Assembly (NCBI GenBank): GCA_902780935.1
Contig: CACZHP010000003.1
Coordinates: 108,141 to 167,893, forward strand
Source: an uncultured Bacteroidia bacterium
Lineage (GTDB): Bacteria; Bacteroidota; Bacteroidia; Bacteroidales; UBA932
DNA length: 59,753 nt
Direction: 5' to 3'
A program made the position numbers and the translations under genes. Under the pieces are notes generated by a model. It made no database searches and was not told where the DNA came from. It was given only the letters and a program-made list of their open reading frames with translations. Shown here piece by piece: positions 1-59,753 of this stretch; position 1 is the stretch's first letter, and each line of letters begins with the position of its first letter.

Positions 1-2
1 GG

Positions 3-605
3 GGGGACTGGCCTCTCACGGGTGAGAAGTTCCTCTCTTGGCTCAAGGCCGCCGAAGGGGAGGTGATCAACCTCTTCATGGACTACGAGACCTTCGGGGA
101 GCACCAGAAGGAGGCTTCCGGAATATTCGATTTCATGAGGTATCTTCCGGAAATATTGCTGAAAGACGGCGGGTTCGAGTTCACTACTCCTACCCTCGCC
201 ACCCGCAAGCATAAGCCAGTCTCCGAGATAGAGGTCCCCGACCCCATCTCATGGGCTGACGAGGAGAGGGATGTCACGGCCTGGCTGGGTAACGAGCTGC
301 AGCAGGACGCTTTCAACAAGCTTTACGAGCAGTCCGAGAAGCTGGCCCTGCTGAACAATGCCGTCCTCTGGGAGGATTTCGGCCATCTTCAGGAGAGCGA
401 CCACCTCTACTACATGAGCACCAAGTTCTTCTCCGACGGGGAAGTCCATAGCTATTTCAATCCGTATAACACCCCTTACGAGGCTTTTATCAACTATATG
501 AATGCCCTGAGCGACTTCATCATCAGGATTGATGACGCGGTCGCGACATTCGGCCAGGCTCCTGCACCGAAGGAGGTAAAACCCGCAAAAAAGAAAAAGA
601 AGTAA
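3..605 (+). CDS. GH57 family alpha-amylase-like protein, C-terminal part (5' end outside window)
   Basis: The frame is open from the first bases of the window, so this is the C-terminal 200 residues of a longer protein. The segment around FMDYETFGEHQ and the later ALWEDFGHLQESDHLYYMSTK resemble the C-terminal part of glycoside hydrolase family 57 enzymes, which act on alpha-1,4-glucans in the cytoplasm. The protein ends in a lysine-rich tail (PAKKKKK). The stop TAA is followed directly by the ATG of the glycogen synthase-phosphorylase gene, so the two are probably co-transcribed and translationally coupled. The family call is by recognition of these blocks and the glycogen context; the catalytic residues lie upstream and cannot be checked. 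Confidence 0.8.
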   Translation, partial: GDWPLTGEKFLSWLKAAEGEVINLFMDYETFGEHQKEASGIFDFMRYLPEILLKDGGFEFTTPTLATRKHKPVSEIEVPDPISWADEERDVTAWLGNELQQDAFNKLYEQSEKLALLNNAVLWEDFGHLQESDHLYYMSTKFFSDGEVHSYFNPYNTPYEAFINYMNALSDFIIRIDDAVATFGQAPAPKEVKPAKKKKK

Positions 606-3600
606 ATGACAAAAGAACTGATCAATCCGGACTACCTGTTTGAAGTCAGCTGGGAAGTCTGCAACAAGGTAGGAGGTATCTACACGGTCATAGCGACCAA
701 GTCGCTGTATCTCAAGAGCCAACTCCACAAACATCACATTCTGATAGGTCCGGATGTATGGATGGATACGGAGAGCAATCCCGATTTCATCGAAGACAGC
801 CACCTTTACACTCTATGGAAAGCTCAGGCCGCATCTGAGGGACTGCGTGTCAGGGTCGGAAGGTGGAACGTGCCCGGACGCCCCATCGCCATATTGGTGG
901 ACTTCAAGCAGTACCTCACCAGGCAGAACGACATCCTGACCGAGTACTGGAAGCGTTTTGGGGTGGATTCCATCTCCGGCAACTGGGACTATAAGGAGAA
1001 TGTGCTCTTTGGCTACGCCGCCGGCCATGTGATTGAGAGTTTCTACAAATTCAATCTCAACGCGGCGGACAAAGTGGTGGCTCAGTTCCATGAGTGGCAG
1101 ACTGGAGCCGGCCTTCTTTACCTGAAGGACACGAAGATCCCTGTCGCCACGGTGTTCACCACCCATGCGACCGTCATCGGGCGCTGCCTCGCCGGGAACA
1201 ACCTGCCTTTGTACGATTCTATGTCCCTGTATGACGCGGACCAGAAAGCCCATCAGTTCGGTGTGGTGGCACGTCATTCGATCGAGAAGATCTCGGCTCA
1301 GAGGGCTGACGCCTTCACCACTGTGAGTGAGATCACCGCGAAGGAATGTGAACAGTTTCTGGGCAGGAAAGTCGATGTCGTGACTCCAAACGGGTTTGAG
1401 AACAGCATCACTCCGGCGAGTGACGAGGAGTTCGGCCAGAAACGGAAGGCTGCCCGTGAGAGGCTTATAGCTGTCGCCGCCGCGATGAGCGGGGAGGAGG
1501 TCTCCAAAGACGCCATATTGATCGGAATCGGCGGCCGTTATGAGTACCGCAACAAAGGTATTGACGTGTTCATCGATGCCTTGAAGAAGCTTTCGGACAC
1601 TGACCCGGTGGGACGGGATATCCAGGCGTTCATAATGATTCCTTCCGGCCACAACGGAGCTGATAAGGAACTTGTCGCCAAGCTTTCCGGTGCCGGGGAT
1701 CCGGCCTACACCACACAGGTCTCGCATTACCTGATGGATCCCTGGTCGGACGTGATCACAAGGCGTTTCAGGGAGCTTGGTTTCAACAATGAGAAGGGAA
1801 GCCGCGTCAAGGTGTATTTCATTCCCTCTTATCTCAATGGCAATGACGGGGTCTTCGGCAAGAAGTATTACGACCTTCTCGCCGGACTGGATCTCACCCT
1901 TTTCCCGTCCTACTACGAGCCTTGGGGCTACACTCCGCTGGAGAGTCTCGCTTTCAGGATCCCCTCACTCACCACGAGCCTTTCCGGTTTCGGAATGTGG
2001 GTCAGGAGCCATTATGGCAAGGAGCATCCCGGAATCACTGTCCTGGACAGGAACGATTCCAATTATTTCGAGGTGGTTGATGGCGTGGTGGCCAGGGTCA
2101 AGGAGATAGCCGCCCTGGACGACGAAGGCAGGAAAGCCTACATGGATTCCGCCAAGGATGTCTCGACCATAGCCCTCTGGGAGAACCAGATCCAGTACTA
2201 CAGACAGGCCTATTCAATCGCCCTTGGGAAGGTGATCGATTCCCTCGGCGCTTTCCCCGACGATCTTAACAAAGACAAACCAATGGCATACAACAAGATA
2301 GAAATCAATTCCCCCGCATGGAAGAGCGTGATGGTCACTCGTCACCTCCCCGAGGCCCTTTCCGGCCTTGAGACCCTCTCGAAGAACCTCTGGTGGTGCT
2401 GGAACGAGAGCGCCAAGGCTCTGTTCAAATCCATCGACTCCGAAGTCTGGCATGACACCAAGCACAACCCCATGGCCCTGCTTGACATCGTGAGTATCAA
2501 GAGGTTCAACAAGTTGGCCAAGGATGAGGCCTTCCTTCAGAACTACAAGGCCGTGATGGATGAGTTTAACGAGTACATGGCCCTGAAAGCTGAGCGTACC
2601 GATCCTTCCATCGGATATTTCTGCATGGAATACGGTTTGGACACCTCCCTCAAGATATATTCCGGAGGTCTGGGAATCCTCGCCGGAGATTACCTTAAGG
2701 AGACCAGCGACATGAACGTCAATCTCGTCGCCGTGGGCTTCCTTTACAGGTACGGCTATTTCACCCAGGTCCTTACCGGCCAGGGAGAGCAGGTCGCGCA
2801 GTACGACGCCCAGGATTTCACGAAGATTCCCGCGGAACCGGTGCTTGACGAAAACGGCAACTGGGTGACCACCAGCGTGGCCTTCCCCGGAAGGAACATC
2901 ACCGCGAGGATTTGGAAAGTGGCTGTCGGGCGCACCGACCTCTATCTTCTCGACACTGACTACGAGGCCAATCTGCCTGAGGACCGCCAGGTCACATATT
3001 ACCTTTACGGTGGCGACTGGGAGAACCGCCTGAAGCAGGAGCTTGTACTTGGAGTCGGAGGTATCCGCGCCTTGAGGAAGCTCGGCATCAATCCCCAGAT
3101 CTATCACTGCAACGAGGGTCATGCCGCTTTCACCGGGCTTGAGAGGCTTCGTGAATATGTCCAGGAAGAGAATCTTGACTTCGGCGAGGCTATCGAGGTC
3201 GTTAGGGCTTCCTCGCTCTTCACGACCCACACCCCGGTTCCCGCCGGTCACGACTCGTTTGACGAGGGACTCCTGAGAAAGTACATCGGCCACTATCCCC
3301 AGCGCCTGAAGATTGACTGGGAGACGATGATGTCCCTCGGCAAGCCTAACGGCTCGGATCAGAACGAGAAGTTCAGCATGAGTTTCCTGGCTTCCAGCCT
3401 GTCGCAGAACGTCAACGGTGTCTCCTGGCTCCACGGCGAGGTCAGCAAGGACATTTTCAACAGGATGTACCCCGGGTATCTTCCCGAGGAACTCTTCATC
3501 AGCTATGTCACCAACGGTGTCCATTACCCTACTTGGGCGGCTGCTGAGTGGCAGAAAGTCCATGCCAAGGTCTTTGGACCCGAGTTCAAGACCCACCACT

Positions 3601-4847
3601 ACGACAAGTCCTGTTTCGAAGGGATTTACAAGGTGAGTGATGAGGAAGTTTGGGAGACACGGAAGGTGTTGAAATCCAGACTGATCAAGGTCGTCAAGGA
3701 GACAATCTCCGACTCTACGCTTTGCAACCATTACTCCCCGAGCCAGATTGTCGCCATACAGGAAAACCTCAGGGACGATGTGCTGACCATCGGGTTTGCC
3801 CGTCGTTTCGCCACTTACAAGAGGGGAACCCTGCTGTTCACCGATCTTGACAGGCTTGACGCCATCGTCAACGATCCCGAGCATCCGGTGCAGTTCCTCT
3901 TCGCTGGTAAGGCGCATCCGGCCGACAAGGCGGGACAGGACCTCATCAAGAGGATCGTTGAGATCTCCAAGCAGGACAGGTTCCTCGGCAAGATCGTCTT
4001 TGTCCCCGGCTACGACATCCGTCTCGCCAAGAGGCTGGTCCAGGGCGTTGACGTCTGGATGAACAACCCCACAAGGCCCCAGGAGGCTTCCGGAACTTCA
4101 GGAGAGAAGGCCTCGATGAACGGAGTCATGCACTTCGCGGTGCTTGACGGCTGGTGGGTCGAGGGTTATAAGGAAGGAGCAGGCTGGGCTCTGCCTCAGG
4201 AAAGGGCCTACGACGACCAGGGCTACCAGAATGAGCTCGACGCCGCGACAATCTACACGATTCTCGAGAACGAGATCGCTCCCGCATATTACGATATCGA
4301 CCCCAAGCTCGGTCTCTCACCCAAGTGGGTAGGATATATCAAGAACACCATCGCCAAGGTCGCCAGCAACTTCACGACCAACAGGATGCTGACCGACTAC
4401 TGCAACCAGTATTACATTCCTCAGGCAAAGAGAGCCGCCGAGATCAACTCCGATGACTTCCGTCTGGCGAGGAAGATTTCCGCTTGGAAGAAGAAGGTCC
4501 GCCGCGAGTGGAAGAACATCGAGGTTATCTCACAGACTCAGCCCGACGCTTCCTATTCCCTTTCCATGAGCAACAGCCTCAAGGTCGAGGTGGTTCTGAA
4601 CATCGGTGACCTCAGTCCTGAGGACATCGGGGTCGAGATACTCTTCGCCACGATGGATTCCAAGCACAGGCTTCACATCCAGGAGAGGTACGAGTACCAG
4701 GTGGTCGAGTTCAATGACGGCATCGCCAAGTACCAGACCCAGATCGTTCCTGACAAGACCGGAATGTACCAGGTGGCGGCCAGGATGTACGCCAAGAATC
4801 CGCTGATGCCGCACAGGCAGGACTTCGAGCTGGTGAAATGGTTGTAG
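606..4847 (+). CDS. Fused glycogen synthase (GT3-type) and alpha-glucan phosphorylase (GT35)
   Basis: One 1413-residue frame holds two opposing activities of cytoplasmic glycogen metabolism. Residues 1 to about 550 look like a GT3 (eukaryotic-type) glycogen synthase: NKVGGIYTV near the start and YYEPWGYTPLES in the nucleotide-sugar site. From about residue 560 (an internal Met at 2283) a short-type alpha-glucan phosphorylase begins with the usual N-terminal DUF3417 block (LSKNLWWCWNESA), and it carries the pyridoxal-phosphate motif EASGTSGEKASMNG with the cofactor lysine near residue 1168. The start abuts the stop of the GH57 gene. The end overlaps ribF by 10 nt. The frame is intact, so this is a real fusion and not an annotation artefact. 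Phosphorylase would release glucose-1-phosphate; synthase would extend chains from a nucleotide sugar. Similar fusions exist in Bacteroidota as far as I recall. Confidence 0.93.
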   Translation: MTKELINPDYLFEVSWEVCNKVGGIYTVIATKSLYLKSQLHKHHILIGPDVWMDTESNPDFIEDSHLYTLWKAQAASEGLRVRVGRWNVPGRPIAILVDFKQYLTRQNDILTEYWKRFGVDSISGNWDYKENVLFGYAAGHVIESFYKFNLNAADKVVAQFHEWQTGAGLLYLKDTKIPVATVFTTHATVIGRCLAGNNLPLYDSMSLYDADQKAHQFGVVARHSIEKISAQRADAFTTVSEITAKECEQFLGRKVDVVTPNGFENSITPASDEEFGQKRKAARERLIAVAAAMSGEEVSKDAILIGIGGRYEYRNKGIDVFIDALKKLSDTDPVGRDIQAFIMIPSGHNGADKELVAKLSGAGDPAYTTQVSHYLMDPWSDVITRRFRELGFNNEKGSRVKVYFIPSYLNGNDGVFGKKYYDLLAGLDLTLFPSYYEPWGYTPLESLAFRIPSLTTSLSGFGMWVRSHYGKEHPGITVLDRNDSNYFEVVDGVVARVKEIAALDDEGRKAYMDSAKDVSTIALWENQIQYYRQAYSIALGKVIDSLGAFPDDLNKDKPMAYNKIEINSPAWKSVMVTRHLPEALSGLETLSKNLWWCWNESAKALFKSIDSEVWHDTKHNPMALLDIVSIKRFNKLAKDEAFLQNYKAVMDEFNEYMALKAERTDPSIGYFCMEYGLDTSLKIYSGGLGILAGDYLKETSDMNVNLVAVGFLYRYGYFTQVLTGQGEQVAQYDAQDFTKIPAEPVLDENGNWVTTSVAFPGRNITARIWKVAVGRTDLYLLDTDYEANLPEDRQVTYYLYGGDWENRLKQELVLGVGGIRALRKLGINPQIYHCNEGHAAFTGLERLREYVQEENLDFGEAIEVVRASSLFTTHTPVPAGHDSFDEGLLRKYIGHYPQRLKIDWETMMSLGKPNGSDQNEKFSMSFLASSLSQNVNGVSWLHGEVSKDIFNRMYPGYLPEELFISYVTNGVHYPTWAAAEWQKVHAKVFGPEFKTHHYDKSCFEGIYKVSDEEVWETRKVLKSRLIKVVKETISDSTLCNHYSPSQIVAIQENLRDDVLTIGFARRFATYKRGTLLFTDLDRLDAIVNDPEHPVQFLFAGKAHPADKAGQDLIKRIVEISKQDRFLGKIVFVPGYDIRLAKRLVQGVDVWMNNPTRPQEASGTSGEKASMNGVMHFAVLDGWWVEGYKEGAGWALPQERAYDDQGYQNELDAATIYTILENEIAPAYYDIDPKLGLSPKWVGYIKNTIAKVASNFTTNRMLTDYCNQYYIPQAKRAAEINSDDFRLARKISAWKKKVRREWKNIEVISQTQPDASYSLSMSNSLKVEVVLNIGDLSPEDIGVEILFATMDSKHRLHIQERYEYQVVEFNDGIAKYQTQIVPDKTGMYQVAARMYAKNPLMPHRQDFELVKWL

Positions 4848-5716
4848 CCACGGGCTTTTTTGACGGTGTCCATCTCGGGCACCGTCTTGTGCTTGAGAGG
4901 CTTGTCGAAGCCTCGAAGGACAGGGGTGACAAGAGTATGGTCGTCACCTTCTGGCCCCATCCCCGCAATGTCCTTCAGGATGACGCCCGGAACCTTAGGC
5001 TCCTTACGAGTCTCCAGGAGAAAAAAGAGCTACTCTACGGGCTTGGAATAGACCATATTGAGGTTATCCCCTTCACTAAGGCGTTCAGCCGTCTCACTAC
5101 GAGAGAATACCTTCAGGAGTACATAATGGAGCGGCTCGGAGGCAGGACTATCCTTCTTGGCTACGACAATAGGATCGGGAGCGACCTTCTCAGCCCTGAC
5201 GAGATCGAGGCTGTGGCCCGGGAGGTCGGCTTGGAGGTGATCCGGACCCGGAGTCTGGAAACTCCCAATGGGACAGTTGTCAGCTCGACGAAGATTAGGG
5301 AGGCCATCGCTTCAGGCGATGTCAATGCCGCGGCCGGGATGCTCGGTTATGAATATTCCTTGACAGGCGTAGTGGTGGCCGGAAACCACCTCGGGCGTAC
5401 CATCGGCTTCCCGACGGCGAATATGCGGCTCTACGAGCCTTTAAAACTGCTTCCTGGTAATGGGGTATATTCGGTTGAGGTGGAGTCTCTCGGGCGAAAA
5501 TTCAAGGGTATGTGCAACATCGGGACAAGGCCTACTGTCAACGCCGGCAGCGACCGGACTGTCGAGGCGAATATCTTTGATTTCGACGAGGATATCTATG
5601 GACTTGACCTCAAGGTCACATTCCTTGGGAAAATCCGTGACGAGCGCCGTTTCGACTCTTTGGAAGCCCTTAAAAATCAACTGATTCTGGACCGTCAGGC
5701 CTGCCTCGGGGCATAG
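4838..5716 (+). CDS. ribF: Bifunctional riboflavin kinase / FAD synthetase
   Basis: This makes FMN from riboflavin and then FAD from FMN. The N-terminus has the nucleotidyltransferase signature GFFDGVHLGH at residues 6-15. The C-terminal riboflavin kinase half has NHLGRTIGFPTANM, whose PTAN motif binds the nucleotide, and a later GTRPTVNAG block. Length (292 aa) is close to the family norm of about 310. The ATG lies inside the last codons of the preceding gene (10-nt overlap); the protein starts almost immediately at the conserved beta strand, so there is little room for another start. It converges with the TPR gene downstream, with 3 nt between the stops. Confidence 0.95.
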   Translation: MVVATGFFDGVHLGHRLVLERLVEASKDRGDKSMVVTFWPHPRNVLQDDARNLRLLTSLQEKKELLYGLGIDHIEVIPFTKAFSRLTTREYLQEYIMERLGGRTILLGYDNRIGSDLLSPDEIEAVAREVGLEVIRTRSLETPNGTVVSSTKIREAIASGDVNAAAGMLGYEYSLTGVVVAGNHLGRTIGFPTANMRLYEPLKLLPGNGVYSVEVESLGRKFKGMCNIGTRPTVNAGSDRTVEANIFDFDEDIYGLDLKVTFLGKIRDERRFDSLEALKNQLILDRQACLGA

Positions 5717-5719
5717 CTG

Positions 5720-7030
5720 TTATTCGAGCATGTGGAGTTCGGACTTGACGAAGGTGGCTTCTTCCTTGGCGAAGTTGTAGTTCTTGGTGCCTTCCTTGCC
5801 GAGTTTCAGGTATTTCTCGTAGTATTGAAGGGCGGTTTTGTATTCCTTTCTGATCCTGTGGCAGTAGCCGATGGAGACAAGCAGGGATATGTCTTCGGGG
5901 TTGTATTTGTAAGCGGCCTCAAAGTGGGGGAGAGCCTTTGCCATGTCGGATTTGGCATTGTAGGCCCGACCGAGCCCGCTGTGGATCTTGTACATAAGGA
6001 CCGGATCTGGCTCCGCCATATCAAACGCTTTCCCGAACATCTCGATCGCTTTCGCGGTGTTGTCGATGATGACCCCATCCTTTTTGCGAAACTGGATGTC
6101 TCTGGCCAGGGAGATGGCGTAGTTGACGGCCAATTTCACGTCTGAGGAATCAATCTGCCAGGCGGCTTCAAAGCAGTCTTGCGCCACCTCAAAACGGTTG
6201 AGAGCCAAGGCGTTGAGCCCGGAATAATACATCGTTCCGTACGACTCGTCCCCGTCCTTTCTGAGTTGTTTGAAGACCTCGTAGGCGTTGTCCTGATCTT
6301 CTTTGAGGTAGTAGGCGACCCCAAGGATCTGAGTCAAAGTCAGGTTGTCCTCGATTTCCTCGATGAACCCTTTGGCGAGGCTGATGGTCCCGTCATAATC
6401 CTTCTTTCCCAGGAGGATGTTTGCGATACTGACTGCGGTGTTAGGATTGGAAGGGTTGAGCCTCAATGATTTCCGGTAATATGCCAGGGATGAGTCAACT
6501 TGCCCCATTTTAAGCAGGCTGGCGCCAATGAGCGATAGGATCGAGGGGATCGAATCCTTCGCGCAGATCGCTTTCCCTTCTTCGGCGCAACCTCGGAAGT
6601 CGTTGACTTTGAATAATAGCGACGCTTTCTGGATCGAGAAATACAGGTTATCCGGATGCTGCATGGAAAGGATGCTGTAAAGGCCCAGAGCGTCATCCAA
6701 TCTGCCTGAGAGGACATGGCAGTCTGCCAGTTCGCCGGCCACCTCCACATCCAGCGCCCCGGGTTTCATGACCGAGGCCAGGGTCTCGGCCGCAGCGTCA
6801 TAGCGCAGCATTTTCTTCTGGCACCTCGCTTTTTGGAGCGATAGGTCCCTAATCTCTGACGCATCTTTGGTACTTTCCAAAGCCTTATCCAGCAGTCCGA
6901 TAGCCTTTGAATATTCATAGCGGGCAATGGCTTCCCTGGCCTCGGCTAGAGGTGATGCGTCCTGGGCTTTTAGAGTCACTGCCAGCGACATGAGCGTCAC
7001 CGTCAGAAGCAGTTTAGCTGTAGTTTTCAT
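5720..7030 (-). CDS. Exported TPR protein downstream of BlaI/M56 pair
   Basis: A 436-residue protein with an N-terminal signal peptide (hydrophobic LLLTVTLMSLAVTL, cleavage likely after KAQ) followed by tetratricopeptide repeats along nearly all of its length, for example SLAYYRKSLRLNPSNPNTAVSIANILL and the late GLGRAYNAKSDMAKALPHFEAA. No catalytic domain is visible. It probably sits in the periplasm as a protein-protein scaffold. The ATG overlaps the stop of the M56 peptidase gene (ATGA), so it is the third gene of the blaI-M56-TPR operon. Its exact role is unknown. Confidence 0.85.
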   Translation of the reverse strand: MKTTAKLLLTVTLMSLAVTLKAQDASPLAEAREAIARYEYSKAIGLLDKALESTKDASEIRDLSLQKARCQKKMLRYDAAAETLASVMKPGALDVEVAGELADCHVLSGRLDDALGLYSILSMQHPDNLYFSIQKASLLFKVNDFRGCAEEGKAICAKDSIPSILSLIGASLLKMGQVDSSLAYYRKSLRLNPSNPNTAVSIANILLGKKDYDGTISLAKGFIEEIEDNLTLTQILGVAYYLKEDQDNAYEVFKQLRKDGDESYGTMYYSGLNALALNRFEVAQDCFEAAWQIDSSDVKLAVNYAISLARDIQFRKKDGVIIDNTAKAIEMFGKAFDMAEPDPVLMYKIHSGLGRAYNAKSDMAKALPHFEAAYKYNPEDISLLVSIGYCHRIRKEYKTALQYYEKYLKLGKEGTKNYNFAKEEATFVKSELHMLE

Positions 7031-8268
7031 CTCAGTTGGAATATTACCGGGAAGGTGAACGTGACGTCAACTCGTCTCCCATTTTGAAAACCTGGCGCCC
7101 ATTTCGGAGAGGCGGAAACGACTCTTAACGCTTCCTTGTCCAGAATCGGGTCAATGCCTCGCAAGACTTTGACATCCTTTACATTACCGGTCTTAGCGAC
7201 GGTGAATTGCAAGACAACCCTTCCTTGGATATTGAGGTCTTTCGCTTCTCGGGGGTAATTAAGCTTTGTGTTGACCCATTTGCTGAATTCATTGGCGTCG
7301 CCTCCGTTGAAAGCCGGTTTCCTGTCGACAAGTTGGTAAGGAACGGGATCTGCCTCGTCAACAAGCTGGAAAGGGATCAGTTCGGCTTCTTCCGCAACTG
7401 AAGCGGGATACTTGTATTCGGTGACTGTTTTGGCGCATGCTATCAGCGTGAGGACTATGACCGGGATGATGTACAGGGCCTTAAGACCAGCTTTCCAATC
7501 AGTCCGGTTTTTCAACATCATCTCGATTCTCCCTTTTATCGTCCCGGATTGAAGGCTACTGACAGGAGAAAGACCGTTCACAAGCGCCGCTCTGTTAATC
7601 AGAAACAGTTGATATTCAGTTGGATTTGCCCCCTCTTTGATCACATATTCATCGGCCTCGTACTCATGTATTCCCCGCAGGTCAGCTCCAAGCGCCCAGA
7701 TGAAGGGGTTATACCATTGGAAGGCCGCCAGAAGGTCGGTCCGCATGATGTCCATGGAGTGAAGCAGGTGGATGTGGGCCTGTTCGTGGAGGATAATCTC
7801 CTGATTACCACTCTCGTAATCCTTTCTTGACATGACTATGCGCCCCATCCAACTGAACGGCGGGAGGCTCTTCTCTGTGATTACGAGGGTGCTTCCGTCC
7901 TCGAGAATATGCTTCTCGCCTTCATTTAGCAGCATGGATAATCTTATGGTGGACCATCCGATCCTCAAAAGGGCGAGAGCTACTCCCGCAAGGTAGATGA
8001 CCCCGATGATAGTCCAGAGGTTAGTGTCGTGGATTGATACTTCTTTCAGAGCTCCTGCGGCGGCGATGGCTTCGGGGCCTGGACCGGTGATAGTCTTGCG
8101 GATAGTTATCACGCATAGAGGAAGAATCATTGACAGGACGGGTGTCAGGACCAGTATCACCCGATTGAGCCGGTGCAGGGTCTCCTTCCTGAGGAGGATG
8201 CGCCAAAGAAGGTAGAAGACCGTAGTCACTCCTGCCGCTTTCAATGAATATAAGACCAGGGCTTCCAT
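7027..8268 (-). CDS. BlaR1-type M56 membrane metallopeptidase with C-terminal TonB domain
   Basis: The N-terminus has several transmembrane helices (residues about 1-120), then the zinc metallopeptidase motif HEQAH in ILHEQAHIHLLH, followed by the ALGADLRGIHEYEADEYV block typical of M56 peptidases, and a further helix (ALYIIPVIVLTLIAC). Residues about 320-413 form a TonB C-terminal domain (NYPREAKDLNIQGRVVLQF, then KEALRVVSASPKWAPG). The classical BlaR1 penicillin-binding sensor domain is absent and replaced by the TonB-like domain, a layout common in Bacteroidota. It is expected to sense an envelope signal and inactivate the adjacent BlaI-type repressor by proteolysis; the ligand is unknown and no beta-lactamase lies nearby. 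Confidence 0.92.
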   Translation of the reverse strand: MEALVLYSLKAAGVTTVFYLLWRILLRKETLHRLNRVILVLTPVLSMILPLCVITIRKTITGPGPEAIAAAGALKEVSIHDTNLWTIIGVIYLAGVALALLRIGWSTIRLSMLLNEGEKHILEDGSTLVITEKSLPPFSWMGRIVMSRKDYESGNQEIILHEQAHIHLLHSMDIMRTDLLAAFQWYNPFIWALGADLRGIHEYEADEYVIKEGANPTEYQLFLINRAALVNGLSPVSSLQSGTIKGRIEMMLKNRTDWKAGLKALYIIPVIVLTLIACAKTVTEYKYPASVAEEAELIPFQLVDEADPVPYQLVDRKPAFNGGDANEFSKWVNTKLNYPREAKDLNIQGRVVLQFTVAKTGNVKDVKVLRGIDPILDKEALRVVSASPKWAPGFQNGRRVDVTFTFPVIFQLR

Positions 8269-8272
8269 CTTG

Positions 8273-8641
8273 TTACTTTTTGTCTTTGGCCTTCTCGACT
8301 TCAGCGATCAATTCCTTAAGATCATCTACGGTGATCTTCTCATCTTTCAGGAGGGTGGAGACGGCGCTTTTGTAGGAATTCCCGAACCAGTTCTTGATCA
8401 GACCGGTTAATGATTGCTTGCTATATTGTTCCTCCGAGACGATTGGGTAGTACTTGAAACTTCCGCCGTACTGCTTGTGGCTCAGGAAGCCGTCTTTCTC
8501 AAGGATCCTCACTTGGGTCGAGACTGTGTTGATGTGCGGTTTCGGATCGGGGAGTGTCTCCAGCATGTCTTTCACAAACATCCCTCCGTTCTCCCAGAAC
8601 AGTTTCATGATCTCTTCTTCCTTGTGTGTCAGCTTTCTCAT
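8273..8641 (-). CDS. BlaI/MecI/CopY-type winged-helix repressor
   Basis: A 122-residue protein of the BlaI/MecI family: MRKLTHKEEEIMKLFW at the N-terminus, the recognition region TVSTQVRILEKDGFLSHKQYGGSFKYYPI, and a C-terminal dimerisation helix. The family represses its own operon until the partner M56 peptidase cleaves it. I place the start at 8641 and not at the in-frame Met at 8671, because a well-formed promoter -7 box lies at 8669-8676, which would put the longer start upstream of the transcript, and because MRKLTHKEEEIM matches the usual family N-terminus. The M56 gene follows after 4 nt. Confidence 0.92.
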   Translation of the reverse strand: MRKLTHKEEEIMKLFWENGGMFVKDMLETLPDPKPHINTVSTQVRILEKDGFLSHKQYGGSFKYYPIVSEEQYSKQSLTGLIKNWFGNSYKSAVSTLLKDEKITVDDLKELIAEVEKAKDKK

Positions 8642-8668
8642 AAACAATTGAATATGAATGTCCACCAG

Positions 8669-8699
8669 CAAATATAACTATCGCCGTTGAATTTTGCAA
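8669..8699 (-). promoter_or_regulatory. Promoter of the blaI-M56-TPR operon
   Basis: Read on the minus strand there is TTG (8697-8699), a 20-nt spacer, and TATATTTG (8669-8676), an exact match to the Bacteroidota consensus TTG...TAnnTTTG. Transcription would begin near 8663, about 20 nt before the BlaI ATG. Self-repression by BlaI at this promoter is expected from the family, but I did not identify a certain operator dyad. Confidence 0.75.
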
Positions 8700-8733
8700 C
8701 TATTTTTTGTAGTTTATATTATATCCGCTATTG

Positions 8734-9366
8734 TCAGATCGGGAGTAGGACGAAGACGAGGGTGTCCCAGAGGGCGTGGCTGATGATGAGGGCGGGAAGG
8801 GCTTGTGGGCGGAGCCTGTAGATAAGGCCCCAGACAAGGCCAGCCACAAAGGCCGCCATAATCAGCATGAAGTTGAAGGACCAGATGTGGACCAGGGCAT
8901 AAATGACGGCCGTCAAGATAAACGCTTTATCCTCCGGGTTTTTGCCTCCCAGAGTGCGGCCCATGGTCCTTTGGACATATCCCCTCCAGAAAAGTTCCTC
9001 GGCCGGACCGATCAGGCAAAGCAGCAAGACCGCGATCAGCCATGTGGGAAGGCCAGTCTTCATCGCATAGACGGAATCCACCTCCGGCCTCGCGAAAGCG
9101 AACATCCAGGAGGAAACCTTGTCTCCGATCCAGAATATTCCCCAAAGGGCGAAGGCAATAACTATTCCGGCGAGGACTTGGAGAGCGGGCTTCTCAATCT
9201 TCAGAAGTTCCTTTCTGTCAGGGGTGAAGGACAGCCCGAGGGTGGTCAGGATCACCGCCGAGCAGGACATCACGACCCAGAAATTCGGCCAGCCTCCAGT
9301 CCAGGGACTGAACATGTAGAACCACAGAAGCGCTGCGGTCAGGACGGCGATGACAAGACGTTTCAT
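8734..9366 (-). CDS. CPBP family intramembrane metalloprotease (CAAX/Abi type)
   Basis: A 210-residue membrane protein with several hydrophobic helices and the three CPBP signatures: EELFWRGY (EExxxR at residues 123-128), a histidine in ALVHIWSFN near residue 160, and SHALWD near residue 201. The glutamates and histidines form the metal site inside the membrane. Its ATG overlaps the menA-like stop (ATGA), so it is translated from the same message. Substrate unknown; members are linked to prenyl-protein processing or peptide immunity. Confidence 0.9.
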   Translation of the reverse strand: MKRLVIAVLTAALLWFYMFSPWTGGWPNFWVVMSCSAVILTTLGLSFTPDRKELLKIEKPALQVLAGIVIAFALWGIFWIGDKVSSWMFAFARPEVDSVYAMKTGLPTWLIAVLLLCLIGPAEELFWRGYVQRTMGRTLGGKNPEDKAFILTAVIYALVHIWSFNFMLIMAAFVAGLVWGLIYRLRPQALPALIISHALWDTLVFVLLPI

Positions 9367-10262
9367 AACAGTCCGGCCACTATCAAACCGACAGAAAGCA
9401 GACCCGAGAAAGCGAGCTGCATCTGCGCCGAGGCCTGATCCAGACCTTTCATGGCCTCAAGGCCGGCTTGGGGATAGGTGGAGGCCTGTTTCTGGTTTTT
9501 CCAGGCCGGAATCGCCGCAACAAAGCATAATGCGGCAAGAGGATGCATCAGCCCTGTAGCGATGTAAGCCACTATGCAGATGAACGGGATGAACATGTAG
9601 CAGCGGTACAGGGTGGCCGATTTGGGCAGCCCGAGCAGCATGCCGAAAGTCTTGATGCCGGCCTCTTTGTCCGTAACCATGTCGTAGGTGTTGTTCGCGT
9701 GAAGTACCGAGACGGTGATCACTCCGATCGGCAAGGAAAGAATCAGCGCCTGAGGCTGGTAACTGCCTGTCAAAGCATAAGTTGTCCCCAATACGGTCAG
9801 CACTCCAAAGATAAGGAAGATGTCGAGGTCTCCGAGGGCCCGGTATTTCAGGAATGAATACAGGTAAGTCAGCAGAACCCCGATCCCTCCAGCGACCAGC
9901 AGGTACGGGCCGCTGAGAAGAGTGATGACGATCCCGACGATGACTCCGGCGGCGAACAGGATGGTGCTGAAGGTCTTATATTCCTTCGGCTCAAACTTGT
10001 GGAACACGAGGTTCGGAACGGCGAAGGCCTTCTCGTTGTCCACCCCGGTCTTGTGGTCGTACCAGTCGCTCAGCACGTTGCCGGCGGAGTGGAGCAGGAT
10101 CACGCCAAGGATTGAAAGGATAAGGTTGACGTAAGGGAGCGGCCCGGAGGGCAGCATGCTTCGGCTGAAAAGCCATGCGAAAGTGGCAAGTACCGGCATC
10201 ACCGACACCGGAAAAGACCAGTAGCGGGTCACCGCGACCCAATCTTTAAAGGAGTGTCTCAT
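9363..10262 (-). CDS. menA: UbiA-family prenyltransferase, probably MenA (menaquinone biosynthesis)
   Basis: An integral membrane protein of 299 residues with about eight helices. It has both aspartate-rich motifs of the UbiA superfamily: NVLSDWYDHKTGVD (first Mg-prenyl-diphosphate site) and YDMVTDKEAGIKTFGMLLG (second). The N-terminal block WVAVTRYWSFPVSVMPV fits 1,4-dihydroxy-2-naphthoate prenyltransferases, which attach the prenyl tail in menaquinone synthesis, suitable for an anaerobe with fumarate respiration. An upstream in-frame Met exists at 10328, but MRHSFKDW at 10262 matches the family start. No other men genes are in the window, so the exact substrate is inferred. Confidence 0.82.
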   Translation of the reverse strand: MRHSFKDWVAVTRYWSFPVSVMPVLATFAWLFSRSMLPSGPLPYVNLILSILGVILLHSAGNVLSDWYDHKTGVDNEKAFAVPNLVFHKFEPKEYKTFSTILFAAGVIVGIVITLLSGPYLLVAGGIGVLLTYLYSFLKYRALGDLDIFLIFGVLTVLGTTYALTGSYQPQALILSLPIGVITVSVLHANNTYDMVTDKEAGIKTFGMLLGLPKSATLYRCYMFIPFICIVAYIATGLMHPLAALCFVAAIPAWKNQKQASTYPQAGLEAMKGLDQASAQMQLAFSGLLSVGLIVAGLL

Positions 10263-10345
10263 GGCGCGAAGATAAGTTATCAAGTTGTTTTTTCCTACTG
10301 TCCAAAGATTATTGCTATATTTACACATAATTCAGAAAAGGTTTG

Positions 10346-10900
10346 ATGAGAAAGACGTTATTTCTTTTGCTGACTTTGCTGTCACTCTTGCTGGCGGTTG
10401 GCTGCTCCGGCTCTAAAGGTGGGAAGACGATGAAGAAATTCTATTCCAGCGAGATAGTGTTCCCTTCAAGCCTGGAGCGGATTGAGGGGAAGTCCGGCCG
10501 CCATTTCGACCCGAATTCTCCGGGTGTCCGTTTCGTCGTGTATGTGGATTCGATCCAGTGTTCGACATGCCATCTCAACAGGATGCCCAAATATTCGCAA
10601 TACGCCTCCCTTGAGACTTTATATCCTGATTTCCAGCTGGTGGCTATTATCTGGCCTAATGCCGAGAGCGCACCCACCATGGCGGCTGACATAGCCCACC
10701 GGGAGTTCCCGTTCGACATCTTCATAGACAAGGATGGCTCTTTCGCTGCGGCCAACCCCTCCATTCCGCTCAACCGGGACAGCCATTGCTTCCTGCTGGA
10801 CAGGGAAAACCATCCGGTTTTCGCAGGGGATCCGTCATCGACTAAGGGCAAGGAGATGCTGCTCCACAACACAATATATTCACTTTACGGGCAGAAGTGA
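10346..10900 (+). CDS. Lipoprotein with thioredoxin-like segment and CxxC
   Basis: 184 residues. The N-terminus is a lipoprotein signal (LLLTLLSLLLAVGC) with the lipid-acceptor Cys in AVGC. After it, FVVYVDSIQCSTCHLNRM has the shape of a thioredoxin beta strand followed by a CxxC active site. The rest (YPDFQLVAIIWPNAES, then FDIFIDKDGSF and NHPVFAGDP) fits a thioredoxin fold. It may be an envelope redox protein, but I do not recognise a named family. The start is the ATG at 10346; an in-frame TTG is just upstream. It resembles in layout the lipoprotein at 19662-20165, which has lost one Cys. Confidence 0.72.
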   Translation: MRKTLFLLLTLLSLLLAVGCSGSKGGKTMKKFYSSEIVFPSSLERIEGKSGRHFDPNSPGVRFVVYVDSIQCSTCHLNRMPKYSQYASLETLYPDFQLVAIIWPNAESAPTMAADIAHREFPFDIFIDKDGSFAAANPSIPLNRDSHCFLLDRENHPVFAGDPSSTKGKEMLLHNTIYSLYGQK

Positions 10901-10908
10901 CCGTCCGA

Positions 10909-10940
10909 TTGGATTATTTATCATTTTTTTGCTATCTTTG
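10909..10940 (+). promoter_or_regulatory. Promoter of greA
   Basis: TTG (10909-10911), 21-nt spacer, TATCTTTG (10933-10940), an exact TAnnTTTG match. Transcription would start near 10946, leaving a 5' leader of about 70 nt before the greA ATG at 11016. The downstream HIT gene and the DUF4369-like lipoprotein gene are probably on the same message. Confidence 0.75.
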
Positions 10941-11015
10941 CCATTGATGGACAGGGTTTCGCCGGGCAGGCGGGACTCCGTTCAGTTTTTACGAATAGAG
11001 AATAAACTTAAGATT

Positions 11016-11486
11016 ATGGCAGATATCCATTACATGACCCAGGAAGGGTTGGACAAACTGAAGAAAGATCTCGCTGAGGCGCTTGCCCGGCGTCCTGTCA
11101 TCTCCGCCGCTATCGCGGAGGCCAGGGAGAAGGGCGACTTGTCCGAGAACGCGGAGTACGACGCGGCACGCGACGCACAGGGACTCCTCGAGGTTAAGAT
11201 AGCGAAGCTGAAGGACTTGGTGGCGAACGCCAAAGTCATAGACGAGTCTCAGGTCAGCACCGAGAAAGTGCAGATGCTGAACAAGGTCAAGGTCGAGAAC
11301 ATGTCGATGAAGACCGTCATGGAGTTCACCATTGTCGGTGAGACCGAGGCGGACTTTGCCCATGGCAAGCTCGCCGCCACCACCCCCATCGCCAAGGCTC
11401 TTCTGGGCCATGCGAAGGGTGATGTGGTCGAGGCCAAAGTGCCTTCCGGCATTATCAAGTTCAAGATTCTCGACATCTCAATCTGA
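11016..11486 (+). CDS. greA: Transcription elongation factor GreA
   Basis: 156 residues, the normal length. The N-terminal coiled coil contains YMTQEGLDKLKKDL and REKGDLSENAEYDAARDAQG, whose acidic tip residues enter the RNA polymerase secondary channel and stimulate cleavage of backtracked RNA. The C-terminal FKBP-like domain has FTIVGETEADF and TPIAKALLGHAKGD. The start at 11016 gives the usual MADIHYMTQEG; the frame is open further upstream, but that would fall within the promoter region. Confidence 0.96.
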   Translation: MADIHYMTQEGLDKLKKDLAEALARRPVISAAIAEAREKGDLSENAEYDAARDAQGLLEVKIAKLKDLVANAKVIDESQVSTEKVQMLNKVKVENMSMKTVMEFTIVGETEADFAHGKLAATTPIAKALLGHAKGDVVEAKVPSGIIKFKILDISI

Positions 11487-11491
11487 TAGAC

Positions 11492-11896
11492 ATGGCTACT
11501 ATATTCTCCAGGATAGCGGCGGGGGAGATCCCGTCCTTCAAGGTCGCCGAGAGCGAGAATTTCTACGCTTTCCTCGACATCAATCCCATGGCTCCGGGTC
11601 ACACTCTCGTGATCCCGAGGAACGTTGAGGATGACTATATCTTCAACCTCGACCCCGAGACATACGAGGGACTCTGGGCTTTCGCCCGTAAGGTCGCCAT
11701 CGCGATCAAGGCCGCTGTTCCTTGCAAGAGGGTAGGCGTCGCCGTTCTGGGGATGGAAGTCCCTCACACTCACATACATCTTGTCCCTCTCCAGAGCGAG
11801 GCGGACATGGATTTCAGAAAAGAGAAGCTCCATCTTTCCCCGGAGGAGAACAAAGCCATTGCTGAAAGAATATTCCAGGAATATGAAAAATTATAA
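11492..11896 (+). CDS. HIT family nucleotide-binding protein
   Basis: 134 residues with the histidine triad HTHIHLVPL near residue 90 and the HIT N-terminal block IFSRIAAGEIPSFKVAE; DINPMAPGHTLVIPR is also typical. Members hydrolyse nucleoside phosphoramidates or dinucleotides. It begins 5 nt after greA and its last codons overlap the next gene by 14 nt, so the three genes form an operon. The physiological substrate cannot be told from sequence. Confidence 0.93.
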   Translation: MATIFSRIAAGEIPSFKVAESENFYAFLDINPMAPGHTLVIPRNVEDDYIFNLDPETYEGLWAFARKVAIAIKAAVPCKRVGVAVLGMEVPHTHIHLVPLQSEADMDFRKEKLHLSPEENKAIAERIFQEYEKL

Positions 11897-12995
11897 GAAA
11901 CTGATAGCGGCGGCGGCCATTCTGGCGGCCGCTGTCTCATGTAAGGACCAGGCCCGGATCGAGGGTACCTTGACAGGATCCCCTGACTCCCAGGTTGTCT
12001 TGAAGAAACTCTCCGGCGGGTCCCTGAATGTGATAGACACGGTCAAGACGGCCTCTGACGGGTCATATTCGTACAAGATGGACATCGCTCCTGGGCAGCC
12101 GGAGTTCGTGTACATTTACTCGGGCGCCACTAAGGTGGCTTCCCTGCTGCTCCAGAGTGGGGACAAGGTCAAGGTCGTCTCCGACCCTAAGGGCGGCTAT
12201 ACGGTCGAGGGCTCCGAGGAGAGTGCCAAGCTTAAAGGGGTCGAGGATGACTTCGCCGCTTTCATGAAGGACTTTTCCGCGGCTGTGGATGCGGGTGACG
12301 GCCCCGCTGCCTCGAAGAAATATGTCGATTATTACCGCTCCAGGGTAAAATATGTCATGGAGAACAGCAAGTCCCTGACCGCGATCCCCGTGCTTTACCA
12401 GAAGATCAACGAGGATTTCCCTGTGTTCGGGCAGCCTACCGACGCGGTCCATTTCAGGAGTGTCCATGACTCTCTGGCCAAGGTTTATCCGGATTCCCGC
12501 TACGTCTCCGCTCTTGGCGGGGAGGTTGAGAAGAGAATCAACCTCCTGGCCCTGCAGCAGAGGCTGAACGCCGCCAACGAGGCGGGTTTCCCTGATGCGT
12601 CTCTCCCGTCAATCGATGGGAAAAAGGTGAAGATCAGCGACTTGGATTCCAAGATGATCATCGTTTACTTCTGGCAGGCTGCTGACGCCTCCCAGAAGAT
12701 GTTCAATCAGGATGTCCTCCTGCCTCTCTATAAGACTTACCATCCTAAAGGTCTTGAGATATATTCCATCTCGCTTGACACTGACAAAGGAGTTTGGGCA
12801 AGTGCCGTTAAGAGTCAGGGTCTCCCTTGGGTCAATGTTTGTGACGGCCTTGGAGCGGCAAGCCCTGTCGTAGGATTGTATAATATCTCAAGGGGGCTTC
12901 CGGTCGCTTATGTGATTGAGGACGGCATCCTGGCTCCACAGACAGTGTCTTCCGAGAAGGAACTTCGTTCGCTCCTCTCCTCGAAGTTGAAATAA
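11883..12995 (+). CDS. Lipoprotein with DUF4369-like and thioredoxin-fold domains lacking the CxxC
   Basis: 370 residues with a lipoprotein signal (AAAILAAAVSC). Residues about 25-120 resemble the DUF4369 domain that precedes many Bacteroidota thioredoxins (ARIEGTLTGSPDSQVVLKKL). The C-terminal part from about residue 225 is a TlpA/AhpC-like fold: FPDASLPSIDGKKVKISDL, then IIVYFWQAADASQK where active members have a WCxxC. Both cysteines are missing, so thiol-disulphide exchange is unlikely at this site. I infer a structural or binding role. Its ATG lies in the end of the HIT gene. Confidence 0.82.
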   Translation: MKNYKKLIAAAAILAAAVSCKDQARIEGTLTGSPDSQVVLKKLSGGSLNVIDTVKTASDGSYSYKMDIAPGQPEFVYIYSGATKVASLLLQSGDKVKVVSDPKGGYTVEGSEESAKLKGVEDDFAAFMKDFSAAVDAGDGPAASKKYVDYYRSRVKYVMENSKSLTAIPVLYQKINEDFPVFGQPTDAVHFRSVHDSLAKVYPDSRYVSALGGEVEKRINLLALQQRLNAANEAGFPDASLPSIDGKKVKISDLDSKMIIVYFWQAADASQKMFNQDVLLPLYKTYHPKGLEIYSISLDTDKGVWASAVKSQGLPWVNVCDGLGAASPVVGLYNISRGLPVAYVIEDGILAPQTVSSEKELRSLLSSKLK

Positions 12996-13031
12996 CCTAC
13001 CTCCTGGCCACATAACCACAGATAACACGAC

Positions 13032-14384
13032 ATGGCATTAATGATCATCCAACTGCTGATCGTTCTAGGAGCCCTTTATGTAGGCTCCCGGTATGGCAGC
13101 CTCGCCCTTGGCGCGATTTCCGGGATCGGCCTGGCGATCCTTGTTTTCGGTTTCGGGATGAAGCCCGGAACCCCTCCCACCGATGTCATCTACATCATCA
13201 TCGCAGCAGTCACCTGCGCCGGAGTCCTGCAGGCCTCCGGAGGAATGGACTGGCTGATCCAGATAGCTGAGAAGATGCTTCGCAAGCACCCTGACAGCAT
13301 CACGATTCTGGCTCCTTTCACCACGTTCTTCCTTACCGTTCTCGTGGGTACGGGGCATGTCGTTTACACCCTGATGCCGATCATCGTGGATATCGCCATC
13401 AAGAAAGGGATACGTCCCGAAAGACCTTGTGGAGTCGCCTCGGTGGCTTCCCAGGTGGGCATCACGTGTTCTCCCATCGCCGCGGCGGTCGTGGCGTTCG
13501 TGACCATCTCCAACGCCAACGGCTACGATGTCTCCATCCCCCAGGTCTTGATGGTGACCATTCCGGCCTGTGTGATCGGCCTGCTGTTCGCTGCCATGGC
13601 TTCGTACCGCAGGGGCAAAGATCTGGACAAGGATCCTGAGTTCCTCAAGAGGATCGAGGATCCCGCTGTCAAGAACTATGTCTATGGCAGCGACGCCACC
13701 ACCCTGGACAAGGTCATCGACAAGAAAGCAAAGCTCGCCGTCTATATTTTCTTGTTCGCTATCCTGGTCATCGTGGGCCTGGCTTTCTGCCAGATGGTGA
13801 TGAGCAAAGAGGCCCTGGCCAAGCTCCCGAAGATGAATATCGCCATACAGATAATCATGCTTTGCGCCACCGCTTTCATGATTATCTTCTGCAAGGTCGA
13901 TCTTAAGAAAGCGGCCGGGGGAACGGTCTGGAGATCCGGGATGGTCGCCGTGGTCGCCATATATGGAATCGCCTGGATGGCAGACACCTATTTCGGCAAC
14001 TACATGGACCAGATCAAGGACATGCTCACAGGCCTGGTCTCGCAGTATCCCTGGTCGATCGCGTTGGTCTTCTTCGCCGTCTCGGTGCTGATCAACTCCC
14101 AGGGCGCTGTGGTTGTTGCGATGCTGCCTCTGGCCTATTCGCTGGGCATTCCCGGGCCGGTGCTGCTGGGTGTCCTGCCGAGTGTTTACGGCTATTTCTT
14201 CATCCCGAACTACCCTTCGGATATCGCCACGGTCAACTTTGACCGTACCGGGACCACAGTGATCGGCAAGTACCTCCTGAACCACAGTTTCATGATGCCT
14301 GGCCTTGTCAGCACGATCATAGCCACGTTTGTCGGCTACCTCATCACTATGGTATTCTTCCCCGGCTATTTCGCCGGACTGTAG
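13032..14384 (+). CDS. Anaerobic C4-dicarboxylate transporter, DcuA/DcuB family
   Basis: 450 residues with about ten transmembrane segments. It aligns well by eye with E. coli DcuA: RYGSLALGAISGIGLAILV, then TILAPFTTFFLTVLVGTGHVVY, TCSPIAAAVVAF, FCKVDLKKAAGGTVWRSGM and SQGAVVVAMLPLA. This family exchanges fumarate, malate or aspartate for succinate across the inner membrane during anaerobic fumarate respiration, which fits a menaquinone-using gut anaerobe. It cannot be assigned to DcuA or DcuB by eye. A strong terminator follows. It starts 36 nt after the lipoprotein gene; no clear promoter was seen between them. Confidence 0.92.
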   Translation: MALMIIQLLIVLGALYVGSRYGSLALGAISGIGLAILVFGFGMKPGTPPTDVIYIIIAAVTCAGVLQASGGMDWLIQIAEKMLRKHPDSITILAPFTTFFLTVLVGTGHVVYTLMPIIVDIAIKKGIRPERPCGVASVASQVGITCSPIAAAVVAFVTISNANGYDVSIPQVLMVTIPACVIGLLFAAMASYRRGKDLDKDPEFLKRIEDPAVKNYVYGSDATTLDKVIDKKAKLAVYIFLFAILVIVGLAFCQMVMSKEALAKLPKMNIAIQIIMLCATAFMIIFCKVDLKKAAGGTVWRSGMVAVVAIYGIAWMADTYFGNYMDQIKDMLTGLVSQYPWSIALVFFAVSVLINSQGAVVVAMLPLAYSLGIPGPVLLGVLPSVYGYFFIPNYPSDIATVNFDRTGTTVIGKYLLNHSFMMPGLVSTIIATFVGYLITMVFFPGYFAGL

Positions 14385-14426
14385 TACTGTAGTATCTTTA
14401 ATTAGTTAATAACCAGCCTCTTGCAG

Positions 14427-14458
14427 AAAACGCGTAGCTTATTTGGCTACGCGTTTTT
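14427..14458 (+). terminator. Rho-independent terminator after the dcu gene
   Basis: A perfect 12-bp inverted repeat (AAAACGCGTAGC at 14427-14438 and its complement at 14446-14457) with a 7-nt loop, ending in a run of T. It isolates the dcu gene from the sigma-factor operon. Confidence 0.9.
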
Positions 14459-14480
14459 CGTAATACGCTCATTATCAAGT

Positions 14481-14507
14481 GTTACATTTTCCTCGTTTTT
14501 TCGTTTA
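14481..14507 (+). promoter_or_regulatory. Candidate ECF-type promoter of the sigma/anti-sigma operon
   Basis: GTTAC (14481-14485), a 16-nt T-rich spacer, then CGTTTA (14502-14507), about 23 nt before the sigma gene ATG. The AAC-like upstream element and CGT-type downstream element with this spacing are what ECF sigma factors usually recognise, and no TAnnTTTG box is present here. This suggests autoregulation; it is an inference from one site. Confidence 0.45.
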
Positions 14508-14529
14508 TTAGGGTAGAGAACCGGAAAGA

Positions 14530-14994
14530 ATGGCTAAGGATTTCCTGACGGAGGCGTTTATGTCGTTAAAAGACAGATGGAAGGCGGAGGATGCCCTCCA
14601 GGAGGCTTTCTGCCGGTTGTGGGAAAGGAAGTACAAGGCGGCGAGCCTGAAAGAGGCGGTCGGTTTGCTTTCAAGAACAGGAAGGAATATCCAGATTGAC
14701 GAATACAGGAAGTACAGCAGGGGAAAGACGGTTTCGCTGGATGGAATTGTTGTTGAGGATGAGGGTGGTTCCCGGTGTGAGATGGAGGCGTTGTTCAGGA
14801 AGGTCGAAGCGTCAGTTGAGAAGGAACTGTCGGAGACTCAGAAAGAAATAATCAGGATGCATGAATATGAGGGGATTACTTTTGAGAATATAGCGCATGA
14901 GCTAGGCATGACTCCGGCCGCTGTCCGGATGCAGGCTTCGAGGGCCAGGAAACTATTAAGGGAAAAGTACAGGGAAGAATATGAAAAAGATTGA
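14530..14994 (+). CDS. ECF-type RNA polymerase sigma factor
   Basis: 154 residues. Region 2 contains KAEDALQEAFCRLWERKY and region 4 contains SETQKEIIRMHEYEGITFENIAHELG followed by the helix-turn-helix AAVRMQASRARKLLREKY. It directs RNA polymerase to envelope-response promoters. The protein is a little shorter than most ECF factors: the segment between the first helix (EAFMSLKDRW) and the AEDALQEAF motif seems to have lost about 15 residues, possibly affecting region 2.1. Its end overlaps the anti-sigma gene by 14 nt. Confidence 0.9.
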   Translation: MAKDFLTEAFMSLKDRWKAEDALQEAFCRLWERKYKAASLKEAVGLLSRTGRNIQIDEYRKYSRGKTVSLDGIVVEDEGGSRCEMEALFRKVEASVEKELSETQKEIIRMHEYEGITFENIAHELGMTPAAVRMQASRARKLLREKYREEYEKD

Positions 14995-15469
14995 CGAGTT
15001 GATAGAGGGTTATTTCGAGGGGACTCTCTCGCAAGACGAGGAGACCGCGTTGAAGGTCTTCCTGGCCTCCGATGAAGGTCAAGCCCCTGAATATGACGAA
15101 GTCCGTGCCGTCATGGGCTACTTCGCGGCCGGTCGGAGATTTGGTTCACCGGTTGCCGACGGCGAAGACTCCTCCGCCTCGCTGCGCTCCGCGCCCTATC
15201 CGGGTAAATGCTCGTCGGAGGAGCCTTCGACCGCCGGGAAGTCAACATTCCGGCCTAAATTCCTGGTTGCGGCTGCGGCGAGTATGGCGATAATCATTAC
15301 CCTCGGGGTGAGTATCTATAATAGAAACAATGTCTGTGTATCGTTTGTGGGCGGGCAAAAGATTACCGACAAGGAAGTTGTAATGAACGACGTCGATAAC
15401 ATCCTTGCTGACCTTCTGTCCGATCGGACGGACATGGAAGAACTACTGAATGAATTTTTTGACAGATGA
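14981..15469 (+). CDS. Probable anti-sigma factor, single-pass membrane protein with in-frame palindromic insert
   Basis: 162 residues. The N-terminal MKKIDELIEGYFEGTLSQDEE resembles the cytoplasmic start of Bacteroidota anti-sigma proteins. A transmembrane helix lies near residues 97-115 (FLVAAAASMAIIITLGVSIY) and a short periplasmic tail follows. Between them, residues about 58-87 (VADGEDSSASLRSAPY and on) have a composition unlike the rest and are encoded by a palindromic DNA element described separately. Overlap with the sigma gene and its position support the pairing. There is no recognisable ZAS motif. Confidence 0.72.
   Translation: MKKIDELIEGYFEGTLSQDEETALKVFLASDEGQAPEYDEVRAVMGYFAAGRRFGSPVADGEDSSASLRSAPYPGKCSSEEPSTAGKSTFRPKFLVAAAASMAIIITLGVSIYNRNNVCVSFVGGQKITDKEVVMNDVDNILADLLSDRTDMEELLNEFFDR
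15161..15231. repeat. Palindromic element inside the anti-sigma gene
   Basis: Left arm 15161-15176 (GGCGAAGACTCCTCCG) pairs with right arm 15216-15231 (CGGAGGAGCCTTCGAC) with few mismatches, and weaker pairing extends outward to about 15152 and 15240. The centre is rich in CTCGCTGCGCTCC-like sequence, as in the larger element at 21961-22090. The reading frame passes through it without a stop. Confidence 0.65.
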
Positions 15470-15473
15470 TCTC

Positions 15474-15923
15474 ATGAAAAAATTTTTACTCATAACCTTA
15501 AGCGCCTTCCTAGCCCTGGCTCAAGGAGCCAGGGCCCAGGAGGGATTACAAATCGACAGCCTTTTCAATGGTAGTTTCGTTCCTAAGTCAAGGATCACCG
15601 AATCTCTTGTCACCGGAAAGGAACTCAAGCCCTACAATCTTGACTATTTCCGCAGCGTCAGGCTCCAAGCCTCGGAAGGGGAAATCCGTAGGATCGTCTC
15701 CTGGCTTGAAGGAGACGCCCTGATGGCCATTGAGAAGGATATGGATTCGGAGAATGGCGAGCTGGTCTATGCCTTGATGCGCTTCGCCACGAACAATGGC
15801 AAAAACAAGTATTTGGGCTATCAAGTCAAGGAATCCTCTGGTGGAAGTAAGTATGTCACAGTTGTTTATATGACCGGAAAGGCAACAACCAGGGATCTTA
15901 AGGTAATATTCAAACACAGATAA
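15474..15923 (+). CDS. Exported DUF6108-like protein
   Basis: 149 residues with a signal peptide (FLLITLSAFLALAQGARAQ). The mature part is small and mixed alpha/beta: SRITESLVTGKELKPYNL, then YLGYQVKESSGGSKYVTVVYMTGKATTRDLKVIF. The last block reminds me of DUF6108, seen next to sigma-factor operons in Bacteroidales; that assignment is from memory. I chose the ATG at 15474, 4 nt after the anti-sigma stop, because it gives a clean signal peptide. It is the third gene of the ECF operon and may be part of the envelope signal. Confidence 0.72.
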   Translation: MKKFLLITLSAFLALAQGARAQEGLQIDSLFNGSFVPKSRITESLVTGKELKPYNLDYFRSVRLQASEGEIRRIVSWLEGDALMAIEKDMDSENGELVYALMRFATNNGKNKYLGYQVKESSGGSKYVTVVYMTGKATTRDLKVIFKHR

Positions 15924-15938
15924 CAGGGAGGAAACGAG

Positions 15939-16733
15939 ATGAGAAAAACAATTATAGCGATTCTGGCGTTTGTCGTTGGGGGGATCACCCTTTCTGCCCA
16001 GGAGACGATAGAGAGTATTAAGGCGGAAAGAGACAGGGTTGTGGCGCAAGCAGACTCACTCAGGGAAGTCATAAGCAAGATGCGGGATAGACAGAAGGGG
16101 AATGTCCACCTCGATTTTGACATCCCTTTTTACAAGAAAGTGCGGCGTCCGAGGGCTGCTGAGGTTGGGACTTTCGGTGCCGGAGTACTGGTCTCCGAGT
16201 CCAGTGGAGCCTTTGACTTCAGTCCGCAGAACTCGCTGGAATTCTGGGGCTTCGTACCGATAACCCACGTCAAGGGACGCCACTCTCTCACTTTTGGGCC
16301 TGGCATCGGTTTCAAGAATTTCGGCATCACAGGCAACAAAGCGATGAAGATGACAGATGAGGGTGACATCACCATCGGCCAGTTCAAGGACGGAGCCATA
16401 CCGAGGATTTCCAGGTTGACGATATTCAGTCTTAACATGCCGATCTTCTACAGCCTTGGCTTTGGCAGGGGATATGGGATTACTCTCGGACCTGTTGTCA
16501 ATTTAAATGCCTCAAGCTCGATCGTCAACAAGTACACCTTTGACGGGGATAAGAAGAAGGATAAATACAAGTATGTTCACTGTAATCTGGTCACCGTGGA
16601 CGTAATGGCACAGTTGAACCTTAGGGATGTCAGCATATATGGCAGATATTCCCCGATGAACGTGATGGACAAGAAATACTGGCCCGAGTTCAGCACCTGG
16701 TCCGTTGGTGTTGCCGTGTCGCTACTAAAATAA
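15939..16733 (+). CDS. Predicted outer-membrane beta-barrel protein
   Basis: 264 residues: signal peptide (IAILAFVVGGITLSAQ), a short coiled coil at about 23-48 (ESIKAERDRVVAQADSLREV), then alternating polar/hydrophobic strands rich in G, F and Y (SLEFWGFVPITHV, SLTFGPGIGFKNFG, FSLNMPIFYSLGFGRGYGITLGP) ending in a strand SVGVAVSLLK. This is the pattern of a small outer-membrane barrel. It is the last gene of the ECF operon and is followed by a terminator. No specific porin family is recognised. Confidence 0.68.
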   Translation: MRKTIIAILAFVVGGITLSAQETIESIKAERDRVVAQADSLREVISKMRDRQKGNVHLDFDIPFYKKVRRPRAAEVGTFGAGVLVSESSGAFDFSPQNSLEFWGFVPITHVKGRHSLTFGPGIGFKNFGITGNKAMKMTDEGDITIGQFKDGAIPRISRLTIFSLNMPIFYSLGFGRGYGITLGPVVNLNASSSIVNKYTFDGDKKKDKYKYVHCNLVTVDVMAQLNLRDVSIYGRYSPMNVMDKKYWPEFSTWSVGVAVSLLK

Positions 16734-16775
16734 CGGTTGGGATTCTTTCCTTTCTCGCGAATATTCATTAAATTG

Positions 16776-16814
16776 CATAGGTTTTGGCCAAGGTTGGCCG
16801 AACCTATGTTTTTT
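16776..16814 (+). terminator. Rho-independent terminator after the ECF operon
   Basis: CATAGGTT...GGCC (16776 onward) pairs with GGCC...AACCTATG (ending 16808) around a short loop, followed by seven T-rich bases. It lies between the barrel gene and ssb. Confidence 0.85.
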
Positions 16815-16838
16815 ATTAATATCTAAACATCTAACATC

Positions 16839-17414
16839 ATGTCACTGAACAAAGTAATGCTGATCGGTAACGTTGGAAGAGACCCGGAGATACGTTACCT
16901 TGATGGGAACAACCCTAACCAGGGAGCGACGAAGGTGGCCCAGTTCACCCTCGCCACGACAGAGCGATATCGTGACCGCAATGGAGAACTTCGCGAGAAC
17001 ACGGAATGGCACAACATCGTCGCCTGGAGGAATTCGGCGGATGTGGCTGAGAAATTCATCCGCAAGGGCACGCAGGTTTACATTGAGGGCAAGCTTCGCA
17101 CCCGCTCCTGGACTGACCAGACCGGCAACAAGAGGTACACTACCGAGGTCGCTGTTGACAATCTCCAGCTTCTTGGCAAGAGGAATGACAATCCTGGCGC
17201 TCAGGGCGGCCAGTCGGACGCTCAGTATCAGCAGCCCCAGCAGCCAAGACCGCAGCAGCCGGCCTATCAACAGCCGCAGCAACCGGCTTATCAGCCGCAG
17301 CCTCAGCAGCCGGCTTACCAGCAGCATCAGCCTGTCCCGCAGCCGCAGGCAGCTCCGCAGCAACCCATTGACATCGGAATAGACGACAATCCTTCCGACG
17401 ACCTTCCGTTCTAA
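16839..17414 (+). CDS. ssb: Single-stranded DNA-binding protein
   Basis: 191 residues. The OB-fold (1-110) has LNKVMLIGNVGRDPEIRY and the NTEWHNIVAW and FIRKGTQVYIEGKLRTRSW blocks. A proline/glutamine linker follows, made of repeated QQPAYQ-like units (about residues 128-176), and the acidic tip ends DDLPF, the docking peptide for replication and repair partners. The linker is longer and more repetitive than in E. coli SSB but normal for Bacteroidota. Confidence 0.96.
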   Translation: MSLNKVMLIGNVGRDPEIRYLDGNNPNQGATKVAQFTLATTERYRDRNGELRENTEWHNIVAWRNSADVAEKFIRKGTQVYIEGKLRTRSWTDQTGNKRYTTEVAVDNLQLLGKRNDNPGAQGGQSDAQYQQPQQPRPQQPAYQQPQQPAYQPQPQQPAYQQHQPVPQPQAAPQQPIDIGIDDNPSDDLPF

Positions 17415-17450
17415 TATTCAGAAATCCTTTAAAACCAATATTCGTAAGAC

Positions 17451-18719
17451 ATGAGTTCGAAACTTGACGTCGTCCTTGGTCTCCAGTGGGGAGACGAGGG
17501 GAAAGGCAAGATTGTGGATGTGCTCGCCGGCCGTTATCCGGCGGTAGCTCGCTTCCAGGGTGGTCCTAATGCCGGGCACTCACTCCATTTTGACGGTAAA
17601 AGCTTCGTCGTGAGGAGCATACCTTCCGGAATATTCCGGGAGGGATCGGTCAACATCATCGGCAGCGGAGTCGTGCTTGACCCCGTGACCTTCAAGGAGG
17701 AGTGCGCCAATGTCTCCGCGATGGGAATTGAACCCAAGGAGAAGATCGTCATATCCAAAAAAGCCCACCTCATCCTCCCGACCCACAGGCTTCTGGACGC
17801 CGCTTACGAGGCTGCCGCAGGAAAGGGGAAGATCGGCTCTACGCTCAAGGGTATCGGTCCCACCTACACTGACAAGGTTGGACGTCATGGCCTCCGCGTC
17901 GGCGACATCCTCGCCCTGGATTTCAAGGAGCGCTACGCCAAGCTCAAGGAGCGCCACCACAGGCTTCTGGACGACCTCCATTTTGAGTACGATCCCGCCC
18001 AGGGTGAGGCCGAGTGGATGGAAGCCGTTGAGTTCCTGAAGGGTTTCAGGCTCGTGGACTGCGAATATTTTGTGGACGGACTTCTCAAGGAAGGCAAGCC
18101 GATCCTCGCCGAGGGGGCCCAGGGCTCCATGCTCGACGTGGACTTCGGATCCTATCCCTTTGTCACCTCATCTTCCACCACCGTCGGCGGAGTCTGCACT
18201 GGACTCGGATTGGCTCCGTCGAGGGTAGGGAAGGTTTTCGGAATATTCAAGGCCTACTGCACCCGTGTCGGTAGCGGACCGTTCCCGACCGAGCTGTTCG
18301 ATGAGACTGGCGAGACTCTTCGCCGTGTCGGTCATGAGTTCGGCGCTGTGACGGGACGTCCCCGCCGCTGTGGCTGGCTAGATCTTGTGGCTCTTAAATA
18401 CACCGCCATGATCGACGGCGTGACGGATCTCATCATGATGAAGTCCGACTGCCTGGATGATTTCGACACGATTAAAGTCTGTACCTCTTACAAGGTGAAC
18501 GGAACTGAGACTAAAGAGGTTCCGTTTGACATCGCCACCGAGATCGAGCCGGTTTACACCGAGTTCCCGGGCTGGAAGAAGGACCTCACCGGGATGCGCT
18601 CCGAGAGTGAGCTTCCGAAAGAGTTCAAGAGCTATATAAAGTTCATTGAGGACTACCTCGGCGTCCCAGTCACCATCATCTCCCTCGGTCCCGACCGCGA
18701 AGCCACCATCGAGCGCTAA
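17451..18719 (+). CDS. purA: Adenylosuccinate synthetase
   Basis: 422 residues. The GTP-binding start VVLGLQWGDEGKGKIVD and QGGPNAGHSL are diagnostic, as are the IGPTYTDKVGRHGLRVGD, LAEGAQGSMLDVDFGSYPFVTSS and GRPRRCGWLDL blocks. It joins aspartate to IMP in AMP synthesis. The gene converges with aroE and their stops overlap by 4 nt. Confidence 0.97.
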   Translation: MSSKLDVVLGLQWGDEGKGKIVDVLAGRYPAVARFQGGPNAGHSLHFDGKSFVVRSIPSGIFREGSVNIIGSGVVLDPVTFKEECANVSAMGIEPKEKIVISKKAHLILPTHRLLDAAYEAAAGKGKIGSTLKGIGPTYTDKVGRHGLRVGDILALDFKERYAKLKERHHRLLDDLHFEYDPAQGEAEWMEAVEFLKGFRLVDCEYFVDGLLKEGKPILAEGAQGSMLDVDFGSYPFVTSSSTTVGGVCTGLGLAPSRVGKVFGIFKAYCTRVGSGPFPTELFDETGETLRRVGHEFGAVTGRPRRCGWLDLVALKYTAMIDGVTDLIMMKSDCLDDFDTIKVCTSYKVNGTETKEVPFDIATEIEPVYTEFPGWKKDLTGMRSESELPKEFKSYIKFIEDYLGVPVTIISLGPDREATIER

Positions 18720-19657
18720 AGCGCCTTGAGGGCGGATTCCATGGCGGCAAGGTCAGGGGTGATGCCGGTCATGAAGGGGTATCCCGTCAAAGCCTGGTAG
18801 AGGAGCCATCTGTTTCCGGGAATATAAATTCCGTCGGCGGCGGCGAGTTTCGCTCTCGCGACCTCGTCGAAAGACGGGTTCTTGTAGTTGGCCTCGAGTA
18901 TAACCTTCCCGTCACAGGCGCCTTCGCCAGCGAAATCGTCAGCGGAAAACTCCTCTATTTCAGGGAGAGCCATGGGAAGAGTGTAAATAATTAAGTCACA
19001 TTCTTTTACGGCTTCCTTGAAGTCCTTTATGGGATCAGGGATAAAGCCATATTCAGGCATGGCCTCAGCGATGGCTTGGGCCTTCTCAAACGTGCGGTTC
19101 ATCAGCACGGTCCCGAAGCCAAGTTCTCCTGCGGCCACGGCTGCGGCCCTTCCGGCGCCCCCGCAACCCACGATAAGGGCTTGGGGCTGCTGGTAAAACC
19201 TACGGCTAAGGCTCATCAGGAAGAATTGGTGGAGCTTTATGAAAAAGCGGTCTCCGTATTCCTTGATGAACTCTTCGACTATGCCTGGGTAATACGCTTC
19301 GGCGATGGCGGCCACTATGCCTGTGAAGTCGGAATTATGGGCGGCGATGCCCTCGGAGGTCTTCACGAGAAGGTTGGTGGCGCCGATCCTGGCCACCGGA
19401 CCGGAGATAACGCCCTTCCCTTGTTCGGCGAGTTCCTCGACCCTTGAGTAGGCCAGCTCCTTGAACGGAGCGGTCACGTTAATCGCCTGATAGTCATCGA
19501 CAAACTTCTTGAAAGAGGTCTCGAAATCAGAGCCTTCTATCAAGTCGTACTTGTAGGCGCTCCCGTCCGGCTGCTCCTGCCCTTTATAAGCTGCCTCAAA
19601 AAGAAGCGGACTCCTCGATGTCGCTATCGGGTCCCCGATCAGGCCGTATTTTCCCAT
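18716..19657 (-). CDS. aroE: Shikimate dehydrogenase, long form
   Basis: 313 residues, about 40 longer than typical. The substrate site is recognisable: YGLIGDPIATSRSPLLF, NVTAPFKELAYS with the catalytic Lys, and AHNSDFTG with the catalytic Asp. The NADP site is IVGCGGAGRAAAVAAGELG followed by LMNRTFEKAQAIAE. An insertion of about 25-30 residues (IVEEFIKEYGDRFFIKLHQ) lies between the two domains. It reduces 3-dehydroshikimate in aromatic amino-acid synthesis. The start is 4 nt after the lipoprotein gene, so it is the last gene of that message. aroK lies elsewhere at 33556. Confidence 0.88.
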   Translation of the reverse strand: MGKYGLIGDPIATSRSPLLFEAAYKGQEQPDGSAYKYDLIEGSDFETSFKKFVDDYQAINVTAPFKELAYSRVEELAEQGKGVISGPVARIGATNLLVKTSEGIAAHNSDFTGIVAAIAEAYYPGIVEEFIKEYGDRFFIKLHQFFLMSLSRRFYQQPQALIVGCGGAGRAAAVAAGELGFGTVLMNRTFEKAQAIAEAMPEYGFIPDPIKDFKEAVKECDLIIYTLPMALPEIEEFSADDFAGEGACDGKVILEANYKNPSFDEVARAKLAAADGIYIPGNRWLLYQALTGYPFMTGITPDLAAMESALKAL

Positions 19658-19661
19658 GTTC

Positions 19662-20165
19662 TCAGCGAATTGATTGTTTTATTTGATTGAATTGCTTTTC
19701 AAAGGTACCGTCACCTACCAGCCACATGCCTTGCATTTGATTCTTCCTGTTGATGAAATAGCTTAACTCACCCCATTTATGTTCCATGCCATTGATAGAG
19801 ATGAACTCATCCTCAGGATCGAATGCTACCGGAGAACTCATCTGGAAGCGGTCCAGCATCTCAATGACTTTTGTGGTATCGGCTAGGGAATCGTGGAGAA
19901 TAGTAATGAACTGCCAATCCGGACTTGCCGACATGATTGAGTCTATTTTCGCGATCCAGAGCTCAGACAAGCATCCTTTAATCGCCCCGGCGCTCACATA
20001 CAGGATAAACTTGTTTTTTGTGGGATCCAGGGCGAAGCCTTCCAACCTGCCGCCTTTTGTGAATACATCAGGGTAATCTTCTGGTAAACGAATTTGGGGC
20101 TTTGCCGTGCATGAGAATAAAAGCATCGCTACCAGGGGCAAGAATATAATAGCGGAGTGTCTCAT
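19662..20165 (-). CDS. Small lipoprotein with thioredoxin-like fold, paired with a beta-propeller lipoprotein
   Basis: 167 residues with a lipoprotein signal (FLPLVAMLLFSC). The segment KNKFILYVSAGAIKGCLSELW followed by DWQFITILHDSLADTTKVIEML resembles a thioredoxin fold in which only one active-site Cys remains. The ATG overlaps the propeller stop (ATGA). In Bacteroidota such pairs of a 6-bladed propeller and a small lipoprotein recur; the function is unknown. The protein at 10346-10900 has a similar plan with both cysteines. Confidence 0.65.
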   Translation of the reverse strand: MRHSAIIFLPLVAMLLFSCTAKPQIRLPEDYPDVFTKGGRLEGFALDPTKNKFILYVSAGAIKGCLSELWIAKIDSIMSASPDWQFITILHDSLADTTKVIEMLDRFQMSSPVAFDPEDEFISINGMEHKWGELSYFINRKNQMQGMWLVGDGTFEKQFNQIKQSIR

Positions 20166-21274
20166 TTTAAATTGATTAAAGAGATAATGCAGTTTAGGCT
20201 CTCCGACTCTTCCAAGGACAAGAGATCACAGTCAAGAGGGAATCCTCTGAAATACTCAAGGGCATTATTCAACTTTTCCGGAGCAATCAAGGCGATGAGG
20301 CACTTGCCTTCAATCAGTCTTGGGCTATCTTCGAAGAAGCGTTTTTCCCTATCTTCTCCTTCTGAGAACCATCTCCATCCATTATTGTAACACAGTCCGT
20401 ACGTGAAATAATTGTCTCCTTTCTTTTGCGTTAAAATTTCAGCGAGACGGTATTCATTGCCATGGAGGTATCTAATGATGTAGGCGAATTCAGAACTCAT
20501 GAGTATTTCCGCACCTTCATAGGGATCATCGACCTTGAGATAAGAATCGGGTAGACGGTACTTTCCGAAGTCGAATTCCAGATAAGGGTTGAGTTCTCCG
20601 TCCCGGAATTTGTAAATGGTGCTGCTGAAAGAATCTATCAGAAAAGCGTCGTCTCCGTATTGTGAGAGTAGCGGAGTGGAAGTGAGTAGCGGGAGCCTCT
20701 CTTTTTCTGTGGGAAGGAATCCCTGTTTAAAACCATCTTTGGTGAATCTAAGCCGGTCTCCTTTGCCTGCCGTGTATCCATGGTATGTGAGTAGCCCGCC
20801 GTTGATCAGAAGACTTTGCAATCCGGATTTGTCGGTTTTGGAATGCCCGAGTGGCTGCCCTTCCTTGTCATAAAGAAGAAGGTCGCCAAAACCTGTGAAT
20901 ACGGCGATCGTGTCTCCTACAACCTGGACATTGCCAGATCCTAATGAAACATATTCATCTGGGCCATTGCCCTTATGTCCTATGGTGTTCAAAAAGTTGC
21001 CCTCACTGTCGTATCTGCAGATAATGGAGTTTTCCATGTCGCAGAGTATGTAGTCGCCTGAAAGATGGATCAATTCAAGCCTTGAGCCAAGCATGGGACC
21101 TTGCCCGCATCTGATAGGGATCAGTTTTACTGAAGAGATCGCTTCTGAGAAACTCTTCATAGATGTAGCAGCCTTGAATGGTATTGGATCAAGCGATTCT
21201 GGGCAGCGGGCCTGTTGGCACCCTGTTATGCTCGTTAACAGGATCGCTATCCAAATTATTAGGCTGTTACGCAT
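20162..21274 (-). CDS. 6-bladed beta-propeller lipoprotein (NHL-like)
   Basis: 370 residues, lipoprotein signal (IAILLTSITGC), then repeats of the 6-bladed beta-propeller type common in Bacteroidales: SSVKLIPIRCGQGPMLGS, GDYILCDMENSIICRYDSEGNFLNTIGHKGNGPDEY and GDTIAVFTGFGDLLLYDKEGQPLGH. The GNGPDEY turn is characteristic. It probably faces the periplasm or cell surface and binds a ligand. No enzyme signature is seen. 102 nt separate it from the trmH-like gene upstream; no clear promoter was found there. Confidence 0.8.
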   Translation of the reverse strand: MRNSLIIWIAILLTSITGCQQARCPESLDPIPFKAATSMKSFSEAISSVKLIPIRCGQGPMLGSRLELIHLSGDYILCDMENSIICRYDSEGNFLNTIGHKGNGPDEYVSLGSGNVQVVGDTIAVFTGFGDLLLYDKEGQPLGHSKTDKSGLQSLLINGGLLTYHGYTAGKGDRLRFTKDGFKQGFLPTEKERLPLLTSTPLLSQYGDDAFLIDSFSSTIYKFRDGELNPYLEFDFGKYRLPDSYLKVDDPYEGAEILMSSEFAYIIRYLHGNEYRLAEILTQKKGDNYFTYGLCYNNGWRWFSEGEDREKRFFEDSPRLIEGKCLIALIAPEKLNNALEYFRGFPLDCDLLSLEESESLNCIISLINLK

Positions 21275-21376
21275 TTTGTTGATAATTAGAGTTTTAGTGG
21301 TTTTAACGGTGCGATTTTCGAGACTGTTAAATTGCAGAAATTATTGAATATTAAGTGTTTATGTACCAGCCGTAAA

Positions 21377-22279
21377 TCAAATCTCTCCGCCGCGCTGGCG
21401 GACGGCTTCGAAGAGGAGGATGGCGGCCGAGACCGAGACGTTGAGTGAGTCAAGTGCGCCGAGCATGGGAATGCGGATATGTTTGTCAGCCGCTTTGCGC
21501 CAAATGTCAGTCAGGCCGGTTGACTCGGTGCCCATCACGATGGCTGTGGGGCCGGTCATGGGGGTGTCGTAGTAGAGCGAAGAGTCCTGAAGCTGGGCTG
21601 TAAATATCTGAATATTATAGGCTTTAAGCCATGAAATGGTCTCTTCGGAAGTGGCTGCCGCAACCTGTCTTGAGAATATGGCTCCGATGCTGGCCCGGAT
21701 GAGATTGGGGTTGTAGAGGTCGGTCAAAGGGTCGCAGATGATGACGGCGTCGGCTCCCGCGGCGTCGGCGCTGCGCAGGACGGCTCCGAGGTTGCCGGGT
21801 TTCTCGACGCTTTCAAGGACAATGACCAGCGGGTTCTCGCTAAGCTTGATGTCCTCCAGTCTCCTTTCCTTGTACTTCATCTCGGCGATGATCCCTTCCG
21901 TGCCGCCCCTGTACGCTATCTTCTCATAGACATTCCTGCTGACCTGGAAGACCTTTGGTTCCGAAGGAGAGGGCTGTACCCCCTTCAGGAGTCGGGCTGC
22001 GCCCGACCCCACCACTCGCTCCGCTCGCGGTCCCCCCGCTACCGTGCCGCGGGTGGCACGTCCTTCAGGGGGTACACCCTCCCCTTCGGGAAAATAGATC
22101 TCCGGGCAGATGAAGATGGTATCGGGGACGAAGCCGGCGGCGATGCAGTGGTCCAGCTCACGCTGGCCCTCAACAACGAACAGGCCCTTTTCCCGCCGTG
22201 CCCTGGACTTCTCTTGAAGCTCAAGAAGCGCTTTGATTTTCGGGTTCTGCCCCGAGGTGATAATTTCCGGAACCATCAT
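21377..22279 (-). CDS. TrmH/SpoU family RNA 2'-O-methyltransferase with in-frame palindromic insert
   Basis: 300 residues. The N-terminal substrate-binding part begins ITSGQNPKIKALLELQEKSRARREKGLFVVEG. The SPOUT knot domain has VLESVEKPGNLGAVLRSADAAG, IVMGTESTGL and IPMLGALDSLNVSVSAAILLFE, the three SpoU motifs. It methylates a ribose in rRNA or tRNA. About 40 residues (EGEGVPPEGRATRG to LLKGVQPSPSEP) are extra relative to the family and come from a 130-nt palindromic element; the core motifs are intact, so activity may survive. The start is the ATG at 22279 that overlaps the asnA stop by one base; a longer open frame to 22384 runs inside asnA. Confidence 0.9.
   Translation of the reverse strand: MMVPEIITSGQNPKIKALLELQEKSRARREKGLFVVEGQRELDHCIAAGFVPDTIFICPEIYFPEGEGVPPEGRATRGTVAGGPRAERVVGSGAARLLKGVQPSPSEPKVFQVSRNVYEKIAYRGGTEGIIAEMKYKERRLEDIKLSENPLVIVLESVEKPGNLGAVLRSADAAGADAVIICDPLTDLYNPNLIRASIGAIFSRQVAAATSEETISWLKAYNIQIFTAQLQDSSLYYDTPMTGPTAIVMGTESTGLTDIWRKAADKHIRIPMLGALDSLNVSVSAAILLFEAVRQRGGEI
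21961..22090. repeat. 130-nt GC-rich palindromic element inside the trmH-like gene
   Basis: The outer 30-nt arms (21961-21990 and 22061-22090) are near-perfect inverted repeats. Inside are three smaller hairpins: GTCGGGCTGCGCCCGAC (21991-22007), one around CTCGCTCCGCTCGCGG (22015-22030), and GTGCC...GGCAC (22044-22059). It is open in the gene's frame. No gene for mobility is present, so it would be a non-autonomous element. Confidence 0.8.
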
Positions 22280-23322
22280 TAAATCAACGGGATATTGTTT
22301 TGGGAGCAAATGGAGCGCATCTCCTCCGGCCATACGGACGCTTGTATTTCCCCGATGTGGGCCTTCCTGAGGAAGAACATGCAAAGCCGGGACTGGCCTA
22401 TTCCGCCTCCGATGCTTTGCGGAAGTTCCCCATTAATAAGCTTCTGATGGAAATACAGAGAAGCCTTATGCTCCTCACCTGCTATACTCAATTGCCGCGT
22501 TAATGCCTCACTGTCGACACGGATACCCATCGAGGAGAGCTCGAAACTATGCTCCAGAACGGGATTCCAGACAAGGATGTCTCCATTGAGTCCCGGAAGT
22601 GTCTCACCATCATATTCGCCAGGTGTGCTCCAGTCGTCATAGTCAGCGGAACGGCCATCATGTTTGCTTCCGTCACCCAAGGCGCATCCGATGCCTATCA
22701 CGAACACGGCTCCATATTCCCGGCAAACCGCATCCTCACGCTCTTTGGGGCTCAGATCAGGAAAGCGACGGCGAAGCTGCTCGGCATGTATGAAATGGAT
22801 TTCATCCGGAAGGACCGGCTTGATGGAAGGATACTTCTCACAGACCATGTATTCAGTCCTGAGAAGAGTGGAATAGATCCGGCGGACAATATCTTTCAGG
22901 AATGCAGGAGTGCGTTGGCCTTCATACATGACCCTTTCCCAGTCCCATTGGTCCACATACAGGGAGTGGATGTTGTCAAGCTCCTCATCGGCCCGGATAG
23001 CGTTCATGTCTGTGTAGATCCCGTATCCAGGTTCTATGTGATATTCGGCAAGGGTAAGGCGCTTCCACTTGGCGAGGGAGTGAACTATCTCACAGACGGT
23101 TCCTTCCATGTCTTTTACCGGGAAACGCACTGCTCTCTCGACACCGTTGAGGTCGTCATTTATACCGGTGCCCTGTTTGACGAACAGGGGAGCGGTGACA
23201 CGACGGAGCCTGAGTTCCGAAGCCAGGTCCATCTGGAAGAAATCCTTGATCTCCTTGATGGCCCCTTCGGTCTGACGAGGATTCAACAGAGGCTTGTAGC
23301 AGGATGGCAAGAATAATCTCAT
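22279..23322 (-). CDS. asnA: Aspartate-ammonia ligase
   Basis: 347 residues of the class II aminoacyl-tRNA synthetase-like AsnA family: [48 protein letters not shown] and the motif-3-like [16 protein letters not shown]. It makes asparagine from aspartate, ammonia and ATP. The ATG overlaps the lysS stop (ATGA), and the stop overlaps the trmH-like start, so lysS-asnA-trmH is one operon. Confidence 0.96.
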
Positions 23323-24839
23323 ACCATTTTCTCGGGACGCATCTGAGGGAAGAAGAGGACGTCCTGGATGGTGGTCTGGCCAGTCATGAACATGGTAAGG
23401 CGGTCGATTCCCATTCCGAGACCGGAGGTTGGCGGCATGCCATATTCAAGGGCACGCACGAAGTCGTAATCTATGAACATGGCCTCGTCGTCACCATGGC
23501 TCTTCAGGGCGGCCTGCTCCTCGAACCTCTCCAGCTGGTCGATCGGGTCGTTCAGTTCTGAATATGCGTTGGCCAGCTCCTTCCCGCAGACAAACAGCTC
23601 GAAACGCTCGGTGAGATCCGGGTTGTTCCTGTGCCTCTTGGTCAGGGGAGACATCGAGACCGGATAGTCAGTCACAAAGGTCGGCTCGATAAGATGCTCC
23701 TCGACGTAAGCCCCAAATATGGCATCGATCAGCTTGCCCTCACCCATGGAAGGCTCGAACTCGACATTCAGCTTCTTGCAGGTCTCACGCAGCTCATCCA
23801 CGCCCATTCCGGCGAGGTCCACCCCGGCGTATTCCTTGATCGCCTCGAGGATGGGGAGTCGGCGGTAACCGGCCTTGAAATCTACCTCGTTCTCTCCGAT
23901 CTTGACTTTTGTGGTGCCGTGGAGCTTCATGGCTATCTTCTCGAGCATCTTCTCCACGAACTCCATCATCCAGATGTAGTCCTTGTAGGCCACGTAGATC
24001 TCCATGCAGGTGAACTCGGGGTTGTGGGTCTTGTCCATTCCCTCGTTGCGGAAGTCCTTGGCGAACTCATAGACACCGCTGTAGCCTCCGACGATCAATC
24101 TCTTGAGATACAGCTCGTTGGCAATCCTCATGTAGAGGTCGATGTCCAGGGCGTTGTGGTGGGTGATGAACGGGCGGGCGGTCGCTCCTCCTGGAATTGA
24201 CTGGAGGATCGGGGTCTCTACCTCAAGGCAGCCGGCCTCGTTGAAATATTCCCTCATGGTCGCCACTATCTGGGCCCTCTGGACGAAAACGTCTCTGACC
24301 TGGGGGTTGACGATGAGATCGACGTATCTCTGGCGGTACCTGAGCTCAGGATCCGAGAACCCGTCATAGACCTTGCCGTCCGCATCTGTCTTCACGATGG
24401 GAAGAACCCTCAGCGACTTGCTGAGTACAGTGAGCTCCTTGACATGTATGCTCAACTGCCCGGTCTGGGTGATGAAAGCGAATCCTTTGACTCCGACTAT
24501 GTCTCCGATGTCCAGAAGCTTCTTCCAGACCGTGTTGTACATCGTCTTGTCCTCTCCTGGGCAGATCTCGTCCCTCTTGACATAGACCTGGATCCTGCCG
24601 GTTGAGTCCTGGAGCTCACCGAAAGAGGCCGCTCCCATGATCCTGCGGGACATGATCCTGCCCGCCAGGCAGACTTCCTGGAAGTTCCCTTTCTCAGGAT
24701 CATAGCCAGCTTCAACCTCCTTGGCGGTCGTGTTGACCGGGTATAATGGTGCCGGATAAGGATTAATGCCCAACTCCCTCAATTTCGCAAGAGACTCCCT
24801 GCGGATGACTTCCTGCTCGCTCAATTCAATGTTCGCCAT
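23319..24839 (-). CDS. lysS: Lysyl-tRNA synthetase, class II
   Basis: 506 residues. The N-terminal OB-fold (about 60-180) is followed by the class II catalytic core: motif 2 in [18 protein letters not shown] and motif 3 in [13 protein letters not shown], plus the [12 protein letters not shown] block seen in LysRS. It charges tRNA-Lys. It is first in the operon, with a promoter just upstream that is divergent from recJ. Confidence 0.97.
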
Positions 24840-24860
24840 ATTCTTTATATCATTATCTTA

Positions 24861-24868
24861 CAAAAATA
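24861..24868 (-). promoter_or_regulatory. -7 box of the lysS promoter
   Basis: On the minus strand TATTTTTG matches TAnnTTTG exactly. The expected -33 TTG is not clear (TTTCGG lies at about the right place). Transcription would begin near 24855, about 15 nt before the ATG at 24839. Confidence 0.55.
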
Positions 24869-24892
24869 CGACAATTAATCTATAAACCGAAA

Positions 24893-24923
24893 TTGTTATT
24901 CTTTATTAAAATCATTATCTTTG
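24893..24923 (+). promoter_or_regulatory. recJ promoter, giving a nearly leaderless transcript
   Basis: TTG (24893-24895), a 20-nt spacer and TATCTTTG (24916-24923) is a perfect consensus. The recJ ATG is at 24930, only 6 nt after the box, so the transcript would have almost no 5' leader. Confidence 0.75.
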
Positions 24924-24929
24924 TCTAAT

Positions 24930-26663
24930 ATGGCGAAAGAGCGCAAGTGGATAATCAAAGATCCGGCGGATCCGGAGAAGGTGGGGAGACTCTCCGCCGA
25001 GCTCGGTATTGACCGCGTCCTTGCCGAACTGCTTGTCAAGAGGGGGGTCGAAACCTTCGAACAAGCTCGCTCTTTCTTCCGTCCCAGTCTCGAGAATCTC
25101 CATGATCCATTCCTGATGAAAGACATGGATGCGGCTGTTGAGAGGGTCCGCAGGGCCATCACTTCTGAGGAGAAAATCCTTGTATATGGTGACTACGATG
25201 TGGACGGGACCACGGCTGTGGCTCTGGTGTATTCCTTCCTTAGGAGATATTCCCAGAAAGTGGATTTCTATATTCCGGACCGCTATGACGAAGGTTATGG
25301 TCTGTCTTACAAGGGTATAGACTGGGCGAGCGACGGCGGCTTCGGGCTTATCATTACCCTCGACTGCGGCATTAAAGCGAACGAGAAAGTTGACTATGCC
25401 AAGACCAAGGGGATTGACGTGATCATCTGCGACCACCATCTGCCTGAGGACAAGCTGCCTGCCGCTGTGGCGGTACTGGATCCAAAGCGTGAGGATGACA
25501 ACTATCCCTTCGACGACCTCTCAGGTTGCGGGGTGGGTTTCAAACTTGTCCAGGCATATTCAAAGAAATATGGCATCCCGTTCGAGACCCTGATTCCACT
25601 TTTGGATCTGCTGGTCGTCAGCATTGCCGCCGACCTTGTCACTATGGTCGGGGAGAACAGGATCCTGGCTCATTTCGGCCTCAAGCAGCTCAATGAGAAT
25701 CCCCGCAAGGGCCTGTTGGCGATGGCCACTCTTTCCAAGCTTGAACCGGGCCATCTTACGATAGACGACATTGTCTTCAAGATCGGCCCGAGGATCAACG
25801 CCGCAGGCCGTATGGAGACTGGAAGGCTTGCCGTCGAGCTTCTGACCGCGGCAGACGACCATATCGCCAACATTGTAGGCGAGCGCATCAACGACAACAA
25901 CAACGAGCGTAAAGGAATCGACCGCGAGATCACCCAGGAAGCCCTGGAGATGGTACATAACGGTACGGCCCTGTCTTCCGGTGCTGCCACGATAGTGTAT
26001 AACCCCACGTGGAACAAGGGAGTGGTCGGTATTGTGGCCTCCCGTCTTGTTGAGGCTTTCTATAAGCCGACGATTGTCCTGACCAAGTCCAACGGCTTCA
26101 TCACCGGCTCCGCCAGGAGCGTCGCCGGGTTCGATCTTTATGAGTCGATCGAGAGTTGCGCTGACCTGCTCGAAAACTTTGGCGGACATGTCTATGCGGC
26201 CGGCCTGACGATGAAAGAGAGTAACCTGCCTGAGTTTGTGAAGAGGATCGACAAGTTTATCGCCGGGAAGATCACAGACGAGATGCTAACTCCCGTGACC
26301 GACATCGACGCCAAACTGGAGTTCAGCCAGATAACCCCCAAATTCTTCAGGCTCCTTAAGCAGTTCCAGCCCTTCGGCCCAGGTAACAACAATCCGGTTT
26401 TCCTGACCGAGAATGTCTCAGACGGCGGTAACGGGCGCAAGGTGGGCGCTGGGGGAGTCCACATGAAATTGGACCTCATCGACGAGAAGCAGCCTTTCCA
26501 CCAGATCCCGGCTATTGCCTTCAACATGGCGGATTACTTTGATTATATCAAGGCAGGTAACCCCTTCGACATCTGCTACTCGATCGTGGAGAACTACTAC
26601 CGCGGCAACTCCACCCTCCAGCTCCGCATCAAGGACATCAAGGAGCGGGAGGAATTTATATAG
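24930..26663 (+). CDS. recJ: Single-stranded-DNA exonuclease RecJ
   Basis: 577 residues. DHH motifs: VYGDYDVDGTTAVALV, then IICDHHLPEDKLPAA; the DHHA1 part has IGPRINAAGRMETG and GFITGSARSVAGFDL; the C-terminal OB-like part has FQPFGPGNNNPVF. It degrades single-stranded DNA 5' to 3' in recombination and mismatch repair. The protein starts MAKERKWIIKDPADPEK, which fits the family; the frame is open 9 nt further upstream from a TTG that is part of the promoter. Confidence 0.96.
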   Translation: MAKERKWIIKDPADPEKVGRLSAELGIDRVLAELLVKRGVETFEQARSFFRPSLENLHDPFLMKDMDAAVERVRRAITSEEKILVYGDYDVDGTTAVALVYSFLRRYSQKVDFYIPDRYDEGYGLSYKGIDWASDGGFGLIITLDCGIKANEKVDYAKTKGIDVIICDHHLPEDKLPAAVAVLDPKREDDNYPFDDLSGCGVGFKLVQAYSKKYGIPFETLIPLLDLLVVSIAADLVTMVGENRILAHFGLKQLNENPRKGLLAMATLSKLEPGHLTIDDIVFKIGPRINAAGRMETGRLAVELLTAADDHIANIVGERINDNNNERKGIDREITQEALEMVHNGTALSSGAATIVYNPTWNKGVVGIVASRLVEAFYKPTIVLTKSNGFITGSARSVAGFDLYESIESCADLLENFGGHVYAAGLTMKESNLPEFVKRIDKFIAGKITDEMLTPVTDIDAKLEFSQITPKFFRLLKQFQPFGPGNNNPVFLTENVSDGGNGRKVGAGGVHMKLDLIDEKQPFHQIPAIAFNMADYFDYIKAGNPFDICYSIVENYYRGNSTLQLRIKDIKEREEFI

Positions 26664-26686
26664 AGTGACACTAAAACTCATTGAAT

Positions 26687-28336
26687 ATGAAACAGTTCTA
26701 CCTTTCCATCGCTGCCTTGGCGCTGGCGGTTGTCACCTTCGTGTCTTGCGGCGACAAACAAGTCTCTCTCCAGAGAGTAGACCCGCTTGAGAAACTGCTG
26801 CCCGAGACCTCCTGGTCGCATCCTTATTCCGAGATCGAGGATGTCGCGGCCGGCGAGCACGCCACTTTCCAGTTCGCTCTCAGGAGTCCTGTGGACCTTG
26901 AGGGATTGAGCCTGTCTTTTGAGGCCCTTAAGGATGAGGCCGGGAATAAGATCGAATCGGTCACGACCGGTTTTGTGGATTTCATCCATGTCGGACGCAC
27001 AACTCCGGATCCGGGCAGGGACGCGATCAGGTCTATCTCTGGAATGTATCCGGACGCTATCATAGATGACGCCACGGATTGGGAAGTTCCCGGAGGAAAG
27101 ACCCAGCCTATCTGGGTCAGCGTGGCCGTGCCGAAGGATGCCGCTCCGGGGGTCTATAAGGGGAAAGTCCTTGTCAAAGGCAAGGGCGTCAAACTGAGCG
27201 GCGAGATAGGGGTCAAGGTCTATCCTGTTGTCCTTGAGGAACCTACCCTCTGGGTCACCAACTGGTTCAATGCCGGGGAGAGGGCCCTGAAGCATTTCAA
27301 TCCGGATGCCGAGTTGTATTCGGAGGAGCATTGGGACTATGTGAGGGCTTTGGCGAAGATAATGAAGGATAGCTACCAGAACACTATCCTTGTCTCGGTC
27401 GGCCTGATCGAGTCCAAGGCCGAAGGGGACAAGTGGAGTTTCGATTTCACCAATTTTGACAAGGAGGTGGAGATATTCCAGGAGGCCGGAGTCCTCAAGA
27501 AACTTGAGGTAGGACATATCGGGGGCCGTGTCGGCTTGTGGAACAGCCCGTTCGGAGTCAATGTGCCGGGGGTGGACAAAAAACTGCCCATCGAGGATCC
27601 CGTCGCCCGGAACTATTACTCACAGTTCATCCCCGCCTTCGTCGCTCATCTTAAGGAAAAGGGTTGGTATTCAATATATTGCCAGCACATCGCCGACGAG
27701 CCGGCTTCTGACAACTACGAGTCCTATGTGGCGATCGCCAAATTTTTCAAGCAGTACGCCCCTGATGCTCCGATCATCGAGGCCTGCCATTCCCACAACC
27801 TTGCGGACATAGTCGACATCTGGGTGCCGCAGTTGAACTTCTATGCCGACGGATATTCCTTCTATAAAGAGAGACAGGCCGCCGGAGATGAGGTCTGGTT
27901 CTACACCTGCCTCGCTCCTCAAGGCAACTACGCCAACCGTTTCCTGGAGCAGCCTCTTCTGAAGACCCGTCTGCTTCATTGGATCAATTTCCGTTTCGGT
28001 GCGACCGGTTATCTCCACTGGGGACTCAACCAATGGAGGGGAGATGATCCCGCCTACGAATCCACCTCCATCAACCTTGAAGGCGGGAATATCCTTCCGG
28101 GTGGCGACAGCTGGATCATCTATCCCGGAGACAAGAAGCTTTACGGCTCCATCCGCCTCGAGGCTATGAGGGATGGTATAGCGGACTACACTCTATTGCA
28201 GATGCTCGCCCGCAAGGACGAGGCCCTTGCCAAGGAGATCTGCCGCCAGAACGTCTATAACTGGACCACTTACGACATGTCTACCCTTCATTTCCGCCTT
28301 GCCCGCCGCCAGATCCTGGAAGCCTTGTCGAAGTGA
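26687..28336 (+). CDS. Lipoprotein glycoside-hydrolase-like protein (DUF4091, GH123-related)
   Basis: 549 residues with a lipoprotein signal (LALAVVTFVSC). An N-terminal beta-sandwich (about 30-190) is followed by a TIM-barrel-like part: EPTLWVTNWFNAGERALK, CQHIADEPASDNYESY and the C-terminal DUF4091 block RLLHWINFRFGATGYLHWGLNQW then YGSIRLEAMRDGIADYTLL. The vicinal Asp337-Glu338 in ADEPA sits where GH123 N-acetyl-beta-galactosaminidases have their catalytic Asp-Glu pair. It likely acts on host or dietary glycans at the cell surface; the substrate is not known. It begins 23 nt after recJ. Confidence 0.85.
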   Translation: MKQFYLSIAALALAVVTFVSCGDKQVSLQRVDPLEKLLPETSWSHPYSEIEDVAAGEHATFQFALRSPVDLEGLSLSFEALKDEAGNKIESVTTGFVDFIHVGRTTPDPGRDAIRSISGMYPDAIIDDATDWEVPGGKTQPIWVSVAVPKDAAPGVYKGKVLVKGKGVKLSGEIGVKVYPVVLEEPTLWVTNWFNAGERALKHFNPDAELYSEEHWDYVRALAKIMKDSYQNTILVSVGLIESKAEGDKWSFDFTNFDKEVEIFQEAGVLKKLEVGHIGGRVGLWNSPFGVNVPGVDKKLPIEDPVARNYYSQFIPAFVAHLKEKGWYSIYCQHIADEPASDNYESYVAIAKFFKQYAPDAPIIEACHSHNLADIVDIWVPQLNFYADGYSFYKERQAAGDEVWFYTCLAPQGNYANRFLEQPLLKTRLLHWINFRFGATGYLHWGLNQWRGDDPAYESTSINLEGGNILPGGDSWIIYPGDKKLYGSIRLEAMRDGIADYTLLQMLARKDEALAKEICRQNVYNWTTYDMSTLHFRLARRQILEALSK

Positions 28337-28344
28337 TCTTTATG

Positions 28345-28418
28345 TTGCGCGGCCTGACAGCGCCTTGATAGCGATCCGCCAAATCGACACCGCGACCCTT
28401 TGCGGAAATGCTGCGTAA
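28345..28418 (+). pseudogene. Remnant of a deleted copy of the TPR regulator gene
   Basis: 28348-28407 matches 30385-30444 inside the intact TPR regulator almost base for base (peptide ERPDSALIAIRQIDT versus RPDSALIAIRQIDTATLCG). It then jumps to CTGCGTAA, the last codons and stop of the regulator (31903-31910). About 1.45 kb of the gene is missing between these points. The sequence after the stop also follows the region downstream of the intact gene. Confidence 0.85.
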
Positions 28419-28506
28419 GCTATTGATAGTCAAGAAGATAAGTAGTAAGAAAGCAAGCGCCGCACAACCGCTTGACAGTCAAATAGTTACAATGACAGGA
28501 AATCTA

Positions 28507-28532
28507 TTCTTACGGTAAAAACGTGAGAATTA
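28507..28532. promoter_or_regulatory. Conserved dyad upstream of serpin 1
   Basis: ATTCTTACG and CGTGAGAAT flank the 7-nt GTAAAAA; the arms differ at one position, which can still pair as G-U in RNA. All 26 nt are identical at 31998-32023 upstream of serpin 2, while flanking sequence has drifted. It could be an operator for the TPR regulator or an RNA hairpin. Confidence 0.55.
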
Positions 28533-28537
28533 CCCTA

Positions 28538-28572
28538 AAACGCCGCTACAAGCACTTGTGGTGACGTTTTTA
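28538..28572 (+). terminator. Probable terminator left from the TPR regulator copy
   Basis: AAAACGCCGCTACAAG pairs imperfectly with CTTGTGGTGACGTTTT around a 2-nt loop, ending in five T. The equivalent at 32029-32063 follows the intact regulator gene, so this one is a terminator without its gene. Confidence 0.55.
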
Positions 28573-28632
28573 TTCTCTGTTCTTCTTACGCTTTTTCGTC
28601 CCTATAATACGGCCAGTTACAAGCGGATTCGC

Positions 28633-28640
28633 GATATTTG
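28633..28640 (+). promoter_or_regulatory. Candidate -7 box upstream of the small peptide and serpin 1
   Basis: GATATTTG differs from TAnnTTTG at the first base; the aligned site upstream of serpin 2 (32125-32132) is the perfect TATATTTG. No clear -33 TTG is present in either copy. Confidence 0.45.
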
Positions 28641-28667
28641 CGTTTACTGTTAAATCGTTTCAAAAAT

Positions 28668-28838
28668 ATGAGTTTGAAGAATACACTTCTCATCGCTCTG
28701 ACCGCATTGTTCTTCGTTTCAGTCCAGACGCCCTTGGATGCGAAGAATGCCGCTGTCGTCGATACTGTTATTGTCATAGAACCTCTTCCGGGCGGAAGTA
28801 TGGGGGCGAATTTGATGTCTAATTATTTCGTTTTATAA
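28668..28838 (+). CDS. Small exported peptide upstream of serpin 1
   Basis: 56 codons. The N-terminus is a good signal peptide (KNTLLIALTALFFVSVQ, cleavage possibly near LDAKN), followed by a short mature part, VVDTVIVIEPLPGGSMGAN and a few more residues. It lies about 28 nt after a promoter-like box and 84 nt before serpin 1. The region is absent from the second copy upstream of serpin 2, where the flanking sequences are conserved but joined by about 55 unrelated nt. It may be a real secreted peptide or the remains of a longer gene. No family is recognised. Confidence 0.45.
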   Translation: MSLKNTLLIALTALFFVSVQTPLDAKNAAVVDTVIVIEPLPGGSMGANLMSNYFVL

Positions 28839-28922
28839 TGCAAGAGTTCTTGTTTTCGGGATTATATTAAAAGAAAACCTGTTGGTTGTGTCTTGTATTG
28901 GATTATTAAATTATTAAGAGTT

Positions 28923-30179
28923 ATGAGAAACGGAAAACTATTACCCATTATCATCACAGCTTTGTCCGTGACATTTTTCTTGTCCTCCTGCGAGAAGGAT
29001 GAGAACCCCTCGGACAAGCTGATCGAGCGGAAGGACTTCGTGCTGACGCGGTCCGAGATGGACTTCGTCCAGGAGAACAACGGCTTTGCGCTTGAGTTAT
29101 TCAAGCGGGTCTCCGACATGGAGAAAGGAAAGAGCACGGTGATCTCCCCCTTGAGTGTCACGATGGACTTCGGTATGGTGAGTAACGGGGCGGCCGGTAA
29201 GACCAGGGACGAGATCAGCGATGTGCTCGGCTACAAGGACGGATCCGTAAAGGGCCTGAACTCTTTCTGCGAGTCGATGCTTGAGCAGTCCTCAAAGGTG
29301 GATCCCTCCACTACCATAGAGCTTGGTAACGCCTCCGTGATCAACAAGAACCGTATCCCGCTGAAAGATTCATTCTCCAAGGCCATAAAGTCCTCCTATG
29401 ACGCCGAGGTTGTCTACAAGGACTTCGGGAAGGACGACGTGAAGGGCCTGGTCAATAAATGGAGCGACAAGAAGACCCACGGCATGATCCCCTCGATTCT
29501 GGAACAGCAGCCAAAGTCCGACAGTTACGCCTATTTCATGAACGCGGTGTATTTCAAGGGGATATGGTCGGAGAAGTTCGACAAGGCCGACACCAGGGAC
29601 GAGGAGTTCAAACTTGAGGACGGAACCCGCTCGAAGGTTCGCATGATGTGGCAGAAGCATAAATTCAATTATGGTGGTATTCCTGGCGTCTGCGACGCCC
29701 TGTGTCTCCCTTACGGCAACGAGGCGTACAGGATGGTGATTCTGCTCCCTCAAGATGGAAAGACGATAGAAGACGTGAAAAGCGGTCTCGACACGGAGTC
29801 ATGGAGCGGTTTGATAAACAACATGAACAAGAGGGAAGTTGACGTGAAAATACCCGTGTTCGAGACCTCCACCGATCTCCTTCACCTTAAGGATGTTCTC
29901 TTTGAGATGGGCATACGGGACGCATTCTCAATGGGTTCCGCCGATTTCTCGAATATGACAAACGAGAAGGTCCATATCGATGATGTTCTTCACAAGGCCC
30001 GGATTAAGGTCGACGAGCAGGGCTCCGAGGCAGCGGCGGTGACAGTGGTCGGGATGGTTATGTCCGCCGGTTCTGGATTCAAGGCACCCGAGTTCCACGC
30101 CGACCATCCGTTCGTCTACGCCATCACCGAGGTCAGCACCGGAGCCATATTCTTCATCGGGCAGTACACCGGCAAGTGA
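28923..30179 (+). CDS. Serpin 1, lipoprotein serine-protease inhibitor
   Basis: 418 residues. The start MRNGKLLPIIITALSVTFF leads to the lipobox SSC. The serpin fold is complete: STVISPLSVTMDFGMVSNGAAG, YFMNAVYFKGIWSEKFD, and the C-terminal FHADHPFVYAITEVSTGAIFFIGQ. The hinge of the reactive loop, DEQGSEAAAVTVV (P17 Glu365), has the small residues needed for loop insertion, so it is likely an active inhibitor. By alignment with alpha-1-antitrypsin the scissile bond falls at or next to Met-Ser in GMVMSAGS, suggesting an elastase- or chymotrypsin-like target. Exported and lipid-anchored, like the Tannerella serpin miropin. I use 28923 and not the upstream in-frame Met because it aligns with serpin 2. 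Confidence 0.93.
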   Translation: MRNGKLLPIIITALSVTFFLSSCEKDENPSDKLIERKDFVLTRSEMDFVQENNGFALELFKRVSDMEKGKSTVISPLSVTMDFGMVSNGAAGKTRDEISDVLGYKDGSVKGLNSFCESMLEQSSKVDPSTTIELGNASVINKNRIPLKDSFSKAIKSSYDAEVVYKDFGKDDVKGLVNKWSDKKTHGMIPSILEQQPKSDSYAYFMNAVYFKGIWSEKFDKADTRDEEFKLEDGTRSKVRMMWQKHKFNYGGIPGVCDALCLPYGNEAYRMVILLPQDGKTIEDVKSGLDTESWSGLINNMNKREVDVKIPVFETSTDLLHLKDVLFEMGIRDAFSMGSADFSNMTNEKVHIDDVLHKARIKVDEQGSEAAAVTVVGMVMSAGSGFKAPEFHADHPFVYAITEVSTGAIFFIGQYTGK

Positions 30180-30211
30180 TGATTATTCGACAGAAAAAAT
30201 CAGCATTATAA

Positions 30212-30237
30212 GAGCATGACGCGATGTCCACGGCGGC
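30212..30237 (-). pseudogene. Fragment of the aroK 3' end between serpin 1 and the TPR regulator
   Basis: GAGCATGAC, two extra bases, then GATGTCCACGGCGGC matches GAGCGTGAC-GATGTCCACGGCGGC at 33562-33585, the 3' end of aroK just beyond serpin 2. Homology ends in the next few bases. It marks the junction of a tandem duplication. Confidence 0.7.
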
Positions 30238-30257
30238 TGGTTATTAATCTCAGTACT

Positions 30258-31910
30258 ATGCGAAACCACGATGGGAGGAAATGTTTTGTCTTTATCATCA
30301 TATCTGCTGTCGTTCTTCTCTTAGGGTCATGCGACAGGAGGAGGACGGCATTTGAGCTGGCCGACATAGAATCCTACATCAATGAGCGGCCTGACAGCGC
30401 CTTGATTGCGATCCGCCAAATCGACACCTCAACCCTTTGCGGAAGGGCCGAGAGAGCGAAGTACGCCTTGCTCCATGCGGCGGCGCTTGACAAGAATTAC
30501 ATCGACACGGCTGACACCCGGGTTGTACAGCCTGCCGTGGACTGGTACGAGCGCCACGGCAAACCAGAAGACAGGCTTAAGGCTTATATGTACCTGGGGA
30601 CTGAGCAACTCAATGGTGGGGAGTACAATAAGGCGATAGTATCGTTCTACAAAGCCCGCACTTCAGCGTCCGGTGTGGAAGACAAGAACCTCTTGGGAGT
30701 TTTGTGCTCCAAGATAGCCGACACATATACAGGTACTATGGACTACGCTCAGGCTTCGAGTTATATCGATGAGTCGATAGAGTACTTCAGGCAGTGTGGA
30801 AGAAAGGACCAAGAAGCCATCGAGCTTCTACGGAAATCGTTTAATTTGACACGAAGGAGATTGTGGGATCAAGCTGACTCCTGCTTCAAGGAGCTCTTAT
30901 CTATCAAATCACTTGAAAAAGGTCTCAGAAACAGAGCCTTGGTGGGATATGGGATGTTCCTTTTGAACAACCCGGATCCGGATGAGAAGCTTGCCCTGTC
31001 TATACTATCATCAGCCATTGAAGAAGGAGGAAAGTTGGAAAAACTCTCGCAAGTCTACGCTTACGCATACCTCCTGAAAACGCAGGGCATGGAAACCGAG
31101 AGCGAGGCATTGATGAGGATGGCTGATCGGTTTAAGACAAAAGACGAGTACTCGTATCATTACTGGAAATATCGGGAATACCTTAAATCTGGGGACATGA
31201 TTGCCGCACACAGCAGTTTGTGGGCAGCCATGAATGTGATGGACTCAATCCGGATAAGAAGCTACGAGGGCTCGGCGGCTAACTCACAAAGGTCATTCCT
31301 TGAGTTGACCGTGTCTGCGCAAGAATTGAGAATTAGAGCGCGAAAACGAGAGATAATCATCATATCATTACTCTGTCTGGTCATCGCATTGGCCTCCTCT
31401 GTCGTTTATCAGCTTAACAAAGCCGCTCTCCAGAGAAAAAAGGAAGAGAAAGAACGAATGGAAATGTTGGTCGAAAGGCTTGAAGAACAAGTCAAAGACC
31501 TGAATAATGGGAATAGGCAAAAGGCCGCCTTCTCCTTCCTTGGCGAAATCTATGAGGAAGCCTACCGCACTGGAAAGTCTTCTGATAACCTGACGAAGGT
31601 GATCCAATCAAAAATCGGCGACCTTAGGTCCGATCCGGCAGCGCAAAAGAATTTTGAGGCGTTGGTGGACAATAAGATGGATGGATTGATGAGCCGATTC
31701 CGGAAGGATTGTCCGGATTTGTCAGACTCGGACTACCGGATGTCCAGCTACTATTTCGCTGGCTTTGACAATACCACAGTCATGATCATCATGGGAATAG
31801 CATCCTTGGAGAATACTCGTTCAAGGAAAAGCTATTTGAGGAAAAAATTGTCCGAGAGATACGGCAAGATCGGTGACCTTTACTCCTCGATTATCGGAGG
31901 AGTTGCGTAA
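30258..31910 (+). CDS. Membrane-anchored TPR protein with C-terminal helix-turn-helix-like domain, putative regulator
   Basis: 550 residues. Lipoprotein or anchor start (IIISAVVLLLGSC), then a periplasmic TPR region (about 25-355; for example LKAYMYLGTEQLNGGEYNKAIVSFYKA). A transmembrane helix (about 372-392, IIIISLLCLVIALASSVVY) leads into a coiled coil (KKEEKERMEMLVERLEEQVKDL) and a cytoplasmic tail. The tail, DLSDSDYRMSSYYFAGFDNTTVMIIMGI followed by RSRKSYLRKKLSERYG, looks like the LuxR-type DNA-binding domain of Bacteroidota TPR regulators, somewhat degenerate. A membrane-spanning sensor that regulates the flanking serpins is my inference. The Met at 30258 is chosen because the upstream open frame runs through the aroK fragment. 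Confidence 0.78.
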   Translation: MRNHDGRKCFVFIIISAVVLLLGSCDRRRTAFELADIESYINERPDSALIAIRQIDTSTLCGRAERAKYALLHAAALDKNYIDTADTRVVQPAVDWYERHGKPEDRLKAYMYLGTEQLNGGEYNKAIVSFYKARTSASGVEDKNLLGVLCSKIADTYTGTMDYAQASSYIDESIEYFRQCGRKDQEAIELLRKSFNLTRRRLWDQADSCFKELLSIKSLEKGLRNRALVGYGMFLLNNPDPDEKLALSILSSAIEEGGKLEKLSQVYAYAYLLKTQGMETESEALMRMADRFKTKDEYSYHYWKYREYLKSGDMIAAHSSLWAAMNVMDSIRIRSYEGSAANSQRSFLELTVSAQELRIRARKREIIIISLLCLVIALASSVVYQLNKAALQRKKEEKERMEMLVERLEEQVKDLNNGNRQKAAFSFLGEIYEEAYRTGKSSDNLTKVIQSKIGDLRSDPAAQKNFEALVDNKMDGLMSRFRKDCPDLSDSDYRMSSYYFAGFDNTTVMIIMGIASLENTRSRKSYLRKKLSERYGKIGDLYSSIIGGVA

Positions 31911-31997
31911 TCTATTGATTGTCAAGGAGATAAGCCGTGAGAAAACAACTGCTACGCAACTATTTGACGGTTAAGTAGTTACAATGGCAAGAAGGCG

Positions 31998-32023
31998 ATT
32001 CTTACGGTAAAAACGTGAGAATT
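31998..32023. promoter_or_regulatory. Conserved dyad upstream of serpin 2
   Basis: This is the second copy of the 26-nt dyad found at 28507-28532, base for base identical. It lies about 90 nt after the TPR regulator stop and 100 nt before the -7 box at 32125. Confidence 0.55.
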
Positions 32024-32028
32024 GCCCT

Positions 32029-32063
32029 AAAATGCCTTTACAAACACTTGTAGTGACGTTTTT
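32029..32063 (+). terminator. Probable terminator of the TPR regulator gene
   Basis: AAAATGCC...ACAA pairs with TTGTAGTGACGTTTT and ends in five T. Pairing is weaker than in the copy at 28538-28572. The 344-nt gap between the regulator and serpin 2 otherwise holds the dyad, this hairpin and the serpin promoter; no further gene was seen. Confidence 0.5.
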
Positions 32064-32124
32064 GTGTTCTGTTCTTCTTACGTTTTTCGTTCCAATGAAT
32101 ATGGTCTGTTACAATCGGGTTCGC

Positions 32125-32132
32125 TATATTTG
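32125..32132 (+). promoter_or_regulatory. -7 box of the serpin 2 promoter
   Basis: TATATTTG matches the Bacteroidota -7 consensus exactly; no clear TTG lies 20 nt upstream. Transcription would start near 32138, giving a leader of about 115 nt before the serpin 2 ATG at 32255. Confidence 0.6.
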
Positions 32133-32254
32133 CGTATACTATTTGGACAAGTCAGCTGAATTTATTATTATCGAGAAATACTTTCCTGGCGCATGCAAGA
32201 TTTCATGTTTTTGGGATTTTACATATTGTATTGGATTATTTAGTTACAATCAAA

Positions 32255-33553
32255 ATGAGAAACGGAAAACTTTTACCTTTTATCATCACAGCATTGTCCG
32301 TGACTTTTTTCTTGTTCTCCTGCGAGAAGGCAGAGAAGGTCTCCGATGGCGGTGAGGAACAGCCAGAGGCAGAGGTTAATAATATAGAGAATAGCGTGAC
32401 GCTGCCGGAGACCCGGCTGTCGTTGACGGAGGAGCAGATGAGAAATATCTCTCCCGGGAACGAGTTCTCTTTCCGCTTGTTCAAAACGGTCCATGATAAA
32501 GCGGAATCTGGCATCGTGCTCAGCCCCCTTAGTGTCGAGTTCGCGCTCGGGATGGTCTGCAATTATGTGGACTGCGGTGAGGAGCTGTGCCAGATGCTCG
32601 GTCTTGAGGGGAAGGATATAGGTGTGGTCAACAATTATTTTCAAACTCTCATTGGTGATTTGACGGGAGGTGACGCCGCCGGCCTGAAGCTCGCGGACGC
32701 CGTGATGAGGGACATCAGAGGGTTTCCCTTTAAGGAGGACTTCATCGGGACTCTGAAGGATTACTACAACGCTGAGTATCAAACCATCGAGGCCTTGCCA
32801 TTGGCTGATCTTCCCGTCGGGGAGAGGCCTGAGGACTTATGGGTCAAGGAGAAGACTGACGGGATGATCGACTCCGCTCCATGGCCGATCCTGCCAGCAG
32901 AGGCGTCCATTTTCAATGCCATCTGCTTCAACGGAGAATGGGTACACAAGTTTTTGGAGGATGCTACTGGCGATTATGAATTCATCAAGGATGATAAGAC
33001 GTTCATTCCTGTCAAGATGATGTGGCAGACATGTGACTCCACCTACTTCTATAAAGGGCAGGGCTTCACATCGATCAGTCTCCCGATGAGCGACGGGGCT
33101 TATCTGTTGAGCATCTTGCTACCTGACGAGGGCAAGGATCTCAAAACTGTGCTGTCAGGGCTTAACTCGGAGTCCTGGGAGGGGTTGAGGAGCGGGATGT
33201 CCTATAAGAAAGTCACGATGGGCATTCCAAGATTCAGGGCCGTCTACTCCGAGGAGGAGCTATTCAACCTCCTCGACGAGAACTTCAGGAAAGCGTTCAT
33301 CGAAGAGAATTCCCGGATGCTGAAGAATGATCCTGAGACTTACGTGATTAATAGCATCGCCCAAAAGGCCGCAATTGAGATCGATGAGAACGGGGCGAAG
33401 GCGGCGGCTGTTACCCAAGTGATAATGGTTGGCTCACCACTCCATGATGATCCAGATAAGATAGAGGTCTTTGTCGCCAACCATCCTTTCGTGTACACCA
33501 TCTCCGAAACCGGCTCGGGGCTGGTCTTGTTCCTCGGAACCTACGAGGGATAA
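32255..33553 (+). CDS. Serpin 2, lipoprotein serine-protease inhibitor
   Basis: 432 residues. The export signal MRNGKLLPFIITALSVTFF is almost identical to serpin 1, with the lipobox FSC. Serpin blocks: SGIVLSPLSVEFALGMV, SIFNAICFNGEWVHKF, FVANHPFVYTISETGSGLVLFLG. The mature N-terminus is longer, with an acidic stretch (SDGGEEQPEAEVNN). The reactive loop hinge is DENGAKAAAVTQV (P17 Glu378): Lys replaces the usual acidic P13, but P12-P9 are still small. The loop then reads IMVGSPLHDDPDKIEV, quite unlike serpin 1, with the scissile bond near Gly-Ser or Ser-Pro. Probably an inhibitor of different specificity. Its stop is 2 nt from the aroK stop on the other strand. Confidence 0.92.
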   Translation: MRNGKLLPFIITALSVTFFLFSCEKAEKVSDGGEEQPEAEVNNIENSVTLPETRLSLTEEQMRNISPGNEFSFRLFKTVHDKAESGIVLSPLSVEFALGMVCNYVDCGEELCQMLGLEGKDIGVVNNYFQTLIGDLTGGDAAGLKLADAVMRDIRGFPFKEDFIGTLKDYYNAEYQTIEALPLADLPVGERPEDLWVKEKTDGMIDSAPWPILPAEASIFNAICFNGEWVHKFLEDATGDYEFIKDDKTFIPVKMMWQTCDSTYFYKGQGFTSISLPMSDGAYLLSILLPDEGKDLKTVLSGLNSESWEGLRSGMSYKKVTMGIPRFRAVYSEEELFNLLDENFRKAFIEENSRMLKNDPETYVINSIAQKAAIEIDENGAKAAAVTQVIMVGSPLHDDPDKIEVFVANHPFVYTISETGSGLVLFLGTYEG

Positions 33554-33555
33554 TA

Positions 33556-34080
33556 TCACATGAGCGTGACGATGTCCACGGCGGCGGCGAGGTAATCGTC
33601 GCCGTCGACGTTTATTATGTGCTGGGCGGTCTTCTCGTAGATGGGGCTCCGGGTGGCCATCAGTTCCTCAACCCGTGAGCGGAGGCTCTTGCCGCCTTTT
33701 AGCATCGGGCGGTCGCCCGGCCAGGTTTCGAGGTTATGGACGAGAGTTCCGATGGAGGCCTTAAGGTAGAAGCAGGTCGTGTCCCGTCGTATCATCCTGC
33801 GGCAGGCCTCTGTTGTGACAGTGCCTCCTCCGAGGGAAAGGATGTACGAGGCTCCGGTCAAATCGCCTGTCATGAATATGTCCTCCAAAGCGGAAAGTTC
33901 CATATTGCGGAAAGCCGCTTCTCCTTCTGATTCAAATATTTCCGGAATCGCGCGTCCGCTCATGGCCTCGATGTAGGAATCGAGGTCGATCAGCTCCATT
34001 GAGGGAAGCAGCTTCGCCAGCTCTTTGCCGACGCTGCTTTTCCCGCTACCCATAAAGCCTATGAGGGATATGTGTCCCAT
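33556..34080 (-). CDS. aroK: Shikimate kinase
   Basis: 174 residues. Walker A is IGFMGSGKSSVGKEL; the shikimate site includes LIDLDSYIE, EGEAAFRNMEL, LSLGGGTV and the lid Arg in GDRPML. It phosphorylates shikimate in the aromatic pathway. Start MGHISLIGFMGSGK; it begins 6 nt after the parC stop, so it may be the end of the rluB-era-parC message. Confidence 0.95.
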   Translation of the reverse strand: MGHISLIGFMGSGKSSVGKELAKLLPSMELIDLDSYIEAMSGRAIPEIFESEGEAAFRNMELSALEDIFMTGDLTGASYILSLGGGTVTTEACRRMIRRDTTCFYLKASIGTLVHNLETWPGDRPMLKGGKSLRSRVEELMATRSPIYEKTAQHIINVDGDDYLAAAVDIVTLM

Positions 34081-34086
34081 GCGCGC

Positions 34087-36882
34087 TTAGAATAACGTGG
34101 GCTCGAAGAACTCGCCTTCGTCGGGAAGGTCGTCGATGTCGGGAAGTTTGCCTGAAGGCTCTTCCGGCATGATGTCGATCGGCTCATCGTTGGTGAGATC
34201 CTTCGCTTCGCTCTGGATGACATCGGTGGGGCCGGGCTCGGACGGCTGTCCGGTCTCATCGGCGTCAGAAACACTCTCGGGTTCAACAGGGTCAGGTTTA
34301 TCCAGCGGCTCGATGAAGCGAACCTTCTTGAGGTCGTACTGATGGCACTTCTTACCCTTGGCCGTGTAACCCTTCTTGGCGATGAACTCCTCCGCGTCGA
34401 TGTTCTCCGGATCCCTGTGCTCATACTTCTTCCCGAAGATGACCTGGAACTGAGGATGCTTGTCGTCGGTGATCTCAACGAGGTAGGACTTGGCTCCCGG
34501 AGCGATGAAAGACTGAGGGGTGTTGTCGCTTAGCACAAAGCTGAACCTCTTGACATAGAAGGCTTTGGCTGCGGCATCCCAATAGAGTGCGGTGTATGTT
34601 TTGCCCGGATCGAACTTCTCTATCTTCAGTATCTGGCCCTGATAGCGGTTCGACACGTCGAAGGAAGTCGTGTAGAAGGTGCCGTCCTTGAATATCGCCA
34701 GGACCTTGTCCTCCGGACCGAACTCGCCGAGATATAATCCCCTCTGCTCATCGTTGAGCTTCTGGATGTCAGAATCGAACCAGATGCCCTTCCCGCCGAT
34801 GGTCGAGACACCCTTGCTCTTGAGCTGGATCTTCGAGATGGCGAACTTGGAGACCAGGTTGCCCCTTGATGCCTTTCCCTTGATCGCCAGGGTCGAGAAG
34901 TCGTATTCCATCTGCGTTTTCTTGAGCTTCGGGCGTGGACGGAGATATATTCTCACGCTTTCGGCCTCACCGTTGGTGTTGACAGTGAACCAGAGAATCC
35001 TGGATCCTTCCTTGCCGGTAGTGATGTCGTAATCCTTGTCCCTTGTCACGCTGGTGATGGAGAACCTCTTGGCGTATGATACTGAGGTCTTTCCGTCGCG
35101 GTAGATCACGTTGTAGATGGTCCTCTCGTCGCCCCTGTTGAACACTCCGACATAAAGCAGGTCCTTCCAGAAGAAGGCCTTGTCCGTGACCTTCGTGATC
35201 CTGTACTTGCCGTCCTTGGAGATGACGAGGATCTCCGAGAGGTCGGAGCAGTCGCTCACGAACACACCGTTGTCGTCTTTCTTGAGGTTCAGGCCGACAA
35301 AGCCCTCCTCGTAGTTGGCGTACAGCTTCGCGTTGTTGCTGACGACCTTGGTGACAGCGATAGTCTCGAAGGCGGAGATCTCGGTCAGACGCTTGAAAGG
35401 CTTGCCATATTTGGCCTTGAGTCCCTTGAACCAAGCGATTGTGTATTCGGTGATATGCTCGATGTTGTCCCTGACCTTCTCCATCTCGGCCTCAATCGAT
35501 GCGATCTTCTCATCCATCGCCTTGGTATCGAACTTGGAGATCTTGCGGACAGGCTTCTCCACGAGCTTGTGGATGTCGTCCATGACAATCTCCCGGCGGA
35601 GGAGGTCCTGGTAGTTCTTCATCTCCGCAAAGACGTCCTCGAGCTGCTGCTCCCAGCTCTTCTGGTCCTGTTCGAGGATCTTGTACACCCTGTTCTCGAA
35701 GAATATGCGTTCAAGGGAGTCATAGTGCCACTCATCCTCGAGCTCGTCGAGACGGATGCGCAGCTGCCATTCCAGGATGTCCCTGGTGTGGTGAGTGTCG
35801 TAGATTAGTATATCCTTGACGCTCAGGAACTGAGGCTTGTTGTCCACGATCACGCAGGCGTTCGGGGCGATGTTGCACTCGCAGTCGGTGAAGGCGTAAA
35901 GGGCGTCGATCGTCTTGTCAGGGGAGACGTCGTTGGGAAGGTGGATTATGATCTCCACCTTGTCCGTAGTCATGTCCTCGATCTTCTTTATCTTGATTTT
36001 GCCCTTCTCCTTGGCCTTGACGATAGAGTCCTTGATGACCTCTGAAGTCTTACCATAGGGAATCTCGGTGATCGCTATGGTGTTCTTGTCAATCTTCTCG
36101 ATCTTCGCGCGAACCTTGACGCTGCCGCCGCGGGCTCCGTCCTTGTAGTTGCTGCAGTCTGCGCTGCCTCCGGTGGGGAAGTCCGGATAGATCGTGAAGT
36201 CCTTGCCTTCGAGGATGTCAACTGAAGCGTCGAGAAGCTCGTTGAAGTTATGAGGAAGAATCTTCGAGGCCATTCCGACCGCGATGCCCTCGGTACCCTG
36301 GGCCAGCAGGAGAGGGAAGCGCACGGGAAGCTCCGTGGGTTCCTGGTTACGTCCGTCGTAGGATGTCATCCAGTGGGTGACTTTTGGATCGAACACAACC
36401 TCTTTGGCGAACTTGGAAAGTCGGGCCTCGATGTACCTTGGGGCGGCGTTGCTGTCGCCGGTGAGGATGTTTCCCCAGTTACCCTGACAGTCGATCAAAA
36501 GACCTTTCTGACCCAGTTGGACCAGGGCTCCAAGGATGGATGCGTCGCCGTGGGGGTGGTACTGCATGGCCTGGCCGACAATATTGGCCACCTTGGTGTA
36601 GCTTCCGTCGTCCATCCTGTACATGGCGTGCAGCACGCGCCTTTGCACGGGCTTTAATCCGTCAACAATGTGGGGAACGGCCCTCTGGAGAATCACATAG
36701 GAGGAATAGTCCAGGAACCAGTCCTTGAACATCCCGGACAGCTTGTATTTCTTGCTGTCCGAGCTGAGCAACTTGTCGTACTTGCCTGTGGAGGGAGCGG
36801 GGGTTTCCTCGCCTTCCTCTTCCTCCTCATTGCCCTCCTCTTCAGGATCCTGTATGCCTTCCCACTGGTCGTCCTTCTCCAT
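34087..36882 (-). CDS. parC: DNA topoisomerase IV subunit A (gyrase A-like)
   Basis: 931 residues. After an acidic, low-complexity N-terminus (GNEEEEEGEETP) the GyrA/ParC breakage-reunion domain starts at about residue 48 (GMFKDWFLDYSSYVILQRAVPHI). It has QYHPHGDASIL and the active-site Tyr in AAPRYIEARLS. A C-terminal DNA-wrapping region has strands typical of a Bacteroidota ParC, without a clear GyrA-box. The last 60 residues are acidic and hydrophilic and include VIQSEAKDLTNDE, encoded by a repeat-like stretch. It decatenates chromosomes with ParE, which is not in the window. Confidence 0.9.
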   Translation of the reverse strand: MEKDDQWEGIQDPEEEGNEEEEEGEETPAPSTGKYDKLLSSDSKKYKLSGMFKDWFLDYSSYVILQRAVPHIVDGLKPVQRRVLHAMYRMDDGSYTKVANIVGQAMQYHPHGDASILGALVQLGQKGLLIDCQGNWGNILTGDSNAAPRYIEARLSKFAKEVVFDPKVTHWMTSYDGRNQEPTELPVRFPLLLAQGTEGIAVGMASKILPHNFNELLDASVDILEGKDFTIYPDFPTGGSADCSNYKDGARGGSVKVRAKIEKIDKNTIAITEIPYGKTSEVIKDSIVKAKEKGKIKIKKIEDMTTDKVEIIIHLPNDVSPDKTIDALYAFTDCECNIAPNACVIVDNKPQFLSVKDILIYDTHHTRDILEWQLRIRLDELEDEWHYDSLERIFFENRVYKILEQDQKSWEQQLEDVFAEMKNYQDLLRREIVMDDIHKLVEKPVRKISKFDTKAMDEKIASIEAEMEKVRDNIEHITEYTIAWFKGLKAKYGKPFKRLTEISAFETIAVTKVVSNNAKLYANYEEGFVGLNLKKDDNGVFVSDCSDLSEILVISKDGKYRITKVTDKAFFWKDLLYVGVFNRGDERTIYNVIYRDGKTSVSYAKRFSITSVTRDKDYDITTGKEGSRILWFTVNTNGEAESVRIYLRPRPKLKKTQMEYDFSTLAIKGKASRGNLVSKFAISKIQLKSKGVSTIGGKGIWFDSDIQKLNDEQRGLYLGEFGPEDKVLAIFKDGTFYTTSFDVSNRYQGQILKIEKFDPGKTYTALYWDAAAKAFYVKRFSFVLSDNTPQSFIAPGAKSYLVEITDDKHPQFQVIFGKKYEHRDPENIDAEEFIAKKGYTAKGKKCHQYDLKKVRFIEPLDKPDPVEPESVSDADETGQPSEPGPTDVIQSEAKDLTNDEPIDIMPEEPSGKLPDIDDLPDEGEFFEPTLF
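34193..34221. repeat. Interspersed-repeat-like segment in the parC tail
   Basis: Read on the coding strand it is GTCATCCAGAGCGAAGCG followed by AAGGATCTCAC. This closely resembles the dispersed GTCATTCTGAGCGAAGCG type repeat seen in many bacterial genomes, whose translation gives SEAK(D/N)L peptides. It lies in the disordered C-terminal tail and keeps the frame open. Assignment is from memory of such repeats. Confidence 0.5.
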
Positions 36883-36918
36883 ATTCCTTCTCCTTAAATA
36901 TTAATATTCAAAAGGTTA

Positions 36919-37800
36919 TTATTCCTCGTAACCGAATTTGCGCAGCTCCCTGCGGCTTTCCCTCCAGTCCGGATCAACCTTGACGAACAGCTGGAGGAAG
37001 ACCTTCTTCTGGAAGAAGTCCTCCATCTCGAGCCTCGCATCGGTGCCGGTCTTTTTGAGAGCGGCCCCTCCTTTCCCGATGATGATTCCCTTCTGGGAGT
37101 CCCTCGAGACGAGGATAACGGCACTGATCTCGTACCTCTCCCTGCCTTCCTTGAAGGCTTCGATGACCACCTCGCAGCTATAGGGGATCTCCTGGCTGTA
37201 ATTCTCCAGAATCTTCTCCCGGATGATCTCCGAGGCGAAGAAACGCAGGTTACGGTCTGTGAACTGGTCTTTGTCAAACCATGGCGGAGAGACCGGGAGC
37301 TTGCTGACGACGGCTTCGAAAACACTCTCGAGGTTGAATCTCTCCCGGGCCGAGACGGGTATAATCTCAGCCTTCGGAAGGGTCTCCTTCCACCAGCCCA
37401 TCAGCTCAAGCACCCTGGGCTGGTCGCTGATGTCGATCTTGTTGATCACGACCACCACGGGGCATTCGACCTTCTGGAGCTTGTCGATATATTCCTTGTT
37501 CTTGTCGGACTTCTCCACCACGTCGGTGACGTAGAGGATGATGTCGGCGTCGCCGATCGCGGCGTCCACGAACTTCATCATGTCCTCCTGAAGCCGGTAG
37601 TTGGGCTTCAGCATGCCCGGGGTGTCGGAATATACGATCTGATACTCGTCGGTGTTGACGATCCCCATGATCCGGTGGCGGGTTGTCTGCGCCTTTGCCG
37701 TGACAATGGAGAGCTTTTCCCCAACAAGGGCATTCATGAGAGTGGATTTGCCCACATTCGGGTTACCGATGATGTTGACAAATCCAGCCCTGTGCTCCAT
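36919..37800 (-). CDS. era: Ribosome-assembly GTPase Era
   Basis: 293 residues. The G domain has IIGNPNVGKSTLMN (G1), TTRH (G2 region), SDTPGM (G3) and VINKIDIS (G4). The C-terminal KH domain has GIIIGKGGAALKKTGTDARLEME. It binds 16S rRNA during 30S maturation. I take MEHRAGFVNIIG at 37800 as the start because it matches the family; an upstream Met at 37821, overlapping the rluB stop, is possible. Confidence 0.95.
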   Translation of the reverse strand: MEHRAGFVNIIGNPNVGKSTLMNALVGEKLSIVTAKAQTTRHRIMGIVNTDEYQIVYSDTPGMLKPNYRLQEDMMKFVDAAIGDADIILYVTDVVEKSDKNKEYIDKLQKVECPVVVVINKIDISDQPRVLELMGWWKETLPKAEIIPVSARERFNLESVFEAVVSKLPVSPPWFDKDQFTDRNLRFFASEIIREKILENYSQEIPYSCEVVIEAFKEGRERYEISAVILVSRDSQKGIIIGKGGAALKKTGTDARLEMEDFFQKKVFLQLFVKVDPDWRESRRELRKFGYEE

Positions 37801-37813
37801 GTTTTTTACTTCT

Positions 37814-39274
37814 TTAGACATAGGCCCCCATCCTGAGGACGTTGACCTCGCCCTCACTGAGGTATCTCCACTCGCCCTTCTTGAGCCCCTTCTTAGTGAG
37901 GCCGGCGAAGTAAACCCTGTCAAGGGCTTTGACGGTGTAGCCGAGGCTCTCGAATATCCTGCGGACTATGCGGTTCTTCCCGGAGTGGATCTCGATACCG
38001 AGCTTGCGGTGGTCGCCAGCATCGATGTATTCGAGCTCATCAGCTTTGATCACGCCGTCATTGAGTTCAAGACCCTCGACCAATATTTTCTCCTTGTCAG
38101 CCTCGTCCAAAGCTTTGTCGAGGATGACCTGGTAGATCTTCTTCTTGTTGAAAGACGGGTGTGTCAGCTGCTCGGCGATCTCGCCGTCATTTGTGAACAT
38201 AAGCACACCGGTAGTGTTCTTGTCCAGCCTTCCGACAGGGAATACCCTTGCTGAGCAGCCCTTTATGAGATCCATGACGGTCTTGTCGGCATGAGGGTCG
38301 CTGGCACTGGTCACGAAGCCCTTGGGCTTATTCATGACAATGTACACCTTCTCCTCTCCCTTGAGCCTCTCTCCGTTGAAACGGATGTCGTCCTTCAGGA
38401 CATTCACTTTCGTCCCAAGCTCGGTCACTACCTCACCGTTGACGGTGACGACTCCGGCCTGGATCAGGGTGTCGGCCTCGCGGCGGGAACATACACCAGA
38501 GTTGGCTATGAACTTGTTGAGGCGGATCTCCTCCTTGATCGGTGTGGGGACAGTGTCGTTATCAGAGAAAGCCTGATTGTCAATCTGGGGCTTCCTGGAA
38601 AGCATCTGGTTGATTCCGGCCTCGTCAGTATTGGTGAAATGAGGGCCACTCTTGCGGGCGGGTTTCCTGGGAGCGGGCTTTGAGAATCCACCCCTGTTGT
38701 TGTCTCTGGAACCGTAGGAAGGACGTCCCTCTCCGTATCTGGGACGGCTCTCGCCATAACGCTGAGGTCTATCTTCACTGAATCTGGGCCTGTCCTCTCC
38801 GTACTTGGGGCGGCTATCGCTCCTCTGGGGACGGTCATTATTGTAGCGGGGACGGTCGTTGCCAAAACGCGGCCTGTCATTGTTGTAGCGGGGACGGTCG
38901 CTACCGTAGTGGGGCCTGTCCTCACCGTACCTGGGGCTTCCCTCACTCCTTTGGGGACGGTCGCTGCCGTAACGCGGACGGTCACTGCCATAGCGGGGCT
39001 TGTCCTCGCTGTACCTCGGCCTGTCCTCACCATACCTGGGACGGCTCTGGCCATAAGAACGTCTCTCTCCACCCTGGCCATAGGCTGGGCGTCCGGTCCT
39101 GTTCGAGTTGCCTTCAGAATAATTCCTGTGATTGTTGTCGCTGTACGATCCGACTTTCCTCCTTGGCCTTAGCCTGCGGCCTTCGGCTGAATAGTTGCTT
39201 GCGGATCCATCATTCCTCGCGTAATCCCTACGCTCCTCGTGGTTCTCTTGACCACCATTAAATTTTTCTTCCAT
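37814..39274 (-). CDS. rluB: 23S rRNA pseudouridine synthase (RluB/RsuA family) with repetitive N-terminal extension
   Basis: 486 residues. The C-terminal half is a standard RsuA-family enzyme: S4 domain IRLNKFIANSGVCSRREAD, catalytic Asp in FPVGRLDKNTTGVL, and HSGKNRIVRRIFESLGYTV. The first 240 residues are a disordered, highly basic extension with about 18 RPRYGxD-like units (residues about 76-190). Such extensions occur in Bacteroidota RluB but vary in length; RNA or ribosome contact is an inference. The start MEEKFNGG at 39274 is chosen over an in-frame Met at 39292. Confidence 0.9.
   Translation of the reverse strand: MEEKFNGGQENHEERRDYARNDGSASNYSAEGRRLRPRRKVGSYSDNNHRNYSEGNSNRTGRPAYGQGGERRSYGQSRPRYGEDRPRYSEDKPRYGSDRPRYGSDRPQRSEGSPRYGEDRPHYGSDRPRYNNDRPRFGNDRPRYNNDRPQRSDSRPKYGEDRPRFSEDRPQRYGESRPRYGEGRPSYGSRDNNRGGFSKPAPRKPARKSGPHFTNTDEAGINQMLSRKPQIDNQAFSDNDTVPTPIKEEIRLNKFIANSGVCSRREADTLIQAGVVTVNGEVVTELGTKVNVLKDDIRFNGERLKGEEKVYIVMNKPKGFVTSASDPHADKTVMDLIKGCSARVFPVGRLDKNTTGVLMFTNDGEIAEQLTHPSFNKKKIYQVILDKALDEADKEKILVEGLELNDGVIKADELEYIDAGDHRKLGIEIHSGKNRIVRRIFESLGYTVKALDRVYFAGLTKKGLKKGEWRYLSEGEVNVLRMGAYV
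38705..39049 (-). repeat. Minisatellite-like coding repeats in the rluB N-terminus
   Basis: Repeated units of about 18-21 nt encode RPRYGED, RPRYGSD, RPRYNND and similar. They are related but not identical at the DNA level (GGGACGGTC and GGCCTGTC type variants), consistent with slippage and drift. Likely to vary in number between strains. Confidence 0.75.
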
Positions 39275-39329
39275 GATTTGATGTGGCATCACGCCACTTT
39301 TAAAAATTAAAAATAGGTTATTACTCTTT

Positions 39330-40100
39330 TTATTTGAGTTTGAAAATATAAGTGATTGTTCCTTGCTGAAGCGCCGGCGCGTCAGCGCTCTGATTAAAGT
39401 GGGCCTTCATGGCGGCGGATCTCGCCGCGGCCCATAAGGTCTGGTTGTTGACGGTTGTGCCCTGGCCGCCGGCCACGGCTTTGGTTACGTTTCCATAGTT
39501 GTCCACCCAGATGTCCACGACCACCTTGCCTTCGTCCTGGACGGCGTAATCAGGTCTGGGAAGGGCTCCCAGCACGCTGCGTCCCTTGACATGGGCATTC
39601 GGGGTGCCATCGGACTTCCCGACCTGGGTGTTGCCCTTCGGATGGCCCGCCTTGAACTCCGCGTTCGGGTTGGTGGCCCCGTGGGGGGCGAGAGAAGAGT
39701 CTTTCTTGCTCATGCCGGGGAACAGGGCGTTCTGCTTGATCTCCTCTTTGGGAGCCGGAACCTCCACGTCCCCGAAGTCGTCGGGCTTCGCCTCGGCGGT
39801 CTTGTTTGTCCTTTCGGACTTGATGGGAGACTCGCTTCTCTGGATCAGCTCGACTGGTTTGGTCTTGTCCACATCCTCGGCCTGAGGCTGCCGGCCAAGC
39901 CTCTGCCTTCTGATCTGCTGAGGCTCATCCTCCTCGAAATCAATCAGGAAGGTCTGCTCCTCTGGCGGAGGATAAATGTATTTCAGACCCGTGAAAGCGC
40001 AGGAGAGCAAGACGACCAGATGGACGGCGACCGTAAGGACGATCCCCGTCGTGGTGGAGACTTTCGCCTCCTTCTCTCTTTCGCGAAGGTACTGTTTCAT
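39330..40100 (-). CDS. TonB-like energy transducer
   Basis: 256 residues with one N-terminal helix (VLTVAVHLVVLLSCAF), a charged and proline-containing periplasmic linker (PVELIQRSESPIKSERTNK), and a C-terminal TonB/TolA-like domain (EGKVVVDIWVDNYGNVTKAVAG ... QGTITYIFKLK). With ExbB and ExbD just upstream it would transmit proton-motive force to outer-membrane receptors or the Tol system. Two adjacent ATGs (40103 and 40100) are possible starts, overlapping the exbD stop. Confidence 0.82.
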   Translation of the reverse strand: MKQYLREREKEAKVSTTTGIVLTVAVHLVVLLSCAFTGLKYIYPPPEEQTFLIDFEEDEPQQIRRQRLGRQPQAEDVDKTKPVELIQRSESPIKSERTNKTAEAKPDDFGDVEVPAPKEEIKQNALFPGMSKKDSSLAPHGATNPNAEFKAGHPKGNTQVGKSDGTPNAHVKGRSVLGALPRPDYAVQDEGKVVVDIWVDNYGNVTKAVAGGQGTTVNNQTLWAAARSAAMKAHFNQSADAPALQQGTITYIFKLK

Positions 40101-40510
40101 CATTCAGGCTGTGTGGCCAATATTACCTTGTAGTGGTTCCGTTTGGCGATATTCATGACGGAGACAACTTCCCTGACGGGGACTGACTCGTCCGTGTAGA
40201 TCGAGAAGGTGGGATCCTCCTCCCCTTGGAGCAGGCCGACGAGCTCGTCCTCCAGCTCCGTGAACTGGACAGGGGTCTCGTCTCCGTTGAGATGGTAGGT
40301 GTAAGTCTCTCCACCCCAATCTTTTATGGATACGCTGACGGTCGGCTTGGCGCTCACCTGGCCCGTGCTCTTTGGGAGCAGGAGCTTCAGGGCGTTCGGA
40401 TTGACCAGTGTCGAGGTGACCAGGAAAAAGATCAGCAGCAGGAACACCAGGTCAGTCATGGAGGACATGGCCAAGTCCGACATCACTTTTGTGGATCTCT
40501 TGAAAGCCAT
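40100..40510 (-). CDS. exbD: ExbD/TolR biopolymer transport protein
   Basis: 136 residues with one N-terminal transmembrane helix (DLVFLLLIFFLVTSTLV, preceded by the conserved Asp in SSMTDLVF) and a small periplasmic domain (REVVSVMNIAKRNHYKVIL). It forms the proton channel with ExbB. Only 3 nt separate it from the exbB-like gene, and its stop overlaps the TonB-like start. Confidence 0.9.
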   Translation of the reverse strand: MAFKRSTKVMSDLAMSSMTDLVFLLLIFFLVTSTLVNPNALKLLLPKSTGQVSAKPTVSVSIKDWGGETYTYHLNGDETPVQFTELEDELVGLLQGEEDPTFSIYTDESVPVREVVSVMNIAKRNHYKVILATQPE

Positions 40511-40513
40511 GAG

Positions 40514-41251
40514 CTATTTCTCCTCTTCGTTGTCAGCAGGTTCGTGCAGAAGGTCCATGAAGTCGATGGTCGCGGACTCCATCTTGAACATAAGGTCGGA
40601 GATCTGGGCCGTGAGGTAGTTGTAGCCGAAATAGGCGAGGATACCGACGATAAGACCGCCGACGGTTGTGATCATGGCGGTGTAGATACCGCTGGAAAGC
40701 AGGGTGATGTCGATGTTGTTGCCGGCGTTGGCCATGTTGAAGAAGGCCTGCACCATACCGAGGACGGTTCCGAGGAATCCGATCATGGGGGCGCCTCCGG
40801 AGATGGTGGCGAGGGTGGGAAGCCCCTTCTCAAGCCTGGCGATCTCGACGTTGCCCATGTTCTCGACAGCGGTCTGGATGTCGGTCAGCGGCCTTCCGAT
40901 CCTCTCGATGCCCTTCTCGACGAGACGGGCGATAGGGGAGTCGTACTTCTCGCAAAGGGAGAGGGCGCTCTTGACCTTGCCTTCGTGGATGTAGTCGCGG
41001 ATGTCCCTCATGAAGTTCTTGTCTACCTGCTGGGCCTTGTGGATCATCCACCATTTCTTGCCGAAGATGTAAATGGCTATCACTGAGAGGATGGCGAGGA
41101 CGATCATGAGCCATCCGCCCTTGGCGGCCATCTGGATCAAGGAATAACTCTGCTCGACTTGCTGCGGGGCGGCCTGGGCCGCCATGGACGCTGTTTCGGC
41201 CATTCCCGTCGCGGCGGAGTCCAGGCCTACCTGTAATAGATGGAACAACAT
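40514..41251 (-). CDS. exbB: ExbB/TolQ/MotA-type proton channel protein
   Basis: 245 residues. A TM helix (GWLMIVLAILSVIAIYIF), a cytoplasmic helical domain, then the two-helix hairpin that defines the family: GGAPMIGFLGTVLGMVQAFFNMA and SSGIYTAMITTVGGLIVGILAYFGYN. It powers the TonB-like protein with ExbD. An alanine-rich stretch precedes the first helix. It is the first gene of its operon. Confidence 0.92.
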   Translation of the reverse strand: MLFHLLQVGLDSAATGMAETASMAAQAAPQQVEQSYSLIQMAAKGGWLMIVLAILSVIAIYIFGKKWWMIHKAQQVDKNFMRDIRDYIHEGKVKSALSLCEKYDSPIARLVEKGIERIGRPLTDIQTAVENMGNVEIARLEKGLPTLATISGGAPMIGFLGTVLGMVQAFFNMANAGNNIDITLLSSGIYTAMITTVGGLIVGILAYFGYNYLTAQISDLMFKMESATIDFMDLLHEPADNEEEK

Positions 41252-41323
41252 AATTATAACGTACGTTTTATGATTTGCTTATCAAAACATGACGTGGACT
41301 GCACATATCACGCCACCAACCTG

Positions 41324-41331
41324 CAAAGATA
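41324..41331 (-). promoter_or_regulatory. -7 box of the exbB-exbD-tonB promoter
   Basis: On the minus strand TATCTTTG is an exact TAnnTTTG match about 70 nt upstream of exbB. No good TTG is seen at -33. Confidence 0.5.
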
Positions 41332-41353
41332 GTGAAAAAATACGACTTTTCCT

Positions 41354-42124
41354 TTAATATTCAACCTTACTGAGGAATAACGCGTGGCCGGGGACCGATT
41401 CTCCGGCGTCGCTTCTGGATCCGCCTTTCACCAGGATGTCCATCCACGCCTCTTCCTGACGGCCGCGGCCGATGTCCAGAAGCGAGCCCACGACCGCCCT
41501 GACCATGTTCCTGAGGAATCTGTCGGCGCTGATCGTGAACACGAGATAGTCGCCTTCACTGGCCGGGTAGCCCATCATCCGGACGTGGTCAGGGGTGTAA
41601 GTCTCCCAGACGGCCTTGGTCACGGTGCAGATCGAGGTCTTGTTGTCTGTGCCTACCTTCTCGAAGCAGCTGAAATCGTGTTTTCCGAGCAGTTTGACGG
41701 CGGCCCTGTTCATCTTCTCCACGTCCAGCGGGAAGGTGTAAAGATATGAGTAATGGCTGATGAACGGGTCTTTTTTCCTATGGATGAAATATTTGTATTC
41801 CCTCTGCCTCGCGTCGAACCTCGAGTGGAAATCCGGGGCGGCCGGAGTGATCCCGTGGACCTTGATTCCATGGGGCAGGATGGCATTTATTTTGTAGCCG
41901 ACAAGCCCGGCGTCAAGGTCCTCGACTGAGGTGTCGAAATGCGCGACGTAACCGACCGCATTGACCGTGGAATCAGTCCTGCCGGCGCCTGTGACGGAGA
42001 TTCGCTCTCTCAGGAGAGTGGACAAGGCATCCTCGAGGCACTCTTGGATGGTTTTATCGTGGCTCTGCGTCTGCCAGCCGTGAAAACCTGAGCCGTCATA
42101 GGAAAGGGTGATCTTGTAGCGCAT
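41354..42124 (-). CDS. truA: tRNA pseudouridine synthase A
   Basis: 256 residues. It starts MRYKITLSYDGSGFHGWQ; the catalytic Asp is in GAGRTDSTVNAVG. RQREYKYFIHR and FLRNMVRAVVGSLLDIGRG follow. It makes pseudouridine at tRNA positions 38-40. A longer open frame upstream runs antisense to moxR and is not used. It is divergent from moxR with 46 nt between the start codons. Confidence 0.96.
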   Translation of the reverse strand: MRYKITLSYDGSGFHGWQTQSHDKTIQECLEDALSTLLRERISVTGAGRTDSTVNAVGYVAHFDTSVEDLDAGLVGYKINAILPHGIKVHGITPAAPDFHSRFDARQREYKYFIHRKKDPFISHYSYLYTFPLDVEKMNRAAVKLLGKHDFSCFEKVGTDNKTSICTVTKAVWETYTPDHVRMMGYPASEGDYLVFTISADRFLRNMVRAVVGSLLDIGRGRQEEAWMDILVKGGSRSDAGESVPGHALFLSKVEY

Positions 42125-42170
42125 GGAAGAGGCTGTTGTTGATACGCGAAAATATAAAAAAACACATAAG

Positions 42171-43163
42171 ATGGAAAGTGTTAACATCAAAGAATTGAAT
42201 GACCGCATCCAAAAGGAGAGCGCTTTCGTGGACATGCTGTCCCTTGAGATGGGCAAGGTCATCGTCGGGCAGAAGCAGCTGGTGGAGAACCTGCTCATCG
42301 GACTCCTCGCCAACGGGCATATCCTTCTGGAAGGTGTTCCTGGACTTGCCAAGACTTTGGCGATCAGCACATTGTCACAAGCGATCGATGCAAGGTTCAG
42401 CCGCATCCAGTTCACTCCTGACCTCCTCCCCGCGGATCTTGTGGGCACGATGATATATTCCCAGAAAGACGAGCGGTTCGAGGTCCACAAAGGCCCTGTC
42501 TTCGCTAACTTCGTGCTGGCCGATGAGATCAACCGTTCCCCGGCGAAGGTCCAGTCCGCTCTGCTTGAGGCCATGCAGGAGCGCCAGGTCACGATCGGAG
42601 ACGAGACTTTCAAGCTCCCAGAGCCTTTCCTCGTGATGGCCACCCAGAACCCTATCGAGCAGGAGGGTACCTATCCTCTTCCGGAGGCCCAGGTGGACCG
42701 TTTCATGCTCAAGGTCGTTGTGAGCTACCCCAAGAAAGAGGAGGAGAAACTGATCATCCGGATGAATAACAGCGGCGAGTTCCCCAAGGCGAGCCCTGTC
42801 ATCAAGCCCGAGGACATCGTCAGGGCGAGGCAGGTCGTGCGGGATGTCTATATGGACGAGAAGATCGAGCGCTACATCGTGGACATCGTCTATGCGACCA
42901 GGACCCCGGAGGAATATGGACTCGGAAAGCTCAAGGACCTGATCTCCTTCGGAGGCTCGCCCCGAGCCAGCATCTCCCTCGCCATGGCAGCAAAGGCATT
43001 CGCTTTCATAAGGCGCAGGGGATATGTGATTCCTGAGGATGTCAGGGCTGTCTGCAACGAGGTCCTTCGCCACCGTATAGGTCTCACCTACGAGGCTGAG
43101 GCCGAGAATGTGACGACCGAGCAGATCATCGCCGAGGTCATCAACGCCGTCCAGGTTCCTTAA
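42171..43163 (+). CDS. MoxR-type AAA+ ATPase, first gene of the Bat operon
   Basis: 330 residues. Walker A ILLEGVPGLAKT, Walker B VLADEINRSPAKVQSALLEAMQE, sensor block FLVMATQNPIEQEGTYPLPEAQ. MoxR ATPases act as chaperones for von Willebrand factor proteins, here BatA and BatB downstream. An upstream Met at 42123 is in frame, but MESVNIKELND at 42171 fits the family. Confidence 0.93.
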   Translation: MESVNIKELNDRIQKESAFVDMLSLEMGKVIVGQKQLVENLLIGLLANGHILLEGVPGLAKTLAISTLSQAIDARFSRIQFTPDLLPADLVGTMIYSQKDERFEVHKGPVFANFVLADEINRSPAKVQSALLEAMQERQVTIGDETFKLPEPFLVMATQNPIEQEGTYPLPEAQVDRFMLKVVVSYPKKEEEKLIIRMNNSGEFPKASPVIKPEDIVRARQVVRDVYMDEKIERYIVDIVYATRTPEEYGLGKLKDLISFGGSPRASISLAMAAKAFAFIRRRGYVIPEDVRAVCNEVLRHRIGLTYEAEAENVTTEQIIAEVINAVQVP

Positions 43164-43174
43164 TATATTCAGAA

Positions 43175-44068
43175 ATGCCTTCGAATCCTTCAGCCAATGA
43201 ACTCCTCAAGAAGGTCCGCAAGATAGAGATCCGCACCAGGGCTCTTTCCCACCAGATCTTCGCCGGGGAGTACCACAGCGCCTTCAAGGGCCGTGGAATG
43301 GCTTTCAGCGAGGTGCGGGAGTACCAATATGGGGACGATCCCCGTTCCATGGACTGGAACGTGACGGCTCGTCTGAGGGCTCCGTACGTCAAAGTCTATG
43401 AGGAGGAGAGGGAGATGACCGTGGTCCTGCTGATAGACATCAGCCGTTCCGGTCTTTTCGGCACCGTGGAGAAGACCAAGAGGGATCTTATCGCCGAGAT
43501 AGCCGCTGTGCTGAGTTTCTCGGCTGTGATCAACAACGACAAGGTGGGGGCGCTGTTCTTCAGCGACAGGGTCGAGAAGTTCATCCCTCCCAAGAAAGGT
43601 CGCAGCCATCTTCTTCACATCATCCGCGAGATCATCGAGCTGAAGCCGGTTTCTGACGGCACCGATGTGGGCGGGGCGCTCCGCTATCTCACCAACGCCA
43701 TTAAGAAGAAGTGTACGGCCTTCGTCCTCTCCGACATGCTGGATGTGACCCCTGACGGGGCTCCCCGCTACGAGGATGCCCTGAAAGTGGCCCGCAACCG
43801 CCATGACATATCTGTGATAAAGGTTTATGACCCAAGGGAAAAAACCATCCCTTCCGTGGGCCTTGTTCATGTCAAGGATTCCGAGACCGGAGAGTCCGCC
43901 TGGGTCAATACATCGAGCCGCAGGACCCGCGCCGAGTACGCCAGGTGGTTCGGGCGCGTGGATGAGAATGAGCGAAAGCTCTTCAACCGTTACCAGATAG
44001 ATTCCGTGGACATCGCCACGAACGATGATTATGTCAAGGGTCTGATGGGATTCTTTGGGAGGAGATGA
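43175..44068 (+). CDS. DUF58 domain protein of the Bat operon
   Basis: 297 residues. The core has FSEVREYQYGDDPRSMDWNVTARL followed by a von Willebrand-like strand VVLLIDISRSGLFG; the C-terminal part has AFVLSDMLDVTPDG. The DxSxS-like DISRS may bind metal. It sits between the MoxR ATPase and the membrane Bat proteins, as in other Bacteroidota, and probably works with them. The stop overlaps the next start (ATGA). Confidence 0.9.
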   Translation: MPSNPSANELLKKVRKIEIRTRALSHQIFAGEYHSAFKGRGMAFSEVREYQYGDDPRSMDWNVTARLRAPYVKVYEEEREMTVVLLIDISRSGLFGTVEKTKRDLIAEIAAVLSFSAVINNDKVGALFFSDRVEKFIPPKKGRSHLLHIIREIIELKPVSDGTDVGGALRYLTNAIKKKCTAFVLSDMLDVTPDGAPRYEDALKVARNRHDISVIKVYDPREKTIPSVGLVHVKDSETGESAWVNTSSRRTRAEYARWFGRVDENERKLFNRYQIDSVDIATNDDYVKGLMGFFGRR

Positions 44069-45060
44069 GAATGAGGAAACTGTTGAATATTATCGCTTTA
44101 ACCCTGTTGTCCGGGACTTTTGCCCTGGGGCAGGGCAAGCTTGTGCGGTCCGAGGATTCCTTCCTTGAGAAGCTTCAGGAGAGGGACTCTGTCCTGATCG
44201 GGGACCAGCTCCGCTACGGTTTCCATCTTAAAGGCGTTACCCCGGAGACAGGACTCATGCTCCCTGATTTCTCAAAGGGTTTCATGCGGGGCGACAGCGT
44301 GGAGATCGTCAAGACTTGGACAATCGACACTTTGGGTGCGGCGGGAAGCAAGAAGCACCCGACCTCCCGCGACCTGGACATCTCGCTGGTCATCACCTCC
44401 TTCGAGGAAGGGAAATACCTGCTTCCGCCTCTCTCCGTCATCAAGGAGACCTCTGCCGGAAACCCGGACACGATAGTCTTCAAGCCCTTGGAGCTGGAGG
44501 TTTTCACCATCCCGGTGGACACCGCCACTTACCAGATCCACGACATTAAGGGTCAGATCAGATATCCCGTCACCTTCTCCGAGATCCTGCCATATATCCT
44601 GGCGGTGATCGGGGCGGTTCTTCTTTTCTTCCTGGTCAGGGCTCTTGTCATCGCGAGGCGGAAGAAGGCCTCGCCCGAGGCGGTCTCCAATGATCCTCCT
44701 TACCTGATAGCGCTCAGGAAACTCGAGAAGTACCGCAGCGACAAGTATTGGGCGAAGGACAAGCAGAAGTTGTTCTATTCCGGGATCACTGACGCGCTGA
44801 GGGAGTATATCGACTCCAGGTACGGGATCGACGCTCCTGAGATGACTACCGCGGAGATTTTCGACAGTCTCGGCCATACCGATGTGCCGGCCGACCTGTT
44901 CGTGGACATGCGCAGGCTGTTCGAGACCGCCGACATGGTCAAGTTCGCGAAGGCTTTCGCGACCGATGAGGAGAACGCCGCCGCCGTGCCGCTCGCCGTG
45001 AGATTCGTGACCTCGACTTACCAGGTAGATAACAAAGATAACGAGGGAGGGGCCGAGTGA
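44065..45060 (+). CDS. Bat operon membrane protein, DUF4381-like
   Basis: 331 residues: signal peptide (IIALTLLSGTFALG), a periplasmic beta-rich domain (to about residue 165), one TM helix (ILPYILAVIGAVLLFFLVRALVI), and a cytoplasmic helical tail (YLIALRKLEKYRSDKYW, SGITDALREYIDSRYG). It resembles the protein that follows DUF58 in Bacteroidota Bat operons. Role unknown. The ATG overlaps the DUF58 stop and the stop overlaps the batA ATG by one base (TGATG). Confidence 0.82.
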   Translation: MRMRKLLNIIALTLLSGTFALGQGKLVRSEDSFLEKLQERDSVLIGDQLRYGFHLKGVTPETGLMLPDFSKGFMRGDSVEIVKTWTIDTLGAAGSKKHPTSRDLDISLVITSFEEGKYLLPPLSVIKETSAGNPDTIVFKPLELEVFTIPVDTATYQIHDIKGQIRYPVTFSEILPYILAVIGAVLLFFLVRALVIARRKKASPEAVSNDPPYLIALRKLEKYRSDKYWAKDKQKLFYSGITDALREYIDSRYGIDAPEMTTAEIFDSLGHTDVPADLFVDMRRLFETADMVKFAKAFATDEENAAAVPLAVRFVTSTYQVDNKDNEGGAE

Positions 45061-46046
45061 TGTTTTTCGAATATCCTAAACTCCTGTGGCTCCTTCTGGT
45101 TCCGCTGCTCCTGATCCTGAGGTACTTGTATGTTGAGATCAAGGATCGCAGGCCCCATCTCAGGGTGTCAAAGGCGGTTCCCTGGAAGGCCGGAGGCCGT
45201 TCAGTCCTCTCATATGTCCGCCATATTCCATTCATCCTGAGGACAGCCGCCTTGTGCCTGATCGTGGTGGCGATAGCCCGTCCCCGCTCCTCCACCAAGG
45301 TTGACAGGGTGGACACCGAGGGCATAGACATCGTCCTCGCCATGGACGTCTCCACGAGTATGCTGGCGAGGGATTTCACCCCCGACAGGATCAGTGCGGC
45401 CAAGGACATAGCCATCGAGTTCATCTCCCAGCGCCCCACGGATCGGATGGGAATCGTGGTGTTTGCCGGTGAGAGCTATACCCAGTGCCCCCTCACCACA
45501 GACAGGGCGACCCTGATCAACCTGATGAAGGAAATCTCCACGGACTTGATCGAAGACGGCACCGCGATCGGGAACGGCCTCGCTACCGCGGTGGCCAGGA
45601 TCAAGGATTCGGATGCGAAGAGCCGGGTCGTGATCCTCCTGACCGACGGAGTCAACAACAGTGGCGAGGTGGCTCCGGAGACCGCCGCGGAGATCGCCAA
45701 GACATATGGGGTAAGGGTTTACACAATCGGAGTCGGTGCCAACGGCGAGGCTCCATATCCCGTGATGACCCCTTGGGGTGTCCAGGTTCAGAATATGAAG
45801 GTCGAGATCGACGAGAAGCTTCTCTCGAGCATAGCAGCCACCACCGGGGGGCGCTATTTCAGGGCTACGGACAACACCAAGCTCTCGGAGATTTACTCGG
45901 AGATCAACAAGATGGAGAAGGCCAAGGTGAGTATGGACAGTTTCCCGGTGTACAAGGAACTGTTTGGCGGATATGCCCTCGCGGCAGCCATCTGCCTGCT
46001 CCTTGAGATGCTGGTCAAGGTTTTAGCGTTGAGGAGGTTGCCATGA
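45060..46046 (+). CDS. batA: BatA, von Willebrand factor type A membrane protein
   Basis: 328 residues. Two N-terminal helices (LLWLLLVPLLLILRYLY and FILRTAALCLIVVAIARP), then a VWA domain with the MIDAS motif in MDVSTSML and LLTDGVNNSG, and a C-terminal helix (ALAAAICLLLEMLVKVLAL). The Bat proteins confer aerotolerance in Bacteroides fragilis; the mechanism is not known. Start at the ATG 45060; an overlapping GTG lies just before it. Confidence 0.92.
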   Translation: MFFEYPKLLWLLLVPLLLILRYLYVEIKDRRPHLRVSKAVPWKAGGRSVLSYVRHIPFILRTAALCLIVVAIARPRSSTKVDRVDTEGIDIVLAMDVSTSMLARDFTPDRISAAKDIAIEFISQRPTDRMGIVVFAGESYTQCPLTTDRATLINLMKEISTDLIEDGTAIGNGLATAVARIKDSDAKSRVVILLTDGVNNSGEVAPETAAEIAKTYGVRVYTIGVGANGEAPYPVMTPWGVQVQNMKVEIDEKLLSSIAATTGGRYFRATDNTKLSEIYSEINKMEKAKVSMDSFPVYKELFGGYALAAAICLLLEMLVKVLALRRLP

Positions 46047-47050
46047 TCATATTCGCTCATTCTGAATACCTTCTGCTCTTGCTGCTGATCCCGTTCATCT
46101 TCCTTGGCATGGGATTGTGGATGCGCGCGAGGCGTCGCCGCGCCCGCTCGTTGGGAGATGAGGAACTGGTCAGGGAGCTGATGCCCTCCTGGTCCCGCTC
46201 GAAGATGTGGGTAAGGACAGTCCTTTATTCCCTGGCGTTTTTCTTCTTCGTGATCGGTCTTTCCCGTCCCCAGATCGGAGCCAAACTCAAGGAATACAAA
46301 GTCAAGGGGGCCGAGATCATGGTTGTCCTCGACGTGTCCAACTCGATGCTCGCCAAGGACTATTCCCCCAACAGGCTTGAAAGGGCGAAACTCGCCATTT
46401 CCAGGATAACGGACAGGCTTCAGGGGGACAGGATAGGTCTCATCATTTTCGCCGGGAGCTCCTTCGTCCAGCTCCCGATCACCACTGACTATGTGAGCGC
46501 CAAGATGTTCCTTAACAACATCTCGACAGAGTCCATCCCCATCCAGGGCACCGCCATAGGGGATGCCATCAGCACCGCTGCCCGTAGTTTCAGCGCCCAG
46601 AGCGAGAACAGCCGGGCGATCATCGTCATCACCGACGGCGAGAACCATGAAGACGATGCCGTGGCCGCCGCTTCCCAGGCTGCCGAGGCGGGGATCAAGG
46701 TTTATACTATCGGTGTGGGATCCGCTGAGGGTCAGCCGATTCCGATGGGCGGGGGACTTCTTAAGGATAAGGAGGGGAACATAGTCGTGACCAAGCTTGA
46801 CGAGGAGACCCTCAAAGAGATAGCCTCCGCGGGCGGGGGTGCGTATGTCCACGCCGGGAACGATGAGTTCGGGCTCACCCCGATCATCAATGACATAAAG
46901 AAGATGCAGGAGGAGGAGTACAGCTCCGTGGTCTTCGAGGAATATGACGAGCAGTTCATGTATTTCCTCGCCATCGCGCTGGCTCTGTTCGTCCTGGAGA
47001 TGTTGATTGGGGAGAGGCGTTCCCGCAGGCATTTGTTTGACAAGAGATGA
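46043..47050 (+). CDS. batB: BatB, von Willebrand factor type A membrane protein
   Basis: 335 residues with the same plan as BatA: helix (YLLLLLLIPFIFLGMGLWM), second helix (VLYSLAFFFFVIGLSRP), VWA with MIDAS DVSNSML and ITDGENHEDDA, C-terminal helix (FLAIALALFVLEMLIG). BatA and BatB probably form a membrane complex with BatC. The start overlaps the batA stop and the end overlaps batC. Confidence 0.92.
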   Translation: MIIFAHSEYLLLLLLIPFIFLGMGLWMRARRRRARSLGDEELVRELMPSWSRSKMWVRTVLYSLAFFFFVIGLSRPQIGAKLKEYKVKGAEIMVVLDVSNSMLAKDYSPNRLERAKLAISRITDRLQGDRIGLIIFAGSSFVQLPITTDYVSAKMFLNNISTESIPIQGTAIGDAISTAARSFSAQSENSRAIIVITDGENHEDDAVAAASQAAEAGIKVYTIGVGSAEGQPIPMGGGLLKDKEGNIVVTKLDEETLKEIASAGGGAYVHAGNDEFGLTPIINDIKKMQEEEYSSVVFEEYDEQFMYFLAIALALFVLEMLIGERRSRRHLFDKR

Positions 47051-47802
47051 TGGCAGGTTTCAAATACGTTATCTGTGTTTCTATCCTGTTGCTGGCCGGT
47101 TCCGCGGCGAGCGCACAGGTCGATAGGAAGGAAGTCCGTTCCGGCAACCGGCAGTTCTCCAAAGGCAACTGGCAGCGGAGTGAGATTGACTACAGGAAGG
47201 CCCTCGTCAAAGACACGGCGTCCTTCGCGGCTTCGTATAACCTGGCCGGGGCCTTGTACCGCCAGGACAATTTCGAGGAGGCCGGCAAGTCGCTCGAGAA
47301 ACTGAAAGAAGTCGCTCCGGAGAATGAGTATGCCGCTGATTATTACTACAATCTCGGTAATATCGCTGTCAAGAAGAAAGACTGGGCTGGTGCTGTGGAC
47401 GCTTATAAGCAGTCTCTACTGAGGAGACCGGAGGATATGGATGCGAAGGAGAATTACGCCTATGCCAAGCTTATGCTCCAGAAAGACGGAGGCGGCGGAG
47501 GCGGCGGTGGAGACGACCAGAATCAGGACCAAAATCAGGACCAAAATCAGGACCAGAATCAGGACCAGAATCAGGATCAGAACCAGAATCAGGACAACCA
47601 GAACCAGAACTACCAGAACCAGGATAACAAGCAGGATCAGAATCAGGATCAAGGCCAGGGGCAGGGCGATGCCAAGATATCGCCTCAGCAGGCCCAGCAG
47701 ATGCTAAGTGCGATCCAGGCTCGGGAGAAAGAGACCCAGGACAAGGTCAACAAGGAGAAGGCGGCGGTCTTGAAATCCCGCCAGAAGGACAAGAATTGGT
47801 AA
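47047..47802 (+). CDS. batC: BatC, TPR protein with long QDQN repeat
   Basis: 251 residues. Signal peptide (VSILLLAGSAASAQ), TPR repeats (about 27-150: ASYNLAGALYRQDNFEEAGKSLEKL, DYYYNLGNIAVKKKDWAGAVDAYKQSL), then GGGGGGG and a low-complexity tract of about 45 residues of QDQN-like units, and a short charged helix. BatC-type TPR proteins are expected to link BatA/B to other envelope parts. The polar tract may be a spacer across the periplasm. Confidence 0.88.
   Translation: MMAGFKYVICVSILLLAGSAASAQVDRKEVRSGNRQFSKGNWQRSEIDYRKALVKDTASFAASYNLAGALYRQDNFEEAGKSLEKLKEVAPENEYAADYYYNLGNIAVKKKDWAGAVDAYKQSLLRRPEDMDAKENYAYAKLMLQKDGGGGGGGGDDQNQDQNQDQNQDQNQDQNQDQNQNQDNQNQNYQNQDNKQDQNQDQGQGQGDAKISPQQAQQMLSAIQAREKETQDKVNKEKAAVLKSRQKDKNW
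47514..47660 (+). repeat. Tandem coding repeats in batC
   Basis: Units of 12 nt (CAGAATCAGGAC, CAAAATCAGGAC and variants) are repeated about ten times and encode QNQD. Slippage at this array would change the length of the tract in frame. Confidence 0.8.
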
Positions 47803-50450
47803 TGATGAAGAAGATTTTATTCATATTCGCCCTCGTGGCCATGTCGCTTTCTGTTCTCGCACAGAACGCCATCAAGGTGGAGGCACCGGGCGTCGTCGCG
47901 GCTGACGAGCGATTCAATGTGACTTTCATTATCGAGGGAGAGAAGAGCCCTTCTGATTTTTCCTGGTCGCAAGGCGAAGATTTCCAGTTGGTCTGGGGCC
48001 CTCAGAAAGGCACTTCCACCAGTATCCAGGTCATAAATGGCAAGAGGTCATCCTCGCATCAGACCACATACACATATATCCTTTTGCCGAAGGCCACAGG
48101 TACTTTCCAGATCCCGGCAGCTTCCGCGACCGTGTCCGGCGAGACGATTCATTCATCTCCAGTCTCGATACAGGTCGTGACAGATGCCAGTTCCTCAGGC
48201 GGTCAGGGTTCGCAGGCTCCTTCCCAAGGCTCGCCCCAAGGTGGCTCAACCGAATCACGCCAGCGTACGGCCTCTGGAGAGATTCCGTCTGAAGATCTGT
48301 TCATGAGGCTTTCACTGAACCGTTCCGAGGTCTTCCTCGGAGAGCCGGTAACGGCTACTCTGAAGCTTTACCAGAGGGTCAATATCGCCGGTTTTGAAAA
48401 TGCTAAGTTCCCTTCATTCAATGGCTTCTGGAGTCAGGAGACTTATTCTCCAAGCAATATCGAGTTCAAGCGGGAAAGCTTTGACGACAAGATCTACAAC
48501 ACCGCTGTCCTGAGGTCATATGTCCTGATCCCCCAGCAGTCCGGAACCATCACCATCGATCCGGCAGAACTTGTCTGCCTGGTCAATGTGAGGGTCAATA
48601 CCGGGACTTCAAACAGCATTTTCGACAGTTTCTTCCAGGATGACATGCGGACTATCCGCAAGAGGGTGACCACGTCTCCGCTGAAGGTGAAAGTGAAGCC
48701 CTTGCCTGCCGGGCAGCCCGCCTCTTTCGGCGGCGGCGTGGGCAGTTTCGGAATATCCGCCAGGCTGTCGTCGAATGAATTGAAAACCCACGATGCCGGG
48801 TCGCTCGTCATAACTGTCTCAGGGCGCGGCAACGTGTCCCTGCTCGAGGAACCGAAAGTCAGTTTCCCGCCGGATTTCGAGGTATATGACACCAAGTCCA
48901 CGGAGAATACCGACAAGAGCAACGGCGGCACCTCCGGAAGCAAGTCCTTCGAGTTCCCCTTCATTCCCCGCAGCGCGGGCGATTTCACCATCCCTCCCGT
49001 GGAATATTCGTACTTCGACATCAATTCCGGGAAATATGTGACCCTCAAGACCGACCCCCTGCACATTAAGGTGAACAAGGGAAAGGCATCGGAATCCTCC
49101 GGTCCGGTGACGGTCACGCCGGGAGTCGAGAGAAGGGACGTGAAGAGTCTCGCCAATGACATTCGTTTCATCTCGACCAAGATGCCGTCCCTGGACAAGG
49201 AAGGCTCGTTCTTCCTCGGTTCCACCTTGTTCCTTACTATTCTGGGCCTGATCCTTGCCGCTGCCGCGGGACTTTGGTTCGCTATGCGCAAAGCCGCCGC
49301 GATGAGGGCTGATGTGGCCATGACGAAGAACCGCAGGGCCACAAAGATGGCGAAGGCAAGGCTGAAGCAGGCGGGCGACTTCCTCGGGAAGAACCTTTAT
49401 ACCGCTTTCTATGAGGAGCTTCACAAAGCTTTGATAGGTTTCATCTCAGACAAGCTTAACATGGATATGACTGACATCAGCGGGGATAATATTGCCTCGG
49501 CGCTGCTTGAGGGTGGGGTGTCCAAGGAGGACACGGACGCTTTCACGGGACTTCTCGAGGCTTGCGAGTTCGCGAGGTATTCTCCCGACGCGGGACATGA
49601 GGCCATGAACGCCCATTACGAGACAGCCGTGAAGGTCATCACCGCCATCGATTCCAGCCTTAAGAGTGTGAGATCCAAGGCCAGGGGTGTCTCCGCTGTT
49701 GTGATCATCCTGCTATCCACCTGCTTGTCCCACAACACTTTCGCCCAGGTCCAGGAGAATCGCGATTCTCTCTGGCAGGCAGGTGTCTCAGCATATTCCG
49801 AAAGCCGTTTCAAAGACGCCTCTGACTCATGGGAAGCTATCCTGGCCTCTGGAGTGGCCTCTCCCGAGCTTTACTGCAACATCGGGGACGCTTACTTCAA
49901 GCTCGGCAACTACCCTAAGGCCATCTTGAATTATGAGCGCGCCTTGAAACTGGATCCCTCATATTCGGACGCCCGTTACAATCTGGATTTCGCGCAGAGT
50001 TTCACCCAGGACAAGATCGAGGCGGTTCCTGAGTTTATTCTCGAAAGCGTCGGCCGGAAGATGTGCTATACCTTGGGATCGGACACTTGGGCGGTACTGT
50101 TCCTGGTGTTCCTCGCGCTGACCGCTGTCTGCGCCCTTGTTTTCCTTCTCGGAGCCTCTACCGTCAGGCGCAGGATCGGGTTCTACTGCGGGATTGTCTT
50201 CTTGCTTCTGTCTTTGCTTTGCCTGGATTTTTCCGCTTGGCAGAAGAGGGATTACGGCAAGAAAGACAGTGCCATCGTCATGCTTCCTGTCTCTTCAGTA
50301 AAGAGCTCGCCTTCAGGTGGTAAAGATCTTTTCGTGATCCATGAGGGGACGAAGGTGAAGATTCTCGACAGTGTGGGCGACTGGCAAAACATATCCCTGG
50401 CGGATGGCCGTCAGGGATGGATAGAGACCTCAGCGATCGAGGTCATATAG
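47802..50450 (+). CDS. Fused BatD-BatE protein
   Basis: 882 residues. Residues about 1-580 are BatD: signal peptide (ILFIFALVAMSLSVLAQ), beta-rich domains (FNVTFIIEGEKSPSDFSWS ... SLNRSEVFLGEPVTATLKLY), TM helix (LFLTILGLILAAAAGLWFAM), and a cytoplasmic helical part (LYTAFYEELHKALIGFIS). Then a second signal-peptide-like helix (GVSAVVIILLSTCLSHNTFAQ) opens the BatE part: TPR (WQAGVSAYSESRFKDASDSW, NIGDAYFKLGNYPKAILNYE), two helices and a C-terminal SH3-like domain (GTKVKILDSVGDWQNISLADGRQGWI). In Bacteroides fragilis these are two genes. The frame has no break. Confidence 0.88.
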   Translation: MMKKILFIFALVAMSLSVLAQNAIKVEAPGVVAADERFNVTFIIEGEKSPSDFSWSQGEDFQLVWGPQKGTSTSIQVINGKRSSSHQTTYTYILLPKATGTFQIPAASATVSGETIHSSPVSIQVVTDASSSGGQGSQAPSQGSPQGGSTESRQRTASGEIPSEDLFMRLSLNRSEVFLGEPVTATLKLYQRVNIAGFENAKFPSFNGFWSQETYSPSNIEFKRESFDDKIYNTAVLRSYVLIPQQSGTITIDPAELVCLVNVRVNTGTSNSIFDSFFQDDMRTIRKRVTTSPLKVKVKPLPAGQPASFGGGVGSFGISARLSSNELKTHDAGSLVITVSGRGNVSLLEEPKVSFPPDFEVYDTKSTENTDKSNGGTSGSKSFEFPFIPRSAGDFTIPPVEYSYFDINSGKYVTLKTDPLHIKVNKGKASESSGPVTVTPGVERRDVKSLANDIRFISTKMPSLDKEGSFFLGSTLFLTILGLILAAAAGLWFAMRKAAAMRADVAMTKNRRATKMAKARLKQAGDFLGKNLYTAFYEELHKALIGFISDKLNMDMTDISGDNIASALLEGGVSKEDTDAFTGLLEACEFARYSPDAGHEAMNAHYETAVKVITAIDSSLKSVRSKARGVSAVVIILLSTCLSHNTFAQVQENRDSLWQAGVSAYSESRFKDASDSWEAILASGVASPELYCNIGDAYFKLGNYPKAILNYERALKLDPSYSDARYNLDFAQSFTQDKIEAVPEFILESVGRKMCYTLGSDTWAVLFLVFLALTAVCALVFLLGASTVRRRIGFYCGIVFLLLSLLCLDFSAWQKRDYGKKDSAIVMLPVSSVKSSPSGGKDLFVIHEGTKVKILDSVGDWQNISLADGRQGWIETSAIEVI

Positions 50451-50464
50451 TCTCAGGATAAATC

Positions 50465-51442
50465 CTACTCCCACTCTATCGTGGCGACAGGCTTGTCGGA
50501 GAAGTCCCACAGCACCCTGTTGATGCCCGGCACTTCGGCTATTATCCTGTTGCGTATCGCGCAAAGCGTCGCCCAGGGAATCTCCACGGATTTGGCGGTG
50601 ACGGCGTCCTTTGTCTGGACGGCGCGTATTACCGCTGCCCAGCCCATGTAACGCTTCCCGTCCTTGATCCCCGTTGACTTCACGTCGGGGATGGCCACGA
50701 AATACTGCCATGGAGTGGGATCCATCTTGTCGATTTCCTCCCGGAATATGGCATCGGCCTCGCGCACCGCCTCGAGGCGATCACGGGTGATGGCCCCGGT
50801 GCACCTCACGCCCAGGCCAGGGCCGGGGAACGGCTGGCGATAGACCATGTTGTCGGGCAGGCCGAGAGCCTTGCCCACTACCCGGACCTCGTCCTTGTAG
50901 AGGAGCTTTATAGGCTCAACCAGCTCGAAATCAAGACCTTCCGGCAATCCACCGACGTTGTGGTGAGCCTTGATCCCGTCTTTTGACTCGAGGATGTCGG
51001 GATAGATGGTCCCCTGTCCGAGGAACTTGATTCCTTCCAGTTTTGAGGCTTCCTCAGCGAAGACATCGATGAACTCCTTGCCGATGATCTTCCTCTTGGT
51101 CTCGGGATCGTCCACTCCTGCGAGCTTGTCAAGGAACCTGTCCACCGCGTCGACGTAGATGAGGTTGGCGCCCAGCTCCTCCTTGAAAACTTTGACGACC
51201 TGCTCGGGCTCTCCCTTGCGGAGGAGTCCGTGGTTGACATGGACGCAGACCAGCTGGTCTCCGATCGCCTTGATCAGAAGGGCTGCGACGACGGAAGAGT
51301 CAACGCCTCCGGAGAGGGCGAGCAGCACTTTGTTGCCCCCCACTTGCTCCCTCACGGCAGCGATCTGCTCATCGATAAATGCCTTGGCTAATTCCGGAGA
51401 GGTTATTCTCTCCATTGATTCCGGTCTCACATTAGGATCCAT
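50465..51442 (-). CDS. guaA: GMP synthase, ATP-pyrophosphatase and dimerisation part only
   Basis: 325 residues. The PP-loop is VLLALSGGVDSSVVAALL, followed by HVNHGLLRKGE, QGTIYPDILES and the C-terminal QPFPGPGLGVRCTGAITRDRL. It aminates XMP to GMP using ATP. The N-terminal glutaminase (GATase) domain of normal bacterial GuaA is absent: the protein begins at the ATG at 51442, and the DNA upstream belongs to another gene. It needs ammonia or a separate GATase subunit, as in many archaea. The neighbour is a nucleoside kinase. The stop is 14 nt from the Bat operon stop. Confidence 0.92.
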   Translation of the reverse strand: MDPNVRPESMERITSPELAKAFIDEQIAAVREQVGGNKVLLALSGGVDSSVVAALLIKAIGDQLVCVHVNHGLLRKGEPEQVVKVFKEELGANLIYVDAVDRFLDKLAGVDDPETKRKIIGKEFIDVFAEEASKLEGIKFLGQGTIYPDILESKDGIKAHHNVGGLPEGLDFELVEPIKLLYKDEVRVVGKALGLPDNMVYRQPFPGPGLGVRCTGAITRDRLEAVREADAIFREEIDKMDPTPWQYFVAIPDVKSTGIKDGKRYMGWAAVIRAVQTKDAVTAKSVEIPWATLCAIRNRIIAEVPGINRVLWDFSDKPVATIEWE

Positions 51443-51477
51443 TGTTTCAAGTGTTAAAATATTTGAGAATAATATTG

Positions 51478-53199
51478 TCAAAGAGTTTGTCCTCCAATGA
51501 ATTCCCTCAAGATGGAGGTGGGAGGGATGGCGGCGATCTCCGAAGGCTGGAGAGCGACGATGTAGTCCAGGAACTTGAGGAGCCTGACGGCTTCGGTGTA
51601 TGCCGGGGAACTCGGGGAAATCCTCCGCAGCAGCGGCTCGGCGTAGTACTTCAGGAGCGGAAGCTCGAAAATGACCCCTGAGTTGAACAGGAAGTCGGCG
51701 TTCTCCTGATAAGGGAAGATGTTGCGCATCTCGCCCCGGCGCACGCTGTTCCACCTCAGGAGAGTTTCTTCCGGGGTGGTGTTCCTTGTGCGGTTGTCCC
51801 GGACCATCCTTCTGAGCAACCTGTTGTCCGATGTGGAAAGGTTGCTGTTCTCGTCAAGGTTCAGGGAGGTCATGGCGGACACATATACCCGGAATATCCT
51901 TGAATTGTCAACTGCGGAGGTCATCTCGGGGTTGAGGGCGTGGATGCCTTCCATGATGAGGATATCCTTCTCCTCAAGATGGAGCTTGTTGCCGACATAT
52001 ACCCTTTTCCCTTGGGTGAAGTCGTATTTTGGAATCTCGACTTCCTTCCCTTCGAGTAGGTCATTCAGCTGGTTGTTAAGCAGTTCCAGATCCATCGCAT
52101 GGAGCGACTCGAAGTCCAGTTTCCCGTCCTCGTCCAGGGGGGTCTTGTCCCGGTCCACGAAATAGTTGTCCAGCTCGATGACTTTGGGTTTAAGCCCGAG
52201 CACTTTACATTGCAAGGCTATTCTGAGGGATGAGGATGTCTTTCCGCTTGAGGAAGGACCGGCTATCATGACTATACGCTTCTCGGCGCGGTTCTCATAG
52301 ATCTTGTCGGCCATGCGGGCGTAGTTCCTCTCGTGGAGAGCCTCGGCAAGGTTGATGATCTCAACCGACCTTCCGGCCTTGATGGCGGAGTTGAGAGTGC
52401 CGACGCTCTCTATCCCGATGATCGAGCACCAGTCTGAATATTCATTTAAGGTGGCGGTGATCTTCGCATGCCTCTTCATCGGCATAACCTTCGTGAAATC
52501 AGTCATGTTCGGCCCTTGCAGGCAGAAACCGTCCCCGATGCCCGTGAGGTCGAAGGTCTTTAGGAGACCTGTCGAGGGAATCAGCGGCCCATGGAAGGAG
52601 TCGGCATTGCCGTCGAGGTAATACACGCTGCATGTGAATGTTCCCAGGCTCTTCTGAAGGCTGGCCTTGTGGGGCTGGTTGTTCTTTATGAATATTTCCT
52701 GGGCCTCCTCGGAGAACATCTTGACTTTTTTGTACGGGAGATCCTTGGAGATGAGTTCCTTCATCTTGGCCTTGATGTCATCTATCTCCTCGTCTGTGAC
52801 ATAGTGGACTTTGGCTCTCCCGTCATCCTGTTTCCCGAGGTCGTGGAGCTCACAGTAAAGCCCGCTCGGCAGAGAATGGTCCACCACAAGGACCTTGTCC
52901 GGGTACAAGGATCTCACGGCGTTTTGCAGCACGAAACAAAGGGACCTGAGGTAACATCTCCTGCCGTCCGGATGGTTGAAACCGATGAACTCGACCTGGT
53001 GGAAGAGCATCGGCCTGTAATCCAGTTCTTTGAGTTTATTGTCCACGAGAGCCGCTATGACATCGAGCCTCTGGCCTGTCTTGGGGTCGGTGACGGTCCT
53101 GCACCATTTCTTTGACAAATCCTCTAAAGTGCCACCCACCTCGATCCTGTGGTTTTTACCGTCGTTTTTACAGAAAACTGTGATTTCCTTGTTGCCCAT
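51478..53199 (-). CDS. Nucleoside (uridine-type) kinase with threonyl-tRNA-synthetase-like N-terminus
   Basis: 573 residues. The first 60 residues are TGS-like, the next part resembles the editing domain of ThrRS (FHQVEFIGFNHPDGRRCYLRS, GLYCELHDLG), and from about residue 290 there is a uridine-kinase-like P-loop domain (VMIAGPSSSGKTSSSLRIALQ, VIELDNYFVDRDKTPLDEDG, ILIMEGIHALNPEMT). This architecture is standard in Bacteroidota and Firmicutes nucleoside kinases; the substrate is unproven. It starts 20 nt from a promoter-like box and precedes guaA by 35 nt. Confidence 0.9.
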   Translation of the reverse strand: MGNKEITVFCKNDGKNHRIEVGGTLEDLSKKWCRTVTDPKTGQRLDVIAALVDNKLKELDYRPMLFHQVEFIGFNHPDGRRCYLRSLCFVLQNAVRSLYPDKVLVVDHSLPSGLYCELHDLGKQDDGRAKVHYVTDEEIDDIKAKMKELISKDLPYKKVKMFSEEAQEIFIKNNQPHKASLQKSLGTFTCSVYYLDGNADSFHGPLIPSTGLLKTFDLTGIGDGFCLQGPNMTDFTKVMPMKRHAKITATLNEYSDWCSIIGIESVGTLNSAIKAGRSVEIINLAEALHERNYARMADKIYENRAEKRIVMIAGPSSSGKTSSSLRIALQCKVLGLKPKVIELDNYFVDRDKTPLDEDGKLDFESLHAMDLELLNNQLNDLLEGKEVEIPKYDFTQGKRVYVGNKLHLEEKDILIMEGIHALNPEMTSAVDNSRIFRVYVSAMTSLNLDENSNLSTSDNRLLRRMVRDNRTRNTTPEETLLRWNSVRRGEMRNIFPYQENADFLFNSGVIFELPLLKYYAEPLLRRISPSSPAYTEAVRLLKFLDYIVALQPSEIAAIPPTSILREFIGGQTL

Positions 53200-53218
53200 G
53201 TTGAGTAGTCTATTCTTA

Positions 53219-53226
53219 CAAATATA
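53219..53226 (-). promoter_or_regulatory. -7 box of the nucleoside kinase-guaA promoter
   Basis: TATATTTG on the minus strand matches TAnnTTTG. It lies 20 nt before the kinase ATG. No TTG is seen at the expected distance. Confidence 0.5.
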
Positions 53227-53277
53227 CTCAAATCCGCAATCTTTTTCTTATTTTTATGGAAGATAAATTCAACAGCC

Positions 53278-54417
53278 ATGAGACGTGCCATATTCCTGTT
53301 CATTCTGGTCACCATTTCCTTTTCATTTATCCGGGCACAGGGGACCGGTTCGCCCTACACCCGCCCGAAGGTTGACATGACCGGATACACCTTGTCTGAC
53401 CAGCATTTCACGAGCCTTTATGCCTCCGCAGACGGCAAGTACGCCTGGAGGAATTGGAAGGGAAGTTTCAAGAAATGGCAGAAAAGTTTCAGGGCCGATC
53501 TGAGCGAGACCCTCGGAGTCACGAGGATTGCAGAGGAATTGAAGGACTTCAAGCCCGAGGCCCGTCAGATCGACAGCGAGGACATGGGAGCCTATACCCG
53601 GGAGCGCTGGGAGATCATGACTGAGCCGGATGTCTCCCTTCCGGTTGTCATCCTCCGTCCCAAGAATCTTCAAAGCAGGACCGGGCTGATGATCACGCCC
53701 CACGGCCATTCCCTGAACACGGAGCTGTACGCCGGAATCTACTGGAGCGAGGACGACCGGTCCCTTGCCGAGGACGGTGAGAGGAATATAGCCCTGCAGG
53801 CCGTCCAGGAGGGCCTGATCGCCATCGCACCGACGACCAGGGCCTTCGGAAAGACCCGCATGAAGGTTGACATCGACGCCGACGCGACTTCATCATGCCA
53901 CCTGTTCCTTCTCCACGACCTGATGGTCGGCAGGACCCCGATAGGGGACAGGGTGTGGGACATAATGAAGATCATCGACTGGTCTTTGGCCACTCTTCCG
54001 GTTGATCCTGAGAAAGTTATGGTCTCAGGCCATTCGGGTGGCGGTACCGCCACCATCTATGCCGGCGCTCTGGATACGAGGATCAGGTACTGCCTCCCTT
54101 CCGGCTCGTTCAGCTCCTATGAGAAAAGCATCCTCGCCATGCCTCATTGCGAGTGCAACTATGTGCCGGGAATGCTGAATCTGGGTAATATGGGAGACCT
54201 CGCGGGGCTTGTGGCCGGACGTTACCTGTGTGTGATCCAGGGGGAGGGAGATCCAATTTTCCCGATTGACGGTGCAAGGGAGGAGTTCGCAAAGACCGAG
54301 GAGATATTCAAGGCCGCTGGAAAGGGTAAGTGCGCTCTTGGTGTCGGAGATGGGGGGCACAGATTTTATAAGACTCCCGCATGGAATTTCATCCATGAGT
54401 GCCTGGCAGGGAATTAG
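53278..54417 (+). CDS. Exported alpha/beta hydrolase, esterase-like
   Basis: 379 residues with a signal peptide (FLFILVTISFSFIRAQ). The hydrolase fold has the oxyanion region LMITPHGHSLN, nucleophile Ser in VMVSGHSGGGTATIYAGAL, Asp in VIQGEGDPIFPID and His in VGDGGHRFY. It is close in pattern to acetyl-xylan-esterase/dienelactone-hydrolase relatives found in polysaccharide-degrading Bacteroidota. No other carbohydrate genes are adjacent, so the substrate is unclear. Confidence 0.85.
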   Translation: MRRAIFLFILVTISFSFIRAQGTGSPYTRPKVDMTGYTLSDQHFTSLYASADGKYAWRNWKGSFKKWQKSFRADLSETLGVTRIAEELKDFKPEARQIDSEDMGAYTRERWEIMTEPDVSLPVVILRPKNLQSRTGLMITPHGHSLNTELYAGIYWSEDDRSLAEDGERNIALQAVQEGLIAIAPTTRAFGKTRMKVDIDADATSSCHLFLLHDLMVGRTPIGDRVWDIMKIIDWSLATLPVDPEKVMVSGHSGGGTATIYAGALDTRIRYCLPSGSFSSYEKSILAMPHCECNYVPGMLNLGNMGDLAGLVAGRYLCVIQGEGDPIFPIDGAREEFAKTEEIFKAAGKGKCALGVGDGGHRFYKTPAWNFIHECLAGN

Positions 54418-54445
54418 GCCATAAGAAACGGAAATTTTTGTTTTC

Positions 54446-54487
54446 ACCGGACGGTTTTTCTGTTTTTTAACAGGATTGCCGTCCGGG
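54446..54487 (+). terminator. Hairpin after the hydrolase gene
   Basis: CCGGACGG (54447-54454) pairs perfectly with CCGTCCGG (54479-54486); CTGTT and AACAG extend the stem near the loop. No long T run follows, so termination is plausible but not certain. Confidence 0.5.
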
Positions 54488-54523
54488 TTTCCTATATTCG
54501 CCCCAAGACTATAAACTCGAACT

Positions 54524-56083
54524 ATGCTTATAAATATCATGGCCGCCAAATGTATTGGTATAGAGGCGGTTCCGGTCACAGTGGAGGTGGACATCACCTC
54601 CGGGATAGGGGTACATCTCGTCGGGCTCGCTGACGTGGCCGTAAAGGAGAGCCTTCTGCGGACAATCACCGCTTTGCAGTCGCTCGGATTCCATATTCCG
54701 GGCAAGAAAATCGTAATCAACCTGGCTCCAGCGGACATGCACAAGAACGGAGGCGGGTATGACCTGCCGATCGCCCTGGGCATCATCGCCGCCTCGGGAC
54801 AGAGGGAACTGCCCGGGCTCGGAAAATACATTGTCATGGGGGAGTTGGGCCTGGACGGATCCCTGCGTGAGATCCAGGGCTCCCTCCCGATAGCCGACCT
54901 CGCCGCCTCCCTTGGCAAAGTGGGGTGTATCCTGCCCCTTGTTTCAGCCTTGGAGGCCACCGAGTGCTCCGGGATTGAGATTTATGGAGTAAGGGACCTG
55001 CCGGATGTGTTGAGAATCCTGGAGGAGACGGAAGACCGGGATGACCTTCTTGTCTGGAACTCGGACCTGTTCAGGGAGCGTTCATCCTTCGCCGCCAGAC
55101 TTCAGGCAGTGTCCGGCATAATGGATTTCTCGGAGATAATAGGGCAGGAAAGCGCGAAGCGCGGGGCCGAGGTAGCCGTAAGCGGGGGACATAATCTTAT
55201 AATGCTGGGGCCGCCCGGGAGCGGCAAAAGCTCCTTGGCGAAGGCCTTGGTGGGGATCTTGCCTCCGATGACCAAGGAGGAGTCAATCGTGACCAGCAAG
55301 ATTTACTCCGTCTATGGGATCAAGGGTTCAGGGATAGGCCTGATTCATGACCGGCCTTTCAGGGCGCCTCACTACAGTGCCTCTCTCCCGGCCATTATCG
55401 GCGGCGGGGCGGGACAGGACATCCGACCCGGTGAGGTGACCCTGGCGCACAACGGCATTCTCTTCATCGATGAATATGGACAAATGCCGAAATCGGTGCT
55501 GGAGGCCCTCAGGGGGCCGATGGAAGACCGCAAAGTGACAATCTCAAGGCTTCGCTCCAAACTTGAGTACCCGGCTTCTTTCATGCTGGTAGCGGCGTCA
55601 AATCCATGTCCATGCGGCTATTATGGGGAAGGAGACAGGTGCCGGTGCACCCCCGGTCAGCGGGCCGGCTACCTGTCCAAACTCTCCGGTCCGATCATGG
55701 ACCGTATAGACATCCAGCTTTGGCTCCATCCGGTCCAGACCCGCAAGCTGGTAGGCCGCGAGAAAGGGGAGCCGAGCTCAGTGATAGCGGCCAGGGTTCT
55801 GAGGGCGAGGAATATCCAGAAGCGACGTTTCGCCGGGGAGGGGATATTCACAAACGCCGAGATGAGTGGTAGGATGCTTGAGAGATATTGCAGTCTTGAC
55901 GACGAGTGTTCGGATGTGATGGGAAAAATAATGGACAAGATCGGTCTCTCGGCGAGGGCTTACACCCGTATTCTCAAAGTGGCCAGGACCATAGCGGACA
56001 TGGAAGGGGAGGATCGGATCAAGCCGGGGTTCCTCGCCGAAGCGGCCTCCTACCGCTTTCTGGACAGGATTGATGTCTTATGA
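54524..56083 (+). CDS. comM: ComM/YifB-type Mg-chelatase-like AAA+ ATPase
   Basis: 519 residues. N-terminal Lon-protease-like fold (VEVDITSGIGVHLVGLADVAVKES), Walker A MLGPPGSGKSSLAKAL, Walker B ILFIDEYGQMPKSVLEALRGPMED, and the zinc-like NPCPCGYYGEGDRCRC. The family drives branch migration of recombination intermediates in natural transformation (ComM). The start MLINIMAAKCIG matches the family. Confidence 0.94.
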   Translation: MLINIMAAKCIGIEAVPVTVEVDITSGIGVHLVGLADVAVKESLLRTITALQSLGFHIPGKKIVINLAPADMHKNGGGYDLPIALGIIAASGQRELPGLGKYIVMGELGLDGSLREIQGSLPIADLAASLGKVGCILPLVSALEATECSGIEIYGVRDLPDVLRILEETEDRDDLLVWNSDLFRERSSFAARLQAVSGIMDFSEIIGQESAKRGAEVAVSGGHNLIMLGPPGSGKSSLAKALVGILPPMTKEESIVTSKIYSVYGIKGSGIGLIHDRPFRAPHYSASLPAIIGGGAGQDIRPGEVTLAHNGILFIDEYGQMPKSVLEALRGPMEDRKVTISRLRSKLEYPASFMLVAASNPCPCGYYGEGDRCRCTPGQRAGYLSKLSGPIMDRIDIQLWLHPVQTRKLVGREKGEPSSVIAARVLRARNIQKRRFAGEGIFTNAEMSGRMLERYCSLDDECSDVMGKIMDKIGLSARAYTRILKVARTIADMEGEDRIKPGFLAEAASYRFLDRIDVL

Positions 56084-56105
56084 TGGCTGATAATTAAAAA
56101 AAGGC

Positions 56106-56113
56106 TATATTTG
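56106..56113 (+). promoter_or_regulatory. -7 box upstream of the TM2 protein gene
   Basis: TATATTTG is an exact consensus match 21 nt before the ATG at 56135; the -33 position is weak. The next three genes are tightly packed and probably share this promoter. Confidence 0.6.
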
Positions 56114-56134
56114 TATAACTAAACATTTATAGCA

Positions 56135-56560
56135 ATGAAAAAATTACTGTTTGCTTTGATCGCTTTCGTGGCGATCTCGACTGTAGCCTCCGCGGCTCCT
56201 TACAAACTCGACGATGCCGCTGTGGACAATGCCATTGAGAGCGCCGTTGAGGTGTCTCCTGTCGCGTTCCTGAGCGAGGTTCCCTCGCAGCTCCCCGCCG
56301 GGATGCCCGCTTCGGCTTCCTTGTCGGCCGGAAAGAGCCCTGTGGGTGCTATCCTCCTCACTTTCTTCCTCGGAGGATTCGGCGTTCATCGCCACTATAT
56401 GGGCACCCGTCCCTGGATGTGGGCCATATATACCTTCACTGTAGGAGGCATATTCGGTGTCGTCCCGTTTGTGGACTTCATCGTTGAGATAGTGGCGGCG
56501 GTCGAGGACAACTCCATCGCCCGCTATTGCGGCAACACCTCATTCTTCATGTGGGGTTAA
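56135..56560 (+). CDS. Exported TM2-domain protein
   Basis: 141 residues. Signal peptide (LLFALIAFVAISTVASA), a short polar region, then a TM2 domain of two helices joined by a turn: VGAILLTFFLGGFGVHRHYMG and WAIYTFTVGGIFGVVPFVDFIV. TM2 proteins occur next to envelope genes; function unknown. Its stop overlaps the next ATG (TAATG). Confidence 0.85.
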   Translation: MKKLLFALIAFVAISTVASAAPYKLDDAAVDNAIESAVEVSPVAFLSEVPSQLPAGMPASASLSAGKSPVGAILLTFFLGGFGVHRHYMGTRPWMWAIYTFTVGGIFGVVPFVDFIVEIVAAVEDNSIARYCGNTSFFMWG

Positions 56561-57267
56561 TGCTTCGCAGGCTGCTCATAACAGCTTTTATTCTCATCTC
56601 CATCCCGGTCGCCGCCCAGAGGCGGGTCTCGGCCGCGATGGAGGTGAAAACTTTATATGGTGGCAAGGTCACTACAGTCGGCAGCAAGGTGTTCTGCGCC
56701 TCTTCCGGCCGGCTGGTCCAGGTCTTTGAATCACCTTATCTTTACTACACCGTCACAAATCCTGACGGTGAGTTCAAAATCTATATCCCCGGGACTAATG
56801 AAGTCTATTCAGAGCGCAAGGAGGACTTCAGCGACAAGGACAACCTTCTTTATCTGTTCATGTCAGGTCATGGGGACGATCTCGGGCTCGGACTGTATGG
56901 CTACAGACTATCCTCCACGACCCGGGAGGAAGGCGGTTTGCTCAAGCGGACATATCTCCCTTCCGCCCCAGGAAAGGGGGTAGCCAAGGTCGAACTTGTC
57001 CAGGAAAACTATCTGCCGATCTATCTGGCATATTACAATGACAAGGGGGCGGTCGTGAGCAAGACATATCTGTCTTCGTATAATCGTTTCTCCAACCTCA
57101 TGCTCCCTTTGCGGGTGACTTCCGTCCAGTTTACCTCGAAAAAGGACTCCACGCTCGTGAGAACCGTATATTCCGATGTCGTGGTGGACGGACAGGATCC
57201 GATGTTCGATTTCAAGGTGCCTTCCGATGCCAAGCCCTTGAAGAACCTTCCGAAGGCAAGGAAGTGA
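56560..57267 (+). CDS. LolA-like exported protein
   Basis: 235 residues with a signal peptide (LLITAFILISIPVAAQ). TLYGGKVTTVGSKVFCASSGRLVQVFESPYLYYTVTNPDGEFKIY resembles the half-open barrel of LolA, which carries lipoproteins in the periplasm. Sequence support is modest. It is coupled to the TM2 gene upstream by TAATG. Confidence 0.62.
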   Translation: MLRRLLITAFILISIPVAAQRRVSAAMEVKTLYGGKVTTVGSKVFCASSGRLVQVFESPYLYYTVTNPDGEFKIYIPGTNEVYSERKEDFSDKDNLLYLFMSGHGDDLGLGLYGYRLSSTTREEGGLLKRTYLPSAPGKGVAKVELVQENYLPIYLAYYNDKGAVVSKTYLSSYNRFSNLMLPLRVTSVQFTSKKDSTLVRTVYSDVVVDGQDPMFDFKVPSDAKPLKNLPKARK

Positions 57268-57274
57268 CATCGCC

Positions 57275-58243
57275 ATGCCCCGCGGCCTTCTCATCTTGTT
57301 TTTATTCCTTTTGCCTGTCGGCGCGTCCGGCCAGGTCAAAGGCATATTCGGCTTTCCTGACAGGGTCATGTCGTCGTCGCGGATTGGCCGGGCTTCGTCG
57401 AGACAGATCCCCCTTATGCCTGCTCCGGACACTTCCATAGTCGTATTCCCGCAGTCCGGAACAAAGGCGGTGTCGGAAGAGTTCGCCTTCTTCAATTATT
57501 TGATAGATAACGGATTGAAGCAGGATGCGAGGACTTTGTCGCTCTCCGCTTTCGCTCCTTCAGACACGATTGATTTCCTTCGGGCCAAAATTCTTTTCTC
57601 GGACCGCAAGTTCTCACAGGCCTCCTCTCTTTTCGCGAAAGTCCCGTTTGACTCACCTTTCGGCGCGGAGTCTTTCTTCTACCGGACGCTCTCGTTGGCA
57701 AGTCTCGGAGATTATGATGGGGCTTCGGTTCTTCCAGCCGCTTTCCCGGAAGGTGGCCCTTATGCGGAGTTGGCGGCGCTGCAGTCGGCAGGACTGGCTT
57801 TGCTTAAGGGAGAAAAGGAAGCGTGGGGGAGAGCGAGTTCTGCCTTCACTTTTGATGACTACGCCCTGGCTGAGAGCGAAAGGATACTTTCTGAGATCTC
57901 AGGCAACCGTTTCGGTGCTAGGGGGAAGCGCGCTGGCCTTGCCGCTATGGCCTCCGCTGTCATCCCCGGTGCAGGGAAAGTGTATGCCGGGAGGCTCGGA
58001 GAGGGAGTCGCCGCCTTTTTGACGGTTGGATCACTTGGGGCCATAACCGCTGAGAACTGGAAAAGACACGGGGTCAAAGACTGGCGGACGATACTCGCCG
58101 GATCCCTGTGCGCAACTTTTTATCTTGGGAATATCTATGGCAGCTACATGTCTGTCAGCATAGAGAAAGAACAGAGAACAGCTAATGAGAACGCTACCAT
58201 CGTTTATCATCTCCATCTGCCTCTTCGCACCGTTTTCCGTTAA
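57275..58243 (+). CDS. Exported helical-repeat membrane protein, paralogue 1
   Basis: 322 residues. Signal peptide (LLILFLFLLPVGASGQ), a helical TPR-like region (about 60-215: ILFSDRKFSQASSLFAKVP ... GAESFFYRTLSLASLGDYDGAS), and a C-terminal membrane part (AAMASAVIPGAGKVYAGRLGEGVAAFLTVG then LCATFYLGNIYGSYMSV). The PGAGxxYAG turn recurs in the next protein. No family is recognised with certainty. It begins 7 nt after the LolA-like stop. Confidence 0.7.
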   Translation: MPRGLLILFLFLLPVGASGQVKGIFGFPDRVMSSSRIGRASSRQIPLMPAPDTSIVVFPQSGTKAVSEEFAFFNYLIDNGLKQDARTLSLSAFAPSDTIDFLRAKILFSDRKFSQASSLFAKVPFDSPFGAESFFYRTLSLASLGDYDGASVLPAAFPEGGPYAELAALQSAGLALLKGEKEAWGRASSAFTFDDYALAESERILSEISGNRFGARGKRAGLAAMASAVIPGAGKVYAGRLGEGVAAFLTVGSLGAITAENWKRHGVKDWRTILAGSLCATFYLGNIYGSYMSVSIEKEQRTANENATIVYHLHLPLRTVFR

Positions 58244-58961
58244 TGGTCAAGAGGTTCCGGACGTGAATCCGCTTGAGGAAGCCCTCAGGTGGGAGCGGAT
58301 CGTGTTCTCTTCTGACGATCCCGGGACAACGAATGCCGCCCTGATCGCGAAGTCAGGGTGTTACGAGCGGGCTGCGATGAGTGCGGAAGCTCTCAAGACT
58401 CTCGAACGTGTGAAGTTGTATTTCCTTGACCCTGAGGCTGCCTCGGACGTCCTTGCCCTAAAAGCCCGTTACAGCAAAGAGGCGGGCGATATGGGAGCGG
58501 CGTTGGGATTCCTCGAGGAAAGCGGCAAGGCTGATGAATCTCCTGAACTGTATGCGGTTCTTCTCGCCTGGTCATGGAGACTTCCGGAGGCTCGCGAGCA
58601 GGCTCTGCGCGCCGCTGGCTCTGAAGCCGGGAGGGAGGCTGTCGAGAGGCTCTTCAGACATGCTCCGAAGCGGAAGAAAGAGAATGTCGCGGCCGCGCTC
58701 TCATTCATCCCTCCAGCTGGGCAGATCTACCTTGGACAGCCTTGGAAGGGCATTCTCTCGATGATCCTGAATGCCGGAGCGGCCGGGTTCACCGCCTATG
58801 AACTTATCGGTCATGACTGGATTAGCGGTTTTCTTGGCGGTGGTTTGCTGCTAAATGAGACGTTCTTCAAAGCCAATATGGAGAAGAACATCTCGTCTGT
58901 CGATGAGATTAACAGGCGCTCTATCGAAGAGTTCGCGCTTTCTTTGGAACAATTGCTTTAG
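58185..58961 (+). CDS. Exported helical-repeat membrane protein, paralogue 2
   Basis: 258 residues, same plan as the gene before it: signal peptide (FIISICLFAPFSVNGQ), helical repeats (about 40-160), and SFIPPAGQIYLGQPWKGILSMILNAGAAGFTAYELIG with a second hydrophobic stretch (GFLGGGLLLNETFF). The ATG lies 59 nt inside the previous gene, an unusually long overlap, and the signal peptide begins at once, so the start is likely right. The stop overlaps that of tsaE by 4 nt. Confidence 0.7.
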   Translation: MRTLPSFIISICLFAPFSVNGQEVPDVNPLEEALRWERIVFSSDDPGTTNAALIAKSGCYERAAMSAEALKTLERVKLYFLDPEAASDVLALKARYSKEAGDMGAALGFLEESGKADESPELYAVLLAWSWRLPEAREQALRAAGSEAGREAVERLFRHAPKRKKENVAAALSFIPPAGQIYLGQPWKGILSMILNAGAAGFTAYELIGHDWISGFLGGGLLLNETFFKANMEKNISSVDEINRRSIEEFALSLEQLL

Positions 58962-59383
58962 TCCTCCCAGCTCAGGGTCCTGGACTCGTCAGGATTGACT
59001 CTGATACTGACTTTGAGGGTTTCCTCGGGGAGGATATCCTCGATGTTCTCCGGCCATTCGATCACACAGAGGCAGCCGCTGTCCACATAGTCGTAAAAGC
59101 CTATGTCGAAGGCTTCCTCGATCTTATTAAGGCGGTAAAAATCAAAGTGGTACATGGGCTCCCCGGCTCCTGTGCGGTATTCGTTGACGATGGCGAAAGT
59201 GGGGGAGCTGACGGCATCTTCCTTGACCCCGAGCCGACGGCAAAGCGCTGTCGTGAATGTGGTCTTGCCAGCGCCCATCGGAGCGTAAAACGCTATGATC
59301 TTATTGTCTCCTATGCTGGAAAGGAACTCTTCGGCCGCCCTGTCCAGGTCGCTCAGGTTCTGGATATTGATTTCGTGTCTCAT
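58958..59383 (-). CDS. tsaE: tRNA threonylcarbamoyladenosine biosynthesis ATPase TsaE
   Basis: 141 residues. Walker A FYAPMGAGKTTFTTALCRRLG; SSPTFAIVNEY, YHFDFYRL and CVIEWPENI are the family blocks. It helps the TsaB-TsaD complex make t6A in tRNAs that read ANN codons. The start MRHEINIQN at 59383 matches the family. It follows the M23-like gene by 5 nt. Confidence 0.95.
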   Translation of the reverse strand: MRHEINIQNLSDLDRAAEEFLSSIGDNKIIAFYAPMGAGKTTFTTALCRRLGVKEDAVSSPTFAIVNEYRTGAGEPMYHFDFYRLNKIEEAFDIGFYDYVDSGCLCVIEWPENIEDILPEETLKVSIRVNPDESRTLSWED

Positions 59384-59388
59384 GTCGC

Positions 59389-59753
59389 TTATCTTGGCCT
59401 CAGCCAGGTCTCTGGGTTCTGGGGGGTCTTCCCGGACCATATCTGGAAATGGAGCTGTGTCTCCCCGCCGATAGTGTCAACCGTTCCGAGAGACTGGCCG
59501 GTCTTCACCTTGTCGCCTTTCTTGACGCTGACATTATCCATCTTGCAATAGAATGAGAAGAAATTGCCGTGCTGGACGAGGATACATTTGTTGTAACCAG
59601 GCATCACCACGATCTGCTTGACCTCCCCGTCGAAAACGGCCTTGATTGTGGAGCCTTGTCCGAGGGCTATGGAGATCCCGTTGTTGAACGGAAGCTTAAG
59701 TTTCGGATACAGAGGGTCATATCGCTGTCCGTAATGCTCCACCACGGCACCAT
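59389..59753 (-). CDS. Degenerate LytM/M23 protein (EnvC-like), C-terminal part, upstream end outside window
   Basis: The frame continues past the end of the window, so only the last 120 residues are visible. VFDGEVKQIVVMPGYNKCILVQHGNFFSFYCKM, VSVKKGDKVKTGQSLGT and ETQLHFQIWSG are LytM-domain blocks. The HxGxD zinc motif reads NNGISI and the HxH motif reads QLH, so metal binding is lost, as in EnvC and NlpD, which activate cell-wall amidases at division. The final PETWLRP is family-typical. Confidence 0.85.
   Translation of the reverse strand, partial: GAVVEHYGQRYDPLYPKLKLPFNNGISIALGQGSTIKAVFDGEVKQIVVMPGYNKCILVQHGNFFSFYCKMDNVSVKKGDKVKTGQSLGTVDTIGGETQLHFQIWSGKTPQNPETWLRPR

Follow-up and report, generated by a model that had tools for sequence, protein, structure and literature searches.

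A two-serpin locus of an uncultured Bacteroidales bacterium as a probable mosaic formed around a regulated protease-inhibitor operon

How two serpin genes came to stand behind near-copies of one control region, with a single intact regulator gene between them, is the question raised by this locus of an uncultured Bacteroidia bacterium, whose group is known mainly from ruminant guts. The initial annotation of the window, which is the whole stretch of 59,753 nucleotides analysed here, had explained it by duplication of a regulator-serpin unit ending in the aroK 3' end, followed by deletion of one regulator.

Results

Layout of the locus and repeats between its two copies

Comparison of the window with itself reproduced the order and coordinates of two modules, 28337..33585, as annotated. 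The module before serpin 1 (S1) is called copy A and that before serpin 2 (S2) copy B, and the features are as follows.

26687..28336, forward strand: GH123-type gene, left neighbour (Pfam PF13320, 6.8e-53; 89.5% amino acid identity in L121)
28346..28407, forward strand: stub 1 of regulator A, codons 42-62
28412..28418, forward strand: stub 2 of regulator A, closing part of the final codons including the stop (aligned to 31904-31910)
28507..28529, no strand: copy A operator-like dyad, TTCTTACG-N7-CGTGAGAA
28537..28573, forward strand: copy A terminator-like hairpin and T run (read from the sequence, without a terminator-tool score)
28583..28590, no strand: direct half-site of copy A (TTCTTACG), spaced 76 nt from the first half-site
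28633..28640, forward strand: copy A -7-like element GATATTTG (read from the sequence)
28668..28838, forward strand: first part of a DUF3244-like gene, truncated (56 amino acids; signal peptide and start of the mature part)
28923..28988, forward strand: S1 signal peptide to the lipobox, cassette type (87% nucleotide identity to S2 over 92 nt)
28989..30179, forward strand: mature part of S1, resident type (Pfam Serpin, 1e-97; 82% nucleotide identity to S1 of genome G049 from 28988; tree)
30213..30240 (about), reverse strand: fragment of the aroK 3' end (97-nt homologous fragment in genome G251)
30258..31910, forward strand: presumed regulator, an intact membrane protein with TPRs, 550 amino acids long (NCBIfam NF053779; AF2 model)
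31999..32021, no strand: copy B operator-like dyad
32029..32064, forward strand: copy B terminator-like hairpin (the stretch between half-sites folds at -9.0 kcal/mol, an uncontrolled energy)
32075..32082, no strand: copy B direct half-site
32125..32132, forward strand: copy B -7-like element TATATTTG
32135..32164, forward strand: C10 protease gene, relic of its 3' end (homology to G251)
32255..33553, forward strand: S2, lipoprotein signal and serpin body (Pfam Serpin, 3.9e-55; orthologs of 97% and 95% amino acid identity in G251 and genome G042)
33556..34080, reverse strand: aroK (shikimate kinase), right neighbour (Pfam SKI, 3.1e-35)

The Bacteroidota -7 consensus is TAnnTTTG. The regulator remnant of copy A proved to be present, but as two stubs rather than a single piece; the first matches regulator codons 42-62 (30383-30444) at 58 of 62 nt (93.5%; no other fetched locus exceeds 82%), and with regulator A reduced to these stubs the proposed deletion of one regulator stands. 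The intergenic region, previously put at about 240 nt, aligns between 28412-28651 and 31904-32143 with 81.7% identity over 241 columns (E 4e-62), which disposes of the lack of identity that had been named as counter-evidence. Homology continues at 28838-28863 versus 32193-32218 (88%) and across the start and signal peptide, at 28893-29005 versus 32226-32337 (85% over 113 nt, E 4e-30), where the two serpins have closely similar signal peptides; it stops at 29005. Once 17 nt into the mature parts, the two serpin bodies give a single self-match with E <= 0.01, of 33 nt. The aroK fragment contains an exact 16-mer of aroK; short as it is, it would be weak by itself, but G251 carries 97 nt of the aroK 3' end (86.6%) at the corresponding place, which backs it.

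Descent of the two serpins

Both serpins far exceed the PF00079 cut-off of 27 bits (S1 328 bits, S2 188 bits), and their bodies share 35% amino acid identity. In the serpin tree they fall in different deep clades, separated by a branch supported at 100/99: S1 pairs with G049_S1 (100/99) in a clade of 23 rows, no other of which is labelled regulator-linked, and the S2 clade has 14 rows, 11 of them so labelled, with 6 further regulator-linked serpins elsewhere in the tree (labels that we assigned from genome searches and locus data, with short flanks only for some rows). The search for single-serpin loci in relatives, which had been proposed as a check, yielded loci with the same neighbours in G049 (S1, no regulator) and in G042 and G251 (S2, no regulator match). 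In G049 the order is GH123-S1-aroK with another promoter and signal peptide; S1 homology begins at 28988, the lipobox, and the two S1 signal peptides are 22% identical in amino acids over 18 aligned codons. The dS of S1 to G049 is 0.78, like that of its neighbours (GH123 1.0, aroK 0.99), and by these comparisons S1 is the older resident of the locus. On the other hand, dS of S2 is as low as 0.05 (G251) and 0.12 (G042) against 0.64 and 0.35 for the adjacent aroK, indicating that S2 travels between species. Of the interpretation originally proposed, the repeated flanks are supported and a duplication of the serpins themselves is not.

Both proteins end their signal peptides in Cys within a lipobox (FFLSSC / FFLFSC, judged by eye), as expected of lipoproteins, and Cys23 is invariant among 17 aligned serpins. 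The dN/dS values are 0.14 for S1, and 0.23 and 0.31 for S2 (0.31 resting on a dS of 0.05). The hinges (P17-P9: S1 EQGSEAAAV, S2 ENGAKAAAV) both fit the inhibitory type, of which the consensus is given as ExGTEAAAA in the available part of PMC8233489. The best PDB match of both is miropin, a Bacteroidota serpin of Tannerella forsythia (5ncs; 6.4e-74 for S1 and 2.3e-28 for S2), tengpin 2pee being almost level for S2 (5.1e-28). Hinge and loop register are the same in miropin, whereas the loop residues differ (aligned P2-P1-P1' M-S-A in S1 and G-S-P in S2). S2 is the weaker inhibitory case, with Ala at P14, Lys at P13 and, in the miropin register, Pro at P1'; most serine proteases do not cleave before Pro. 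The comparison with miropin is one of proteins; a further difference is that the window has a pair of serpins, each preceded by a near-copy of the same control region.

Relics of a larger operon

The small ORF annotated at 28668-28838 exists, but as the start of a truncated DUF3244-like gene; homology and alignment ruled out an independent new gene. Among the fetched loci, tblastn aligned it to L127 (47.5% over 40 amino acids, E 5e-8) and L137 (36% over 42 amino acids, E 5e-5). It ends before the Ig-like domain and so lacks the DUF3244 domain proper. The full-length relative in L127 scores 14.1 bits for DUF3244 (cut-off 25), with two other relatives giving no match, and its model matches PDB 3d33, a DUF3244 structure (E 2.5e-5). 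In copy B, homology to G251 starts at 32135, corresponding to L120:3165 within the C10 ORF L120:3136-4629; the 30-nt 3' relic is all of C10 that the window holds, so that it contains no C10-inhibitor operon. C10 is present at the G251, G130, G402 and G202 loci, with Pfam matches to C10 and the Spi prodomain in L120, L127 and L137 and to C10 in L130, and the bacterium's own genome has one C10 match (114 of 194 positions), spread over two short ORFs. The order regulator - DUF3244-like - C10 cysteine protease - serpin was found in 6 of 78 regulator rows (L140, L142, L143, L158, L162 and L210), a set with duplicates (L074=L156, L078=L146, L080=L208, L070=L157) and many rows cut by contig ends. Judged by these gene orders and relics, the ancestral unit is larger than regulator and serpin, also comprising a DUF3244-like gene and a C10 protease.

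The presumed regulator and its operator-like sites

The intact regulator matches NF053779, the BT3442 family, with 82 bits over residues 12-532 against a cut-off of 940, and by this profile is a distant relative, not a member. Its AF2 model (mean pLDDT 83.5, pTM 0.60) has a helical C-terminal domain, and the N-terminus a signal-like segment; neither the whole protein nor the C-terminal 100-110 amino acids of 7 regulators gave a Pfam DNA-binding or HTH match. By Foldseek, the TPR part of the model best resembles Rap/NprR of the RRNPP group (E 2.4e-5, TM 0.40/0.57), although Ctr9, LGN, KLC1 and others also match, pointing to a general TPR likeness. RRNPP regulators combine a cytosolic TPR sensor, an N-terminal effector domain and a paired peptide. 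Unlike them, the window protein has a membrane segment and a presumed DNA-binding end at the C-terminus.

Linkage to serpins is recurrent and not special to this locus: within the genus sample, 11 of 83 serpin matches lie within 5 kb of a regulator match, against 0.85 expected, and 72 are without such linkage (counting regulator matches down to about 3e-11, setting aside the window's own stub, and with the second parts of split matches merged or dropped).

The terminator is enclosed by the sites, which consist of a dyad and a single direct half-site that follows at 74-76 nt. At this spacing, exact half-site repeats occur in 19 of 52 regulator loci, with a mean of 3.2 at other spacings and no exact repeat in the other 33, and together with the dyad in 15 of 51. 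Two rows above the BT3442-family cut-off, from other families of the order, showed no exact repeat (spacing uncontrolled). The half-site sequence varies from locus to locus, and a search with fixed boxes for one operator sequence common to all found at least two boxes in 8 of 66 loci; what these loci have in common is the spacing and not the sequence. Copies A and B carry the identical half-site, and the pair occurs nowhere else in the genome; the sites thus agree with the annotated arrangement of two serpins behind one intact regulator gene.

Origin of the locus

These comparisons suggest that the control region of S2, the newer and travelling serpin, captured the older, resident S1, and that the protease gene behind that region has since been lost; the locus is probably a mosaic, produced by recombination around a regulated protease-inhibitor operon. 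From the homologies, break points, relics and tree we infer the following order of events. The start state would have been GH123 - S1 - aroK as in G049, S1 having its own promoter and signal peptide. An operon of TPR membrane regulator, DUF3244-like gene, C10 and S2 would then have arrived at the aroK 3' end, with an aroK fragment on its left; G251 retains the fragment, C10 and S2. The operon front (regulator end, operator-like sites, promoter, DUF3244-like start and signal peptide) would next have been copied before S1 and fused to it at the lipobox, where G049 S1 and S2 have the 10-mer CTGCGAGAAG in common. Finally, the DUF3244-like and C10 genes would have been deleted in both copies with differing end points, and regulator A reduced to stubs. 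That a cassette front now stands before S1 follows from the DUF3244-like remnant, the C10 relic and the full operon elsewhere. The repeat thereby becomes readable as regulatory capture, in which a resident gene switched promoter, operator-like sites and export signal together.

A simple tandem duplication, with regulator, serpin and aroK end doubled in place, one regulator lost and the serpins diverging afterwards, would likewise repeat the flanks on both sides in the same order; however, flanks of 82-85% nucleotide identity around such divergent bodies, the separate clades, which contradict it in the present tree, and S1 alone at the corresponding G049 locus make it very unlikely. Harder to set aside, if still unlikely, is that cassettes A and B were imported from different strains at different times with no duplication within the genome. 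The signal-peptide region of copy B is nearer to G251 (97.7%) and G042 (90.9%) than to copy A (84%), so the doubling either preceded the spread of S2 or took place independently of it, and, as the A/B divergence predates that spread, copy A may be a separate import; an extra stretch common to copy A and G042 is absent from copy B and G251, and the low dS of S2 indicates that transfers do occur. Against this stand the half-site pair private to A and B, the closeness of the regulator stub to B over every other fetched locus, and no donor among 400 genus genomes. Nor did these 400 contain an intermediate of the front-capture step: the copy A front was matched in 4, the own genome included, and in the other three the match is confined to a stretch of regulator or to spacer and signal region of the S2 type. 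The joining of loci from two strains during assembly, conceivable in a fragmented assembly of 82 contigs, is extremely improbable given copies that differ by 15-18% and a partial aroK fragment independently matched in G251.

As to function, the serpins might protect against the C10 protease as its cognate immunity proteins, the ones remaining here being relics on the way to loss. C10 and serpin do occur within one gene run, C10-inhibitor gene pairs are known from Bacteroides (parts of PMC2873492 and PMC3462683), and miropin inhibits some cysteine peptidases (part of PMC8201313), but the serpin frames are open with dN/dS of 0.14-0.31 despite a single broken C10 match in the own genome, and a second serpin type was gained rather than lost; we give this reading a small chance. 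The broken C10 makes foreign gut proteases more likely targets than the own C10. In the capture model we favour, the regulator would be a periplasmic TPR sensor with a transmembrane helix and a cytoplasmic DNA-binding end, switching both serpins via its own private sites, and the serpins, as lipoproteins of the surface, would each trap different proteases by suicide inhibition. More tentatively, and with the odds somewhat against it, one-component regulators that span the membrane and carry TPRs might form a wide family in Bacteroidales, in which many members have an operator private to them (inverted repeat and one direct half-site 74-77 nt on, around the own terminator). Locus-private half-sites in a fixed geometry would make the cassette front (operator, promoter and lipoprotein signal) a portable unit able to capture any surface protein at the lipobox, as with S1, and the sensor, with the peptide-sensing Rap/NprR proteins as its best fold matches, may respond to peptides such as those released by proteolysis. 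Because the sites are locus-private and fixed in spacing, gel shifts and reporter assays can directly test the function of this large, unassigned group of membrane proteins with TPRs.

Comparison with known systems

The word 'serpin' has no occurrence in the main texts of PMC2873492 and PMC3462683, and the available part of PMC7863939 holds nothing on serpins with C10. In Bacteroides bfp-bfi and btp-bti, a C10 protease shares its transcript with a putative inhibitor that is small and exported, the end of btiZ (BT2221) lying 14 bp ahead of btpZ, the C10 gene (part of PMC3462683), and BT2221 is DUF3244 as listed in the available part of PMC10434189. Compared with these genes, the gene run here adds a serpin and a TPR regulator, whereas the window has no intact protease or DUF3244-like gene. 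Bacterial serpins are tied to a recurrent gene run that also encodes a DUF3244-like protein and a cysteine protease of the C10 family, offering enzyme-inhibitor pairs that can be tested. BT_3442 of B. thetaiotaomicron, with its distant full-length likeness to the window regulator, adjoins BT_3441, a homolog of the 3d33 protein, in a lipoprotein cluster with MACPF proteins (part of PMC2954219); its cargo is MACPF, whereas that of the window is serpin.

Composition and origin of the two-serpin locus

The locus comprises the following features. Below, G000 denotes the genome of the window, other G numbers genomes of relatives, and L numbers fetched loci.

26687..28336, +, GH123, left neighbour
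28989..30179, +, mature part of serpin 1 (S1), preceded by front A (dyad, terminator-like hairpin, promoter and signal peptide)
30258..31910, +, intact presumed regulator
32255..33553, +, serpin 2 (S2), preceded by front B
33556..34080, −, aroK, right neighbour

The initial annotation read 28337..33585 as a tandem duplication of a regulator-serpin module. Self-comparison of the window recovered the repeated flanks in all three segments: 62 nt of a regulator stub (codons 42-62, 93.5% identical to the intact regulator), 241 nt that start at the regulator stop and take in dyad, terminator and promoter (82% identity between A and B), and 113 nt of the serpin start and signal peptide region (85%). 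The aroK fragment 3' of S1 was also found; it is short within the window, and its counterpart in G251 is 97 nt of the aroK 3' end (86.6%) at the matching place. The serpins themselves did not prove to be a duplicated pair: S1 and S2 have 35% of residues identical, and beyond nucleotide 17 of the mature parts their bodies have a single nucleotide self-match at E <= 0.01, 33 nt long.

In a tree of 49 serpin rows, in which the long rows G017_deg, L042, L210 and L162 are unsurely placed, S1 was sister to the G049 serpin (support 100/99) and was the only row labelled regulator-linked in its 23-row clade. Of the 14 rows in the S2 clade, 11 were regulator-linked; the exceptions were the S2 orthologs in G042 and G251, and G202_C52 near a contig end. 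Six more regulator-linked serpins lay across the tree from the S2 clade (L142, L210, G027_C48, G045_C1, L144 and L162), which speaks against a neat split. Tandem serpin pairs with no regulator match were seen at L135 (G044:C4) and L139 (G316:C120), indicating that adjacent serpin copies arose more than once in the genus. A second pair of regulator and serpin lies about 56 kb away on the window's own contig (G000:C3:77797-80964, L068; regulator 47% and serpin 43% identical to their window counterparts).

Four states of the locus were observed. The window has both serpins; G049 has GH123, S1 and aroK, with a GH123-to-S1 gap of 140 nt and no regulator match; G042 has an inverted GH123, a 707-aa ORF (glycosidase-like, judged by eye), S2 and aroK; and G251 has GH123, a 136-aa ORF, the aroK fragment, a C10 cysteine protease, S2 and aroK. 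The 136-aa ORF (L120:4933-5343) is on the opposite strand between GH123 and the aroK fragment, i.e. in the place of S1 in G049 and the window. Since dS between the S1 genes of the window and G049 (0.78) is near that of the neighbours GH123 (1.0) and aroK (0.99), S1 is classed as resident, and the low dS of S2 (0.05 to G251, 0.12 to G042) beside that of the adjacent aroK (0.64, 0.35) indicates that S2 moved between species. Related regulators in named records come mostly from uncultured Bacteroidales of ruminant gut samples. Elsewhere in the window, a pseudouridine synthase-like gene (judged by eye) bears a repetitive Arg/Asp/Tyr-rich N-terminal extension at 38760-39051 with several shifted matches to G042.

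The match of the window S1 to G049 S1 starts at the lipobox, 28988; 5' of it, the two signal peptides show 22% identity over 18 codons, and blastn of the window module against the G049 locus gave no match upstream of the lipobox. Likeness of S1 to the S2 front stops at 29005, 17 nt past 28988, and CTGCGAGAAG is common to G049 S1 and S2 at the join. These break points and the shared CTGCGAGAAG indicate that the promoter, operator-like sites and signal peptide of S1 are foreign. Fronts A and B are 84% alike against 97.7% for B and G251, so that either the doubling is old or A was imported separately.

Genes linked to related regulators

A small secreted protein, mostly of 110-160 aa, stood next to the regulator in 38/78 regulator rows (some places counted twice), C10 matches followed in 18/78, and serpins in 17/78, including one 78-aa piece and the window itself. 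The full order regulator, DUF3244-like, C10 and serpin occurred in six rows (L140, L142, L143, L158, L162, L210). The model of the L127 small protein matched DUF3244 structures in structure comparison (3d33, E 2.5e-5); its Pfam DUF3244 score, 14.1 bits, was below the cut-off, and two other small secreted proteins gave no Pfam DUF3244 match. Pfam assigned C10 with a Spi-type prodomain in L120, L127 and L137, and C10 alone in L130. Remnants of both genes persist in the window: its small ORF corresponds to the initial third of a DUF3244-like gene, and a 30-nt stretch at 32135-32164, between promoter B and S2, is left of the 3' end of a C10 gene.

In match lists compiled by hand from 61 genomes of the genus, 11/83 serpin matches (expected 0.85) and 7/54 C10 matches (expected 0.65) lay within 5 kb of a regulator match, and 3/83 serpins were near a C10 match (expected 0.43). 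The remaining 72/83 serpins had no regulator link, which opposes a general linkage rule. In L081 (G046:C250) and L254 (G563:C1), the gene cluster behind a regulator and DUF3244-like pair includes a C39-peptidase-like ABC exporter and a TonB-like protein, along with radical-SAM-like ORFs in L081; by eye, the cargo there is peptide export instead of a protease.

Bacteroides C10 protease genes are described as co-transcribed with putative inhibitors in PMC2873492 and PMC3462683, and PMC10434189 lists the btiZ gene BT2221 as DUF3244. Among the matches listed, none dealt with serpins in gene runs of this kind, a weak absence as most subscription journals lie outside the coverage.

The presumed regulator and its putative operator

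The 550-aa regulator begins with a signal-like segment in which a Ser-Cys is nearly invariant; it further has TPR helices, a coiled coil, a helical C-terminus, and a hydrophobic stretch near 358-380 read by eye as a membrane segment; searches gave no match to HTH models. Foldseek ranked Rap/NprR peptide sensors top (TM 0.40), which reflects general TPR likeness. The protein is distantly related to BT_3442. According to PMC2954219, BT_3442 adjoins BT_3441 (homologous to the protein of 3d33) within a cluster of MACPF proteins and lipoproteins; among the matches listed, with most subscription journals outside coverage, a protein of the BT_3442 kind is named only there, as a TPR protein.

Both copies carry, 3' of the regulator, the dyad TTCTTACG-N7-CGTGAGAA followed by a terminator-like hairpin; a further TTCTTACG, the third half-site, is spaced 76 nt from the first. 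The TTCTTACG pair occurs only in A and B within the genome. The half-site letters vary among loci, and 19/52 dissimilar regulator loci had a 7-mer repeated exactly at a spacing of 74-76 nt (49 other spacing windows: mean 3.2, maximum 8; control regions: upstream 2/49, coding 1/58 and 3/27, further downstream 2/58). Dyad and half-site combined were found in 15/51 loci (38 other spacing windows: mean 2.0, maximum 6; upstream 3/49, coding 0/58, further downstream 1/58). We infer that they form a putative operator of the regulator. The exact repeat is absent from 33/52 loci, either by divergence or because the operator reading is wrong there. Three figures stand without a control: folding between half-sites at <= -9 kcal/mol in 16/19 repeat-bearing loci, repeats of 9-12 nt at 76-77 in 3/13 regulator rows of other families (L254, L256, L257), and no repeat at 72-78 in the two rows above the BT3442-family cut-off (both L249).

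Serpin function

Both serpins have inhibitory-type hinges and evolve under constraint (dN/dS 0.14 for S1, 0.23 and 0.31 for S2). The S1 loop changed faster than its body, keeping 6/18 positions in comparison with G049 (79% in the body; binomial 3e-5) and 4/20 with G055 (61% in the body; binomial 3e-4); the S2 loop kept 18/19 positions against G042 and likewise against G251, with no fast change. In the miropin register, P4-P2' is M-V-M-S-A-G in S1 and M-V-G-S-P-L in S2, where Pro at P1' disfavours cleavage of that bond; miropin reportedly uses several loop bonds, and serine as well as some cysteine peptidases are among its targets (PMC8201313). The sole C10 match of the own genome, in the second regulator-serpin locus (G000:C3:76086-76436; L068, about 6051-6942), is split into two short ORFs and looks broken. 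As the serpins are constrained nonetheless, defence against foreign proteases is favoured as the probable role over control of an own C10. At L078:8629-9765 (G017:C9), a regulator is followed by a serpin-like protein of 378 aa on a very long branch that has lost the reactive-loop hinge and is possibly non-inhibitory.
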